A DNA stretch of 64,000 nt from Mortierella sp. BCC40632 (taxonomy: Eukaryota; Mortierellomycota; Mortierellomycetes; Mortierellales; Mortierellaceae). The translations under genes were made by a program, and so were the position numbers. The DNA lies in assembly GCA_011634665.1 (NCBI GenBank), contig WAEK01000027.1, forward strand, positions 124,001-188,000, read 5' to 3'. Position 1 is the first letter of the stretch; every line of letters starts with the position of its first letter. Shown piece after piece: positions 1 through 64,000 of this stretch. The notes under the pieces were generated by a model that was given only the letters and a program-made list of their open reading frames with translations, had not been told where the DNA came from and searched no databases.

Positions 1-828
1 TAGTAACAGCAGTTTGTAATAAACCTGCAGAGTTGTATTGGTGTGGCCTTTAAACTGTCATCTCAACTTGAAGTGACAGTGTGGTTGTGAGAGGTGCGAG
101 CACGAGAGTGTGTGTGTGAATGTGTGTTGAGACGTGCTCTTCTCCAGCATGTAATAGCAGTTACCAAAAAAGAAAAAAAAATGCAAGCTTCTTCACTCCT
201 TCTTCGCCTCTCTGCCTCAACCATCCCGTTGTCATTTCCTTCTAGCGTTACGAAACACATGAAGATAATAAAGAGAAGGATATCATTTTCACGATGTATA
301 CATTGCTCTATGGAATGCTTTGTCAAATGCTAAAATTTAATGTTTGCAAGACGAACGAGCAGGACTTGGACCAGAGTTTTGGATAAGAGAGAAAGAGAGA
401 AGTGAGCGTTAGGTGACAACCAGCAAGTGCTTGATAGACAGGTGAACATCGCTGGAGGAAGAAAAAAGTGTTCCACTACAATGGCATCCACCGCTGCTGC
501 AGCTACATCCACCGCAACAGTGACACCCAGCACCGGCGCGAGAAAAAGGTCAAGGACGCTTCATTTAATGAGATTCTCCAAAAAACCTGAATAAAGATTC
601 TCGAGTGCATGCATGTGTCGCAGGTGTTAAGTGTCTGGAATAGAGGTCCTACCGAAAACACTTCTCGTGCCAAATAAAAGTGCTCCATCCCCCCCTCAGT
701 GGGCCTGGCGCCAAGTTCCTGTGCGATCTGTGTGAGCTATGCTGCCAGCTAATATTTTTTATTTTTATTTTTATTATTGTAGCATAGTGAGAGAGTGGAA
801 GAAAGGAGTTTGTGGATTTTTTTTTTTA
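1..828. other. no supported gene; short ORF only
   Basis: I see no gene here that I can defend. A 38-codon ATG ORF at 481-597 on the plus strand is Ala/Thr-rich and ends in a basic stretch, and an AATAAA lies at its end; it could be the last piece of a gene beginning outside the window. The rest is AT-rich with short T runs. Confidence 0.4.
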
Positions 829-905
829 TGCCGGGTACTTTATTCAGCCTCGACAATGAGGTGTGTATTCTGGATGAGCCACTCGAATATACTTTGCATT
901 AACTG
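829..905. repeat. interspersed repeat R3, copy 1
   Basis: The segment with CGGGTACT near its start and GCCACTCGAAT ... TTTGCATT near its end is clearly related to 44005-44076 in the same orientation. The two share spacing and about three quarters of bases by eye. It lies just outside the LINE fragment that follows, so it is a separate repeat or an older element tail. Confidence 0.5.
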
Positions 906-953
906 AGGGTACTATCTCTATTTGGGAGGGCGCATTTCTTGCTCAAGCTTTTT

Positions 954-1654
954 TGCTATTCCGTGTGTTTTTTAAATGCTTTATACAGTGAGTCCTCGGC
1001 CAATAGTCAATGACCTAACCAAATAAACACTATCTACTAGTGTCTACCAGATTGCCACTGTGAACACTTCCTCTATTCTCTCAGAACCGCCATCTGGCGA
1101 TTCCACCCATTCGCTCCATAAATGAAGCTGTGGTTTTCCCACAAAGACTCTTTCGTAGAGCCTTATCTCCTTCTTTACTCGACTCTGCACCTGGGCATCT
1201 GATGTTTCCTTGCGTGTCAGTAATGTGTGAATCCAAACTTCTGCCACAGTCACAAAGATCGTCCATCCCATCCGGCTCAAACCCGCCTTTGAACCAAATG
1301 TTCCATTCTTCCTTTTCATCCGAGTTGTCTGGTCTCACTCTTGAGTGCTTTTGTCCTGTCGTTATGCCATTTTCACGCTCCCATTCTATGACAGCCTCGC
1401 AACGCGGAATCCAAATGAGGTCATGAGCCTTGTCAGCAATACTTCGACAGAAATTGTAGGTTACCTCCCTCCCAATACCACGCGGGACGTTGCTTGCCGT
1501 TTGAATCATCTCAGTGAGCCAAGAGGGAATTATCCCGCGATAGAAATCCTCCACTGTCCATCTGTCGTTATCGATACGATATGGACGCTCTTTGTCAGAC
1601 TGATCTGCTATTCCGTGTTTTTTTTTTTTTTTTTTTTAAATTGCTATTCCGTGT
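954..1654. repeat. three copies of a 13-bp target site around two tail insertions
   Basis: TGCTATTCCGTGT occurs at 954-966, 1606-1618 and 1642-1654. Between the first two lies the LINE fragment; between the last two lies only a T20 run plus AAA. This is what two successive target-primed insertions at the same site would leave, the second consisting of nothing but a tail. The third copy abuts the Ty3 LTR start. Confidence 0.6.
967..1605 (-). mobile_element. 5'-truncated LINE, C-terminal part of ORF2
   Basis: A 157-codon reading frame (stop at 1081, open to about 1610) carries the C-terminal segment typical of fungal LINE ORF2 proteins: a WLTE patch, then an IWIPRCE..IEWE..NGIT block, followed by a Cys-containing tail. 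From family knowledge this block lies downstream of the reverse transcriptase in LINE pol proteins of Mucoromycota. No reverse transcriptase remains, so the copy is 5'-truncated. It is bounded by 13-bp direct repeats (954-966 and 1606-1618), and on the minus strand its 3' end is followed by a short A run. It is not capable of its own movement. Confidence 0.65.
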
Positions 1655-2200
1655 GTTGTAGACCACAACATTTTTTACTAGGAAAATTAATAGGAACCGA
1701 ATTAGACTACCAAAAGGAGACGTTTATACGCGGTCTGCGGCTTGGCTAGGCTGCAGACAGCATTTTTACTCCTTTTGGTGGGCTGCCCAGGGCCAGTATA
1801 AATACAGGCCCTTGCCCAAAAATAAAGACATACCATTTTTTACACTTTTTTCGGTGAAGAACAGATCAGTTCTTCATTTTTTTTCGTTTTCGGTTCCTAC
1901 CCCAAGTGTTCCACTTGTCCCCAGTCGCTTTGTCTTTTTCGTCCACTTTCTTCTTCGATATCTTTGTCACCATGTCCGGCCCCTCTCCCACCTCCCTTCC
2001 TATCTCCCTTCCCCCCTTGGCGTCCATGTTTGGCACCGCCTCCCCTGTCGACCAGTTGGTTGACCAGTCTGCGCGTGCGGACGAGGAAGATGTCATGATG
2101 GTGGACTCTTCCGTTGTGAACGACTCTGCAGCAGTATAAATACCTCTCGCCCTTCCTCTAATAAAGATCAGTTCATTCTCAACCAACGCTCCTGTTATAT
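1654..2200 (+). repeat. Ty3 LTR/leader region with two core promoters
   Basis: The element begins TGTTGTAGACCACAACA, a palindromic start common at retroviral-type LTR ends. A TATA box (AGTATAAATAC, 1796) is followed about 29 nt later by AATAAAG. The same TATA/AATAAAG/GATCAGTTC arrangement recurs at 2133-2175, suggesting an internal duplication. A small ORF (ATG 1972 to stop 2139) sits between them and could splice (donor GTATAA at 2133, acceptor CCAAG at 2250) in phase into gag; this is a suggestion only. A diverged relative of this LTR lies at 26764-26970. No 3' LTR is in the window, so the LTR boundary cannot be fixed. Confidence 0.6.
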
Positions 2201-2396
2201 GATAGCAAAGGAAATTTTTCCACCCCTGACACCCTGAACACTGTTTTCCAAGTTGAACTCCCCGTCGCCCCCGTCTTCCCCGTCCACCGCCCTAAACCTG
2301 TCCCCTGCTCTCTCCCACACCCCCACTTTCCTTCCAAACGACCCCCTGTCCCCACTCGACCCTTTATCCGCCGCATTCGACCGTTTGTCTATCACC

Positions 2397-3335
2397 ATGT
2401 CTACCGTTGGCCCCACCACACCATCGCATAAGTACCCCCTCCCAGATAAATTCAAAGGAGGTCGCGATGGATTCTCTGCCCAAGCATGGTTAAAAAGCGT
2501 TAGACGCTACCTCCTCGCCACCTCTGTCCCCGAGAACATCCAGACAATTGTCGCAGTCTCACTTCTGGATGTAGACGCGGCATGTTGGTTCGATGGATCG
2601 GGATTGTCTGACTCTGCCTCCTTCACAGACTTTGAGAAAGGCTTCTCCGATATGTATATCCCTGCCGACTTCTCACGCACCATCCGCTCCAAGTTGTTCA
2701 ACCTACGGATGACTTCTACCGTCGAGACCTATGTTACCGAATCAAAAAGACTCCTTACTGCCTTGTTGACCGAAGCTAAAACAGCCGAAGTCAGAGCTGA
2801 TATCGAGAATACGGCCCATATCAGATTTGTCGATGGCTGCCCTAAAGCTCTCCAACAACTCCTGGAAGCACTGTTCATCTCCAAAGATCTCTCTGTCTAC
2901 GAGCTCTTCGCTGCAGCTGAGAAGTTCGATCGAATTTACAATTTCCAACCAGACCACGCTGGTGCCAAAAATAAGAATACAACAAACACCCAACCTTCTG
3001 TCGTTGCTTCCAACCTCCAGTCCCAGCACCAATCACCTATGGCCATGGAAGTGGACAATCTTCGGTTCGAGATCAACGCCCTCAGGAAAGAAAACAATAG
3101 GCTCAAGCAACAGGGCAATAACCGCCAGAGTAAATCAAGCCTCAAACCCCTCTCCCACTCTGAGCGCCAATGGTTGCGAGACAACCACGGCTGCTTCAAA
3201 TGCCGTGAGTTGGGTCACCATCAACGAGAATGCCACGTCAACAAACCTCCATCCCGGCCCGCAAGACTAAACAACATATCGGTTAATGAGGACTCCTCCC
3301 CAGAGTCGGGAAAAGTCTCCGGCGATCAGGATTAG
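2397..3335 (+). CDS. gag: Ty3-type retrotransposon Gag
   Basis: Capsid-like protein of a Ty3 retroelement, about 312 residues from the ATG at 2397 (the frame is open from 2253). The central region (FKGGRDGFSAQAWLKSV..., then a W..F...F...Y block) matches the retrotransposon Gag fold. A coiled coil follows (about residues 215-240, NLRFEINALRKENNRL), then one CCHC zinc knuckle, CFKCRELGHHQREC, spaced CX2CX4HX4C, for RNA binding. The last 50 nt overlap pol, which lies in the +1 frame, so Gag-Pol would be made by +1 frameshifting. The reading frame is undamaged, in contrast to most other mobile genes in this window. Confidence 0.85.
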   Translation: MSTVGPTTPSHKYPLPDKFKGGRDGFSAQAWLKSVRRYLLATSVPENIQTIVAVSLLDVDAACWFDGSGLSDSASFTDFEKGFSDMYIPADFSRTIRSKLFNLRMTSTVETYVTESKRLLTALLTEAKTAEVRADIENTAHIRFVDGCPKALQQLLEALFISKDLSVYELFAAAEKFDRIYNFQPDHAGAKNKNTTNTQPSVVASNLQSQHQSPMAMEVDNLRFEINALRKENNRLKQQGNNRQSKSSLKPLSHSERQWLRDNHGCFKCRELGHHQRECHVNKPPSRPARLNNISVNEDSSPESGKVSGDQD

Positions 3336-5187
3336 TCCAGGACCTGATTGCCGATGCCCCCTCCTCTTGTTCTCTGGACAAGGGGAGTGTACTAGTCCTG
3401 AGTTAAGTTGTAGTTCTTATGAATTAAATATTAAGCTCCAAACCCAAAACACTCCCCCTTCGAACATCCCTCATGCATGTAAAATATTCAAAGAATCTGA
3501 CGACAGTTATTCCGACCCCGTCACACCTACCCGCTCCACACCAAACACCCCTCCACCTAGGCCGCTTGAGGCAGGGGACCTGGACCCACCTGACCTTCTC
3601 TCGTCCCTAGAGCCCGCCGTTGCCGCGCGTGCCATCCGGTTACAATCGGCCACATCGGACGGCACAACAAATACACTCCTTACTTTCCTTGGCAAGATCA
3701 ATGGCTATTCAGCTCGTATCCTCATCGACGGAGGAGCAGAAGGAAATGTACTCAGCAACACCTTTCAGGAACGCCATTCTCTTCCCATCCACCTTTGCGC
3801 CGCCATTCCAGTTATTCTGCCGAATGGCTCTGTCTCAGTCATAAACCATGTTTCCAACATAGTTTTGTCACACAAAACTTATTCGGCCAACCTGGAACCG
3901 ATCCTTTATCCACTACAAAACTATGACCTTATTCTCGGCAAACCTTGGCTAGCCCTCGTGAACCCCATGATCAATTGGCGCACAAATGAGGTGAAGTTTA
4001 AATCCAACGGTCGCGATATTCATTGGACATGCAACGACAGACTAGACGGCCTCAAAGACAAGAGCCCCAACCATGGTAACAATCATTGCAAACGAGTCAA
4101 CGCCATCAAGTTCTGCAATATCGTCGCTCTTCCGGGTAGTGAATTATTCATTGCCAATCTACAACCGATCCATGAGTCAAGCAACACCTCCGATCTCTCC
4201 CCCGAGGTTGCAACAATCATCAAAAACGAGTTTGCTGATGTCTTTCCAACATTCCTTCCCTCGGGACTTCCACCTGATCGAGGGGACGCCATGAAGATAG
4301 AGACTGACCCAATGGCTGACCCTCCCGTTCGACCAGTCATCCGATTGTCCATTGCTGAACTAGATGAGCTCAGAAAGCAACTTGATGATCTTCTGGAGAA
4401 GGGTTTCATCAAACCTAGCACCTCTCCATTCGGTTCACCTGTACTTTTTGTTCGGAAAAAAGAGGGCACACTACGTATGTGCGTCGACTATCGAGGACTG
4501 AACCAGATCACCAAGAAGAACAGACACCCTCTGCCAAGGATCGATGAACTTATCGACCGCCTTCAAGGAGCACGATATTTTTCGAAGCTGGATCTTCTCT
4601 CAGGGTACCACCAACAGAGGATATTCGAACCACACACTCACAAGACCGCCTTCCGTTGTCGATACGGTCATTTTGAATGGAACGTGATCCCCTTCGGTCT
4701 GACCAACGCCCCTGCTTCGTTCTCTGCCATGATGCGAAATGTTCTTCACCCTGTTCTCGACAAAAGTGTCATTTCGTATCTGGATGACTTACTCATTTAC
4801 TCCAGGACCAAAGAGGAGCATCTTCAACACATTCGAGAGGTACTGACTTTGCTACGAAAAAACAAACTCTATGCAAAACTGAGCAAATGCTCATTCATGC
4901 AGAAACAAACCGAGTTCCTTGGCCACACGATCACAGAGGAGGGAATACAAATCAGTGCTGTTCACATCAAGGCAATTCAGGAGTGGCCCAGGCCTTCCAA
5001 GCAGAAAGACGTCCAGCAGTTTGTAGGGCTCGCACAATATTGTCATCAAGGTGTCAAAGACTTTGCCGAGATCGCCCTTCCCTTGACAAATCTTCTAGGA
5101 AATAGTACTCCATTCCACTGGCAGGAAGAGCATGAAAAGGCTTTTAAGAAACTCAAGAAAGCGATCACATCTGCCCCTATCCCTTAA
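3286..5187 (+). CDS. pol: Ty3 Pol, truncated after reverse transcriptase
   Basis: Protease and reverse transcriptase of the Ty3 element. The retropepsin site is present as ILIDGGAEGN (DGG rather than the usual DSG/DTG). The reverse transcriptase shows the expected blocks in order: MCVDYRGLN, FSKLDLLSGYHQ, FEWNVIPFGLTNAPASF and the catalytic SYLDDLLIYS, then the thumb/connection up to KKAITSAP. RNase H and integrase are missing: at 5178 the coding sequence meets the inverted repeat of the Fanzor transposon and a stop follows at once. The sequence beyond the other end of that transposon does not continue Pol, so Pol was already truncated or lost sequence at insertion. The element cannot move itself. 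Confidence 0.88.
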   Translation: MRTPPQSREKSPAIRISPGPDCRCPLLLFSGQGECTSPELSCSSYELNIKLQTQNTPPSNIPHACKIFKESDDSYSDPVTPTRSTPNTPPPRPLEAGDLDPPDLLSSLEPAVAARAIRLQSATSDGTTNTLLTFLGKINGYSARILIDGGAEGNVLSNTFQERHSLPIHLCAAIPVILPNGSVSVINHVSNIVLSHKTYSANLEPILYPLQNYDLILGKPWLALVNPMINWRTNEVKFKSNGRDIHWTCNDRLDGLKDKSPNHGNNHCKRVNAIKFCNIVALPGSELFIANLQPIHESSNTSDLSPEVATIIKNEFADVFPTFLPSGLPPDRGDAMKIETDPMADPPVRPVIRLSIAELDELRKQLDDLLEKGFIKPSTSPFGSPVLFVRKKEGTLRMCVDYRGLNQITKKNRHPLPRIDELIDRLQGARYFSKLDLLSGYHQQRIFEPHTHKTAFRCRYGHFEWNVIPFGLTNAPASFSAMMRNVLHPVLDKSVISYLDDLLIYSRTKEEHLQHIREVLTLLRKNKLYAKLSKCSFMQKQTEFLGHTITEEGIQISAVHIKAIQEWPRPSKQKDVQQFVGLAQYCHQGVKDFAEIALPLTNLLGNSTPFHWQEEHEKAFKKLKKAITSAPIP

Positions 5188-5220
5188 ACCGTAAGGTTTG
5201 GTAGGCAAATTTGCCGATTT
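5180..5220 (+). repeat. terminal inverted repeat, Fanzor-proximal end
   Basis: Begins TCCCTTAAACCGTAAG and continues with a 5-bp insertion relative to the other end, then TAGGCAAATTTGCC and ATTT. The insertion creates a small hairpin (AAACC-GTAA-GGTTT, 5186-5199) absent from the other end. GGCAAATTTGCC (5204-5215) is a perfect palindrome. Confidence 0.85.
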
Positions 5221-5357
5221 AAAAAAATAATAATGAGTGGTTAGATTCCATTGAGCGAGCACAAAATACAGGGTATGTTTGTTTCAAACAAGAAATACTT
5301 ACTGAAACAGGATAAATAATGTCGAGTTCCACACTCGACTTTGGCTTCCCATTGTTC
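5180..5357 (-). ncRNA. predicted omega-RNA scaffold of the Fanzor
   Basis: In TnpB/Fanzor systems the guide RNA scaffold comes from the 3' part of the nuclease gene and the element end, and the guide is the flanking DNA. The 178 bp between the Fanzor stop and the terminus contain four hairpins: GTCGAG-7 nt-CTCGAC (5321-5339), GTTTCA...TGAAAC (5281-5308), the GGCAAATTTGCC palindrome (5204-5215) and AAACC-GTAA-GGTTT (5186-5199). The RNA would read from 5357 down to 5180 and run into Ty3 pol sequence as guide. Expression and folding are not shown; this is inference from position and structure. Confidence 0.45.
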
Positions 5358-8300
5358 CTATTGACTTCGGCGCAAGAACCATGGCCACTCCATCTTCGAC
5401 AGCCAGTGGTGAACCGCCATTGCCATGTTTTGCCCACCATTCACGTCGCGGTTGCGTGCTGACTCATGCTTGGCTTCTGTGTTGGCTCCCGCTGCACTGG
5501 CTCTACTGGACTTGACGTTATGACACTCTGCCTTGCAAATTATCGATCTCTTGTTCTCCTCCGTGCTGTCGCCACAGAGACAACATCGCTGCGATGTGTT
5601 GTACTCGTCAACCAGACACACAAAAATACCCATCCCTAGTGCCTATTAGGCAGCAGTATCATATTAAAATCATAGTCTTGACAAAAAAAAAAAAAAAAAA
5701 AAAAAGATCCTTTTGTCCTACGCCTTTACTTACCATCTGGCACAGTCTCTCCAGCACGAGATACGTTCCACTCGTTCCACCATTAAATGGCTTAAACACT
5801 CCGTCTCCAATGGCAAGAATGACCTGTCGCTTGGATGGCAGACTGGGCTTTGGCAGGGGTTCTTGCATCTCCTCTGCTGTCTCCAGATTGGCGATGCTAA
5901 CAGCCGTCTGCAGAATATGTGAAAGGCGCTGGTCTATCTCTGATCGATGTCTTTGCTGCTTTTGGTACTTGAGGATCTTGTAGGACATGGATCCGTAGAA
6001 TGCTCCAAGCAACCCATCAGCACCAAGTTTCGACCGGACATGCTCCTCACTGTTCTTGGAGAGTTGTCGCAGTCGTGACTCTTCTGGAACCTTGCCAGGG
6101 TCCTCAACGGTTACTGGAACAATCGCTTGCTCTGCTGTATTGATCATCATCCGTCTCCTTGGCAAGCTGCATCAGGTGCCTGATCCACTTTGTGTGCCTG
6201 TTGTACGTTCCCCTGGACAAGTGGTGATTTGAAGCCCGGTCGGGTCGGGCGCTATCAACTATCACCGCTGTGATGAGCTCGGCAATCCCAGGGTCAACCC
6301 CAATCACCACACAGCTTTTCCCGACAAGCCTGTCAACTGTCTCCTTATTTTTGAAGAGCTCGGTGACATACGGGATAGAATTCCGACCACCGTTGAGGGG
6401 TGTGCAAAGAGATTTGCTGGCTTTTGGACATGGGGGTAGTACTGCCTGTCGCCTCTGCATCGCCTTTAGGACTCTGAACCTTTTTGGTCTTGGGATCCAG
6501 TGCGCGATAGGCAAGTAACCGGAGCTGATATCCGTCTGTTACGATTGTTCCACGCAAACAATGTTTGTGGTGTGGGTGTAGCTGCGGGTGTTCGGTATTG
6601 GCTGATTTTACATCTAGATTGCCCATCTGATGACATTTCGCTGCCTTCAGTGCAGTGATCCATTCTTTTGCCTTTCTGACAAACCGACTCTTCAGCTCTC
6701 CATAGCTCCTCTTGGCCGCAGTCCCCTCAGGTTGTTCAGTATTGCTCTTCCCTCGCCCAGGCAATTGTTTGGCTGCCTCTTCAAGCTCCTCTTCCGCTGT
6801 AGCAACCGCCAAGCCAAAAGAGTCAAACAGTCCCGGAAGCTGGGATGTCGATGGTCTCCCAACACAGGTTGTTCTGTCATAGTTGGTCTTTTTGTCTTCC
6901 TCCGACAAAGAGCCTGTAGCAGATCTCGCCTGGATGATCTGAAGCCCTCTTTGCCGCCTCAGCCTGAGTGGAGACTCCCAGCAGTTCTTTGATTATCCTT
7001 TGTTTTGCTTCGTTGACACGGTCCTGTCGAAAGATTGCGCGGACAAGATACTGCTCGGGGACTGTAAGGAAGGCTGTCGTGTCTCGAACAGCAGGGGCCA
7101 ATTTCATCCGCTCCAGAGCTGGTAGTTGGAGGTTGAGAATCGTGAAGACCTCGGCCTGGCTGTACGCTTTCGACACTCCACTTTCCTCCACTGCTGCCAA
7201 CAACGCTGCACCCTCTGTCGATTGGGCCCATGTCGGGTTTCTTTTGGCGTACCTATAAAAAGTTATCATGGTTGGGATATGTTGAAATGCTGGACAATTC
7301 AAACTCTCAACATGGAAAGGTTCATGCTACTTACTCTGCTGATCAACTCTGGGACAAACTCGACAAATGTCTTGCGCAATAATTTGTGAAGACTCTGCCC
7401 CGACCCTTCAAAGAAGCAGTGGGGTACTTGGCCCTGAAGGTGCGACTGAAATTGTTGTCGCTGCTGATCAAAATCAGTCCCGGCTCTCTCGGCAAAGTCG
7501 CTGACCACTTCCTTGGCGAGGTTCATGCCTGGTGTCCCTCGCTTTGTCTTGTCACCGCAGTAGAGGTAAATTATAAGTTGTCGACAAAAATCCTCTGTGT
7601 CTACCGTCTGTAACCTTTTTTCGATCCTCTACTTGATTGTCCCCTGCAGAATACATGTTTGAGACTGTCCTGGCAATGAACCATTGGATGACATAGAGTG
7701 CAAGTTTAGTGGCCTCTGAGTTGCACTTTGCTATCGCTAGCAGTGTGTCACCAATGTACTGTGCGGCTGCTCTGCGTTCTGTTTCTGATATAGAAGGAAG
7801 CCGTTCTTTGAGAACTGATTCTACTCGCCACTGGATTGGATCGCGCTTCTGGGTGATACAGTCAGATGTTGAGTTTAATACTTGGTCAATCAGGTTACCG
7901 GGCGATACTCTATTAGATGCTCCTGCTTCCGACTTGCTTTCTGCTCCCAGGGCCGTTTGAACAGCAAGTCTTGTAGCCTTTGCCCTCTTCAGCTTTCCGC
8001 GTCGTCGTTTTGTTAAAGGCTCCAGTGGGGTCCTTGCCTCACTTGTTTTCGATCGTTGTCAGAGAATTCGCATCTTGTTCGTTTCTGTCATTCTCATCGG
8101 TTGGCGCTTCTCGCTTTACAGCCCTAGTGAGAAAGATGGGTTAATCCTTTTTTTTTTTCCTTAACCCAAGCTGCAACCTATATTGAAACTTGCCTTTTGA
8201 GGAGCCGCTTATCGTGAACTGGCTGCTTGCTCACAGAACACTCCCGTTGTGGATTTTTAGATGTACTGGTCTCGACTCCCCGAACGAGCTGTGCGCCAAT

Positions 8301-8423
8301 TGTCAGTCTCTCGCCTTGACCAACAGCTGGCTCAGAGATCTCTTCTTCCTCTTCTTCCTTTCTCGGAAAGTTGTCAATCATTCCCATACCACGAGGCTGG
8401 GTGATTTTTGAGAGTCGGGACAT
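5358..8423 (-). CDS. Fanzor (TnpB-like RNA-guided nuclease), frames interrupted
   Basis: Eukaryotic TnpB homologue, expected to cut DNA under guidance of an omega-RNA. Landmarks in order on the minus strand: TDGYQLRLL (about 6520, a block shared by Fanzors); RuvC-I Asp in VIGVDPGIAELITAVIV (about 6300) followed by HHLSRGTYNRHT; RuvC-II-like AIGDGVFKP (about 5800); zinc-finger start VDEYNTSQRCCLC (about 5600) and RuvC-III NRDVNGGQNM (about 5420). The last intron is clear: donor GTAAGT at 5733, acceptor at 5643, joining in phase just before the DEY motif. Another donor (GTAAGT, about 7335) and a GC-AG intron near 8200-8127 are likely. The open N-terminal frame continues at 7980-7620 without a Met. 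Frame changes near 8060, 7260, 6940, 6450 and 6140 lack convincing introns, so the copy is either decaying or affected by base-calling errors. The family call is secure from the motifs; the exact exon map is not. Confidence 0.85.
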
Positions 8424-8615
8424 TTCGTTCCTTGGTCATATGTCTTGTAGCACCGCTCTCGGCCTGGATTCGCATGGCGTTTTCATTCCGCTGTTCATCA
8501 TCAGCAAACGAAACGAGAACGAAGGTCTTGACAACGCTTGCGCTGCCACTATGCCTATACAAGTTTGAAAAAAAAAAAAAAAAAAAGTTGATCATTAAAA
8601 TAATGTCCCCTGTCA

Positions 8616-9761
8616 TCAACTGGCTGCAGGCTTTGGAGAAGATTCAGTCCCTACCCTGCGCCACTGCTTTCTCTTTTTAATCCTAGTGTTGAGCTTGCGA
8701 AGCTCCTCGGGGAATTTCTTGGCTGCACTCAACAACTGGTCCGATAGGCAAAGTATCTCTGAGGGCGTCGAGGGAGGCACTAGTGGTGTCTCCTCTGCGT
8801 GGATGAAAATTTTGGTCGCATCGTCAAACTGGCTTGGATCCACTTCAAGAGCTTTGGCATACCCTGCTAACAGCGCTTGCACCGTCCTTTGACCTGCAGG
8901 CAATCGATCCCATAGTCCAACAAGAATTTTCTGGTTCTTGTTGATGCCATACCCCTTGACATTTTCGCAATAGTCGTTCCCCGAGGTGATCGCCACTGCT
9001 TGCCATACCACAAAGTCCGGAACCCTCAGTTGTCCCAGGGCCTCGTCGTTGATCGTGTACAGCCAGAATGTGGACTTGATAGCGCGGTCTTGACTGATCA
9101 AATGAATGTTGGGGGTAAAGAGCATATCGCTATCGACTGTCGCTACATAGATCCGTTGTCTAGACCCCAATGCTTCGCGCCTAATGCAGTTATCGGTCTC
9201 GCCAGAGCAAACATGAGCGCGGTGGCCAAGAGCCACGAGGTCATTGGCAACCTTGACCCGCATGCCCATATCGATCCGTATTGAACACTTCCAGGAAGCC
9301 ATCATGTTCACAAATGCCCGGAGTAGGCGTCGGCGCAAGTTGCGTGCTGAGCGATCCCCACCATCAGGATACTCCTGGTTTGGTTGAATTGCTGCGTTGA
9401 ATGCGGACAGAGAGCTGGAACATTGCTCAGGACTATCCACTTCATTTTGCGATCGATGTTTCCTGGCGACGACCTTTTCAGCGATAGGGAGTCCGTCGAT
9501 GTGGATAATCGCGTCATTGGAAAAGCTGAGTTTGAGTTTCTTGCTTATTGCTTTGGCGATCCAGTCGGGCTCTTCGTCTGGCTCCTTGCCCCTGGAAGCC
9601 AGGCACAGCAATTTCTTCTGGAACCAAAAAAGAATGGCAAGGAGATAGGATAAATAGAGTGCAAAGAGGTCGACGTGGACAGAAGGAAGCTCTTTCGGAT
9701 CTACTGCAGACCGTAGGATACCAGCTTTTGCAATAGTCTTCCAAGCTTGTTTGACTGTCAT
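8616..9761 (-). CDS. FEN1/XPG-like (PIN-fold) nuclease
   Basis: Putative structure-specific 5' nuclease of 381 residues from the ATG at 9761. The frame stays open upstream, but MTVKQAWKTIAKAGIL fits the M-x-V-x-x-(L/W)W N-terminus of the family, and an AG acceptor (ACTAG) lies just before. Features in order: VHVDLFALYLSYL (first acidic site, about residue 30), IIHIDGLPIAEKV (second, about 90), VATVDSDMLF (XPG-I-like DxD, about 210), and ITSGNDYCENVKGYGINKN (helix-hairpin-like GNDY..GIG region, about 255), then a basic C-terminus. The gene lies 190 bp upstream of the Fanzor start region, same strand, inside the same inverted repeats. It may process flaps or ends made during transposition or after Fanzor cutting; that role is inference. 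Unlike Fanzor its frame is intact. Confidence 0.7.
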   Translation of the reverse strand: MTVKQAWKTIAKAGILRSAVDPKELPSVHVDLFALYLSYLLAILFWFQKKLLCLASRGKEPDEEPDWIAKAISKKLKLSFSNDAIIHIDGLPIAEKVVARKHRSQNEVDSPEQCSSSLSAFNAAIQPNQEYPDGGDRSARNLRRRLLRAFVNMMASWKCSIRIDMGMRVKVANDLVALGHRAHVCSGETDNCIRREALGSRQRIYVATVDSDMLFTPNIHLISQDRAIKSTFWLYTINDEALGQLRVPDFVVWQAVAITSGNDYCENVKGYGINKNQKILVGLWDRLPAGQRTVQALLAGYAKALEVDPSQFDDATKIFIHAEETPLVPPSTPSEILCLSDQLLSAAKKFPEELRKLNTRIKKRKQWRRVGTESSPKPAAS

Positions 9762-9880
9762 GTTTTTTTTAATGGCTTTGTAGGCTAGTTGGGTGAATGT
9801 GAGAGGGGAGAAGTGCAAACAAAAAAAAAAGGAGATTTTTTGTTATTTTCAACAGCCCAAATGCTCGTGGATGTGGGAAA

Positions 9881-9990
9881 AAGGACTATTTTGGGGGGGG
9901 GGAAAGGACTATTTTGAAAAAAGGACTCTTCTGAAAAAAAAAGGACTCTTTCGAAAAAAAGGACTCTTTTGAAAAAAAAAAAAAAAAAAA
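9881..9990 (+). repeat. short tandem repeat, AAAAAGGACTCTTTTG-like unit
   Basis: Five to six units of 16-20 nt (AAAAAGGACTCTTTTG and variants) end in a run of about 25 A. It lies between the two upstream genes of the Fanzor transposon, just 5' of the FEN1-like nuclease, where its promoter should be. Confidence 0.75.
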
Positions 9991-10134
9991 AAAAAAAGAC
10001 AGGCGCTGCTAATACTTACACTGGCACAACCTTTTCAAAGTACCAAATGAGGCGTAAAACCGTTGCCAATTTGGTCCGCTCAGGCCTTCTCCTGAGGAGA
10101 GGCCCGTGCTTGATGTTCCATACTCACATGCATA

Positions 10135-10277
10135 CTGCCCCAAAACCTACTGCCCCAAAACCTACTGCCCCAAATCCTACTCTCTCTCATATCCTACTCT
10201 CTCTCAAATCCTACTCTCTCAAATCCTACTCTCTCATATCCTACTCTCATATCCTACTCTCTCATATCCCCCTCTCT

Positions 10278-10312
<35 letters not shown>
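10135..10312 (+). repeat. CTACTGCCCCAAAAC / CTACTCTCTCAAATC tandem array and T34 tract
   Basis: Three CTACTGCCCCAAAAC-type units grade into about nine CTACTCTCTCATATC-type units, then a run of over 30 T. On the minus strand this is the region 3' of the unknown gene and 5' of the nuclease gene. Confidence 0.8.
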
Positions 10313-10474
10313 GACAAATAACACGCAACACTCGAGGAGTGAGAATACATTCGTCCGGGTTTATCGACAAAAAGGAAAAAGAAAAGAGGAAATACACATG
10401 CTCTGTTTGCTATTTTTCATTGGGCCAAGTCGTTATCTTCAGAAAATGAGACAATGCGCCTACGCCTGAATGCA

Positions 10475-11320
10475 TTACCTCATGAGGGTCACGACAGCCT
10501 CGATTTGCTTGTTGCGGTGAGGGGGGATAAGAAGAAAGACTGCAGCCAAGAAAGCCAAAAGGAAGAGGTGACCTCGTGTCTTTACAGCAGCCTTTGATAA
10601 ATTGTATTTCACTACCAGGAGCAGGTACTTTTGCTGGATCGCCTCGCGGTCTGTGCATTGGTCATCGGCGTGTCTCTTTTTCCACTCAGTCTTGAACCTT
10701 GACCTCAGGTTGATCAGATGCTGGACAACTGCTTGTTGCTTGCCTTTGTTGCCACAGTGGCAATTGCAAATTGCTATGAACCGGTATTGGTCTCCCACGC
10801 TGCACCACACCAATGCGTTTGCAAAAGCCACTATCGCCTGTTCTCTCGTTTGAGAATCGTGGATGTCGATGTCGCAAAAGATTTCGTTTCCTTCTTTAAG
10901 GATGATGTTTAGGGGATTCTCGCCTTTGATAGCATCTTGAGAGCGGAGCCAATTCAGGGCGGTAGAATATTTGAGGCGTCGCTGTAAAATGGCGGTTGAT
11001 GGCTGATATGCAACAGACCTCTGGTTCTCTTCCGGGATAGGATCATCCAGGTCAATGGACAGAGTAGGAGGAGACTCTAGTATGATTGTTTTGGGATAGC
11101 TTGGAGGTGACTGAATCTGTGTTGGCTGGTGTTCTCGACGATTGTTGTTCTCCACTTCCATATTATCTTTTGCTAGCCTGGCTTTGAGCCGTCCTATCGC
11201 ACTGGCCACGGATGATGAGCAGGACCAAGACTTGGCTGCTTGACTGTCTAAGGCATAGACGGAAGGGTTGCGGGAATTGGTGGGGAATGGCATCATTCTC
11301 GCTCTGGCTCCGGTGTTCAT
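10475..11320 (-). CDS. unrecognised protein of the Fanzor transposon
   Basis: A 281-residue frame from the ATG at 11320. I do not recognise the family. The first ~110 residues are polar and disordered (RREHQPTQIQSPPSYPKT). The C-terminal 170 are more ordered: STALNWLRSQDAIKG, then FCDIDIHDSQTREQAIVAFANAL, a Cys/His cluster CNCHCGNKGKQQ, a basic KTEWKKRHADD helix, and near the end a hydrophobic stretch LFLLAFLAAVFLLIPP that may be a membrane segment. Coding-like sequence with His/Pro (SHCLRHPPVEDIDHG) continues in frame upstream to about 11390, so the true start or an upstream exon is probably further out. It sits first of the three same-strand genes; a transposase role cannot be excluded but no catalytic triad is visible. 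Confidence 0.5.
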   Translation of the reverse strand: MNTGARARMMPFPTNSRNPSVYALDSQAAKSWSCSSSVASAIGRLKARLAKDNMEVENNNRREHQPTQIQSPPSYPKTIILESPPTLSIDLDDPIPEENQRSVAYQPSTAILQRRLKYSTALNWLRSQDAIKGENPLNIILKEGNEIFCDIDIHDSQTREQAIVAFANALVWCSVGDQYRFIAICNCHCGNKGKQQAVVQHLINLRSRFKTEWKKRHADDQCTDREAIQQKYLLLVVKYNLSKAAVKTRGHLFLLAFLAAVFLLIPPHRNKQIEAVVTLMR

Positions 11321-11399
11321 GCCATGGTCAATATCTTCGACAGGGGGGTGCCGTAAACAATGAGATCCTGTGGTTGTTCCTGAGTCAAGGAGTCTTCAG

Positions 11400-12239
11400 T
11401 CACATTGATCTTGTTGTCAGTGTCAAGAATGCTGCTGTCAAAGACCATTTTCATCAGTATCGGCTGGAAAGGGTAGCCATTATCTCTTTCTGCGGGGGGT
11501 GGGAGGGTTTTAATTTTTTTTTCTGGCCGGACCGCACGGACCTTCTATTGATAGACACAGTGGATGGTGCCAAGGCCATGAATCAGATCCCCAGCAGAAG
11601 TGAAACATGTATATGGGCTCCTTAAGTTGGTTCTGAGAACTGGATTAGAGGTGTTTGAGAGGGGACCCGACTACTCGGGGGGAGAGGAACCCCTCTCGGG
11701 TCTGCGATGCCTTTTGGGATGTGCAGAAAAAAAAAAAAAAAAAAGCTTATTCCATATGGAGTAAGGATGCGATTATGATTTTGTGAATCTCTGGTCTTCA
11801 ACACTTAGAAGGAACAGAGAGTGTACAAGAGCCTCTCTGGCAATGATTTCAAACACAGGAACAAAAAGGCGCGTTTGAAAGCAGCACTCCTATTGAAGGT
11901 ACAAACAATCTTGATCGCAATGAACAGACTGCCCACATGGCAGCAAGATAGAGACCGAGCTTTCCCCCAAGTAGTGTAAAACATACTCCAAGCCATGTCG
12001 CGCTTAACTGAAACTAAACCTGTCATCATCGAGGGCTACCTGGACTTGAGATAAGAGGAGCACGTTTAACCATACGGGGGATCAATCCAGCAGCTCAAGT
12101 TGAAGTGGATCGGGCTTGTGTCCATTCCTTGCTTCGGTGCGTAGTTTGAATTGCTAGTTTCTGACCTTAGAGATTGGGGGGATGTCTCATAAAAAACTTT
12201 TGAGAAAACTGCTGAAAACCATCAAAATGTTAAAGTTAA
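11400..12239. other. transposon interior without recognised gene
   Basis: Between the unknown gene and the distal inverted repeat I see only short frames. A poly(A) run (11726-11743) and a G-rich patch near 11670-11700 are present. This is where a promoter for the minus-strand gene set would lie. Confidence 0.4.
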
Positions 12240-12272
12240 ATGGCATTTTTGCCTAGCTTACGGTTTAAGGGA
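12240..12272 (-). repeat. terminal inverted repeat, distal end
   Basis: The reverse complement of 12272-12240 starts TCCCTTAAACCGTAAG, then CTAGGCAAAAATGCC and ATTT. It pairs with 5180-5220 with a perfect 16-bp outer block and one 5-bp gap. TA follows at 12273-12274. Confidence 0.85.
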
Positions 12273-12292
12273 TACAAGAACACGTGCCAAAC

Positions 12293-12323
<31 letters not shown>

Positions 12324-12344
12324 GGCAAGGCAGAGAGACCCTAT

Positions 12345-12440
12345 TATTGAGTGTATACCTGACAGTCGTGTTCTGGGACGGGATCCATCAGAAGGAGTGG
12401 TGTCAATGATCGGGAAGGTACAGGTGCATGGACTATTGTA
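12345..12440 (-). pseudogene. CRN linker fragment (second CRN copy)
   Basis: The minus strand encodes VHAPVPSRSLTP, the same peptide found in the linker exon of the neighbouring CRN gene at 14999-14935; the two DNA segments are clearly similar. Here it lies downstream of that gene's stop and 70 bp from the transposon end, so it is a leftover of a tandem CRN copy. No other part of that copy is visible in the window. Confidence 0.6.
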
Positions 12441-12552
12441 TTGCAATCGACATACGCTACGTACACTACTGATACGTCGAAGGTTCTTTGAAAGCTACGA
12501 GTGAGAGAGTTGTGTCAAGTGGTGCACTCAGATCTTTAAGCATTGCAGAGTG

Positions 12553-15458
12553 TTACTTTGAAGTGCAGACAAATCGGATTAGGTTCTTCAGTGTCACCAT
12601 GTCATCCTTGTTTGCTTCAATCCCCCCGTAGAAAAAGCTGTCCATGTTGTCCAGACGAATGTACACCATCACATCTTCTCCCAAGACATGCGTAACTGGA
12701 ACTATGCTTTGGACTCCAGGGAGCACAAGATGAATGCGGAGTGTGCCCTTGATGCTGGAAGGGATGCCGGAACCCTCGTAGTCTGTGCGAACTTTTATCA
12801 AGTTCTTGTTGGTGTCGCCGACCACGCTCAAGAAACAGGCCCGAACATCGCTGGAGGATGTGTTGGACTTGTGAAAACCTTGAGCCATGGGACTACTGAA
12901 GAACTTGATCGCAAGTGACCCTGCGTACTGCCTGTTTGGGAAGAACCAAAGCCCATCAGGTCGCGTACCATTACTAGGACTCAGTAATGTGTTTGAAGGA
13001 CCGTTGATGACAAAGTCAAGGTCTGCAGCAGCTCCATCGCCTCGGCACCCGAATCCTTTTGCTGTGTTGATATCGTCAATTTGAAGCCGAAGACCATGAC
13101 ACCATGAAGGCAGCTCGGATTTATCAAGGTCCTTTAGAAAAGGAAGATCACTGATAAGGTACCCATTAAAACGTTGAAGTGACCGATGGACAATTGGCTC
13201 AAGTGCATTGCCTTTTGTTGCTGAGGTTCTGCCAAGGCTGTTAATGAGTTGGGTCAACTGATCCATGTACCCTGAGAACATGGGATCCATGGACGACGCC
13301 TTTAGCTCTTTCTCCACAGCCTCGATCACTATTGGCTCGTCCATGATCAGGTGAGCGCCATCAGAATGCGCTCGCAATCTGCACAAGGCGTTGTCCACAA
13401 AGTCTGCTTGCTTGCTACTTGAGAACAAGATTTTGCCATCTTGGAAATGATAGGCCAGGACCATCCGACAGAAAAGCCGAGCAGCTTCACCTGTAGAATC
13501 GCTTTGAAGAATAGCATGAACTCCACTCCTAAGACCACGCGTCACATGCTCAATTGTGAGGTCGACGGCGTTGTCTAGCGTGACCTGCTTGGTTTTCTGG
13601 GTAGGGCCAGTTGTGATGAGGTGGTTGACGATGCCAACGGAAAATCGCGCCCGTCCTGAAAGCTTGCGACGCTTGGCAATCGGAATTTCGCAGCCGGCGA
13701 GGTCGACCACCTCCGAGAGCATCTTGTTGACCTCCTCCTGATCAAAAACTGGAAAGTCTGTTATCCTGATAAAGTTGGTGGGCTTGCCTACAGCAGTGTA
13801 AACGTGGTCAGCATCCTGTAGCGAGAGCGCTGTGCCAAGGATCACCAGTGTGGCTTGTATGCGGCTCAGTGTGGCCGACAAAGGCGTAAGGAAGCCGCGG
13901 CGAAGATGACGATGAATCTCATTCTTGTCATCAAAGAGGACGCTTGGCAAGTTCCGAGTATTCCAGTATGAAGCCAAAGCGGATGGTGAGATAAACCGGC
14001 CGGCGAGGATACTAGTCGCCGCAGCTTGAGCTTCATCCAGAGCAATCGCCAGTCCAAGGCGCCTAGCGTCAAGATGTTCATGGAGCTTTGTTTGGACAAC
14101 ACCAAGCATGATGCCGATTGTTTGGACATCATACTCACGCAGCTTGTGAATCAGATTGTTAATAGTCAAGGCTCCTCCATTGGTTGTTTGCTCGCGAAAA
14201 AAATTGCCACTGGCTCAAGCTCTGGGCTGTGACTGAGGAGAAGGTGAAGGAAAAGTAGACGAGCCAGAAATTCGAGTTCAACACGGTGGCGTGCAAGTCT
14301 GTTCGCCTCAGCCTCGGTATCAAGCAGATTTCCTGCCCCGCCTTGTGTCCGGACAATACTCGCATACATCTCCTCGACGTCAATAGCAAGCTGGGCGAAG
14401 TTTGAGTCCTCGAACTCTGGAGAGATGGTGGGCCTGGTAGAACGACATACGCAGTAGACAACAAAGTGTTTGGTGGCCAGATCAAGGACGGTAGCCGTCT
14501 TTCCTGAGCCAGACGGTGCCACCATGGCGACCACACGGTGGCCACTGGATTTACCGATGTCATCCTCGACAATGGAACACAAAGTCGCCTTGCCGTCACT
14601 CGTTTTTGCCTGCTTGCCTAATTCAAGTCCCAGCATCGCCAGTTTGATATCTTTTGCTGTGGTGTGATATGGTAGAGTCCTCTTGAAAAAAGGGCCCAAG
14701 TCGTTCCTTCTGGAAATTCTCGACTTCCTCTGGGTTAACAGTTTGATGGGCAAAAATGATGCTGAGTGCCGCTGAGGAGGATGATCGCCAGTTCTTGTTC
14801 ATCGCGATCCTGTGGAACAGAGACACGCTGAATTGGAGTAGCTAAACCAATGAAAGAGCATTTAAAAATGGATGAGCATTAGGGAAAAAAAAAAGAACTC
14901 AATGTGAACTCATAAGACATATTGTTCGGACTCACTTGGGCGAGATGCATGGAAGCCAGGAACTGGAGTCAATGAGCGAGAAGGGACAGGTGCATGGACT
15001 ATGAGGATAATGGAGAGAAAAGAGAAAAATGAACAAAGTTTAGCAGAGGAATAAGCTCATACAAGTGGAGAACCACAATCAACAAACTGTATCTCATTAC
15101 CTGTGAGAGGAGGGCGCTGGACGATGATGTGAATCACCTTTTCTTGTGGGGTGTTGCTAAAAACCTCAGAGACTTTGTTTGCTACGGCCTTGAGTCTCTT
15201 CTTGTCGCCCTTGGATATTTTGTCAAGAAAGATTGGCTGGTCCACCTCGTTGTCATCATCATTGTCGTCATCAGCAATCGGGATGGAGACGCGCCAGAGG
15301 GCAAGTTGGTCGGCATCCACATCACTGAAAGCATTGGCCTTCTTAGCCTTGATGAGGTCTTTGAGTTCTCCTAATGTCGTTGTACTCGATGCTGAGACAG
15401 GGAACGCGGTACTCTCTCCATCAACAAGGCAGAACAGGGTCAAGGTGCTGGAAGTCAT
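12553..15458 (-). pseudogene. Crinkler (CRN) protein: ubiquitin-like header plus P-loop NTPase, frames broken
   Basis: CRN-family effector-like gene. Header exon: ATG at 15458, starting MTSSTLTLFCLVDGES, the CRN N-terminal ubiquitin-like domain, with LALWRVSIP and an IHIIVQ strand near its end. A linker exon at about 14999-14935 carries the VPSRSLTPVPGFHAS block; introns with GTGAGT/TTTAG borders flank it. The NTPase follows: Walker A APSGSGKT (about 14510), Walker B LAIALDEAQ (about 14040), and a long C-terminal region to 12553. From family knowledge such C-termini often hold a nuclease-like domain, but I cannot point to catalytic residues. Frame changes occur near 14760, 14700 (in T6) and 14208 (in T7), so this copy is a pseudogene or carries homopolymer errors. 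Confidence 0.8.
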
Positions 15459-15473
15459 GGTGCGAAGCATCAA

Positions 15474-15999
15474 TGAAATGGAGAAGAGGAAAAAGCGATG
15501 GCTACAAAAGGAACAAAGGCTGTTGAGGAGGCGTGGGATGAAGAGAGAGTGAAGGATGAAAGAAAAGAGAAAGCAGAGGGATTAAAGGAACAGGAAGAAG
15601 GGATGGAGAGGCGTGAGAACGGTGGCAAAGACGATGCAAAATGTGGAAATGGTGGCAAAAAGAAAGGATGTAAGATACAAACAAAAAAGTAAGACCGAAA
15701 GAGAGGGTGAGAGCGGTAAAGGCAATAGAGGGGAGAAAAGGATATGAGTGAGGAAGGTGGCATTTGCAAAGAGATGCCAGAAAGAAAGTGCATGGTGATG
15801 ACAGAGATGGCGTGGGGTGAGTAGAGCAACCGCGGAGAGTAGAAATTCGGCGACATAACAGAATGGCTTGCGCCCTGCAAGCCCTCCCATGCTCATCTTC
15901 ACCCCACCATCATCATTTCAACGCACACACACGAACATTTTCTCGAATCTTTGGAAGCTGGTTTATAGCATGGCAGATTCGATCAATCCCAAGACATAC
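15474..15999. other. intergenic, purine-rich plus strand
   Basis: Upstream of the CRN header. The plus strand is strongly GA-rich (15480-15760), which gives long pyrimidine-rich shadow frames on the minus strand. A CT-rich minus strand fits a 5' untranslated region or promoter for the CRN gene. Confidence 0.45.
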
Positions 16000-16001
16000 T
16001 A

Positions 16002-16144
16002 TTCTCCATTTCAGATGTTTTTGACCTCAGATTGCGCTGCTTATTTGAAGATTAACACCCCCCTTCGCAGTAACCCCGTGCAACGGACCGTGCATAATCC
16101 TCGAAAATAAGAATGGAAAAAACAAAAACAGATGAAATGGAGAA
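16002..16144 (+). mobile_element. 143-bp Tc1/mariner-type MITE, copy a
   Basis: Ends TTCTCCATTTCA...TGAAATGGAGAA, flanked by TA on both sides (16000-16001, 16145-16146). By eye it is the same sequence as copies at 19438-19580 and (inverted) 24690-24832. The inner inverted repeat differs at two bases (AGATG versus TCTG context). Confidence 0.92.
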
Positions 16145-16596
16145 TATGATGAGGCATTGAAGTTGTTCGAAGGCTCGCCTTTGTTTGACTTGTTTGCGTT
16201 CATCTTCAATAAGGTATTGTGCCTTGCAAAAATTTTTGACCACAGATTGAGAGGTCAATTCGCTCAATAACTTATTGAACATGCGCGTTATCAGCTCCTC
16301 TCAAGCACTTATTTGCAACCAATGGTCACCTTCTTTGGTGCTCTCTAAAATTAAAGTGCTGGTTCCAAAGTATGGGTTGTGCATCTCTTCCTCTTCCCTT
16401 TCAACATGAACCGTACCAGCGTTTCCCCTCCTTATCCGTACTCTGATGACTCTCAAGAATCTCCCGTCCTCTCCCCCCCTCCCCATCTCTCACTCAGACA
16501 CAGAAACCTTCCACAACAACGCCTATTGAGCTCCCTTCCCTCTTAAATATCCGCATCAACATTCGCAAGGGACAGCCCCGCTCAACTCACAGAGCC

Positions 16597-17868
16597 TTGA
16601 GGAGCAAGGATGGTCGCCAACTTGAGGCCCCTCAGACCGTACTCATCACCAACATTGGCTTCACAACCTTGGCTAGTTTTGTGAAGGATGAAGTCTGCCG
16701 AATGACTTTGGATGGGCAGTCGCTGTACACTGGCAAAGGCCAGCTTGAAGTTTATCTTAAGCCAACTGGCAGGACCGGACAGAGGGGGCTCATCCAACTA
16801 TGCAAAGACAACGTTCCCTCAGAGCTACACAAAGCCTGGCGCCACTTCCGTAAGGTACTCGACAATCAAGGGAAAGAGAACGAAATGGTCATCCTCGATA
16901 TCTTCACCTACATCATGCTCAGCAACACTACTCTCAACCGCGGGTCGCAAGTTTCAGTCCGCGACCATACTGTTTCCATTACGCGGGCGGTCAAGCGAGG
17001 GCAAATGCGACCCATGGGCCGATACGAGTCAGCTTGGTGTGCTCAGACACTATCAAGACGCAAAGTCGTCCCCCAGGACGATAGGGAGGTACCCAAAATA
17101 CCAGAGACTACCACCAGGACCCAGGCCCGCCACATTGACCAAATGATTGCTGAAGGTCGTATTCCAGCAAGACCTGAGCAGGGAGGAGACGGCCCGGTGA
17201 CTCTGCGCGTCACCTCGATTACCTTCGCCAGCAGAGAGGAGCTCCAGAAAGCAATAGGGTTGGTCCCAGATTCCAACCTCAGCAGTCTCCGGGGCGACCA
17301 ACGCGATGACTCTGAGAATGAATCACACTCAAGTGGCAATCTAATGTCAGCTAATAACAGACGCTACCACACCTCCCCTTCCTCCTCATCCTTATCCGAA
17401 ATCGATTTGGCGCCTGTCGCACAGACCTCCCACCATTTCTCTCCGAGGCGCCATCCTCGATCACACGCACTCTCTGAGAAAAACCATGCAGAAAATATCT
17501 CTGGGCAGACCAGCAGCGCCTGTTCTCCTGACCGCCATCAACTGCTCCGTTGCCCGCCAACTCGCCCTCCTATTGATTCTTCCGCTCCCGTTAACAGCCC
17601 AGTACGCCGAAGCACAAGGAGATCTCCTTTATGCTCCCTCTCTTCACAAGACAATTTTGGCCAGACTTCCCACCTGACTGAGCGCGAGAAAGTTCAAGTC
17701 ATTCAAGTGGACACGGACAATGAGCGAAGCAATAGAGGCGATGTGCGAGCAAGAAAGAGGCCAGCCACACACCTGCAGCGCAAGCTGGGGAATGATGAGA
17801 ACGAGGATCATGAAGACAGGTTGGTAAGAAGAAGGCGCAAAGAAAGCGCGCGGGATGTTTATTCCTAG
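16597..17868 (+). CDS. unrecognised protein with disordered basic C-terminus
   Basis: A 423-codon frame; I do not know the family. Coding-like sequence continues upstream in the same frame (TTTPIELPSLLNIRINIRKG, about 16520-16590), and an ATG at 16407 lies in another frame across a C7 run, so the start is unsettled. Residues 1-135 look folded (TLASFVKDEVCRMTLDG, HKAWRHFRKVLDNQG, VILDIFTYIMLSN). From about residue 170 on the chain is polar, Ser/Arg-rich and ends in basic clusters (RARKRPATHLQRK, RRRRKESAR), as in nuclear proteins. It lies between MITE copy a and a Tc1/mariner transposase on the opposite strand, and could be element-encoded or a host gene. Confidence 0.5.
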   Translation: MRSKDGRQLEAPQTVLITNIGFTTLASFVKDEVCRMTLDGQSLYTGKGQLEVYLKPTGRTGQRGLIQLCKDNVPSELHKAWRHFRKVLDNQGKENEMVILDIFTYIMLSNTTLNRGSQVSVRDHTVSITRAVKRGQMRPMGRYESAWCAQTLSRRKVVPQDDREVPKIPETTTRTQARHIDQMIAEGRIPARPEQGGDGPVTLRVTSITFASREELQKAIGLVPDSNLSSLRGDQRDDSENESHSSGNLMSANNRRYHTSPSSSSLSEIDLAPVAQTSHHFSPRRHPRSHALSEKNHAENISGQTSSACSPDRHQLLRCPPTRPPIDSSAPVNSPVRRSTRRSPLCSLSSQDNFGQTSHLTEREKVQVIQVDTDNERSNRGDVRARKRPATHLQRKLGNDENEDHEDRLVRRRRKESARDVYS

Positions 17869-17871
17869 CTT

Positions 17872-17895
17872 TTTTTTTTTTTTTTTTTTTTTTTG
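17872..17895 (+). repeat. poly(T) tract
   Basis: A run of about 24 T separates the end of the plus-strand gene from the transposase end; on the minus strand it would be an A run 3' of the transposase stop. Confidence 0.9.
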
Positions 17896-17904
17896 GTAGT
17901 GTTC

Positions 17905-18996
17905 TCAAGTAAATTTCTTTAGTCCTGGTGGAGTGACAAAAATGCCTTCACTACCGTACCCACAATGTGAATACATGTTGATGGTGGTGGTGCGTGAATA
18001 CGCTCGAAAGGCAAGGTCGAGCGTTTCCATTGGCATGTCTTGGTACACAAGGTTCACATGGTGCTGAATCCATTTCTTGACCAGACCGAACGCTAACTCG
18101 ATTGGATTGAGTTGCGGACAGTACGGGGGTAGGTGAACAAGAATGGCACCTCGGGAGTGGATGGCGTCTTCAACCAAAGTGCTCATATGAATTCGGGCGT
18201 TATCCATTATGACAACGCTTTCTGTCAGGGGCCATGGTTGAAGATGGGGAAGGAGGTGATTCACAATGGCTTCGTAAAACTGGGCTTGGTTAAAGGTCTT
18301 GTCAATGATGTGCCAGTCAATGAAGCCGCGGCAGGAGAACACTGCCATTGCTGAATGTCTCTTTCCTCTAGCAAAAGGAAGTGTCACAAAGGCAGGCGAG
18401 CCGATCGTCGACCACGCATGACCCCGCACGACAGCGCGCCCGTCTTTGCTTGTTTCGTCTACAAAACCAGCTGTTCTTGGTTCAAGTGCCATGGCTTAAG
18501 GCGCGCCTTGAAGTCCTCGATTTCCCGAGGAAGAGCCTCTCGAGCGCGCTTGGTAAGTATCTTCCTGCTCAGCTTTAGGTCGTGTCGAATAGCACGACAA
18601 ATGGTGCTAAGCGATAGATTCATCAGGTCTGGGAACTTGTCGCGGAGTGCTTCTTGGAGCTCCTCAAGAAGGAAGCAGGGGTGACATTCGGCACACTCTC
18701 TCACATAGTCAATAACCTCATCAGGCCATCTTGATTTTCGTTCAGATACTCTTTTATGAACAACTGAACCAGTCTTGTTGAACATCACTATTTCAAAAAC
18801 GAGCAAGAGCGTCCATGTCAATAAGTTGGACGAGTCAAGAACAAGCAAGCCCTTGAACTGTTTTCTCTGTCTTGCCTGTCCATTGGAGAACGCTCGACTC
18901 TGAAACTGACAGCAAGGCAGCCGTGTCAGCCTTTGATAGCCCATGGAAGCTGTAAAGTATCACTGCTCGCAGTCTCAGGTCTTCAGAGATAGTCAT
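17905..18996 (-). pseudogene. Tc1/mariner transposase, frameshifted
   Basis: Cut-and-paste transposase. An N-terminal helix-turn-helix (ATG at 18996, MTISEDLRLRAVILYSF, then LSKADTAALLSVSESSV) is followed, after a frame change or intron, by FNKTGSVVHKRVSERKSRW and a second helical block. The catalytic core has all three acidic residues: FVDETSKDGRA, VVIMDNARIH and YCPQLNPIEL (DDE_3 type). The core continues from one frame (to about 18470) into another (from 18492), so at least one indel is present. A half-copy of the MITE terminus (19311-19342) lies upstream, which would make this the source family of the MITE; no left end is seen. Confidence 0.85.
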
Positions 18997-19310
18997 TGAG
19001 GAAAGGAGCTGTCAAGGTGGTGCGGCGTGAGAAAAAAAAATGACTGGGACGATGGTGAAAAATTTGGTGGCAATATGGGCCAAGGTAACTAGCGAAAAAA
19101 TAAAGGAAGGAGAAATGTAAATGCCGAAAAGACGAGGATGTACCCGCACTTTTGGTCTCGAAAACGTATCAAAAATGCGCGTGTCTACTTTTTTTGATGG
19201 CCAAGGCAACGTTAATCCACGAGGATGTCTGTATTAATAGGGAGCTTGACACGATAAATTGACAGATTTGCGGCAGGAGAGCATCCCTTGTTGTCAACAA
19301 TTACTCTGCA

Positions 19311-19342
19311 GAAAACAAAAACAGATGAAATGGACAATACTA
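19311..19342 (+). repeat. single MITE-like right terminus
   Basis: AACAAAAACAGATGAAATGG followed by ACAATA matches the right end of the 143-bp MITE with one change (GGAGAATA to GGACAATA). No matching left part precedes it. It stands between the Tc1/mariner transposase and the DIRS left edge. Confidence 0.65.
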
Positions 19343-19358
19343 TTTATTATCCTTCATA

Positions 19359-19633
19359 GAGCCAGCGACCCCTTTACTGTGTAATCCTTCTTTCATTTAT
19401 TTCCACTCGAGATACAGATAAAATAAAGAAAATACTATTCTCCATTTCAGATGTTTTTGACCTCAGATTGCGCTGCTTATTTGAAGATTAACACCCCCCT
19501 TCGCAGTAACCCCGTGCAACGGACCGTGCATAATCCTCGAAAATAAGAATGGAAAAAACAAAAACAGATGAAATGGAGAATAGCTAGATAACCCTCTCTC
19601 CTTGGCTGACTCTGAACCCCATCTTTCTTTCTC
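19359..19633 (+). repeat. DIRS left inverted terminal repeat (split by MITE b)
   Basis: GAGCCAGCGACCCCTTTACTG at its outer side (19359 on) and ATAACCCTCTCTCCTTGG further in match the reverse complement of 23760-23635 closely. Removing 19438-19582 restores the uninterrupted repeat with a single TA. Confidence 0.9.
19438..19580 (+). mobile_element. 143-bp Tc1/mariner-type MITE, copy b
   Basis: Inserted in the DIRS left repeat. The intact right repeat reads AAAATACTAGCTAGATAACC (reverse complement), while the left repeat reads AAAATACTA, MITE, TAGCTAGATAACC. This fixes the element ends (TTCTCC...GGAGAA) and shows a TA target duplication directly. Confidence 0.96.
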
Positions 19634-19661
19634 TCGCAGGAACACGTCCGCTCGAGCAAAT

Positions 19662-20644
19662 ATGATCAATGACTTACCTACACCGTATTCTTCCCAGAGT
19701 GGTAACCCTACTCAACAATCATCGGATGGTAACCCCATCCAACCTGCGCAGAATCCCCTTCCACAACTCCTCCCTTCCACCCTCACCAACGAGGACATCC
19801 AAGCATTGGTGGCGGTCCTTGCCCCAGCTCTTCGACAGGCAGGGATCACTCCATCAACGGATCAACATAAAGACCCTTACCTCACAGTCAACCCATCTGT
19901 TCCAATCCTCGAACCTTACGATCAGCTCGAGGAATACCTGCCTAGCTTCAAAACCGGCTTAAGTTTCACGACCATCCTAAGTGGGATGAAGACGATGGCT
20001 ACACCGACATCAAGCACTTCCCGAGAGTGCGTGGGATTGAGTACACGGCTCCAGTCCTCCCTACTCACCTCAACACTTCCAAACACTTACAGAGAAGAGA
20101 TCAAGAGTTCGCTACTCTCAAAAAAAAATTGGCCCACCTCACCAGACCAATTGACGCCACAGTCCATGCTATCCTTTCCTCACCTGCAACAGATCAGGAC
20201 GATCCGGTCATGGCTAACATCATTGAGACTCTGGACACCATTCGTTACAATCTCGCAGCAATCAGCACTGAGATGGGCCATCTTCGTACGCAGGCCATTT
20301 GCAGAGACAAGAATATCATTCCCCTACTGACCCCAACGGGAAGACCCCAATCATTTCTCACCAGGAGATTATCGATCAACAAAAGTTCACCAAGTCACTC
20401 AAGAATGCGACAGGACAGGGTGACAGAGGTAACGGAAGGGGCAGGGGCAGAGGCGGCTACAAAAATCATGGGAACCACAATTTCCAGGGGTAACCAACAG
20501 CGGCACACAGAAGGCAACAACAATGAGAAACAGAGCCAATCGAACTCGAACTCTTATCAAACTCCAAACAGCGACAGCAGCAGCCAGTCTTTTCAGCAAG
20601 CCTCGAACCCAAGGGGACGCGGTCGGGGCCGAGGACGCCAGTAG
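19662..20644 (+). pseudogene. DIRS Gag-like protein, frames broken
   Basis: Starts at the ATG at 19662 (MINDLPTPYSS). Pieces of one protein are read in three frames: to about 19975, then 20027-20290 (helical, MANIIETLDTIRYNLAAIS), then 20299-20493 (GRGRGRGGYKNHG) and back for a Ser/Gln-rich end with GRGRGRGRQ. Gly-Arg repeats suggest RNA binding. DIRS Gag proteins are poorly conserved, so the call rests on position before the reverse transcriptase. Three frame changes mean the copy is broken, or misread. Confidence 0.65.
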
Positions 20645-22512
20645 GAGGACGACTACATCGGTTCCAAGCAGCGTGGAGACGACTCACCGACGAAGACTGG
20701 ATTCGTCGGACTATCGAAGATGGATTCAGAATCCCGTTCACTTCTCTCCCGCCAGACAGTCCCCATCCCAGACACCACCATCCCCGATCGACCAAAGAGA
20801 CGGAAACAATAGAGAAGGAAATCCTCGCTCTTCTCGAAAAACGCGCAATAGAGGAAGCTACCGAAGATGGCTTTACGAGCCGACTTTTACGATCCCAAAG
20901 AAAACGGGAGACTTGAGGCCTGTTCTAAACCTACGTCCCTTAAATCAGTATGTACCGAAGAAACATTTCAAAATGGAGACGATCAAGGTAGTTTGCAATA
21001 TGATAAACAAGGGAGACTACATGACCAGTGTAGATCTCCAGGATGCATTCCTCCACGTTCTCATCCACGAGTCTTCCAGGAAACACCTACAATTCCACTG
21101 GAAAGGGAAACAGTACCAGTTCCGCGTACTACCCTTCGGTCTCTCATTGGCGCCCTTCGTCTTTACGAAGGTCCTCAAACCGATCCTCAGATGGGCTCGG
21201 CGCAAGGGAATAAGGATCGCAGCGTACTTAGACGATCTATTGATAGTAGCCAGGAACAGGGAACAGTCCTTGCTAGCAACAAAACAAGTTCTCGACAAGT
21301 TGAAGTCGCTCGGATTCCTAGTAAAGGAAAGCAAGTCTCATCTGGAGCCCACACAGTCGATATCACATCTGGGATTCCAGATCGACTCCCAGAAGATGAC
21401 ACTTTCAGTGCCAAAAAAGACAAGATCCGCGACATCAGAAGAGAAGCTTCCAAGATGATCAAGAAGGGCAAGATGACGCTGAGAGCCCTCTCGTCCTTCA
21501 TCGGGAAAGCACTCGCAATGACGGCAGCAGTTCTGCCTGCCAGACTCAAGACGCAAACCCTGGTACAAGTGAAGAACGAAGCCCTTCAACGGGGACTTCA
21601 TGGACGGAATATGTTTCATTGACGACACCAGCTCTGGAGGACCTTCAATGGTGGATAGAAGGCTTACAATCGTGGAACGGCCTCACTTGGATCCAACAAC
21701 CTCCCCAAGCGGAGATCTACACCGATGCCTCGGATACGGGATGGGGGATCGTCCATGGACAGAAAACCATCTCAGGATTATGGGACAGACAGCTGATGGA
21801 GACTCACATCAACTTGAAAGAGTTAATGGTGATTTGGTACACAGTGGCACACCCTCAATTCCAAGGGAAGAGATTAATGATTTATTGCGACAACACAACG
21901 ACTATTGCATACGTGAACAAGTTTGGAGGGACGAGATCACCAGAGCTGATGAAGCTAGCAGACAGGATTTTGGTCTCATTGCTTGGCGACGGGAACCACA
22001 ATCTCCACAGCATTCGTCCCTCATTACTCAACCCTGCCGATCCACCCAGTCGACAATTGCAGAAGCAACTAGAATGGAGTATCAGTCCCGAAGCATTCCA
22101 GACACTGGACGACAAGTGGGGACCCCACCACATAGATCTCTTCGCCTCGAAACACAACGCAAAGCTGAAGAACTACATGTCATGGAAATTCGAGAAGGAA
22201 GCAGTGGCACAGGACGCCATGCAACAGGAATGGAAAGGACAAGGCAGACTCTATGTCTGTCCTCCATGGAATTTGATCCCGCTGATTCTAGCGAGGATTC
22301 AGAAGGAGGGCCTGAAAGCGACATTGATAACTCCGAACTGGACAGGCGCCATCTGGTATCCAACAATGAAGATGATGACATCAGAACCACCAATTCATCT
22401 ACATCGCTCCGCCGTTCAGGACGCCTTCAAAAAAAACCCCGGGATCCTAGAGAAGAACCCAGCTTGGTCCTTGATCGCATGGAACATAAACGGCGCAAGA
22501 CCCTGTCAATGA
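20560..22512 (+). pseudogene. DIRS reverse transcriptase and RNase H, frames broken
   Basis: Reverse transcriptase blocks in DIRS style: YEPTFTIPKKTGDLRPVLNLRPLN, MTSVDLQDAFLHV, FRVLPFGLSLAPFVFTK and the catalytic AAYLDDLLIVA. The frame shifts at an A6 run near 21410 and again near 21615. RNase H follows: AEIYTDASDTGWGI, HINLKELMVIWY, MIYCDNTTTIAYVNKFGG, LNPADPPSR. After it, DLFASKHNAKLKNYMSW and LYVCPPWNLIPLIL match the segment between RNase H and recombinase in DIRS Pol. Catalytic residues (YLDD; D, E, D of RNase H) are all present; only frames are damaged. Confidence 0.88.
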
Positions 22513-23480
22513 AAGGATACGACAACTCCGTAGTCAACATTCTGAGAGACGCGGAGACGGAAAGGCTCAAACGCAAACGTTACAGTCATATTCAGAAGTC
22601 GTTCATACAATGGTGTGAGGATAAGAGTGTAGACCCCACACTTCCCAACCCAGCGATGGTCCTCAATTTTCTTGCTTGGGGACACACCACCAAAGGATGG
22701 AAAAGCGACTACAATATCAGCCTATCGAGCCCAGCTCACGGGACTCTATGAAGACACCTCACTTTTCCAACAGGACAGCTACTTCTCCAGCTTCTTCCAA
22801 GTTTTACGCGCAAACGAAGTGGATTCAAACAAGGAGATGGACTTAGACATTACGCCGATCTTGGATTATTTTCGGTCACTACCGCCAAACAAAAATGTAT
22901 CAGCAGAGATCCTCGCACAGAAATTATGTTGGTCACTGGGTATGTGCGCATTCCTCCGCCCTAGCGACATCGAGCGTATTGATCTGGATGAGTGCCAAAT
23001 AGAGAACACGTTTTGAAACTGCTCGTCCTTCGTCCCAAAGAAAAGTCAAACGGAATTCACAAAACAAATATGTGATCCCTTAAAAGCGCTGCAATCGGAT
23101 CCCGCCCTTTGTCCAGTCAAGACGTTCAAGGCTTATGTGTCACGGTTCACAAAGGACCGCCTATCAGTTCCGCATCCGACCCAGCCCTCCTTAATGTACA
23201 ATCCACTGGTACGACACGTCAAGTATCACGAGATGGGTGTTTCAGCACAGCGCATCGGAAAACACATCAAGGCGGTCATGTCAAAGCTACAATTACCACC
23301 AGGAGCAAAGGGTACCAAAGGCCAGAGCCGCAGGATCTACACAAGCGGCAAGGAAAAGGAGCTGACATCAACGACATTGTCACTCAAGGCAATTGGTCTT
23401 CTTCAGCGATGTTCTCCAAGTTTTATCGTATGTCAAGCAAGACGAAATCAAACTTTACGAAAATGGTATTGGGCTGATTA
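22513..23480 (+). pseudogene. DIRS tyrosine recombinase, frames broken
   Basis: Integration enzyme of the DIRS element, replacing an integrase. The core-binding part is read in two frames (RYSHIQKSFIQWCEDKSVDP; LFQQDSYFSSFFQVLRA), then KLCWSLGMCAFLRPSDIERI with the first catalytic Arg (LRPSDI). A stop at 23014 and frame changes near 23040 and 23310 follow. The end reads INDIVTQGNWSSSAMFSKFYR, where the Tyr of KFYR is the expected nucleophile. The expected HxxR motif falls where frames change, so I cannot confirm it. Confidence 0.8.
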
Positions 23481-23491
23481 CTCTGAATGCA

Positions 23492-23590
23492 CAGTAAAGG
23501 GGTCGCTGGCTCTATGAAGGATAATGCAGGACTAAGACGACAAAAGGAAGTCTTATGTCCATTATCCGAGCCAGCGACCCCTTTTTACTG
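23492..23590 (+). repeat. DIRS internal complementary region
   Basis: CAGTAAAGGGGTCGCTGGCT through AAGGATAAT is the reverse complement of the outer left edge (19346-19379). The following GCAGGACTAAGACGAC through GCCAGCGACCCC is the reverse complement of the outer right edge. This is the classical template for completing DIRS ends. Confidence 0.93.
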
Positions 23591-23634
23591 TCCCACCCCC
23601 TCTCCTCCCTTTTATCTGTTCACCATACTCGCGA

Positions 23635-23760
23635 AAGAAAGATGGGGTTCAGAGTCAGCCAAGGAGAGAGGGTTATCTAGCTAGTATTTTCTTTATTTTA
23701 TCTGTATCTCGAGTGGAAATAAATGAAAGAAGGATTACACAGTAAAGGGGTCGCTGGCTC
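23635..23760 (-). repeat. DIRS right inverted terminal repeat
   Basis: Uninterrupted partner of the left repeat. A further ~41 bp to 23801 are specific to the right edge and are copied in the internal complementary region. Confidence 0.92.
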
Positions 23761-23912
23761 GGATAATGGACATAAGACTTCCTTTGTCGTCTTAGTCCTG
23801 CATAAACTCCATTAGGACAATAGTCTTGGAGTCTTGGCGGTTGTGCTGACCCTTCAATTTTTGACTCTTGCTTTCGACTCCTTTAATTGTGCTCCAGAGC
23901 CTGCCCCTCCAG

Positions 23913-24495
23913 CTACTTTTCATGCTCCTTATTCATTTTGTCCTGGATGATGTTGCCACTGACAGTCGAGAGCACCTTTTCAATATCACTACCTTCAAGA
24001 ACATGTCGTAATTTCAACCTTGACAAAATGGAAATGAAAATGTTAGCATAAGGAGTCATGTTTGAAACCCTCACGTAGCGTAACAATAGTCGACAGTTGC
24101 TTGTTGTCTTACTGAACAAAGCAACAGTAGATACTGCCCTTGACACAAACATAAAACACAATGTCGGGACCAGAATCATGAGGTACTGGAAAGTAGAACG
24201 GTGGGATGTGTTGGTCACCACATGTGGATCCATTCTCGACATTTGCCTTCATAAAGTCCTGTGTAGGTATATTCTTGTGTGAAATAGCAAGTCTCAAATC
24301 TTGCTCGCGGTATCCAACTATTGTCCCATCCCCGGTTAATGATTCAGGGACCGTATTGCTGGTGAGAAGTGGCCAGGAGGAGAGAGGTCTAGTTTTGAAC
24401 GTTTCGATGAAAACAGCAGGCATCGCAGTCTTCCACATATTACTGTGCACTATGGCATTTGTTGAATGAAGCATTGCCCGTTCCGAAGCAGCCAA
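23913..24495 (-). pseudogene. CRN-type C-terminal nuclease fragment, two exons
   Basis: Two exons, 24495-24113 and 24018-23913, with a 94-nt intron (GTAAGA donor at 24112, CAAG acceptor at 24019). Splicing joins FPVPHDSGPDIVFYV...CCFVQ to LKLRHVLEG, completing a GPDIVF...VQLKL pattern. This matches the PD-(D/E)xK-like core of CRN C-terminal domains known in Rhizophagus and Mortierella proteins. The frame is open upstream of 24495 (FFQERGPLHLAASE), where the header and NTPase parts should be; they are missing, so this is a 5'-truncated copy. It ends HEK at 23913, about 110 bp from the DIRS right edge. Confidence 0.6.
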
Positions 24496-24689
24496 GTGTA
24501 GAGGGCCCCTTTCCTGGAAAAATTCTTTGTTCCGTTACTGCGATGGCAATAGTTGTGGTAAGTAGAACCAACAACTTGTAATTAAAATTTCCGCCTCCCC
24601 CCCCCCTCCCCTCCCCTTCCCTCTGCCGATCTTTTCAAATGCCTCGGAAATTTAGCCATTAAGGCTCTTCCAATCAAGCCTCGAATGTA

Positions 24690-24832
24690 TTCTCCATTTC
24701 ATCTGTTTTTGTTTTTTCCATTCTTATTTTCGAGGATTATGCACGGTCCGTTGCACGGGGTTACTGCGAAGGGGGGTGTTAATCTTCAAATAAGCAGCGC
24801 AATCTGAGGTCAAAAACATCTGAAATGGAGAA
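24690..24832 (-). mobile_element. 143-bp Tc1/mariner-type MITE, copy c
   Basis: Inverted relative to copies a and b, same sequence by eye, TA at 24688-24689 and 24833-24834. Confidence 0.92.
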
Positions 24833-25119
24833 TATGCAACGGAGAAAAAAAATATACAAAGTACAAAATGCAAAATGCAAAATGCAAAGCCCAGAGTGAA
24901 CAAATCTCTTTCCTGCACCAGCATGTCTAGCCTATCAAGGTTGTAGGCCCCTGCGCTTGCTAATTAACGCAGGGGTGTCCCCCTATTGGCATTGAAGCAG
25001 GACAAAGAGTCTTGGGAGTGAAGAATAGCTTGATGAATAATAGACCGATAAACTCGAGAAGAAGAAAAAAGAAGTCAAATCTTTTGGAGCAGCTTGCATG
25101 CACAGGTCGAGTGTGCAGA

Positions 25120-25260
25120 GAACGAGGTTGGGGCGAAGGCGAGGGCGAAGGCGAGGGAAGGATAAGGAGAGAGCTAGGGGAGGGCTGGGGCTAAGGCGAG
25201 GGCGAGGGTGAAGATGAAGGTGAGAGTGGGAGAAGGAGTGAAGGTGAGGGTGAAGGGGAC
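25120..25260 (+). repeat. GGCGAG/GGTGAA hexamer-rich tandem tract
   Basis: Degenerate array of 6-nt units (GGCGAG, GGCGAA, GGTGAG). A similar tract lies at 55437-55545. Here it ends just before TTTAAATA (25265), a TATA-like element upstream of the GTPase gene. Confidence 0.8.
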
Positions 25261-25390
25261 ACCCTTTAAATAAGTCATGATGTCGCTCCTACTCAACGTC
25301 CTCATCTCATTCTCATCCGATCTAGCCTCAAAACCCTTGGCTCGCAACAGAACTCGGCAATACCAACAGCGATTACTACAGCACAAGACA

Positions 25391-26227
25391 ATGAGCAAAT
25401 ACTCTAACCCTCATATCGCAAGACTAGCCCATTTGTTGGCTGCAGTAAAGAACGAAGACTTCAAGCCATCCGACAGCGAAAACGTAGTCGTGGTGGGCAA
25501 GACTGGAGCAGGAAAATCGAGCATCATCAGCCTCCTCCTCGGCAAGGATATTGGTGTGGGACACGGACTCTATTGTTGCACGACAGAAACGATGGAGTAT
25601 GATGTAGATCTTCCTGCAGAGTCTGGTAATCGACGAATCAAGCTCATCGACACACTTGGAGTTTTGGACACAAAAGTTAGTTTGACATCCCTCCTCGAAT
25701 CCCTCGTCGATGGATTGACGGGAAGGTTCTACCATGTGAATTCTATCATGCTTGTCCTTGAATGCGCACGGTTCACGAAAGAGACACAAGACGCTTTGGA
25801 TAGTCTGTGCCGAACATTCGGACTCGATGACATTGAGAGATCCAAACGTTTGTTGGTCGTGGTCACCAAAACAGAAAGCTCACCCGTCAAGGAGCAAGAC
25901 GCAGTTGTCAGATCCGTTATTGAACATCCCTTCTTCAAGAAACTCGGCATCTCCGAGAGATATATGGAGGAAAATACGATCCAAGTATTCGCGGGTCAGT
26001 CAGAAGGAGTGCACCCAAGTCTTGTACCCGTTTATGAGCAATTCCGAGCAGAATCCAAAGACAGATTGCTTAACAAGCTTAAACAGAAGAACGACCCCAT
26101 GACAGTCTCGAATGACTTTGCTCAAAAACTCACCAACTTCCTCACCAACAACATACAAACAGTGACAAACGTGTTTGAAATCACATTTGAAATCTTTCTT
26201 AATCAGATGTTAAGAATAGAAGAATAG
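25391..26227 (+). CDS. AIG1-like (TRAFAC class) P-loop GTPase
   Basis: Single-exon GTPase of 278 residues from ATG 25391 (MSKYSNPHIARLAH); the frame is open upstream to 25277 but that stretch is less like coding. G1/P-loop is VVVVGKTGAGKSSIISLLLG (about residue 35). A Thr for G2 lies in CCTTETMEYDVDL, G3 is LIDTLGVLD, and G4 is VVTKTE. This arrangement fits the AIG1/IAN/Toc34 branch, whose animal and plant members act in immune or membrane processes; fungal functions are unknown. The C-terminal 90 residues are helical and end without a membrane anchor. The gene is undamaged although it sits between a CRN fragment and LTR debris. TTTAAATA lies 126 bp upstream of the ATG. Confidence 0.75.
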   Translation: MSKYSNPHIARLAHLLAAVKNEDFKPSDSENVVVVGKTGAGKSSIISLLLGKDIGVGHGLYCCTTETMEYDVDLPAESGNRRIKLIDTLGVLDTKVSLTSLLESLVDGLTGRFYHVNSIMLVLECARFTKETQDALDSLCRTFGLDDIERSKRLLVVVTKTESSPVKEQDAVVRSVIEHPFFKKLGISERYMEENTIQVFAGQSEGVHPSLVPVYEQFRAESKDRLLNKLKQKNDPMTVSNDFAQKLTNFLTNNIQTVTNVFEITFEIFLNQMLRIEE

Positions 26228-26763
26228 ATTGAAGAGCTGCCGTTTATTATGTAGAGAAGAGAGGAAGGGGTTTACACTATTACACTTTGTGCTGCCTCCC
26301 ACTTGGAGCAGTCGTTCCTCTCTAACATCTCACGTTGTCTTGTAACTCCTTGTAGATGACAAGTGGTTGTGGAAATAAAATTTTGTACATGATAAAAGGT
26401 GGATAGGAAATACCATTGACATCGAAGGCAAACCTCACATGGCTCTGTCAATACCGTCTACACTGTTGTACGTCAAAAATGACTCGACAGAATTTAAACA
26501 ATAAGTATAAACGAAAATACGGCAGAGACGAGTCATGTCTTCTCCGATACTAATCACTTGTTGCTGGATATCGATCCCCTGTCACTGGATCTCGTTGGCT
26601 TCTTGCATTGCCTGAACTGCGCGCTCCCCGTTGTCACTTTAGTTCAGCGCATTTCTGCCTCTTCTGAGGTTGTAATGAATGATGAGGGTACGATGAAAGC
26701 ACTATTTGCGCTATGGAGTGATTAGGTCAACAAAAAAAGCCAATGCCTACCTTTGGTGAAGTG
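26228..26763. other. intergenic
   Basis: AT-rich; holds the 3' region of the GTPase gene (AATAAAATTT at about 26374). No coding frame worth calling. Confidence 0.4.
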
Positions 26764-26970
26764 TGCTGTGGATCACAACATTTCTCCAGCCAAGTCAATA
26801 AATAGGCCTTTTTAGAGAGCCATAGGAGACATTTATAGGTCGTCTGTGGAGAGTGCTGCCTTGGTTGACCTAGAAGGTAAGCACAAAACTGGCCCTTGCC
26901 CTTGAATAAACCACATATCCCATAGCACCGACTTTACTCATCCTCGTTTTTACCAGAGAAGAATGGGAGG
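26764..26970 (+). repeat. diverged solo or partial Ty3 LTR
   Basis: TGCTGTGGATCACAACATTT corresponds to the LTR start at 1654 (TGTTGTAGACCACAACATTT). Further matches follow in order: AGGAGACATTTATA.G.CGTCTG, then GGCCCTTGCCC and AATAAA. No coding part accompanies it. Confidence 0.6.
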
Positions 26971-27337
26971 AGGGTTGAGGGCTTTAGATTGTGCAAACAG
27001 GCAGCCAATCCATTTTAGGGCGGCCACACGACCAAGTCCCAGGTTGTGGGCGTAACAATATGCACTGCGATTGCAGAGATCATCGAAACATACTCTCACC
27101 TGGCCACAGTACACTGGCGTCAATCTATAGGATTATTCACAGTTGAGGCTCGGGTTACGAAGGACAGACTAGGCTGCTTAACAAGATTACACACACACAC
27201 ACACACACAGGTTTTCGTCCCTGTGGCACGAATTAGAGCTTCCATTTAACTGAGTCTAATGGATGATCTTCAAAATTGACTGTGCTCTCTGCTAATTTGA
27301 GTTGACACTACACGAAATCAATTGACTAAAGGGATGT
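26971..27337. other. intergenic with (CA)10
   Basis: 3' flank of the minus-strand gene. A CA repeat lies at 27189-27210. Nothing else recognised. Confidence 0.4.
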
Positions 27338-30300
27338 CTAGATCCACGTTGCACCATCCGCCGCAGACTGGGATAGAGCTCTGATCGTGTTCTCTAGTCT
27401 CTGGATCTCCTCGTACTGTGTCTTGACCAGATGACGCAACATATACACTTCTTCAGATGCTTGCTGAGCCGTGGCTACCAACTCACGACCTTGCTCAAGC
27501 TCTTCTCTATTTTTTTGGAGCTCCTCCTTCAATTGCTGGTTTTCCCATATCAAGTCCTCGGTTATCCCATTATTGCCTGTCGCAGACGGACCAGCTGGGG
27601 CTGCATTCTTCTTCTCAAGCTCAAGACGAAGTGCTTCCACCTCTTTTTGAAGTTCTTCAAACGATGCATAATCTACTGGTGCCGGTGAGTTGAAGGGATG
27701 AACTGGAGCTGATGTGTTGAAGGGATGCACTGGAGCTGGTGGACTGAATTGGCCTACTGGAGCTGGTGAGTCATGATGGTGGTGGACGTTAGGTGGTGGC
27801 TCAACCGAAAAAAGGATTGCTGGTCCTGATTCGGGTCCCACTTTGGTAGTCTCTACCATCTGTTCAAATACTGATGGAGTCATGCTAGACCTTTGGCTGC
27901 CCGCATGAGAGGTCGATTCTCTATTCTTTGGAGCTGAATGGTCGAGCTCAGCATGTTGGATCAATGGGCTCGCTCGGCCATGCTGACGTCTCTCCAAAAG
28001 TTCTCGAGCCTTCTTCAAAAGTCTTTCCTTCTTGTCCGAGCCTGAATGAAGGTTGGGCGACATCATTCCTCGGTCAGAGGCCGTCTCAGAGCCGGAATAC
28101 TGTCTTCCTAGGACGGGTCTCCTATCCATCAGCAAGGGGCTACCACTATCCCTTGGGACGAATGTAGGCGAAAGCTGTACAAATCCTTGGAATGGTGTAT
28201 GGTTTCCATAGCTCCGCTCGTTGCTTGAAGGCGGTTCAGACACGGTTGAGGGTGACAAAGGTGGATACTCCTCAGATAAAATTGGCACAGGCGTTTCAAG
28301 GGGATGACCTTCGCTCCGTACAGCTGCATCGATATCGACAAAGATGCCGTCGCGGGAGCCTTGGTTTCCTATACAGTTAACTCATTTGGTTTAGCAAAAC
28401 AGATAAATTTATGATGGCGCAATCAAAGAGCCCTCGTCTTTTTTTTTTTTTTTCTGAATTTCTTACCAACTGGACTGTAGCTTTCATGAGATGAGATGCC
28501 CGAGATAAGAGCTGGATGAGGTGTCATGGGAACAGTCTCACCAATGTGTCCCACAGCCGGCTCCTCAGGAGGACCTAGGAAGAGATTATTCTCGCTCGGA
28601 TTCACTGGACTTTTGAGAGTTTCCTCGACCGTATTCTCATGTGTTGGTGCCATTGAAAGCGCCTCTGCCCCAACTTCAGTCGGTGAAACCACCGATGGTT
28701 GGATCGGAGCTGGTAATGCAGCGGATACGGAGGCAGTCAAATCCATCTCAAAGGAATGAGCGTGTACAAGATTGGGTTTGATGGGCGGCGAGGTGACAAA
28801 AGTCGCACTCATGGGCTCAGGGTCTTCTGCTTGAGTCGTTGTTGATGGCACTGTTGCCACAGAGACCTCAGAAGGCTCTTGACCTTCTAGTACCGTGGCC
28901 GAAATGTTTGGTTGGCGATGGTATTCCAACCAAGAATCCCGAGCACTATGAAGAATCAAAAGGTCGCTCCCAGGTGGTCTCTTGAACTGCGGCTGGGGCA
29001 CTGGCAAAGTTTCACCAGAAAGTTGGGGATCGTCTATACCATGTAGCCAGAAAAGAAAATCATTAACCCCCGTTTCTAGAGTCATACTAGAATAGCAATG
29101 AAAAGACTAAACAGCTATATTTCGTTTACCATGACGAAGGTCGACAGCGGGCTGTGGCTCAACATTGATGGTCTGGTCGATCTGATCAGTCCGGTCGCCA
29201 GAGATAACATCAAACTCGGGGAATATCGTATAGTTTTGTTGCGGTACTGAATAGCTGTCATCTTGGGCAGGCTGGTGAGGAGTTGCATTGCCATGATCTT
29301 GGATAGGCTGGGGAGGAGTTGCATCGCCATAATCTTGAATAGGTTGTTGAGGGACCGTATGGTCATCACTATGAACGGGCTGCGGAAGAGCCGCATAGTT
29401 ATCCTCATGGATGAGTTGTCGAGGAATTGAATGGCTATCATCCTGAGTTCGCTGAAAAGGAGTTGTATGGCTAATATCCTGGATAGATGGTTGGTGAGCG
29501 GTATGGCTATCGTCTTGAACGGAATGTTGAGAGGCAGTATGGTGATCGTCCTGAGAAGGTGATTGTTGTTGCTGATGCTGTTGCTGTTGCTGTTGTGGCA
29601 GTGGCGGTGGCGGTTGAACGGTGTTGACTGGTTCGGAAATCAATTCTGTCTGGGAAATATTATTATGCTCAGCGTCCATGTTCAGTACAGGAGCAGAACC
29701 ATCGTTACCAATATCGAGTAACATTGAGGAGGCTTCTTGCATTTCACTTGCTTCCATCTTTTGAGGCTTGTCCAAGAGCGTGTCATCCATAGTAGGTGTC
29801 GAAGCCTCTTCCGTCGTTTGCTGATCATCGGGTTTCTGGTTGTGGGCGCCTTGGTTGAAGGGATGTAACTGAGCAAGTGGAGAAGAGAAGATGGACGAAG
29901 CACTGTCCTTTACATTCTTGAAGAGTCTTGACATGCCACGTTCGAACGCAGCGGACTTGGGCATGTTTATAAGATCTTCTACCGCTCCAAGCATCGCTGG
30001 ATCAAATAGAGACGCTTGTCCTCGCTCATGAGGATTCTTCTCCTGAGAAGTCCCCACCAACGAGTCCTCAGAGTTCTCTGCAAGGCATACTTGATCGAAC
30101 AAAGATACGTCGGCTTCTGTGCCCATAGATTGGAAAAACGAACCTGGGATCGTAGTGCCGAAAGGAGAACGCTCTGGAGGCGAGTCATGAGGCCTGGTAA
30201 AATATTGCGATCTGGAGATAGTACTCGAGAGCTCAAGGATAGAGTAGTTGTCCGAGAGAGGACCATCGGATCGAGGATCATTGTCACCTGGAAATACAAA

Positions 30301-31935
30301 TGCGTTCATGCCCCTTGTATCTCGGGTCGGACTGCATGGATCCACCAGGCCATCTTTAAATGCAGTGACTGGGCTTTGGGGAACGTTCTCTTTCACCGGG
30401 GTGGGTTCGCTTTTCGTGGGGAAGACTTGTGTTGAAGTTGGGATTAACTCACTTTGTGGTGGAAAAGCCTGTGTTGGAGTTGGGATCAATTCACTTTGCG
30501 GTGGAAAAGCCTGTGTTTGAGCAGGAGTGTCATGTGGTGGCCCACTTGCCTCTTTGATCAGAGTAGTCTCTTTGATCAGAGTAGCATCTCTGATACCATC
30601 TTTTACTACGTCTACGCCCTTGGCTTGTTCCTGAGGAGAAACGTCCGGGTTGCTTTGAATTACTTTACCGACATTCGCTGAAGAAGAGTCGCTTTTTCCT
30701 GACTGGACAAGGTTGGCGAAAGGACCTTGATCCTGATCCTTGTTTGATAATTGACTATTACCACTGTTGAAAACATTTGGTCCGCGCAGAGGAATCTCTG
30801 GAGAATGGCGGACTGCGTTGCTTTGATCATGAGGAATAGGATGTGGAAAATCCGGGATGGGTCTTGCATTAAGGACATTTCCTGTAGCATTGGCAGGCTT
30901 GGGCTGAACTGGTGGGACTACGGCCCTACTTGGAGGCAGTTCAGTGCCTATCGCAAAGAGATCGAATCCTGGACCTGAACTTGAACCAAACAAAACATCT
31001 GCGGACGGAAATAGACTGTTCTCTCCAGAGACGGCTGGGGTTGCAGGTGCAGCAAATGGATTTGAGGCGGTTGATGCGATCGACTCTGTACGTGCAGCTG
31101 CTTGTGCTGTCGGTACAACAGGTGTCGACTTTGACGCAAAAAGATCTGAAAGGTCCTCTGTTGGGATGGCCTTTTGGACAATGGCGGTTCCTGTTGAGCT
31201 AGGTGTAGTATCTTCCGTGGGTTTGCTGGCGACCACTCCAGGAGCTGGAGCTGCTGGAGTGGTAGATCCTGGCCGTGCAGTTGGTACGGTTGGAACAACT
31301 GGCGTTGGCTTTGGTGCAAAAAGATCTGAAAGACTCTCTGCAGGGGTTGTTGGGACGGCTTTGTGGGGGACAGCGGTCACTGTTGGAGCATGTGTAGTAT
31401 TCTCGACAGGTCTCCCAACGGCGAATCCAGGCATCGGGGGTCTACCTGCCTGATAGACCGGACGTGGGACTGGACGGGGGGCTGCATATGGTGGGCGTGG
31501 ACCTGCATGTGGGACAGGGCGTGGGACAGGGCGCGGGGCTGGGCGTGGACCTGGGCGTGGACCTGGGTGTGGAGCATGAAGAGGTCTGGCGACGGATGGA
31601 GTAAAAGCGGGGTTGATGGGTGGGCCAGGACGCGATTGCATGACAGGCCTGTGTGGCATGACAGGTCGGAAGGGTCTTGGTCCACCAGGAGGAGGGCGGA
31701 ATGCATCCAATGGATTGGATGGTGCCCCAGAGTCCTGACTAGTTGATGACTGAGCAAAGAGACTGTCTGCTGTTGGCAGGTCCGCTGGAAGTTGGTTCCA
31801 GGGATGATGAGAATTACCGTGTCCAGAGTTCTACGTGGCATCTTTGCTAGTGAGTTGCCTTGAGGGAAGTCGATAACATCATTTATCATCATCGTCATCA
31901 TCATCTCGGATGCCAAGGCAACTTCTTACCTGCAT
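27338..31935 (-). CDS. 1448-residue low-complexity protein with C-terminal coiled coil, 4 exons
   Basis: Four exons join in one frame: 31935-31930 (Met-Gln), 31830-29130, 29075-28467 and 28368-27338, all with GT-AG introns (99, 54 and 98 nt); total 4347 nt. I do not recognise the family. Exon 2 opens with Pro/Arg/Gly repeats (RPVPRPV, PGPRPGP), then repeated DLFAPKPTPVVPT-type and QAFPPQSELIP-type motifs. Near its end (29240-29560) are about eight ~15-residue units of the QPIQDYGDATP kind and a Gln run. Exon 4 has a basic helix (KKERLLKKARELLERRQ), HPFNSPAPV repeats and a clear coiled coil from FEELQKEVEALRLELEKK to the end (ATWI). It looks like a scaffold; NPF/DLF-like short motifs recall trafficking proteins, but that is a guess. 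Divergent from the LIM-binding gene. Confidence 0.8.
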
Positions 31936-32271
31936 CCTCGAAACGGTTGCTGAGCAAGCGCGCGTTTAGTAGTAGTACGTATTCTGGGCAACAATGGGAT
32001 TGGAATGTCTGGCGCAAAGGGAGCCTCGCCTTTTAGTGTGCCTGGTGATCAGCCACACCAGCGGCAGAAGAAAAACCCAGTTGAATGCATGAGAGTCCTT
32101 GGAACCGAAGGACACCGCCGATTGGGCAGGCCACGGGGTCATGGATCCATCATGACCAAGCACGCTAGAGGTAGAATGAGAGGTCGGAATAGTCATCATC
32201 CTTCGCTCTTATTCACCTGTGGCATGGCCATTCTCTCATCCACGGCGCTAGTGTCGCATTCATCTCTGCGC

Positions 32272-32316
<45 letters not shown>

Positions 32317-33291
32317 ACAGAGCATGGGCGTGCATGGATGAGTGTTGTGGATGCCAGAGCCTGATGTATGCAAGGATATGTAGCCGAAAGGAGAGGATGG
32401 GCCTGGCGTAGGCCTTAATGGGGGTCAGAAGACCTTTGTTAATGGCAGCAGGCTCCTTGCCAAGCCGATGCAAGGGGAGGGGGCCATGGTGCCTATTCGA
32501 CGACGACATCTCCTTCGCGCCTGGCGCCACTCTTAGCCAAGTGGGCGTCGAGCCAGCGATTTATTGCCACAAAGCAACAGAGAGAGAGGAGAGAGAGAGC
32601 AGAGCAGCCGAAAAAAAAAAATTGGCCACAAAGACGACAACTACTACTCTCTGCTCAATCACTTGCTCTCTTTCTCTCTCTCTTTCCTCTATCACTCTCT
32701 CTCGCGCGCGTGCCCCTGCTTGCTCGCTTGTTTCTCTCTCTCTCTCTCTGTCCGTCTGTCTCTCTCTTTCTCATTCTCCGTCGCTTTTTATCTCCTCTCT
32801 ACTTCTTCCTCCACCTTGTCTCCCCGATCCCCTTTCATCTCTTTCATCCTCTAACTAAACTCCACACTCTGGAGGATCTCATCCGGAATCGGACACGATC
32901 ACATCTACATTTCCCATGTCGTCATCCCATGCATCCTAGCCCCCAATCTTTTGTTTCCCGAAACTACATCTCTTGATCCTTAGTCAGACATCTGAACAAA
33001 CTACATCTCGTTTGGCCTTTCTCCATCGTACCCTTGTCGAGTGCGCTTTCTAAGGTACATAAACCTTTGACTCATCCGTGTGCTTCTACCTTGACATTAT
33101 CTCTTTTCCTGGCACTAAAAACTAACAATGGCTCCTTTTGTAGACTTTGGTATGATATGACTAGGAACTCTAAGGCTAGCCTGGATGGGTAGAAGGGCGC
33201 TTTTGCCAAGAGAGAACATCCCCACCCTTTGGGAGTCTATTTTTTTTCCCCCTCTCCTTCCATTTCTCTTGCCCTGGGAGACCACACCGAC

Positions 33292-33326
<35 letters not shown>

Positions 33327-33801
33327 CTTCTTTGCAAATTTTTTGTGCAGGAGCATAGACCGAGGACTGGATGCTTGAGCAGGAATGTATGCATGTCGTA
33401 TCAGGACCTTTTTGTACCGTGGAAACTGGGACGCGTCACTGGGAAAGCTGGATAATCTGCTTGGGCAGGACAGGTCGTGCTCGGATCTCCCGTTATAGGG
33501 AGAGAAGTGTGTGTGTGTGTGTGTGTGTATTATCTGTGCTCCAAGACGAATCCCTTCCTAACAAGCACAATTGCTGTGCTCATTCATTCTTAGCCATCCA
33601 AGCAGTTTCTACAGAGCAGGAGTGAATCCAACCTCCCCTAGAAAACTCGGAGCTGGTCAATCTTTTGGTAGCAGAAGGAACGAAAGGCCGGGCATTTCAT
33701 TTGAGGTGTTCATCTTGACAGGTCCAATTTGAACCTCCCCACACACACTGATCGGATTCTCCGTTGGCTCTCAGGACTACCTCTCTGACCTGTTTCAAAC
33801 A
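31936..33801. other. divergent promoter region
   Basis: 1.87 kb between two divergent host genes. Contains a run of about 42 A (32272-32313), a long CT-rich tract (32640-32860), a T30 tract (33295-33326) and (GT)9 at 33508-33528. CT-rich leaders are typical of strong fungal promoters. No convincing gene; short frames here are low-complexity. Confidence 0.5.
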
Positions 33802-34708
33802 ATGGAGAACTCGACCGCGGCCACTCAACTCTCAAACGGCGCTGTGATCGTTTCAGATGTCGCTCCGTCTGCGTCCAGGGGCCCTCTTGTCAGCCACGTT
33901 CGACCGCTTCCTCAGGCCCAGCAAGCTGCCGGAGTAGGGGCCTCTCCACAGATGATCCGCTCGCCCAACCTTCAGCAGCAGCAGCAGCTACAGCAGCAGC
34001 AACTATACCAGCTCCACCTACAACAGGCTGCCCAACTTCAGCAGCTTCAGCTTCAGCGGCACGCGCAGCAAACACAACAAGCGCAGCAAGTCCAATTTCA
34101 GCCACATCTTCAGCAGCAAGCCGCCGCCGCCGCCGCCGCCGCCATTGCATCCTCGCCAGGGATTGTGATTCAACAACAGCAACAGCTCCAGCAAGTCCAC
34201 GCCAATGTTCCGCTTCAGGAGCAACAGGCTGCCATTCCGCCTCAATTCTCTCCCCACATCCAACATCAGCAGAAAATTCAGCTCCAGCATCAAATTCCGC
34301 TGCAGCTGCAGCAACAACAGCAGCAAAGACAACACATGGTATCTCAGCAGCAGCGCCAACTTCAGTCTCCTCAACAGCTCCCTGCTGCTCCTCAGCAACT
34401 CCAGTCTCCTATTCCAATCGCAGCGCAGCCTCATGGCATCGCTTTGCCTACACATCTCCAAGGCACGCCTGTGCTTAGTAATGGACAGCCAATTACCCTG
34501 TCTTTGCAAGCTCAACAGCAACGTCAGCTCCAACAGCAACAGATGTTAATGCTCCCTCAATTGGCTCAAATTCCTCAGACGGTCCAACTCTCGTCTCAGT
34601 CGCCTCAAGCCATGCCAGCTACGCTTTTGCAACAGCAACAGCAACAACAGCAGCAACAACAGCAGCAGCAACAACAGCAGCAGCAACAGCAGCAGCAGCA
34701 ACAGCAGC

Positions 34709-34742
<34 letters not shown>

Positions 34743-34746
34743 GCAA

Positions 34747-34790
<44 letters not shown>

Positions 34791-36173
34791 ACATCAACAA
34801 CATCAACAACAACATCAACATCAACAGCAACAACAACAACAACAGCAGCAGCAGCATCAACAACTACCAACTCAGCCGTCGCCTCAGCAGGCAGTTTCTT
34901 TACCGAAACCAACTTTGCAGGGTCTGCCAACTCCGATCGCTCAACATCCACCTCAACCGCCCACCCCTGGACCAGCCGTAACTTTGCATCAACAACAACA
35001 ACTGCAGCAACATTTATTGCAGCAGCAACTGCAGCAGCAGCAGCAGCAACAACAGTTGCAGCAACAACAACAACAGTTGCAGCAGCAGCAACAACAGCAA
35101 CAGCAACAACAACAACAGCAACAGCAACAGCAACAGCCTCAGCAGCCTCAACTACTTGCAAATGGGTACGTACTCAAAGTTTAATAACGTATACTTTGAC
35201 GTAACACACAATACTTGATTCTTGAGGTCACAAAAAAAATGTGAGAGACTGACAGATGCCTAATTTTTTTTTTTTTTTTTTTTTTTTTGTGTAAAAAGGG
35301 ATCTGGATGGAGCCTCTTATGACGAACTCGAAACAAAGGCACTTTTACGAATCCTTGAATATGGTCAACACCTGTCCTATCATTCGGAGGTAAAGAAAAA
35401 GAAGAAAAAGAAGAAAAAGAAGAACAAAAAAAAAATGTCGCTGCAGGGGAGAGGGGGTTTAATTCAGTTCAGATGATTTTTTTTTTTTTATTTATTTGAG
35501 TATTACTACATTTTACATGCAGCTTTCTTTTTTTTTTTTTTTTTTGTTTTGACAACCTTTTTTTCCCTTCCTACTCTTCCTCTTCCTCCACAATCGCCGT
35601 CATCACCATCGTCATGATCACAACAACAAATGAACAACACAACACAAAACAAAACAAACAATTAATCCACTAATGCTTTTCTGCGCGGACTCTTGGGATG
35701 GGGTGGGGATCAATAGAATACACTGGCTCATTATTGGCAAGCGATTATAGGCAAGCTCTTTGCCATCAATGGTAGATTCCGGTATAAGCTATCCAACTCG
35801 AGCCAGAGCGAAAGCAAAACCTTTGGTAAGGCTGAGACCACCACCACCACCAACAAGAACAGCTCCCTCCTATCGAGACAATGAGCTCGGTCCTTGTTGT
35901 TGTATACTTTCCCTCCACCTCAATCGTTCATCTAACATGTTGGGCATGTCAACTCTTATATACATTTATATTATTCGAAATTAGAATTATTGGCTTCTAC
36001 GCTGCCAAAGTACCATTTGGTGAATGTGGATGCAGGTGTTCGGGAAGTACAGCTTGTCCTGGACCGACCTTTGTCAACTCTTGCTACAAATCCATTCACT
36101 GTTGAATGTCCAAGTATCTCGATTATTTCGCACTATGACAACGGGACAAAGGTAAGATTTTCTAGTGCAGGGG

Positions 36174-36212
<39 letters not shown>

Positions 36213-36897
36213 CGAAAGAAAGGGAGGAAAAGGGACGAAAAGAAAAATCTACCCCTCTCTCTCTTTTTTCTTTTTCTTTTTCTTTTTTTCTTTTTTCCTT
36301 TCTTTTCTTTTTCGGTGTATACTAACCTGTCCTTTGTCTGCTTCTCCCTCTCTCTCCCTTTGAAAAAAAAAAAAAAAAAAAAAAAAGGTCTTTATGAAAG
36401 GACAACTTCGAGCTTCATTTTCTGCAGATTGGCGATTCGAGGTCCTGGAACTGGTGTCCTCCGAATTCACAGAGTACATTCAACGACCTAGTGAGGATAT
36501 GAACACGAGTCCACTTCTGGAGCCGAAACATGAGGGCAAAAAGAAGAATAGTTCGAAAAAGGGAGCCATGTCTTCCAAAAAGTTGTTGCAAAGTATTCCA
36601 GAGAGTATTGTCAATGAATATGGAATTACTGCTAGGGTGAATACTCAACTGGAGGTAAGTCAAGGAGTTTTTTTTTTTTTTTTTTTTTTGGTTCATAAAA
36701 GTGGTGAGGAGCCCTGATCACATTCAGTTAACTAATGGCGGCGTCATTTTTTTTTCTTTTAGATTACGGACGTGTGTGTCAAAATGGAAGATCTTGTCTA
36801 TCAGAGTTTTCAGACAAAGCAGAGTGCTTCAGGTAAGAGTTCATTAATTCGCAAAGAGTGACTTTGATAGAAAGGACTGACAGCTGATTAGAAAATG

Positions 36898-36949
<52 letters not shown>

Positions 36950-38227
36950 GAATCTCTTGCTTCAATCTCCCAAATTTATCGAGAACAGCAGGCCATGCAA
37001 AGTAGACAGGGCATTCAGTTCTCGGCTACCAACCCACAAACAGGATTCATCACTCCTCAGGCTCCTATGACACCGTTTCAAACAGTGGGTCAGAATATCA
37101 TTATGGTGGGTCATGTTGCCCAAGCAGCTCAACGGGCTTCATCTTCACCAAGATCAGTCAAAAGGCGTCCATCGGTAGGATTCTCACCAAGTGACTCTGG
37201 CAATGCTACGTCCCCTAATTCTTCACCTGCAATGGAGGCTGCACAGACCAATGTCAGCTTTGCAATGGGCATGCCCACCTTGTGGAGTCAAGCAGGTGGA
37301 CTTGTTACTGGAGTGGGCATGAACCAGTCCACGGGTGCGGGACTTGGCTTGACCATTGCCGAGTCCCCAGTGCAGACATCGTCTGTTGTGATTTCTTCTC
37401 CTATCCAGGCCGCCTCCATGACTGGCATCTTGCCTGCTTCGGCTTCGACAGCTGTGAAAGCAAGTAAACGGGCTCGAACCTCCTCGGCAACACCCACCCT
37501 TGCCGCAGCCTCAGTCACACCCGTCAATGGTACCAAAGGACCTGTAGTAAATCCAGTCAATGGCGGCACGACCGGTCGCAGTAAGAAGAATACGGCTAGA
37601 AAGGATTCAAGTGCCAAGAGGAAGTCAAGTATGGCTGAGGATTTTGGTACACCGATCCCTATCCCAGTCTCGGCTACTTCTCATAACCTGATGTCAGGCG
37701 TCAATGCAATGAACACGCCTAATGTAGATGGAGTCATGGGAGCCGCTGGCGTCAATGCAGGTGGACAAATGGTATCCATGGCTCAGACGTCACCCATCCC
37801 GGCAACACATGCTGTCACTGGAGCAGGTATCCCCAATGAGATGACAGCTATGGAACAACTCTCGCCTAGTGGTCAACGTGTCCTGGTGGCGCATGGATTA
37901 GCAGGCATGGGAGCAGGAGTTCATGGAATGCAAGTTGGAGCAGGAGGACTTACTCCAGGAATTGTTGGGATGCCCGCAGGAGGGGATGGAAGCCCGCATG
38001 TTTATTTCTCAGCGCTTGTCCATTCTCAACAACCTATGTCGACGGTTCAGTATGGAGGACCCGGAGTAGGATTAGGAGGTCATGGAGTGGGACAAGTGCT
38101 TGTACAGCAAGGAGGTGTCCAAGATATGAATTCTGGCGGGGGAGGGGGAGGAGGGGGAGCTGTCCCTCCATCATCCGCGGATGAATCTTCGATATCTCAG
38201 AGTGTATCTGTGATGTCTAATACATGA
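33802..38227 (+). CDS. LIM-domain-binding (LDB/PtaB-like) transcriptional adaptor, 7 exons
   Basis: Nuclear adaptor of the LIM_bind family (animal LDB1/Chip, plant SEUSS, Aspergillus PtaB), which bridges DNA-binding factors. Exons 33802-35165, 35299-35389, 35717-35825, 35985-36151, 36388-36654, 36763-36832 and 36951-38227 splice in phase to 1114 residues; every intron is GT-AG. Residues 1-455 are Gln-rich with an almost pure run of about 75 Gln/His (34630-34860). The conserved domain spans exons 2-6: LLRILEYGQHL, HYWQAIIGKLFAINGRFRYKL, FELLASTLPKYHL, VREVQLVLDRPL, FTVECPSISIISHYDNGTK, GQLRASFSADWRFEVLEL. Exon 6 (ITDVCVKMEDLVYQ) ends the domain. The C-terminal 400 residues are Ser/Thr/Gly/Ala-rich with a basic patch (KKNTARKDSSAKRKS). 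In Aspergillus the family controls adhesion and biofilm; a similar role here is inference. Confidence 0.9.
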
Positions 38228-38299
38228 GACGACGCATTCTATCGTCTTTTGTATGTGTAGAGATAGTTCTTTTTCGCTTATTTTTTTTTCGCTTATTAT

Positions 38300-38348
<49 letters not shown>

Positions 38349-39164
38349 CATTGTATCGATAATTGCGTTTACCCTCAACAACAAGGACTTTGCATTAATA
38401 ATTGAATGTAACATGGAGCCGGTGAATCTGGCATTGCTTCTTTCTTTCTTTTACTATGGTGGATCTATGACATGATGAGGGTGTGCATCCATTAGCCAGT
38501 GGTAAATTAAAAACCAGGGAGTGGAGATTGGGGTGAAACAACGCCCAAAGGGGGAGGGGGAGGAGGACTAAGAGTATCTAGATGAGTTGACAATTCCCGT
38601 TCATCCAACGTCTCGCACAAGACTCGTCAAGCGGTTCCCACCACCGCATATTTCCTAAACACGCGTCTCGTCACGGAAATAAAAAAAATATATGAAACAC
38701 TTCGTTATGGTTACCTAAGTGGGCATGATTGGAGAACTACCTCCTTGCAAAAGCCTCCAACTTGTTGGTAGGAACTGCTTCTAACATAAACGAACCTTTC
38801 TTCATTTCGTGCACAACTAGTCGTTTTAAATGGGGTAATAATGAAGACTAGCAAGCATAACATTTGCAAGCTAAACCATGGAGTCTGTTGACTTACTAAA
38901 CTATCAATTCTACCCACCTAGAAACCAAGGATGTGTGGTGTCTCTTTCTCATTAACATACTTCTACCCTTCTTTTTCGGGGGGGAGGGGGAGAGTAGAGG
39001 AAGAAAAGAACAGTGCTACTCCACAATAATATAGACGAAGACAATGCAAGATGTCCTACTTTCATTATCCCTATTGGGGCAGGAACATGAATGCGGAGCC
39101 TTCTTTTGTGCGAATCTCCAGAAAAAAATAAAAATAAGCACTCGCCATATGTCAAGCCTTGTAG
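38228..39164. other. intergenic with T45 tract
   Basis: 3' region of the LIM-binding gene, with a T run of about 42 (38305-38346). No gene seen. Confidence 0.45.
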
Positions 39165-39480
39165 TAAATGCTCCTGGAAGATCTTCCGGCCTCATTTGAG
39201 TCTTTTTTTCAGGGGTGTTTAAAAGGTACCTCTATCCCCTTCTATTTTCCTGACCCGTTAGTGAACACTTGCCATCTGGAAGCAGGTCCATCCAGTCGCC
39301 CGCCCAAGGGTGTGATCCTGTAGCTAGATACTGTTCATTTGTAAGTCTTTCTATCTTACCTTTTCCTCTCCTGATAGAAGCGGTGGGACGCGTCTTGATC
39401 AGCATGTCCCCCAATTTCCACTCTGGCAATCACCTTTCCCAATAGTCTCACAAACCTGCCTGCCAAGCAGTACGAGTCAT
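39165..39480 (+). repeat. interspersed repeat R2, copy 1
   Basis: Aligns by eye with 49085-49430 in the same orientation: CTTGGAAGATCTT-like start, a GGGTGTTTAAAAGG / GGTTATGTAAAAGG block, CCCGTTAG..GAACACTTGCC, then TAGCTAGATACTGTTC (TGCAGCTAGATACTGTTC in copy 2) and CTGCCAAGC.GT.CGAG. Nature unknown; size and lack of coding suit an LTR or a non-autonomous element. Confidence 0.6.
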
Positions 39481-39520
39481 ATCCCCTGGTGCTTGTCTTT
39501 TACATGGCACAAGACCAAAA

Positions 39521-39865
39521 AATCTATAACAATATTAATTCTGTAAAATTAACTAGGGCTGCAAGATGGAGTGACCTTGCTGACCTAGGTGGCCTAGGCG
39601 AAACCATCACGATGACATTATGGGGAGGAGGAGGAGGAGGGGAAGGGGGGAGCCCATGATGGGGGTGGGGGATGAGAGGGATGAGAGTGGTGGTGGTGGT
39701 GGTGGCCAATAGGGGGCAGGGATGAAGGATGAAGAGACATCATGTGTCTTCGGCCACATGAAGTAATCGGCGACTGAGGACATGTTGATGCCTCATGACA
39801 ATGCAATAAAAGAACTGAGATGAGGATAAAAAAAAACTGCATACACACAAATCTCACTCCGGTGT
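39521..39865. other. intergenic, purine-rich
   Basis: GGAGGAGGAGG and GGTGGTGGTGG patches at 39625-39710; no gene supported. Confidence 0.35.
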
Positions 39866-39874
39866 TTGCTCATT

Positions 39875-40238
39875 ATGAAGCCCCAGGTCGGACACACCAA
39901 GACCAACCGACGAGTGACAACACGAGCGCAGGCACAAACGGCGTCCCATCCAAGCACCCCAACCAACACTAGCCCTTTTAGCACACATCAAGACAAGAGA
40001 AAGAGGAGGCGCAAACAGGATGATGACACCTCCACCGGTGTTGCATCTCCAAAGGTCGACTTCAAGAAGGGCAAGCCTGGGATTGCAAGGAAATCTGCGT
40101 CAAGCAAAAGATCGATCACCTCCACGACTACGCAGGATGTATGCGAGTTGTGTCTGGAGATGGGACATGCAGCTCTCGGATGCAAGTAAGGATATAAGCT
40201 ACACAAGCCGATGGCAAGAACAAAAGGTATTGTGTCTG
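39875..40238 (+). CDS. basic protein exon with CCHC zinc knuckle
   Basis: ATG 39875 (MKPQVGHTKTNRR) opens a basic, Ser/Thr-rich frame ending in CELCLEMGHAALGC, a CX2CX4HX4C knuckle, at 40189. A GTAAGG donor follows at once (40190) and an AAAAG acceptor lies at 40238, which would join it in phase to the helicase fragment. Whether this was ever one gene is doubtful: the knuckle is Gag-like or transposase-like and the helicase lacks its N-terminal half. Confidence 0.4.
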
Positions 40239-41175
40239 TTGTGTCCGTTACTAATTTTTCAAAGTTCTCCTTGCGGTATGCTTCATTTTGGGACCAAGTG
40301 TGCCGTCTCTCCTTGACCAAGAACATGAGAGTTCAAGAAGACCAACGACACAAGTGGTTCATCGACTTTATCATAGATATTGGCAATGGCACGACTCCTG
40401 TATTACATAAAGACTTGATCCGCATTCCTGATGCGTTGCTTTTCAGCCCAGTACAAGGCGGAGACCTTGTCGAGAAGCAAATAATTAAAGTGTGCTACCC
40501 TAGCATTGATGCACCCAATTTTACCGACACCGTTATCCTCATGGTCCGCAATGTCCAAGCTGATCACCTCAACAACATTGCAACAGAGTTGTTTTGTCCA
40601 GACCAAGATGTAGCAGTGTATATGGCAACGGACAGCGTCTCTTACGATGACGATGGAGAAACTAGCTGCGTCATAAACCAGGACGATCTTAAGAATTTTG
40701 TTCCCCCAGACTTCCCGCCATTTGAACTCCGGTTGAAGCCAGGAATGCCAATCATGTGTATCCGCAACAGTCGATACGATGAATGGTCTCTGTGATGGAA
40801 CGAAGCTAATCGTCAAGGGAACGCATACGCACACTGTCCTCGCCACTTTTGCAATTGGGGAGATAGTTGGAGAACATGTCATTCTTTGTCTCATTTATCA
40901 CACAATACTGGAGGACGGCTCAACACCTGTCCCAATAACGCGGTTGCAGTTCCCTATCAAGCCTGCTTTCGCAATGACCATTAACAAGAGTCAGGGACAG
41001 ACTCTTAGCACTGTAGGGGTCTTTTTATCTCAGAGTGCTTTCTCGCATGGCCAGTAGTATGTCGCGCTTACTCGCTGTTCCAACCCTGATAACTTAAAGG
41101 TTTATGTAGCTGATGGTGCCATCAATAACCGAGATGGCACAGCACATACACCCGCAACGTTGTGCATCAGTTAAA
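40239..41175 (+). pseudogene. PIF1-type helicase, C-terminal half (Helitron remnant)
   Basis: Superfamily 1 helicase fragment. It starts in the stretch before LSLTKNMRV (motif IV region), continues DFIIDIGNGTTPV, then FELRLKPGMPIMCIRN; a frame change near 40785 leads to GLCDGTKLIV and then the signature LQFPIKPAFAMTINKSQGQT (motif VI region), LSQSAFSHGQ and YVALTRCSN. These are the C-terminal blocks of PIF1 helicases carried by Helitrons. Walker A and B are missing, so it is inactive. The coding end lies about 10 bp from a Helitron-like terminal hairpin. Confidence 0.82.
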
Positions 41176-41185
41176 ATAAAAAAAA

Positions 41186-41205
41186 CTCGGGGCTTTCGCC
41201 CCGAG
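41186..41205 (+). repeat. Helitron-like 3' terminal hairpin
   Basis: CTCGGGGC-TTTC-GCCCCGAG is a perfect 8-bp stem with a 4-nt loop, placed just after the PIF1 frame and followed by CAAATCTGTTAG. Helitrons end with such a hairpin about 10 nt before a CTRR terminus. The exact CTRR is not evident, so the last base is uncertain. Confidence 0.6.
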
Positions 41206-41275
41206 CAAATCTGTTAGTCAGAATTAAAGTGTAGGCCCGAGCGCGATCTCAAGGTTAGTTGCAAAGAAGGTAAGA

Positions 41276-41887
41276 CTATTTATTGAAATCTCTTCTTGGG
41301 TAGAGGGAAATAGGTGCGACACTGCCCTCTATCTCATAGCAAACGCCATTCTTTTTGTTGCAAAACAAAGGCCATGGACAAACTTGCCCTTGGCAGCCTA
41401 CTTTGTCTGTACCACAGTAGCAGTTTCCATTCGGGCCAATGATGCCAGGTGGACAACATTTCCTTTCGAGGGGTGGACCGCCACACTCGCCACAGGGTAA
41501 GTATCGACACTTATTGTCTATGCATTCAAGATCTCCCATGGAGTCAAACGACTTGCAATTGAAAGCGCAGTTGCAATCCGATCCTGCTCCACCCTCTCGA
41601 GCTACCTTACAAATACCGTCCGTACATTCTACCACTCGTTGTACACTTGCGATGCCCAGGAATTCAAGAGGATTTTTACACATCGTCCCGTCTCTGCAGT
41701 CCTCACTACTCTTACAGCGGTTACCAACAACTACACAGCCCTTCGCAGCATATACAGCAACTTGTCCTTCTATAACAAGTGTGGGGATATCTACATTTGT
41801 GGTGAAGGCCTCGCCACTGTCACAACTCTGGGCCAGAACAAGACTTGCTATCAAGAGTAACATTGTGATAATCTGAGAAAAAAACAT
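41276..41887 (-). CDS. secreted cysteine-rich protein
   Basis: Single exon, 203 residues from ATG 41887; the frame is open for nine more codons, but the Met at MFFSQIITMLLLIASLVLAQ gives a textbook signal peptide with cleavage after LAQ. The mature protein has 22 Cys in clusters: C..CKSSEDCRDGTMC, GSDCNCAFNC, CRYLPCGECGG, RKCCPPG, NCYCG, then CPWPLFC. The spacing resembles disulfide-rich, EGF-like or granulin-like repeats, but I cannot assign a family. It ends with a short basic tail. No damage is visible; TATTAATA lies about 45 bp upstream of the ATG. Likely a cell-surface or extracellular protein; an effector role is possible but unproven. Confidence 0.75.
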   Translation of the reverse strand: MFFSQIITMLLLIASLVLAQSCDSGEAFTTNVDIPTLVIEGQVAVYAAKGCVVVGNRCKSSEDCRDGTMCKNPLEFLGIASVQRVVECTDGICKVAREGGAGSDCNCAFNCKSFDSMGDLECIDNKCRYLPCGECGGPPLERKCCPPGIIGPNGNCYCGTDKVGCQGQVCPWPLFCNKKNGVCYEIEGSVAPISLYPRRDFNK

Positions 41888-42118
41888 GATGCCAACTGTA
41901 CATTGAGTTAGCACGATAGACTCCCTATTAATACAGCTGAGCCGAACGTAGCACTAACTCCTTACTTTGAAGCGTTATGAAGTTTTGGAAAAGTTGTTGT
42001 TGTTGGGGGGGGAGGGGGGATTCTTGTAGCGGTTTCTGCGAGAGTCGCCGAGGATCTGAGGTCTTCAAAGGAGGCACGAGAGTGTCCTTCGTTTTATAGA
42101 ATAATTTCTTCCAGAGAA

Positions 42119-42322
42119 GGACAACATTAAGGGGAAAACATCCAGGGAGAAAATCCAGGAAAAAAATCCAGGACAACATCAAAGGATCAACATCTATAGG
42201 GACAGCATCAAGGGACAGAATCAGGGGACATCATCAAGGGACAGAATCAGGGGACAGAATCAGGGGACAGAATCAGGGGACAACATCAGGGGACAACATC
42301 AGGGGACAACATCAAGGGACCG
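42119..42322 (+). repeat. 14-bp minisatellite (GGGACAGAATCAGG)
   Basis: About 14 units of 14 nt, GGGACAGAATCAGG grading into GGGACAACATCAGG and, upstream, more diverged ATCCAGGGAGAAA-like units. Confidence 0.88.
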
Positions 42323-43914
42323 AGGAGTGCCATCGGAAGGGATGCCAGTGGTGAGGGATCCGGGCCCCTCAGAAGTGTATTCTTCGCAAGCGCACCACTC
42401 TCTCTCTCTCTTTCTCTCTATTTCTCTCTTTTAGAGCAAACATTTTGTTGCAGGTCACAAGGGATCGTCTACCCAAGTCATATGCTGTAAGAACTACGCT
42501 CACTGCACGAATGTTATTCACACAGGTCTCGTGGTAATATCTAAGAAATGATGGATCTCCGAAACGAAACTACGCCCCTCCTGGCGCGGGCCGTTCTAGT
42601 GCTCCGCTTGGGTCATCTCCACATCCTCTAAAGAGTGTGTATATTCAGAGCCCAGCAGGCTGATTGCATGGGAGGTAGTACCGTTGGACGGACTGTCCGG
42701 ATCAGGAGGAGAAGGGTGAGAAGAGGAAGAAGGCATGCTGAAGCAGGGAAAGAGAGGTTCCAGGAGGAAGGGGGAACTTGTGTAAATCGACATTAAAAAC
42801 CAAGTTGAGTGAGGAAGAGCAAATCTACTTCTCATCGAAAAAAAAGATTGCAAGTCGGAGAGAGGCTGTGTGTTCTTATTTTTGGGCAAGAGTCGGTATT
42901 TTTAATGACCCTGAGCAGCCTGCCTACGAAATAAAGATCCTGGCTACAGTCAAGTCGCAGACCGCGTAAAAACATCTCCTTGGCTGTCGATTGTAGGCCC
43001 CTATTGTTTTTTGCTAGAGAAATTTTTTTATATCAAGCAACAACTGCAAAAGCACTCGGTGAAAGACAAACCCATCAATACTTAGCCTTTCTTTCACTCT
43101 ATACAATATTTTCCCTCCCTTTAGCAAACCTCTGACTTTTATTGGTCATTCTTCAGTCGTTCTCAGCCGAGTCCAAGAAGAACAAGCAAGTTAGCGTGTT
43201 GCTAAAATGTGGATAGGAGACATCAACAAAGCAGTCCAGAACAGAGCAGGGGAAGGCAAAATTGAAAAGGTCGATGTTTGATGATCAATGCCAGTCTACA
43301 GTGAAAACTTTCACTAACAAAAGTACGCAATGAGAAAGAATTCAACGTCACTTTGTATTATTCACTCCATCGCCACTTCATCTTGATCAACCATCGAGTG
43401 TGGGTAATTCCTATGGTGTCCTCCTCGGCGCTCAGCTCTCTGTTTTTGATGGCTAGTCTTTGAGCTGTTGGAGAGATGCCAAAAAACTATACTGACGACT
43501 AAATGCTGAAGGTGACCTTGTGTATTGGACACCATGAACAAATAATGTATCTCTCGTCACGACTCACCTTCTCAGCTGACCTCTACCGCCTTGACTCCTT
43601 TCACGTTTCTTCTGAATTGATTTCCTTTCGGGTGAGTAATGGTATTGGTAGGGTGAAACAGTTCAAGTTGGGGTGAGCAATTAATGGTTGTGATAGGCTG
43701 TCATGCAAAAGATCGACTCCGACTGTGCCTTCAGCAGCTTGGTCTCAATTATGGTAGATTTCCACTCTGCTATGCAGCGTCTTTGACACGAGAGCACGAG
43801 AGCACGACTCAGGACTAGTAAATAAGTAAAAAGGGGAGTTTTACTATCAGGGGACGCGAAGCTCAGGTATTTTTTAGCATTGCTAATTTGTTTGATAGTT
43901 TGATGCTTCAAACA
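42323..43914. other. intergenic, no gene recognised
   Basis: Only short frames. A minus-strand frame at 42596-42889 is Pro/Ser-rich and unsupported. Some decayed mobile DNA is likely but nothing is identifiable. Confidence 0.35.
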
Positions 43915-44076
43915 GAGATAACTGACTTGTGGCAACCAAATGTTCGTTGCGACGTTGCTTTTTGGTCCTTCAATGTGAACTCTTTCTCTCTCTCTCTCTT
44001 TTATATCGGGTACTCTAATCGGTTTCGACGATAAAGCATGTTTGTCAGTTGAGCCACTCGAATCTGATTTGCATTC
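43915..44076. repeat. interspersed repeat R3, copy 2
   Basis: Its first part (CTGACTTGTGGCAACCAA ... CTTTCTCTC) matches 55684-55760 and its second part (CGGGTACT ... GCCACTCGAATCTGATTTGC) matches 829-905. It therefore links the two shorter copies as one family. Confidence 0.6.
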
Positions 44077-44079
44077 CCA

Positions 44080-45700
44080 GCTTTTTTTTTTTTTTTGTAT
44101 TTCCATGCATCAGGCTTGTACCTATTGACGCCGGAAGACTGGCCTCTTCCACCACAGATTCACAGTGGATCCTCCAGATACAAAGTGGCCCACAAGCAAT
44201 CACTTGAAGTGAGAGCCTGGTACTTTTAACTGACTTTGATTTGCGAAGGGTCGAGATCTGCCAGGGAACATTGGTCTTCATCAGCCCTGTATGTATTGGT
44301 TGAGGTCTCTTAGAGATATTTAAGCCATGCTTATCGTTTGGCGGGGCACAAGAACTTGAGTTTTGTCCTCAAAACAATTTTTGCATCTCCTAAAGTCAGA
44401 AAAAGTGTCTTGTCTCTATCTCAGATGCTGTATCCCAGTAGTAGCCACAATTTTATGAAGGTACTCTCCACCAGATTGTGCGAGCATGGTGTGGGATGTT
44501 TAGCTTCCAAATTCTTGTTCAAAGGATTGTGATGCTTTGACTTCTTTCGTCAAGGAGCAGGCTCTGTAGGAAGACTCAAAGTTACCTGGATGACACATAT
44601 TCCAGCGCTGGTGGCTCCTTTGGCTTTCTCGTATCCCTTGGGAGGATTAATGTGATGTTAAGGACTCTACAGGCAATTTCATCTTCGCCCCGGCGAGGGT
44701 TGTATTGCTCAGCAGCAGTCGACGGTCAGTGTGTCTCATGATTCTTTGGATTTTTTTTTTTTCATTTTCATTATACTTGAAGATTACTCCAGTCCTGAGC
44801 AGAAGCGGTGCCAAAGGAATCGTCGCAGAAGAGCTTTGGCCAGCGGAAGAGTGGTTTTCTATTCTGAGTCATCTTGAACTAGAGGCTCCAGGGTTTGGAT
44901 ATTTTGAATAGAGAACCATGCCGATTTTTTTAGTGGTCTAAGTAATGCTTCCAAAGGGTATTCCTGTAGTAGCACTCCATAGCTGATCTTCCAAGACGCT
45001 CTAGCATGATCCTGAGATGCTTACGCTGGAATGTAGGAGCTTATATCTCGGGTTGATAGTGTTCAATCCATCTTTAGATGTTGGAGCGCAGATGATGACC
45101 CATGAGGCTTTAGGCTGAGATGGGCAGGCAAACTTCTGTACTTCTTGTTGTATTTTCTTGCACTGTGTCTTGGTCTACTGACATACCTTCGGTAGTTGAT
45201 AAGGGTCTCTGCAAGTGGATGTTGAGATATTTCTCAACTTTCTCCAAGGCCTTGTCAAAATACTGTTAAACATATTTCACATATTAGCACTGGGTAACCC
45301 AAGTATCTTAAAGTAGTTAGGATTAGTTATCGTCTTCCTCAAGTTTATAGTTTTGTATCGCTCTCGTTCTCGTTATTGACCTCGGCTGTTCGGGTGTTTT
45401 TATGATCACTTCCAGACCTGAGGAAGACGGTTGAATCATGCTGGTCGACATATGCCTCTATATCAGCTGAGACAAAGTTCCTGTCCAAGGTCCATAGGAA
45501 AGGGAATGCTACTGTCTTTCTCAGATTCACCCTTGCATCTGACCTCCTGCAGTATCTTTCGAGTAATTGCAGTAACGCTTGTCGCTCTTGGGTTGAATTC
45601 AGAAATACCAAAAGGTCGCCTGCGTACACACACAGCTTGTTGGATCTCTTCAGAGCTAGGAAAGCGCATTCTCAAAGGCGTGAATAAAAAGGATGGACTG
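44080..45700 (-). mobile_element. decayed LINE with reverse transcriptase fragment
   Basis: On the minus strand, 45629-45430 encodes MYAGDLLVFLNSTQERQALL then a Cys-Arg-rich helix and NLRKTVAFPF: the catalytic motif of a LINE reverse transcriptase with YADD changed to YAGD. About 45270-45130 reads VEKYLNIHLQRPLST, the thumb region, and 44200-44100 reads LCIWRIHCESVVEEA, which fits the LINE C-terminal domain. Stops and frame changes are frequent. A small MITE (45331-45429) interrupts it right after the reverse transcriptase piece. Confidence 0.6.
45331..45429 (+). mobile_element. CGTCTTCCTCA-type MITE, copy 1
   Basis: Ends CGTCTTCCTCAAGTTT and AGACCTGAGGAAGACG are inverted repeats. The other copy, 54055-54196, has perfect 16-bp ends. 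The internal TATCGCT.TCG.T stretch is shared. It lies within the LINE remnant. Confidence 0.75.
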
Positions 45701-45703
45701 TAA

Positions 45704-46622
45704 CAGTGACTAAAATGTAATGATGGAAAAGAGGAGTCAGAGAGAAGCTTCTTGCCTCAGTCTTCTTTATTCAAAATACTTTTGAAGGTGTCAAGTTAAT
45801 GTTCAGAGCAATCTTGGTGTCAAGGAAAAGAGCACTGATGCAGTTGACAAAGGATGGTCGCAAGCCGAGAGCTAATAGTGCCTTCCTTAGACGCCCCAGC
45901 TGTTCATGAGGGCAGTTTGCTTGTTAAGAGTATTTTTGAATGCCCAGTCTGGACGAAAAAAGACCATCCAGAAAAAAAAAAAAAAAAAAAGAATGATTGG
46001 ATGGCATTCCTTACGGAATTTTCGCGAAAACTCAACCCCCCATACCAATGACCGCATATATCGTCCTAAACGATTGACGCGAATTCGCATTTCGGATTTG
46101 AATACCCCTCAAAAGGGAAGGGGGTGTCATAAATCCTTTACCCCTAAGTATGTGGTGAAAAGGGCAATGGTTTGCATAAGTGATCAAACACAGCACTCCT
46201 TTCAGTCATTTTAGGACCCTCCCCCCCAGTAGTTCTTGATATTTTGCATTGGTGTTTCTGTCCCCTCGCATTTTACTTGTTTTTTATCTTTTTGTCTCTT
46301 TGACATGCCCTTGATCTTTCCCATTCTTGTAAATTAGATAGTGTTACACTGGATTTCTATCCTCATTCCGAAATGACATTTCTTTTCGTTTCCTTTTAAG
46401 AACCCTCTCTATAATAAAAGCTGGGTATAAATCCTCTTCCTCTACCTTTTCTACGACTAGCAGCGCTCTCCACACTTTCACCAGCCATTGCAACTTCTGT
46501 CGCCGACTCCACAGCACGAACGATCTCCGTCTCCGAATCAAGAGCCTTTCAGACACCCATCTTGAACGCTTACACCATCTACACTTGGCCCGCATACACT
46601 CCCCACAAGAAAGTTTAAGAAA
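45704..46622. other. intergenic; promoter of small ORF
   Basis: Contains an A20 tract (45971-45990) and, at 46428, GGGTATAAATCC, a good TATA box about 195 bp upstream of the next ORF, followed by CT-rich sequence. Confidence 0.4.
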
Positions 46623-46898
46623 ATGTCATCCTTCCTAGCACTTTACCAAGCCGCCATGGAGGTTGGACCTTTTTATGGTGAACGAGTCGTCTGTTTCATT
46701 GAAGCTGCGCTAAAGGGCCAAAATGGAGATATCGTGTGCACCTTTGATTACAAAAGTGCATGCGAAAAAATCTTCGTGCCAGTTATTCTCAGTCAAATTC
46801 CAAACAGCGTTGTTATAAAACTTTTGAATAGTTTGGCGCATCTTTACCATAAGAACGACCTATGCGGCTATGCCACGGAATATTTAACAGGACAGTAA
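46623..46898 (+). CDS. small unrecognised protein (91 aa)
   Basis: ATG 46623 opens a 91-residue frame (MSSFLALYQAAMEVGPFYGE...). It looks helical and balanced, with HLYHKNDLCGYATEYLTGQ at the end, and no signal peptide. A TATA box at 46428 and a CT-rich leader precede it. I do not recognise it. It could be a real small gene or the first exon of a longer one; a GTAAAT right at the stop is not a convincing donor. Confidence 0.4.
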   Translation: MSSFLALYQAAMEVGPFYGERVVCFIEAALKGQNGDIVCTFDYKSACEKIFVPVILSQIPNSVVIKLLNSLAHLYHKNDLCGYATEYLTGQ

Positions 46899-46994
46899 AT
46901 ACCGTATTCTCCGTCGTGGTCGAACTAGTGGCCGTTGATATATGTGTGTGTGGCCTTCTTTTAATTTTTGACCAAGAAAAATAAAATAAAATAC

Positions 46995-47882
46995 CGCTAC
47001 GAGGCTCTATCGATCCCCATCTTTTTTGAGTGGAGAAAGGGTGGAGAGGGGGCATCCCCGGCAACTAGTTCTCCTAGGAGAATGTGTCTAAGCTGTCTTC
47101 TATAGGCTTGACTGGTTCGTTTTTTCCTAAAAGTTCGGTGTACACCGTCCATCTGGGTACACTTCTTGGTTGCGGGCATGCATTACTTTCCTAGTAAGTA
47201 TCGTCCCAAAAAGCTTTCTCATGCTATGGGTCCGATGATGCGTGTCTTTAGTGCTGCCGAAAAACGTATGCACTTGCTGGTTGCGGTGGATAATCGTCAG
47301 TGTTGATTGCCAGTCTAGATCTTCCATTTTTGGCACAGCTATCTTTGTCCGTCGTTGCGCTAACCAGACCTGATGTCTCCTCAATGTTGTCTGACGCTTC
47401 AGAAACTGACGAATACCGATCTCAATCTCTGTTTCCGCACACCTGGCTATCAAAGCGAACTCGTCCTGCGCGCTCATATCGATTTTCCAGGACACAGTCG
47501 CCTCTGTAGCGGCTGGTGTTGCAACTCCATCGGCTAGAACATTACCTTGGTTGTTACTGTACCTGGTCGCTGTTGAACAGTCTTTGCCATCACTGTCCAT
47601 AGCCCTGCCAAGTTTGCACGCTGCCATCCCGTAAAGGCCAAAAGGTAGACTAGATACGACCTATTCCCCCATCATTGTCAGTCAACATGATATGCTATTC
47701 TCCATTTCAGATATTTTTGTTTTTTCCATTCTTATTTTCGAGGATTATGCACAGTCCGTTGCACGGGGCTACTGCGAAGGGGCATGTTATTCTACAAATA
47801 AGCAACGCTAAATGAGGTCAAAAACATCTGAAATGGAGAATACCTTGACGCCCTTATTGTCAAAGCAACCAAACCAAAAACG
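46995..47882 (-). repeat. segmental repeat S, copy 1 (with MITE d inserted)
   Basis: Two blocks: A (46995-47548) matches 53042-53590 in the same orientation, and B (47560-47882, minus) matches 53593-53830 read on the plus strand. So B is inverted relative to A between copies. A minus-strand frame runs through both (MAACKLGRAMDSDGKDCSTA..., 47627-47127, 166 codons; then LLGELVAGDAPSPP) and looks like a decayed gene of unknown family. MITE d lies within B. Confidence 0.7.
47698..47840 (-). mobile_element. 143-bp MITE, copy d (diverged)
   Basis: Same ends and length as copies a-c with scattered base changes. The unoccupied equivalent site in repeat S copy 2 reads CAAGGTGGCATATC, against CAAGG-TA-element-TA-GCATATC here, supporting a 2-bp target duplication. 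Confidence 0.9.
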
Positions 47883-48182
47883 GAAATAGGTGTAACGGGT
47901 GACTTGCCTCTCCTTGTCGTTGCCATCACGCCTATTGTTTGCTGTCCTCTGGCTCGCGTTTCTGCTCCTCCTCCCTGCCCTCTCTTGCACTCTTTTTCTC
48001 TCATCATTCGCTCTCTGTTGAACCGACATTCTCTTACCTCGCAGGTATTGTATATTGACAGGACAGCGTGCTGATGTTAGAGAATTCCATTGGTCTTCTC
48101 CAAACATGAGTTTGTGTATGACTTTTGACTCTGCCTCTCTCTCTCTCGAAGAAACCGTCCGGACACAAAAACGACATCCATG

Positions 48183-49080
48183 CAATGCGCACAAGCATCA
48201 ACAGCGACGAGAGCCGAAGCGTGGTTGTGTTCCGTGAAGACATTTTATTCAAATGTCCACCCTGTCACAGAGCCTGCAAATCGAAGTCTGGCATTGGAAA
48301 ATATCTGAAATCTTCTCCAGTGTGTGCAGACAAGTTGGAGGATTGGGACCATCGCCCCGTAAATCCAAGTCTGAGCATTCTTCCTTCGGCCGCCCAAACA
48401 CCACCGATTTGGAGAAGCTATCAAGAGGCTCTCCTTTGGACTTCGGGACAGATGGAATCATTACATGAAGAAAAGACAAAGGCCTTGATAGTGTCGGACA
48501 AACTCGGTCAGTTCCCGATTAGGTTCTCTAATGACGGCAAGGAAGAGAATGCCATTGTTAGTCAACAAGTTTACGAGAGACTTCCTGATTGTCCATTCCT
48601 TGTAGTGGTCAAAAAAGCAGGAAGTAAACCAGGCATAGAGCTTCAATGGGGTTTAAGGAACAGTGTCTCACGTACCATCTTCCCCTCCTTCCAACAATCG
48701 AGCAGGCGATAAGAAAGATCCTACTGGCAAGACTGGTTGGAACGAGGATTTTCCAGGAGCTTGGAAAGAGGACTTGCAAGAAGTTGAATATAAATTGGAC
48801 GCGTCATCCTCAAGCTCCTCAGGCTGTGAGCCATCTTCTGTCGGGGGCTATCATGATTAATGCTAAGACACTGTGTGGAATCATGATTAGCGAGGTAGAA
48901 GTATATTGCTGGGAGAGGACTGAAGATTGCCATCGGGAACACTCTGGATTAATCAGGGATACCAAGGGATTCATCTATGCCTCGCACAACGGGAGAAGTT
49001 CTTTACAAGAATGTCCGGCCTGTAACCATGCCAGCAGAGATGAACAGCAAGAGTTTAGTAATCGGGACACTGTGGTGTAG
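48183..49080 (+). pseudogene. unrecognised gene remnant with Cys cluster
   Basis: Coding-like frame 48183-48712 (MRTSINSDESRSVVV..., then CPPCHRACKSKSGIGKYLKSSPVC) continues in other frames to 49080 (MINAKTLCGIMISEVEVYCW; LQECPACNHASRD). The CxxC pairs could bind zinc. No family recognised; frame changes suggest decay. Repeat R2 copy 2 begins immediately after. Confidence 0.35.
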
Positions 49081-49084
49081 CAAA

Positions 49085-49430
49085 TGCACTTGGAAGATCT
49101 TATGGCCTTTTAAGCCTCATTCGGGGGGGGGGTTATGTAAAAGGCACCCCTCTACAGCATTTTATAAAGTCAGCTCTTTTATTCCCTCTTTCTTCTCGGC
49201 CCGTTAGTTTGAACACTTGCCTCTAGAGCAGGCCTGCCTATTAGTTCGCCCCGCAGGCGAGACCCTGCAGCTAGATACTGTTCGTTTACGAGTCTTTTGT
49301 ATCACTTTGTTCCTCTTCTTCATGGAGATCGGGCGATGCGCATTGGTTGGATTGTCCCCTTATCCCCTTTCCCAATCTGGTTTAACAACCGTGCCTGCCA
49401 AGCGGTGCGAGCCATTTCCATTTTATCCTT
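49085..49430 (+). repeat. interspersed repeat R2, copy 2
   Basis: Counterpart of 39165-39480; see shared blocks there. Contains a G10 run at about 49123. Confidence 0.6.
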
Positions 49431-49559
49431 GTTCCAAATACTATTTCGCAACACTGACTTGTGATGTTCTGGTGATTGGATGCATCGGCTTCAGCAGTGG
49501 TTCTCCTCCTTCGGTGTCAGTGGGCGGAACAATGGTGGTAATCGAGATCACCAAAATGA

Positions 49560-50102
49560 CACGTCCAACTGGCGAATATTTCTGGACAACGAGCGTGTCA
49601 AGCAAGCAAAAAAGATTGCCAAGCAGTTAGTCAAAAAGGCCACACAAGACATGGGAATTTGGCTGCTGCGCCAATTGAGAAGCAAGTTTCACCTGCTAGG
49701 CACATATGACTCTCTCGATTCTCCGGTCCGTTGACGGCGACACCCCTACTTAGACCCTGCATAATCTTCACAGTTGCAAACTTTGGAAACATCAGCGGAG
49801 CGCACTATGCCGGGCTGAGATGTTTAATAAGATCGGAAAAGCCATCATTCGCTGAGGAAGAAATGCCATTGTCGAACGCGAGGATGTTAGTCGTTGGTTA
49901 GAAGAGTACAATTCGTCAGAAGAGTGGGTTGTACCATTCCAGAGGATCTTAAACCTGTTCAAAATGGAGGACTCCATCGGAATCATTGGAAACATAGCCT
50001 TGAACAGACAACTTGAGATTATTGCCGAACTCTTGATGATCAAGATCAATGATGCAAACAAAATTGTTGTGGCCGAAATCGAAAAGTTGATTCTATCCTG
50101 AA
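49560..50102 (+). pseudogene. helical protein remnant, family unknown
   Basis: Frame 49560-49734 reads NERVKQAKKIAKQLVKKATQ, then DMGIWLLRQLRSKF. After stops, 49862-50101 reads REDVSRWLEEYNSSEEWVV and RQLEIIAELLMIKINDANK to a stop. Both pieces look like true coding sequence from a helical protein, separated by damage. No name can be given. Confidence 0.35.
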
Positions 50103-51102
50103 GAGAGCAATGATAATAAAAATGGTGAAAGCTCATGCATGTAACTGCTGCAACAGCCAGAGGCAATTTATTGCAGTAGAAAAGGAGTAGATTGGTCATA
50201 AAAGCAAGAAAGTTGGTGGCAACGAAGACGTAGTTTGGTGGCAAAAGTGACATTCGATGGCGCAGCAAGAGTAAGATCAGCCTGTCATTACCCTACTTGA
50301 TCGTTCAAGACTACGGCGAGTGGAAAAGACGAAATGCTCCCAGAATTTGGTCCACGCGTGTCTCTTGTTGCAAAGGGCAAGGGTCATAAATTAGATTTTG
50401 CTTTTTGGCAACCCAGTGCACGTCCGAAAAAGATCGTGCACAGAAAATGGAATCTTGTCTGAATTCACACAAATCTCCTTTCATGTCCAGTCTGGACGGA
50501 GGATGGACAGAGGAATGGATAGAGAACGAAGACCTATTCATATTCAACTAGATATCGGAAAAGGCGGTAATAGTCGCGTTCAAGCATGGATTCGAGCTTT
50601 GAGGCGTTCAGCCAAAATCCGACGGATGAAAGGTTCGGCTCATTGCCTGCCCGGGCAGGCCCAAATACCAATTATCCGAATGAAGTGTCCCTCGCGTACT
50701 AGCTTCAATTACCATTGCTACAACACTTCATCAGTAAGGTAAAACTAACCTGTCTCACGACGGTCTAGACCCAGCTCACGTTCCCTTTTAGTGGCTACAA
50801 GTAAGGCCAAAGTGTTGATGTTGAGACCGCATGTTAATTTCAACCCACCCTTCACTCCCCAACCTTTTTCTCCTCTTGATTCCTTTCACTTCCTCTCCCT
50901 CTTGTTACCTTCCCTCTTGTTTCCTTCCCTTCCCTCTCCCAGTTGTAACCTTCACTCCCACTTGTTACCTTTTGCTCTCTCTCCACTTCTCGCGCGACTT
51001 GGCCTTTCCCACATCACATTTCGATACTGGCTTACTGGCCTTTTAGTAACAGCCAACCCAGAACCTCAGGAACTAAACACCCTTCACAGATTCAAAAGTT
51101 CG
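50103..51102. other. intergenic, unassigned
   Basis: A plus frame at 50398-50742 has no recognisable features. 50830-51000 is CT-rich and would suit a leader for the acidic ORF that follows. Confidence 0.3.
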
Positions 51103-51468
51103 ATGTCTTCCACACCAAAATGTAAAAGACTTAGACTCATCCAGGATGACGATGAGGACTGCGATGACGACTACTATGACTGCAGTGACTACGAACAAGA
51201 GGATGCTATTCAGACAGTAGTTCTCCTGTCTGAGGCTGAAGTGTCTGGAGCAGCTAAGTCTGCCCAAGGTATTCCCTATTGACTCCCTTGTTTTTAGATA
51301 CTGTAATGGGAATGCTAATATGGAGATTGAAGAGATTGAAGATTGCATTAGTACCTCTGATCCAGAAGTTGGCCAAGAACCCGGACTAGAGTTTACTTGT
51401 GTAGGAGAGTTTACTACAGCTCCTTCTGATCACCCAACTTGTAAGAAACAAAAGAGCGCATTGGTGTA
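51103..51468 (+). pseudogene. acidic ORF remnant
   Basis: ATG 51103 (MSSTPKCKRLRLIQDDDEDC, then a DDDYYD-rich stretch) to about 51275, where an in-frame stop follows; coding-like acidic sequence (NMEIEEIEDCISTSDPEVGQ) resumes in another frame to 51468. A 29-nt GT-AG gap between them does not restore phase. Function unknown; it lies directly upstream of recombinase-like pieces. Confidence 0.35.
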
Positions 51469-51544
51469 AGGGCGAGTATTAAAAATGGCATTTTTTTTTA
51501 TGATCTGCCCTATCTTTGTGCAGTCATACCTTTTGACGAACTCG

Positions 51545-52027
51545 TGAGTATCTTCTCCACGCCTATGACGAGCGCCAGACTTTCGCTACTGAAAAAGATC
51601 GCTGTAATTATGAGCGAGAACGCAAATCCCTTGAAAAGCACTTGGGATTCCATACCTTGGCAAAGAATACAAAAATCACCTACACGGTATCTCTTAACCA
51701 GTTTAAAGTTGGGTGGGCCTGAGTTGAAATGAATAAATCTACCATTGACGGATGGAGTAGACGTGCTTTGTCTGAACAAGAATAGCTTTAATGACCTACT
51801 ATCTCTGAACTCAGACCTTTTGTGACGAGCACTACTTTACGGCTGCAGAACGAGAGGCGTCGCCTTACGAAATCACCGAGGAGAAAGTCCTACGCTTCTT
51901 TGAGGAAGTACTCAAGCAGAGGTTCAAGAAGTGCTTTCAAGCGAATCAATTCAGGGATTGTCGAACCCCGCAAGCGTACGCAGATGATATCAACGAACTA
52001 CTGAGAGAGATCCCAGAACCCTCTTAG
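51545..52027 (+). pseudogene. Crypton/Ndc10-like recombinase, N-terminal fragment
   Basis: Reads YDERQTFATEKDRCNYERER, KNTKITYTVSLNQFKV, then, after ~90 bp of unrelated sequence with stops, CDEHYFTAAEREASPYEITE and KVLRFFEEVLKQRFK to a stop at 52027. The order fits the core-binding helices of fungal tyrosine recombinases of the Crypton/Ndc10 type (a Y...F..WCDE.YF pattern followed by a VTE.K...F block). The break shows decay by insertion. Confidence 0.45.
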
Positions 52028-52077
52028 TCAGGATATCGACCAGAAAGCGAGTATGTTCTTTATGCCGAACCGCCACC

Positions 52078-52079
<2 letters not shown>

Positions 52080-52105
<26 letters not shown>
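52080..52105 (+). repeat. poly(A) tract between the two recombinase pieces
   Basis: About 26 A, between oppositely oriented fragments of similar type. Confidence 0.9.
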
Positions 52106-52109
<4 letters not shown>

Positions 52110-52124
52110 CAATAGCTTACCTTC

Positions 52125-52250
52125 CACAGAGCCAATACTGCATCGATGGACGTCGATATGGCGCAGCGCTACGCCGTACTGAACATTCCCGCCTTTGTTG
52201 GTCTTTTCTTGATTCATCGTGAATGTCAGAGCGTGTACGATTTGGGTCAT
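52125..52250 (-). pseudogene. Crypton/Ndc10-like fragment, inverted
   Basis: Minus strand reads VHALTFTMNQEKTNKGGNVQ, then YGVALRHIDVHRCSIGSVE. The xxxxGKTNxxGR...R..D...C.VG pattern is typical of the middle of Ndc10/GCR1_C-type and Crypton recombinases. It faces the N-terminal fragment on the plus strand, so the two are not one gene as arranged here. Confidence 0.5.
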
Positions 52251-52389
52251 TCGCCTAGGTGATGTGCGTCATCATGTTGACTCGACAGATTTACGAAAAA
52301 GATGAAATCTTTAATAGGATGTCCATGCTATATCAAGAACCATTCTGTCACTAAAAGGAAAGAAAAAACAAAGGAACTTCAACACAAAG

Positions 52390-52700
52390 TCCCGACTACT
52401 CAACGCGGGTAATTGTCGGGCGTTCATGTTGAACATCATTGTCACGGCCACCTCCCCGGTCGGCGTGGATGAGGACGAACCTTGACCGCACGCTAGAGCT
52501 AAGGGGGCCAAGCCGCTTTGTGAGACAATGTGCTTTGCCCATTCGCTCCCAATATTCATGAACTGGCAGAAGAACGGCACGACTACTCAGCGAGTACTTG
52601 TCATGCGGCTCCACTGACAGCCGATCCTGTCGCGGCCACCTCCCCGGTCGGCGTGGATGAGAACGAACCTTGACCGCACGCTAGAGCTAAGGGGGCCAGG
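52390..52700. repeat. 188-bp tandem pair with 68-bp conserved block
   Basis: The blocks at 52443-52510 and 52631-52698 are 68 bp long and differ at only two positions, while the DNA between them is much more diverged apart from a CGACTACTCA motif (52394, 52580) ahead of each. Such uneven conservation suggests constraint or gene conversion. On the minus strand the block holds TTAGCTCTAGCG and GGTTCGTCCTC, loosely like pol III A and B boxes. Confidence 0.75.
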
Positions 52701-52808
52701 TCGCATTGACAGAACGTTTTTGCATGAGCTTGAAGCTAAAAAGAATCCATTACCTTCACAGGGGGGGAAACAGAACGTGTAGTTGGGTGAGATTCGGCAA
52801 GTGTGGAT

Positions 52809-52921
<113 letters not shown>

Positions 52922-53041
52922 GGACAGCGAAGGATGAAAGATGGAAAGACAATGATGAGTATGGAGGCAGATGGCAAAGTGAAGATGAAGTGACGGGAGG
53001 ATATGCATAGCGCAAGCCACGCCGAATATCTACTGTCTGTC

Positions 53042-53830
53042 TACGAGGTTCTGTCGATCCCTATCTTCTTTTTTGAGTAAAGAAAGGGTGGAGAGGGGAG
53101 GCATCCCCGGCCACTAGTTCTCCTAGGAGAATGTGTCTAAGCTGTCTTCTATAGGCTTGACTGGTTCGTTTTTCCTAAAAGTTCGGTGTACACCGTCCAT
53201 CTGGGTACACTTCTTGGTTGCGGGCATGCATTACTTTCTTAGTAGGCATCGTTCCAAAAAGCTTTTTCGTGCTATGGGTCCGATGATGCGTGTCTTTAGT
53301 GCTACTGAAGAACGTATGCACTTGTTGGTTGCGGTGGATTATCGCCAGTGTTGGTCACCAGTCTACATCTTCTATTTTTTGCACAGCTCTCTTTGTCCGT
53401 CGATGCACTAACCAGGCCTGATGTCTCCTCAATGCTGTCTGACGCTTCAGAAACTGACAAACACCGATCTCAATCTCTGTTTCCGCACACCAAGCTAACA
53501 AAGTGAACTCGTCCTGCGCGCTAGCCTTTGTTGTGACTGTTGTTGCAACTCCATCGGCTAGAACATTGGTTTTTGGAAGTCGCGTATCTGAGCACCTATT
53601 TCCGTTTTTGGATTGGTTGCTTTGACAATAAGGGTGACAAGGTGGCATATCATGTCGACTGACTTAGCGGAAACAAAAAAAAAAGAATCATGTTGATTGA
53701 CAATGATAGGGGGAATAGGTCGAATCTAGTCTACCTTTTAGCCTTTACGGGATGGCAGCGTTCGAACTTGGCAGGACTATGGACAGTGTTGGCAAAGACT
53801 GTTCAACAGCGACCAGGCACAGTCGAAGTA
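53042..53830 (+). repeat. segmental repeat S, copy 2 (B block inverted)
   Basis: Block A (53042-53590) aligns with 46995-47548; block B (53593-53830) aligns with the reverse complement of 47882-47560. The junction is near 53575-53595. The B block contains the start of the decayed frame (MAAFELGRTMDSVGKDCSTA, 53752 on, plus strand), now pointing away from the rest. Confidence 0.7.
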
Positions 53831-54054
53831 GCATGGGTCCGAGGTTTCTGAAAATTTGGCTCGAGCCGCATGAGGGGTCCGTGCTTAATTCAATGAGCAT
53901 GTTAAATCTCAAGTTTGAGAAACACTGGCCGGTACAGTAAAAACCAAGGCTTTGCGCATCTTTATCATCCTCTGTTTCGCGTATCTGTGCCCCTCCCCCC
54001 TCTTCTTTTTTATTCCTGCTCATCCCGCTTGTCCTCACTCTCGTAACAATCAAT

Positions 54055-54196
54055 CGTCTTCCTCAGGTTTGAAAGCGACAGTTTATCGCTTTCGTTTTTT
54101 CGCTCTCCCTGTTGCGTTACGCACATACGAAATAACACCCAAACAGTCGAGATCGCATACAGGAGCGAATCGAAAAACGTAAACCTGAGGAAGACG
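54055..54196 (+). mobile_element. CGTCTTCCTCA-type MITE, copy 2
   Basis: Perfect 16-bp inverted ends: CGTCTTCCTCAGGTTT and AAACCTGAGGAAGACG. Length 142 bp. Related to 45331-45429. No coding capacity. Confidence 0.85.
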
Positions 54197-54473
54197 TTTT
54201 CATGGAAAAGTCTTTTACCTGGCATTGATTGAATGCAGAGCCTTGACTCTTGTGAAGGTCTGCCTCCTTGCGCTCAAATTCGAATCGAGTTATGGCTAGC
54301 AAAGTCGAATATCATGAAGACCTTAGCTTTTTTTTTTTTTTTTTGCTTTTATACAATAGATTTAGTCTTTCATTTTCGGGTCTCAAACGGACAAACCAGT
54401 CTTCTACATCCCTGTCGAGGTCCATCAACTAGTTCCCTTTCTCCCGCTCTGATCTAGTGTAGTCAGCGATTGA

Positions 54474-54997
54474 CTATTCATCCCTGAAATTGAAACGATG
54501 TCTGTCGGTCCACCAATCAATTTGGAAATGGGGATTTTGCATACTTGGAACCACGAAAGTTAACTCCAAAGCACGGGTGACCTCTGCAAGATCAGAGGGG
54601 AAAGGAACAGGGCGTCCACCATCAAGAAGAGAGTTGCGTTCTGTGAAATTGCCTTGGGTGTTTAGCGCAGTCCAAATTTGAACAAAGCCACCGACGTTTT
54701 TGAGTATATAAATCTCATGGGTCGATATCGCTGAGTAAAACGAAGTCCACTTCCACCTTGTCCATTTCCGCCTGTGGCATTCCCACCCTGTCCAGCTTTT
54801 GATGGGAGAGGCGGCCAAGGACCACGAATCCAAGATCCGCGAGGAACATCGACGGGGACACTGGCAGACGGGACTTGATTATTTGTCATCGGGTGGTTCA
54901 ACCATGGTTCGGGATTCTGCTGACTGACTGGAAGAAAACTAACATTCCCGACATTGGGGACGAAAAACATAAAGGTTGGAGGAACTGAGAATGACAT
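54474..54997 (-). CDS. unrecognised protein, one probable frame break
   Basis: ATG 54997 (MSFSVPPTFMFFVPNVGNVS) opens a Pro/Gly-rich frame up to RGSWIRGPWPPLPSK and GGNATGGNGQGGSG. At a T4 run near 54745 the coding signal moves to another frame, which continues STHEIYILKNVGGFVQIWTA and ends QIDWWTDRHRFNFRDE at 54474. Together about 175 residues. Family unknown. The single shift in a short homopolymer could be a sequencing error. Confidence 0.4.
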
Positions 54998-55436
54998 GAC
55001 AGATGCAAGATCTTTCAGACGGGGGAATGTGTGAGCGCGATAGTTGGTGTGAGTTTCGATGGGAAAGCTGCTAGTGAGTAGACTTTGTTTTATAGCATAA
55101 CAGTGTCAGCCCCGTAAACTTTCCTGGTGGTTAAGACGTGTGTCTTGATTGGCCATTCTGATGACCCATGCACATGAGATGTATTAAAATTGATTATCTA
55201 GGAGTGCTGTGCATGCTTGACATATTTACTCTAAGGAACTTGTAGCGACTATTAGAGGGGACAGTATTAGAATGTTCACCTCACTTAGAAATTGTGTAGA
55301 GTCCTCCTGTCACTCATTGTGTCAATCTTTGCTTGCTGGGTGAGGCAATGTTTAACGAGATGGATGGGGTGAAAAGATGCAGTGTGAGGACATTGTGAGG
55401 GAGGTGTGAGGCAGAGTGAGAGGTGTGGGGCAAAAG

Positions 55437-55545
55437 GACGGAGGTAAAGGCGAAGGTGAGGAAAATGAGGGCGAGAGCGAGGGCGAGGGCGAGGGCGAAG
55501 GTGGGGGCGAGAGCGAATCGAGGGCGAAGGCGAGAGTGATATTTC
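55437..55545 (+). repeat. GAGGGC/GGCGAA hexamer-rich tract
   Basis: Degenerate 6-nt array similar to 25120-25260, probably expanded independently or part of one dispersed repeat. Confidence 0.75.
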
Positions 55546-55683
55546 CAATAAAGTTCTGGAGTACATGACCCAAACCCCCTGTTGCGGGGATGTTGTCTTT
55601 TGCTTTGCCTTCACCAAACAAAAAAAATTCTAAGGGATCTGAGATGGGCAGCTTTACCTTTTGCCTTTCCTCATCCATTCTTG

Positions 55684-55765
55684 AAACTGGCTTGTGGCAG
55701 CCAAGCGTTCATAGCGATGTTGCTTTTTAATCCTTCGATGTCGGCTCTTTCTCTCCTACTTGCAG
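55684..55765. repeat. interspersed repeat R3, copy 3
   Basis: CTGGCTTGTGGCAGCCAAGC through TCGGCTCTTTCTCTC matches 43922-44000. Confidence 0.6.
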
Positions 55766-56569
55766 GGGGAATTCGTCGTGACGCGTTTATCACGTCATGA
55801 GAAAAGCATGTATACAGGAATCCTGTTATGAGCCTAGCTGAACTCTTCTACTGAACTTGTGGTGTCTAATGGAAACCAATAATTTAGAGGCGAAGATGAG
55901 GGCGAAGGTGAAATGTTACACAGCGGAGAGACTTGGCTGGAATGTTCACCTCCCGTGGAATGGTTCACGTGTTATTTAAAGGGGTTTTCAGCCTGGTATG
56001 TATGCGGGATCCATATGTAGAGAGCCATTGTATCGATTCGAACAAGTTCATGAATATTTAGAATACACCAAGAGGAGGACCAAGCTCCCAATAGAAGCGA
56101 ATACTTTCTGACTCGCATCGCTAATATCCAGACTTAGAGAAACAAAAACATACCTCTGGCGAACCAAGAAAAGATCGACGGGCTCTGCCCGCGATTGACC
56201 AGTCTTTTTGAGGCTTCGGTTTATGATATTCATAGCAAGCAATCGAGAATGAAATATTAAAGATTGATGGTGTGTGCATTGCAAGATGAAGTTGCGGGTG
56301 TTTTCTTATCGATTTGCTTCCAAAAGCAAACGTGAAAAAATAATGCGCTTTCTGCCCTTCTTTATTCTTTCCTCTGGAACAATTACCCTGAGATGGCGAA
56401 ACTAGCACTCAGAATATTTGATATGATCTTGGTGTCTAAAAGGCAGCTTCAAGAAAAAAGGGTTGGATGAGTGGGTGGCTTGAGGCGGGTGTAACAGGCC
56501 TATATTGTGCCATTCTCTCGCATTGAACTGACTGCCCCCTTCAGCTTTCTCTTTCTTGAGATTTAAGAC
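55766..56569. other. intergenic, unassigned
   Basis: A short minus frame at 56048-56408 is not supported. Nothing recognised. Confidence 0.3.
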
Positions 56570-58168
56570 ATGTCAACAGCTGGCGAGAGACGAGTTCATA
56601 TTGCACAAGAGTCCTTTGAGGCATTCAATCTCTCCATGAAGAGCGTGGCTCTGGACTCTCTCAATTAGTGCTCTTCAACTCGACTCACCAACTCACCGAC
56701 TCAACTCAACTCATGAGTTGAGTTGAGTTGAGTTCAAACTTTTCGACTTATGAGTTGAGTTGAGTTCCGATTTTTTCCAACTCATGGGAAACACTACTCT
56801 CAATGTATCATTGAAAGCTACCAAGAACCACGAGCTTGCAAGGCTCTTGAAGGTCCGCTTCAATTAATTCTCATGTTGGAATGTGATCTGTTGAGCACGC
56901 TATCGAAAATTCATGTCATACTTGGTGTGTTCCATAGGAGGACGATTTCAAAGAATGGGCGACCCGCCACTTTACGTTGACAAAGAGCCAGAAAAGGCTG
57001 AGCATCCAAAACATCGTGGACAAGAAGCGTAATAAGCTACAGATCGCCGGAGTGCATAAGGGATCCAAGTTTATTAAGTCAGGAATGGAGCTTCTTGCGC
57101 CTGAAGTATGAGCAGAATTGTAGTGAGCACGATATTGTTCTTGTTACGTCTGCTCCGAGCTAATATGGATAATCTTTTTTATCAGGGGGATCACATTGTC
57201 GCATCAGATTCCGCAGCTGCCAACCTTGAGAGGAACCCATTCTTGGCAAGTCAATCTGACCCCACTCTTTGTCTACGGAGAATTCACGGTCTGCAGGGAC
57301 ATCAAAGAGGCATTTGGATGACACTATTGCTGCTTCCCTCGAGACTTCAAGAAAGAGGGCGCATAGTAAAACCAAGGAGGGAGGTGTACAGAGGCCAAAG
57401 GGCGGGTGGGTGCATGAGCATGGGCTACAGGAGAAACGTCAGCCTCGGGACTACGAGTCGAAGCAGCGCTGTTTCGGCGAGGACGAGGAGAATACAACGG
57501 TTGGTACTGGATCCATTGTCGGGCTGACGGAGCACACCGATGTAAGTAACCCAATCACTACCAGCTCCTCTTCCTCCTCTACGAGTACAACCGTCCTCAG
57601 TCCAGTTTGCGAGAACGAAGTTGAACTGGAAGCTGCAGCCAACAAGCTCCACTTTGACATATCGACTGTGGAGCTCATATGTGTCAGCATCGGTGATGTC
57701 GAGGTTGGCCCTCGCTTTTATGAGCTACAGCGGGAGGCAATCACAATTGTCAACGACGCAAGAAAAAGGCTGGATATGAGCATCCTTCACCTCTTTCTGT
57801 AAGTTTGAAGCCTCGGTTTCTATGTAGGACTATGAGTACAAAGTGACAAGTACATACTAACTATGTATGTTTTTGGATGCCACAGTGCTGCCAACTACGT
57901 CTGGTTGCTGGACCATCAGCTCTCGTCAATGCCTCGCAATGAGCACGAATCTGTCAAGATGCACTTCAAGGTTGACCGTGCTGAGCTTCCCGACATGGTG
58001 ACCACTCTCTGCACACAACTTAGCAGAGAAATGGCCCACACAGGCCGTATCAGAATCCAAGGCCGCCGTTTCAAAGACGACGAGGAGGAAACGTCTTTGC
58101 CCTTTTCCTATAAATGTAATCACGATCATCCATCACAGTATGAAAAGAAAAAGGGGGAAGATTACTAG
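56570..58168 (+). pseudogene. unrecognised multi-exon gene split by a hAT-type MITE
   Basis: ATG 56570 starts MSTAGERRVHIAQESFEAFN; after removing the MITE and one target copy the frame continues through NHELARLLK to a donor at 56853. Exon 2 (56938 on; acceptor CATAG) reads EDDFKEWATRHFTLTKSQKR and RNKLQIAGVHKGSKFI, helix-turn-helix-like and reminiscent of DNA-binding domains of pogo-type elements, though weakly. A GTATGAG donor (57106) and TTATCAG acceptor (57185) lead to a Ser-rich region whose frame is unclear (SRSAGTSKRHLDDTIAASLE). Then SPVCENEVELEAAANKLHFD and VGPRFYELQREAITIVNDAR follow to a donor at 57799. The last exon is 57886-58168 (AANYVWLLDHQLSSMPRNEH...). I cannot name it. Middle junctions are unresolved. 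Confidence 0.5.
56666..56796 (+). mobile_element. hAT-type MITE (131 bp) with 8-bp target duplication
   Basis: CTCTCAAT flanks it perfectly on both sides (56658-56665, 56797-56804). The element starts TAGTG and ends CACTA; its right end is CATGGGAAACACTA. The interior is made of GAGTT/AACTC repeats forming a palindrome around 56710. 8-bp duplications are the hAT hallmark. Confidence 0.9.
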
Positions 58169-58332
58169 TTTAAGCAAAGCATCATAGAGACGATCGATAC
58201 CTGGAATGTTTAACACAGACGGACAAAATTTTAGAGAAATAAGAACTGATGTGACCTTTTATACCTTCCTAGTTTTGGCCCCGGCCTAAGGTTCAAGAAT
58301 CCCTTTTTTTTCATTTACACCGAAATTTTCAG

Positions 58333-58366
58333 AATACCGCACTTTTCAGAGGAAAAGTGTGGTATT
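58333..58366 (+). repeat. 14-15-bp hairpin
   Basis: AATACCGCACTTTTC and GAAAAGTGTGGTATT around a short loop, one mismatch. It lies 165 bp after the preceding gene's stop; it could be a terminator-like structure or a MITE end. Confidence 0.6.
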
Positions 58367-58509
58367 TACTGACTCTTCGTCTTTATTGTTCTAGAGGTAT
58401 CCCCGTCGGATGGATGGTGCGATAGTTGCCAACAGCACCACATCGCTCGACCCTGAGGTAGCTACCAACAGCTAGCTCAGTGTCGCAGGAACGTTCCATC
58501 ATTCAATCC

Positions 58510-58870
58510 AGTGATGCTGGTCGGGTCGGGAGGGATAGGGCTAGGAAGCCGGATTGGAGAAGATGCTGGTGAGGAGGAGTAAAGATGGGAGAGTAGCATA
58601 TGCGGTATGGAGTGGTTGGACTTACAGATGAGTTCAGGACAAGCCGGATGTGCGCAGAGTGCTTTGGACAACTGAGGAAGGCACGGTCACATCGTATTAT
58701 TGATGGCAAGGAGAAGATGGCTCAGGTGCATGGAGCAATGGAGTTTACCAACAGCCAGTGCGGGTCAGTCCAGCGAGGACATACGATCAAGTCCCAGGAT
58801 GTGAACGCGGCTGTTTGTATTGCGATAGCAGGAGGGTCGAATCTAATCTCGGCAGAGTGGAGCACATCAG
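58510..58870 (+). pseudogene. second Fanzor, decayed C-terminal part
   Basis: MLVGSGGIGLGSRIG (from 58513) fits the RuvC-II-like Gly-rich block. After a frame change, 58609 on reads VVGLTDEFRTSRMCAECF, matching the Fanzor xxDEYRTS..C..C zinc-finger start, and 58785-58830 reads HTIKSQDVNAAVCIAIAG, matching RuvC-III (R/Q-DVNAA.NI). RuvC-I and everything N-terminal are absent. Distinct from the first Fanzor (DEF versus DEY, QDVNAA versus RDVNGG), so a different lineage. A Tigger-type transposase remnant begins about 125 bp downstream on the same strand. Confidence 0.7.
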
Positions 58871-58989
58871 AGCTATTTTTCAGGACTGTGGGTCCTATTA
58901 AGCATACCTGTTCATATTCACAGGAGAAAATCCAACATTCCACACCTCCAATATCTTTTAGAGATGCAATGGAGGATCCCTGCGCTACA

Positions 58990-59526
58990 CAGGGCAGACT
59001 AGACTAGTCCGTAGGATCTGCTCAAAGTATGACCCCAATGAAATTTACAACTGCGACGAGACAGGGATGCATTTACTTGAGGTGTACAATCATTTCTACA
59101 GCGTCCCACAGTTCACGAAGACTGCCAAGCCTACAAGAGGGGCTGGTACTCGAGCATCAATTCTTTTTTGTATTAATACTACCGGGTCTTCGGTTGAACG
59201 AGAAGTTAAAATATCAGCGCTGAGGCCGCTCGTTATTGGTAAGTTTACACGGATGAATGGTTAACCGAATCCTGTCTGCCGTGCTACTAACATCTCTATC
59301 TTTCTGATTTTCTAGGCGAGCACCTTGCGTCGAGATATTGAAAAATGCAAAGATATCCCAATTACATTGATGAGATATGAATATGGATACATGAATCAGC
59401 AACTTTTTGCAATCTGGCTTCACACCTTGGATGAAGACCTCTCTAAGCCGAGCCTTCTCCTCTTTGACTCATGTGGTGCACACGACAACGTTGACAATAT
59501 TGACCCAGTTACAGGACAGCCGTAGG
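58990..59526 (+). pseudogene. Tigger/pogo-type DDE transposase remnant
   Basis: Reads KYDPNEIYNCDETGMHLLEV, with the first catalytic Asp in NCDETG, then GTRASILFCINTTGSS and LRPLVIGK. A GTAAGT donor near 59240 and an AG acceptor near 59316 lead to QQLFAIWLHTLDEDL and PSLLLFDSCGAHDN, where the second Asp sits (LLxDxCxAH). The third acidic region is not found before the (TAG)n tract. This order is that of the DDE_1 domain of Tigger/pogo elements. Its DNA-binding N-terminus is not obviously linked. Confidence 0.75.
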
Positions 59527-59596
59527 TCCACCTCCGTCTTGAGCGTCTTCGACCAAACTCAACGTCCGTCACCCAACCATTAGATGCTGGCCAAGC

Positions 59597-59598
<2 letters not shown>

Positions 59599-59658
<60 letters not shown>
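59599..59658 (+). repeat. (TAG)n microsatellite
   Basis: About 20 AGT/TAG units followed by A14. Confidence 0.97.
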
Positions 59659-59679
59659 CAAAAAAAAAAAAAAAGAATT

Positions 59680-61500
59680 CATAGAAAATAGGCGCTCGGT
59701 CAGCTTTGTGAGAGAGCTTTGAATCCAGTGAATCAATTCTATGCAGGCATGCTACTTGATACTCTAATCCTTAGAAATTCGTGGAATTCAGTGTTTGTAG
59801 CTGATGGGATTGAAATGTACCCCGGCTAACCATTAGTACTCTTTGGGAAGCACCAGGTTTATCCGCCAGTTACTCGTGAAGTCGCAGTGTAAATCCTACG
59901 CTTAAATTCCATACAATGATTAGCTCCAAACCTACTCTGATGCGATAGGTTCTTGTCAGCCCTTAATACGACTTTTTCATAGTATATACTCCGCAAGGTC
60001 AAAAGCGACCTTGCAAGTAGAGGTGCAACTGACCATCACCTGGGAAAATAGTCAATTCTAGTCTCAGCTCGAGCCACTTTATCCCGAGCCAAGCTCGATT
60101 TTTATCAGACGTTCTAGTTAAGCCAGCTCGAGTAACTCGGGAAATGCTGAGGACCATTCGCCCCGCATTATACAAGTCATAGGTACCAGTTCCCAGGCCA
60201 CTACGCTAAGGAGGTACAATAGGGTAGGCGTCGAACCGTGCTCAAAAGACTTCCCGTTACGGCTTTCCTCGGAGGACTGAGCAACTAGGTTGTACAAGGT
60301 AAGTACGATTACACATTCAAAAAGTTTTCTGGCAGATCAGAGTATGTTGCCCTATGAGACTGCTGTTGCTGAGTTGCTCTTTGAACCATCTAAGCCAGAG
60401 GAGGTATTCATGAACCAATAAAGGAACCGAGGGATATTCCGCATATCTAACGTCACTGGACGCGCTTGAAATGCCACACGTCTCGGGATGTTTGCAGCTT
60501 TGCAGCTGCTCTTACTACTATCTTGCAGCGGCGTTTGGATGCATAACGCTTTAAATGGCACAGGCGCTACCATCACCGCCGGAGTGCTATGCATCTGATG
60601 TACTTTGTGATAAAGATAATATGCAGACTAATCTATCTCCGCTCGATGATTCGCCTTTTCAATTGGTGCATCTGTCATGTCCCGACAGTGTGGAATTGTA
60701 CGGTAGTGCCACTGGCGCTCTTAGCGAGTGATCGACTGAAGATCTCCTCCGTGCGAAGTTCGAAGTCATGGAGCTGTGGTCTGATGACGAAATTATAATT
60801 AGGGCGTTCATTCTGGGACTGGCTTAGCAGGTCTCCATAACCTTGGAGGTATGTCAAGTGCAATGGCACTTCCTTCCTAAAGGATGAAAGACACGCTCCT
60901 TATCCCCTCTGGCACAGTGGTTTCTGAGAAGTCAAAAGAGTTTAGGAACAAAGGGCTGAGTACCGACGCCAGATACTAGATCCGATAGGCAAGAACGAGT
61001 CTGAACCTATTGCTTTCTTGCTGTGCTCTGAAGGCAGTATTAGAAGATTTTGGTTTATAGAGGATAATCTCAGTCTACATAGCTATTCTCTAGGAGACAC
61101 AGATGAGAAGAAAACTGGCTGGTACGCGAGCTTGTAGTATGGAGCGACAAGGTTTCTCGGACTGCATCGAGCAACACTCTAATCATAAAGAGGTTGGCGA
61201 CCTTGAAGACATTTCTAATCCAGTTGTTGTTCACACGAACTCGGAGCTAAATATTCGTGGGACCTTGCTTTGCTTGAGCTGGAGTTTTCGAAAATAGATA
61301 AAAAAAAAAAGGAGGAAAGAAAGGAAAAAAGAAAGGGGGGGGGAAAGAAAAAGACTAGGTGGTGCTATAATGATGCAATCTCTGGAGTCTCGTTCTGCAC
61401 CTTTCCAGATTCAGCGATCAATTACCCCTCCTCCAGACTCCTCCATGAGCTTACGCCTATCAACGGTAGTATCCGATAGTTCAAGGTATGGACCTATCTG
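59680..61500. other. decayed sequence, no gene recognised
   Basis: Many stops in all frames; short coding-like scraps at 60610-60830 and 61100-61300 without assignable family. An A10 tract and G9 occur at 61300-61345. Confidence 0.35.
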
Positions 61501-61511
61501 TGAAATAGATA

Positions 61512-61930
61512 GTGCAACTGAAAGAAGGAGCACTACCTACATCCGCATATTTGCATAGGCAAGAATATGCAAGCGGTATCAAGACGGATTTTTGCCCATG
61601 TCTTGATCATCGGAAGTTGAATATGCTCTTTGAAGATAGTAAGCTTGAGCTACCCACTACCAAGGACATATCCCGCGGCACTACGAGTAACGCGGTATGC
61701 TGCACGCCCTACTTACGTAAATCGTTTCCTAGGTTCTTGTTCACTAATGAGGAGCCGCTGCATTCGCGTGGAAAGGCATTAAGACACCCCCTATTGGTAT
61801 CAAGACTCCATGCATTTTTTAATGGGCGATATCTATCATGTCCGGATGTCTTTCCTTGGTGCATGGTTCTATTGATGGCGTTGCAATCTTCTCGTGGCGG
61901 TAGGCGGATCATGCGGCGCATGTGCCGAGT
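61512..61930 (+). pseudogene. LTR-retrotransposon reverse transcriptase scrap
   Basis: GIKTDFCPCLDHRKLNMLFE and LELPTTKDI resemble the R..VDYR.LN...  ..P.P...DI finger region of Ty3-type reverse transcriptases. About 180 bp further, in another frame, FAWKGIKTPPIGIKT then AISIM and GSIDGVAIFS correspond to the palm, with the catalytic (Y/I)DD changed to IDG. Heavily decayed. A different family from the Ty3 at 2.4 kb. Confidence 0.45.
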
Positions 61931-61979
61931 TTGTTTATGGGACCGAGGATATCCTGAGTTGAGGTCGAAAGGACTACAT

Positions 61980-62095
61980 ACTTCCTGAGTCGAGTTGAGC
62001 TCAAACTTGTTCTTGGCTCCCGTAGCCAAGGATTCTTTTTTTTTTTTTTTTTTTTTTTCCAACCCAACTCAACGCGACCCATGGGAAACATTAAT
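61980..62095 (-). repeat. partial relative of the hAT-type MITE
   Basis: GAGTCGAGTTGAGCTCAAAC and, after a T22 run, CAACCCAACTCAACGCGACC then CATGGGAAACATTA follow the same order as the right half of 56666-56796. The terminus is TTA rather than CTA. Confidence 0.5.
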
Positions 62096-62137
62096 CCTGG
62101 CTATCCTAGGATACACGGTACCCTCGTCGACCTTTGC

Positions 62138-62150
62138 CTATAAAAGAGAG
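62138..62150 (+). promoter_or_regulatory. TATA box of the secreted-protein gene
   Basis: GCCTATAAAAGAG, about 250 bp upstream of the ATG at 62395, with a CT/CA-rich leader following. Confidence 0.65.
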
Positions 62151-62394
62151 CCAACGCCTGAACATTTTTCTCCTCACTGAAAACCACCAAGGACCTCCAC
62201 ACTCCTCACACTCCTCAGTCTCGTCCACAAGAACAAATCAGTTTCCAATTAGGATTCGCCTCCACTTCGGTAATTCCAATGTTGTCATTATCTACACTCG
62301 CATGAAGAGAACCACCGAGCCTTTTCTCACTTCTTACACTTTACCACACTCTTCATAGCAGAGAAACAATCCAGACAATCGAAACAATCGCGTC

Positions 62395-63396
62395 ATGAAA
62401 ATCACCCTAGAGTTGTTCGGAGCTCTGTCCTTCATTGGACTGGCTCTTGCAGGAGAGACTGCAAAGAGCGAACAAGGTGATCATTCCTGGAGAAAAGATC
62501 CGCTTTACTACCCTGGCCACAGGATCGCGGCGCCAAACAAGGCCTCTGTCAGCTATGGTAGCAACATTACCTATGCAGAGGCGTGGGGATCCATTGACGA
62601 GGATGCCAGCAAATTCAATCGCCAGCGTATGGAGTTTCCTTCTTTGTACCGGGAGTATGCGAATTCAGATTGCGATGACCGTTTTAGGGAGGTATCCAGA
62701 GACGGCTACTATTACGTGACAGAAGAGGAAGCCTTTATCAAGTCATGCAAGGCCGTTCCGACTCTTGCTGAGAATGTTGGTACCGAGATTTGCTGTGCAT
62801 GGCAGGGCGAGAGCTGTACCTACAGGAAGGAAACCTCTGTTGCTCTTTCTAAGGGAGGCACCACCAAGTTTGGTATTAGTATTGAATCTGGAGCCGGTGC
62901 TTTCATTGCGAAGACAACTGCGACCGTGAGTTTTGAGCAGGAAATCCGATATGACAAGACAGTTACTGAAGTTAACGCGATGGAGTTGAAGTGTCCCCCT
63001 GGAAAGTGCTGCCGTCCACAACTTACGTATCTCACACTGCATTGTGACTACGAGTCAAAGAAGCTTAAACTTTCGTTCGAGAAGATGGATCGCAAGAACG
63101 GCTGGCCATACACAACAAAATACGACTCTAGCGAATACAACAGCGATGTTTGGCATGAGGATTTCAGAAGACGCGGACATTACATCTTCGACTATTATAA
63201 GGACTGTGGCTCAACATTTGTTTATTCGACCTACTACAACACGGTGAGGGAAGGGGATTTGACGAGGACAAATGAAGGAGGAAAGAAGTTGCCTCTGAAT
63301 CCGGATACCTATCCAAGCACATTGTACCTCCGTCTCAGGGATGGTGCGGAACACGAAGTTGGAGTCAAGCCTCAAGCATTGGATACCAAGCCTTAA
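62395..63396 (+). CDS. secreted beta-rich protein, aerolysin-like pattern (tentative)
   Basis: Single exon, 333 residues. The signal peptide MKITLELFGALSFIGLALAG is clear. After a polar segment come two Cys pairs (EICCAWQGESC; CPPGKCCRP) enclosing alternating small/polar stretches, TSVALSKGGTTKFGISIESG then GAFIAKTTATVSFEQEI. This alternation is what amphipathic beta-hairpins of aerolysin-type pore-forming proteins look like; the resemblance is one of pattern only. The C-terminal part is aromatic (YYKDCGSTFVYSTYYNTV). It ends VKPQALDTKP; the DNA beyond repeats this theme (GLENKPQTPYDK after the TAA), so the stop may be a recent truncation. No damage otherwise. Function unknown; secretion is well supported. 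Confidence 0.7.
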   Translation: MKITLELFGALSFIGLALAGETAKSEQGDHSWRKDPLYYPGHRIAAPNKASVSYGSNITYAEAWGSIDEDASKFNRQRMEFPSLYREYANSDCDDRFREVSRDGYYYVTEEEAFIKSCKAVPTLAENVGTEICCAWQGESCTYRKETSVALSKGGTTKFGISIESGAGAFIAKTTATVSFEQEIRYDKTVTEVNAMELKCPPGKCCRPQLTYLTLHCDYESKKLKLSFEKMDRKNGWPYTTKYDSSEYNSDVWHEDFRRRGHYIFDYYKDCGSTFVYSTYYNTVREGDLTRTNEGGKKLPLNPDTYPSTLYLRLRDGAEHEVGVKPQALDTKP

Positions 63397-64000
63397 GGAT
63401 TGGAGAACAAGCCTCAAACACCATATGACAAGCTCTCAAGCACTATTTGGCATGCCTCAAGTGGTGCCTGACAAGGTTCAAGCAGCTGTAGAAATGGAGC
63501 TCTTGAGACCAAGACATTTTGTAGAAATGTCAACTCTCACATAGCCCCCTTGTCCCGGACAGCTGCACACCGAACTCAGCCTTCATCTTTATCGCTGTCA
63601 ATGATCCTATGCTCCCTTGTCATACTTGAGCAATAAATTTTTTTTCTTTTTTTTTTTGTTTCTTAATTTTTTTATAACTGGCTTGCGGTAACTAATATTT
63701 CAGAGGACTTGAAGTCAAAAGAAGAGAACATCCAGATTAGGGATTATAATGTGCTCCTTCGACCACTCAAGAAAAAAAAAAAAAAAAACGAGCAGTTAGA
63801 TGAGACATTGCAAATCCACGACGAAAGTGAACATATCCTCCTGGGCTATGTTTGCTAGGATAAGTTGAAAGGAAGGATCTGTCGCTCTTTCTGCTGCTAA
63901 TGCGATGAGCCAGATTATTAACATAAACCAAATCGTTATTAGCTACCTAATGATTTGAAAATAATAGGTTATCCAGGAGAACATTACCCTACAATAACAT
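63397..64000. other. 3' region and AT-rich flank
   Basis: Degenerate copies of the KPQALDTKP-coding unit run to about 63450. A likely polyadenylation signal AATAAA lies at 63632, followed by T runs. No further gene. Confidence 0.45.

Follow-up and report, generated by a model that had tools for sequence, protein, structure and literature searches.

Within the 64,000-nucleotide stretch of Mortierella sp. BCC40632 DNA analyzed here (the window, whose positions are used throughout), a 7.1-kb element bounded by perfect terminal repeats (5180-12272) carries an XPG/FEN1-type nuclease gene, a Fanzor gene, and a third gene, all on the minus strand, and the first two recur as neighbors throughout the one genome searched (49.9 Mb). 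We consider it reasonably probable that the element is a piggyBac derivative, moved in trans, with a conserved XPG and Fanzor module that would combine guided cutting with 5'-end processing. A broader reading, toward which we lean only slightly, is that Fanzor forms one half of a transposon-borne two-nuclease machine whose XPG/FEN1-type partner is encoded upstream, and that this module has moved between piggyBac-type and TA-CAGT element types with its order and spacing kept. The features of the element are as follows.

5180..5195, plus strand: left terminal inverted repeat TCCCTTAAACCGTAAG, with a TA flank at 5178-5179
5321..5339, minus strand: short hairpin GTCGAGT...ACTCGAC right after the Fanzor stop, kept in sister elements
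5361..8435, minus strand: Fanzor gene, broken, with pieces in changing frames (sister comparison)
8181-8435, 7555-8058, 7302-7628, 6880-7326, 6348-6992, 6107-6538, 5662-6171, and 5361-5642, minus strand: the Fanzor pieces
8616..9761, minus strand: FEN1/XPG-type nuclease gene with an open frame of 381 codons, counted from the ATG at 9761 (ORF 8616-9818 and alignment)
10173..11722, minus strand: extent of the third-gene module, which also occurs at a C30 locus (87.3% over 1291 bp, 82.9% over 111 bp, 78.1% over 73 bp)
10475..11320, minus strand: third ORF, open, 281 codons from the ATG (ORF list)
12146..12272, minus strand: XPG-side end, resembling the 5' end of the C8 piggyBac-type element (88.6% over 35 bp, 73.3% over 60 bp)
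12257..12272, minus strand: right terminal inverted repeat, perfect, with a TA flank at 12273-12274

A preliminary description of this DNA had reported 16-bp perfect inverted ends with TA flanks, and both ends were recovered; its span of 5178..12274 takes in the two TA flanks, and the element proper probably starts at the CCC at 5181. With up to three mismatches allowed, TCCCTTAAACCGTAAG matches the window only twice, at the element ends, for 0.47 matches expected, and 7 of 100 shuffled windows contained at least two such matches; genome-wide there are 22 exact matches, as against none for the reversed control pattern in the same 49.9 Mb. Copies with both ends about 7.1 kb apart number five (window, C1, C3, C7, and C15), and the window-type end also occurs singly, with one mismatch, on C2, C4, C19, and C22 (twice). 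Sister elements of about 5 kb have long open frames for both the XPG-type nuclease and Fanzor and are devoid of the third gene. Family C is unrelated and has TA-CAGT ends, which resemble those of Tc1/mariner elements; its end pattern has 112 matches at two or fewer mismatches versus 42 for the reversed control, and in the search for a cognate transposase no further element with both ends came up among the matches listed. For the C25 relatives, a search of the first 1500 bases of L026 did not reveal a left end, and the DNA fetched for family E showed no terminal repeats.

The presence of a Fanzor and a FEN1/XPG-type nuclease in one element, as previously described, is borne out both in the window, where the two genes are read, and across the genome. 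A same-strand Fanzor lies downstream at 41 of the 59 XPG-type loci found, compared with 0.2 expected under uniform placement, although the 41 include many copies of the same pair and so do not amount to 41 independent events. The spacing is 1.3-1.9 kb in 39 of the 41, and the pairs span protein families about 17-32% identical and two terminus types with order and spacing alike. Both genes are under purifying selection between copies (six plus one dN/dS comparisons), and in Mortierella alpina one gene model fuses an XPG-type protein with a Fanzor. The recurrence of the pairing in many divergent elements suggests joint action of the two nucleases, and it makes the division of labor proposed earlier, between guided cutting and end processing, more plausible. 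We found no earlier report of this pairing in the literature searched, coverage of which was incomplete.

The pairing might also be explained if the two genes were captured together once and have stayed adjacent as linked passengers that do not act jointly, each serving itself or the host. Identical order and similar spacing are what common descent gives, and 18 of the 59 XPG-type loci and 40 of the 81 Fanzor loci are unpaired, a set that includes fragments and loci whose partners may have diverged too far to be picked up by the queries; the XPG relative L028 (C27:227190) has no Fanzor match alongside. However, the pairing persists between families whose proteins are about 17-32% identical, one of them with different ends, and selection has preserved both genes, so that we regard passive linkage as unlikely, if the best of the alternatives.

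The window nuclease ORF (8616-9818) contains the HVDL, DSDMLF, and GNDY motifs. In alignment A1, which comprises two Fanzor-linked lineages (A/B and C) and the unlinked L028, seven acidic columns (D32, D88, E187, D189, D209, D211, and D262) are invariant in 5 of 5 sequences, and we take these columns to correspond to the FEN1 active site. The XPG-type proteins of the sister and other families start with an N-terminal MG, a further likeness to the FEN1/EXO1/XPG 5' nucleases. The protein modeled was that of sister L018, 65% identical to the window protein; its best structural matches are the DNA nucleases FEN1, EXO1, and XPG, which points to a FEN1-like fold for the window nuclease as well. Unlike these enzymes, to which identity in the structural alignments is about 12-20%, it is transposon-borne and, where paired, lies upstream of a Fanzor. 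Pfam scores remain below the curated cut-offs (XPG_I, 23.0 for L046 and 17.1 for L044 against 24.9; XPG_I_2, 20.1 for L025 against 24.2), and the Pfam search gave no XPG-domain match for the window, L018, and L028 proteins; the label XPG/FEN1-type is thus given by fold and residues. The protein database returned no match to the window protein, and among 31 and 18 pattern matches to possible viral relatives none was confirmed. That the protein is instead a PIN-fold nuclease acting on RNA, trimming the Fanzor guide RNA or removing an R-loop with no resection of DNA, is rather doubtful, since its best structural matches are nucleases of DNA.

The preliminary description saw three same-strand genes, one with all Fanzor landmarks. 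The strand and the motifs (GVDPG, DEYNTSQRCCLC, and NRDVNGGQNM) stand, but the Fanzor is not one intact gene: the continuous ORFs of the sister-element Fanzors (268 and 507 codons) run on where the window pieces shift frame, and the window gene is thus a broken copy. The RuvC1 D-P-G motif reads VDPG in the window, sister, and C families and LDPG in family E, and is absent from Fanzor families D and F, also of this genome, where DLG stands in its place. A mark of Fanzors is an alternative glutamate six residues ahead of the zinc-finger CxxC, with the last catalytic aspartate further on (PMC10711439); a relaxed pattern, E-x6-CxxC...RD with the second CxxC optional, matches the window at 5433-5606 and 26 further places in the fetched loci, which partly overlap. 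The OrfB-type zinc ribbon (PF07282) was detected in the sister-element Fanzor (E 9.9e-9; 35.7 bits against a cut-off of 26.3) and in that of family E (E 6.1e-11). The family E Fanzor gave a poor model (pLDDT 42.7) with Cas005 as best structural match (E 5e-3), a weak profile match to SpuFz1 (8gkh; E 2), and two protein database matches; the sister Fanzor exon had none. The hairpin at 5321..5339 may belong to a guide RNA, though as a candidate it is weak. One of its pairs is T-A in the window family and C-G or T-G in the sisters; beyond this single paired change no covariation was seen, folding of the whole 3'-end region is unremarkable (z 0.2 to -1.5), and Rfam returned no match.

As claimed before, no transposase is recognizable inside the element: PF13843 has no match among the window ORFs scanned, and no such ORF was read in the window and two sister elements. 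The ends, however, are shared with elements that do encode a piggyBac-type transposase (PF13843, DDE_Tnp_1_7). The match is stronger for sister L018, whose end resembles the C8 5' end at 90.9% over 33 bp and 72.6% over 219 bp, and the two sister elements compared both match the 5' end of one such piggyBac-type element. These shared ends make it most likely that the elements derive from piggyBac-type transposons, lack a transposase of their own, and are moved in trans. A fully open transposase was not found; the copies on C18 and C8 have one in-frame stop each, those on C6 and C1 are broken, and that on C5 is a weak fragment. piggyBac elements normally duplicate TTAA, and this duplication is absent here, where insertion sites read T-AT-CCC...GGG-AT-A and the sole reconstructable empty site is TATA with both TAs kept. 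This one insertion event implies that AT, not TA, was duplicated and that the ends begin with CCC, and TA is rejected as the target duplication on that basis. None of the other flanks, when joined, yielded a clean empty site. L012 lies within a repeat, the paralogues of which have a different continuation at the junction, and for the other sites the lengths of spanning ORFs did not decide the matter. The elements thus differ from the piggyBac superfamily in having no internal transposase, TATA/AT in place of TTAA, and a two-nuclease cargo.

Mobilization in trans by a TA-targeting transposase, as first proposed, therefore survives in its first part, movement in trans being likely, whereas a single TA as the target is not supported and the helper is likely of piggyBac type. 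A Tc1/mariner-type transposase could account for the TA that adjoins every side read in window-family and sister copies, and the ends of the unrelated family C would suit it; the transposase encoded by the matching-end elements and the TATA empty site nevertheless make such a helper improbable for the window element.

The third gene, which the preliminary description had suggested might be a new transposase and had packaged with the other two, is a dispersed passenger found in the window subfamily and partly in its C25 relatives. It has 80 genome matches in 50 loci, 35 of which have no XPG or Fanzor match within 5 kb and eight of which belong to the window family and the C25 relatives; its region has no DNA match in the sister elements, and the C30 locus that shares its module has no XPG or Fanzor match. 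It is hence rejected as the transposase, and of the three genes it is this one that occurs in separate elements, whereas the XPG-Fanzor pair is adjacent at 41 of 59 XPG loci. That either this protein or the XPG-type nuclease is a new transposase or recombinase would fit the lack of a recognizable DDE transposase and the XPG-type gene upstream at 41 of the 81 Fanzor loci, but is very improbable given the ends shared with a piggyBac-type element, the scattered distribution of the third gene, and the repair nucleases that the XPG model matches.

In the favored reading, a piggyBac-type transposase would recognize the CCCTTAAACCGTAAG ends in trans and insert the element into TATA with duplication of AT, as in the one insertion reconstructed. 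What is kept would be the XPG-then-Fanzor module, carried by divergent Fanzor families, one with other ends. Fanzor, with a guide RNA derived from the element's 3' end, would cut an empty or sister site, in the way proposed for TnpB; the XPG-type nuclease would then trim or resect the 5' ends or flaps; and repair of the break by copying from element-bearing DNA would keep or multiply the element. This resembles the IS605/IS607 systems, in which TnpB, a RuvC nuclease guided by RNA, is thought to promote copying of the element at its own site (PMC10432273), with the differences that TnpA is lacking here, the host is eukaryotic, and a nuclease gene is added.

Among known Fanzor elements, PUl-4 (Tc/mariner) encodes only Fanzor, whereas PGv-1 (Tc/mariner) encodes a transposase, a GIY-YIG endonuclease, and Fanzor (Bao and Jurka 2013, PMC3627910), and the latter provides a precedent for Fanzor beside a second nuclease. 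The present elements share with both the placement of Fanzor within TA-flanked, TIR-bounded DNA, TA target duplication being a Tc1/mariner hallmark (PMC3627910), but differ in that the second nuclease is of XPG/FEN1 type, no transposase is internal, the helper is apparently of piggyBac type, and the pair occurs in many families. The abstract of that paper lists the superfamilies Helitron, Mariner, IS4-like, Sola, and MuDr but not piggyBac, and the main text makes no mention of XPG. SPu-1/SpuFz1 of Spizellomyces punctatus is likewise a fungal Fanzor inside inverted repeats without a transposase, for which action in trans has been suggested, in a paper whose main text has no occurrence of XPG or FEN1 (PMC10432273).

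In the literature consulted, Fanzors are associated with assorted transposases, and their role for eukaryotic transposons has been stated as unknown (PMC10432273). The order- and spacing-conserved pairing with a FEN1/EXO1-type nuclease leads to the hypothesis that a guided cut is followed by 5'-end processing, steering repair toward copying of the element. If this is true, Fanzor would have a natural partner enzyme, which would bear on genome-editing outcomes, and the XPG-type neighbor would serve as a marker with which to find Fanzor systems in fungi.

A 16-bp perfect inverted repeat bounds the window element at 5180-12272, and a search of the 49.9-Mb genome (62 contigs) indicates that this element exemplifies a recurring module in which a FEN1/XPG-type nuclease gene (XPG) is paired with a Fanzor gene. 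The genome was queried with the XPG proteins of the window and of loci L025 and L044 and with the Fanzor proteins of L018, L025, and L011; after rows repeating listed loci had been left out and nearby matches merged, 59 XPG and 81 Fanzor loci were found. At 41 of the 59 XPG loci a same-strand Fanzor lies no more than 4.5 kb downstream, whereas uniform placement would give approximately 0.22. The two are separated by 1281-1943 bp in 39 of these 41 pairs, the other two being decayed loci; a same-strand Fanzor lies upstream at six XPG loci, and an opposite-strand Fanzor lies nearby at one. Twenty pairs are accounted for by the window family (6), its approximately 5-kb sister elements (7), the C25 group (3), and family C (4); among the remaining 21 are two segmental duplicates of each other and a relic close to the window family (C6:644455). 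The proposal in the preliminary description that a Fanzor and an XPG-type nuclease share one element with perfect inverted ends was borne out and is an understatement.

The more divergent families of this genome show the same association. In family C, read directly, the order is XPG (467 codons) followed by Fanzor, the ends read TA-CAGTCCGGCGTCAAAAG, and four copies of approximately 4.7 kb retain both ends; loci of families E and F were inspected in the same way. The window contains the Fanzor end motif E-x6-CxxC...RD, of which 26 further matches lie in the fetched loci, which partly overlap, and the Fanzors of families D and F (L011, L042, and L046) keep the alternative glutamate, with DLG in place of the DPG motif. 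Outside this genome, a protein of Lunasporangiospora selenospora (Mortierellaceae) shares 75% identity with one of these Fanzors across 91% of the part used as query, which most likely places the host near that family. Because Mortierella alpina KVV02_003033 matches both XPG (residues 67-138, E 3.7e-7) and Fanzor (residues 598-772, E 3e-13), the neighborhood appears to exist in a second species, the two genes perhaps having been joined there through gene prediction.

Several other sequences were noted around these families. A 14.4-kb stretch between family C ends (C6:1119921-1134322), of which the 3.2 kb read holds retrotransposon and piggyBac-type sequence, probably contains nested insertions. 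Pieces of an XPG gene resembling that of family E directly adjoin a family C element at its right end (C4:2280702-2281203), and AACAGTAAGGGGTCAGAAG recurs on several contigs in same-strand pairs approximately 5 kb apart, the pattern expected of retrotransposon LTRs.

Both ends of the window element are present in five copies, on C27 (the window), C1, C3, C7, and C15, the last four sharing 97-99% identity with the window across long stretches (95.7% in one C15 stretch); for a sixth copy, on C11, the right end is absent from the DNA fetched. These six copies represent fewer than six independent insertions, because flanks are common to several of them: both flanks in C1 and C7, the left flank in C3 and C11, and the right flank in the window (from 12273) and C15 (98.8% over 1.2 kb). 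Since the left flanks of the latter two differ (window to 5179), recombination probably gave rise to one of them. A retrotransposon pol gene (RVT_1, E 5.6e-36) forms the left flank of the window copy. On the other side, a 538-codon open reading frame with no Pfam match (12553-14169) adjoins the element.

The exact 16-mer end has 22 genome matches, all in the window or in 16 fetched regions, which were classified against the window element. Beyond the six near-identical copies, seven loci hold sister elements with approximately 72-78% identity to the window over longer pieces; four (C5, C9, C10, and C17; 4610-5059 bp) have both ends, and three keep a single intact end. Two 84-bp elements consist solely of both ends (L020 and L021, on C12 and C17), and the remaining two places, L016 and L024, match the window element over only 343 and 49 bp, respectively. 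The sister matches cover the XPG region, the Fanzor region, and the ends; in this DNA comparison the approximately 2.4 kb with the third gene has no match in them. The third gene itself has 80 genome matches, 77 of which were merged into 50 loci (three rows inside already listed loci were left out), and 15 of the 50 lie no more than 5 kb from an XPG or Fanzor match, where 1.2 would be expected. Of these 15, eight fall in the window family (5) or among its C25 relatives (3); the remaining seven include copies that sit close to other Fanzors in opposite orientation (C6:2145225 and C10:1037054), and a C30 locus carries the third-gene module with no XPG or Fanzor match. The third gene is a recurrent passenger, dispensable for the XPG-Fanzor pair.

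XPG is open in the sister elements L018 and L022, whose Fanzor open frames are 268, 507, and 81 codons and 271, 507, and 81 codons, respectively, and the Fanzor pieces of the window copy shift frame where these frames run on unbroken. Comparison of copies shows constraint on both nuclease genes. The dN/dS ratio for XPG is 0.17 between window and sister, 0.25 and 0.27 between sisters, and 0.28 within family E; that for Fanzor is 0.13 between sisters and 0.17 in family E. One near-identical family C pair, with few changes, gives 0.47 for XPG, and no ratio is given for family C versus the sisters because synonymous sites are saturated.

With regard to mobility, an end search at one mismatch yielded 40 genome places, compared with 2 for the control. 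Between two such ends on C18, spaced 2.06 kb, lies a piggyBac-type transposase (PF13843, E 4.4e-37 and 3.9e-15) broken by one in-frame stop. The C-terminal half of this protein, used as a genome query, found five loci (C18, C8, C1, C6, and C5), the first three with window-type ends. A fully open transposase was not found: C18 is interrupted as described, an in-frame stop in C8 separates the full-length domain (E 4.4e-48) from the N-terminal 73 codons, C1 is broken, C6 is a broken relative whose end reads TCCCTTCG, and C5 is a weak fragment. Homology between the 5' end of L018 and the C8 element spans 219 bp (72.6%, E 1.8e-31), takes in the terminal repeat as well (33 bp at 90.9%), and extends beyond the transposase start codon; L022 matches the C8 element at 74.3% over 179 bp, and the window element matches it over 35 and 60 bp only. 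The simplest reading is that the nuclease pair took the place of the transposase in a piggyBac-type element, and movement of the window element is best explained by a piggyBac-type helper.

The target site can be read from one insertion event. The C7 and C1 copies, which form one segmental duplication, interrupt another Fanzor gene, of family D (L011 on C7 and L009 on C1), that has an XPG-type match upstream (C7:2785121 and C1:548654). Joining the C7 flanks with both TAs gives a single continuous 503-codon frame, which is lost when one TA is removed, and the residues restored at the junction, RFYN, correspond to RFYN, RFYN, and QFYN in three paralogues with identical codon spacing. For this event, the empty site is therefore TATA, with AT as the duplicated 2 bp and CCC and GGG as the outermost bases of the element; the element ends do touch TA, as first described, but the site is not a simple TA. 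The other insertion sites read fit the same flank pattern, with one exception: on its left side, the C8 transposase element is flanked by CA.

Among published elements, the closest precedent found for a Fanzor neighboring another nuclease is PGv-1, in which the second enzyme is of the GIY-YIG type and a mariner transposase is also encoded (PMC3627910). No published description of the XPG-Fanzor pairing was found by titles and abstract openings among the matches listed, a non-exhaustive survey with subscription literature mostly outside its scope. What is directly observed in the XPG-Fanzor case is the anatomy, the ends, the pairing, and the constraint, and a functional partnership of the two proteins is a strong but still hypothetical inference. 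A putative guide RNA derived from the element's 3' end would direct Fanzor to the empty site; 5' ends or flaps would be processed by the XPG-type enzyme, and repair would then copy the element.
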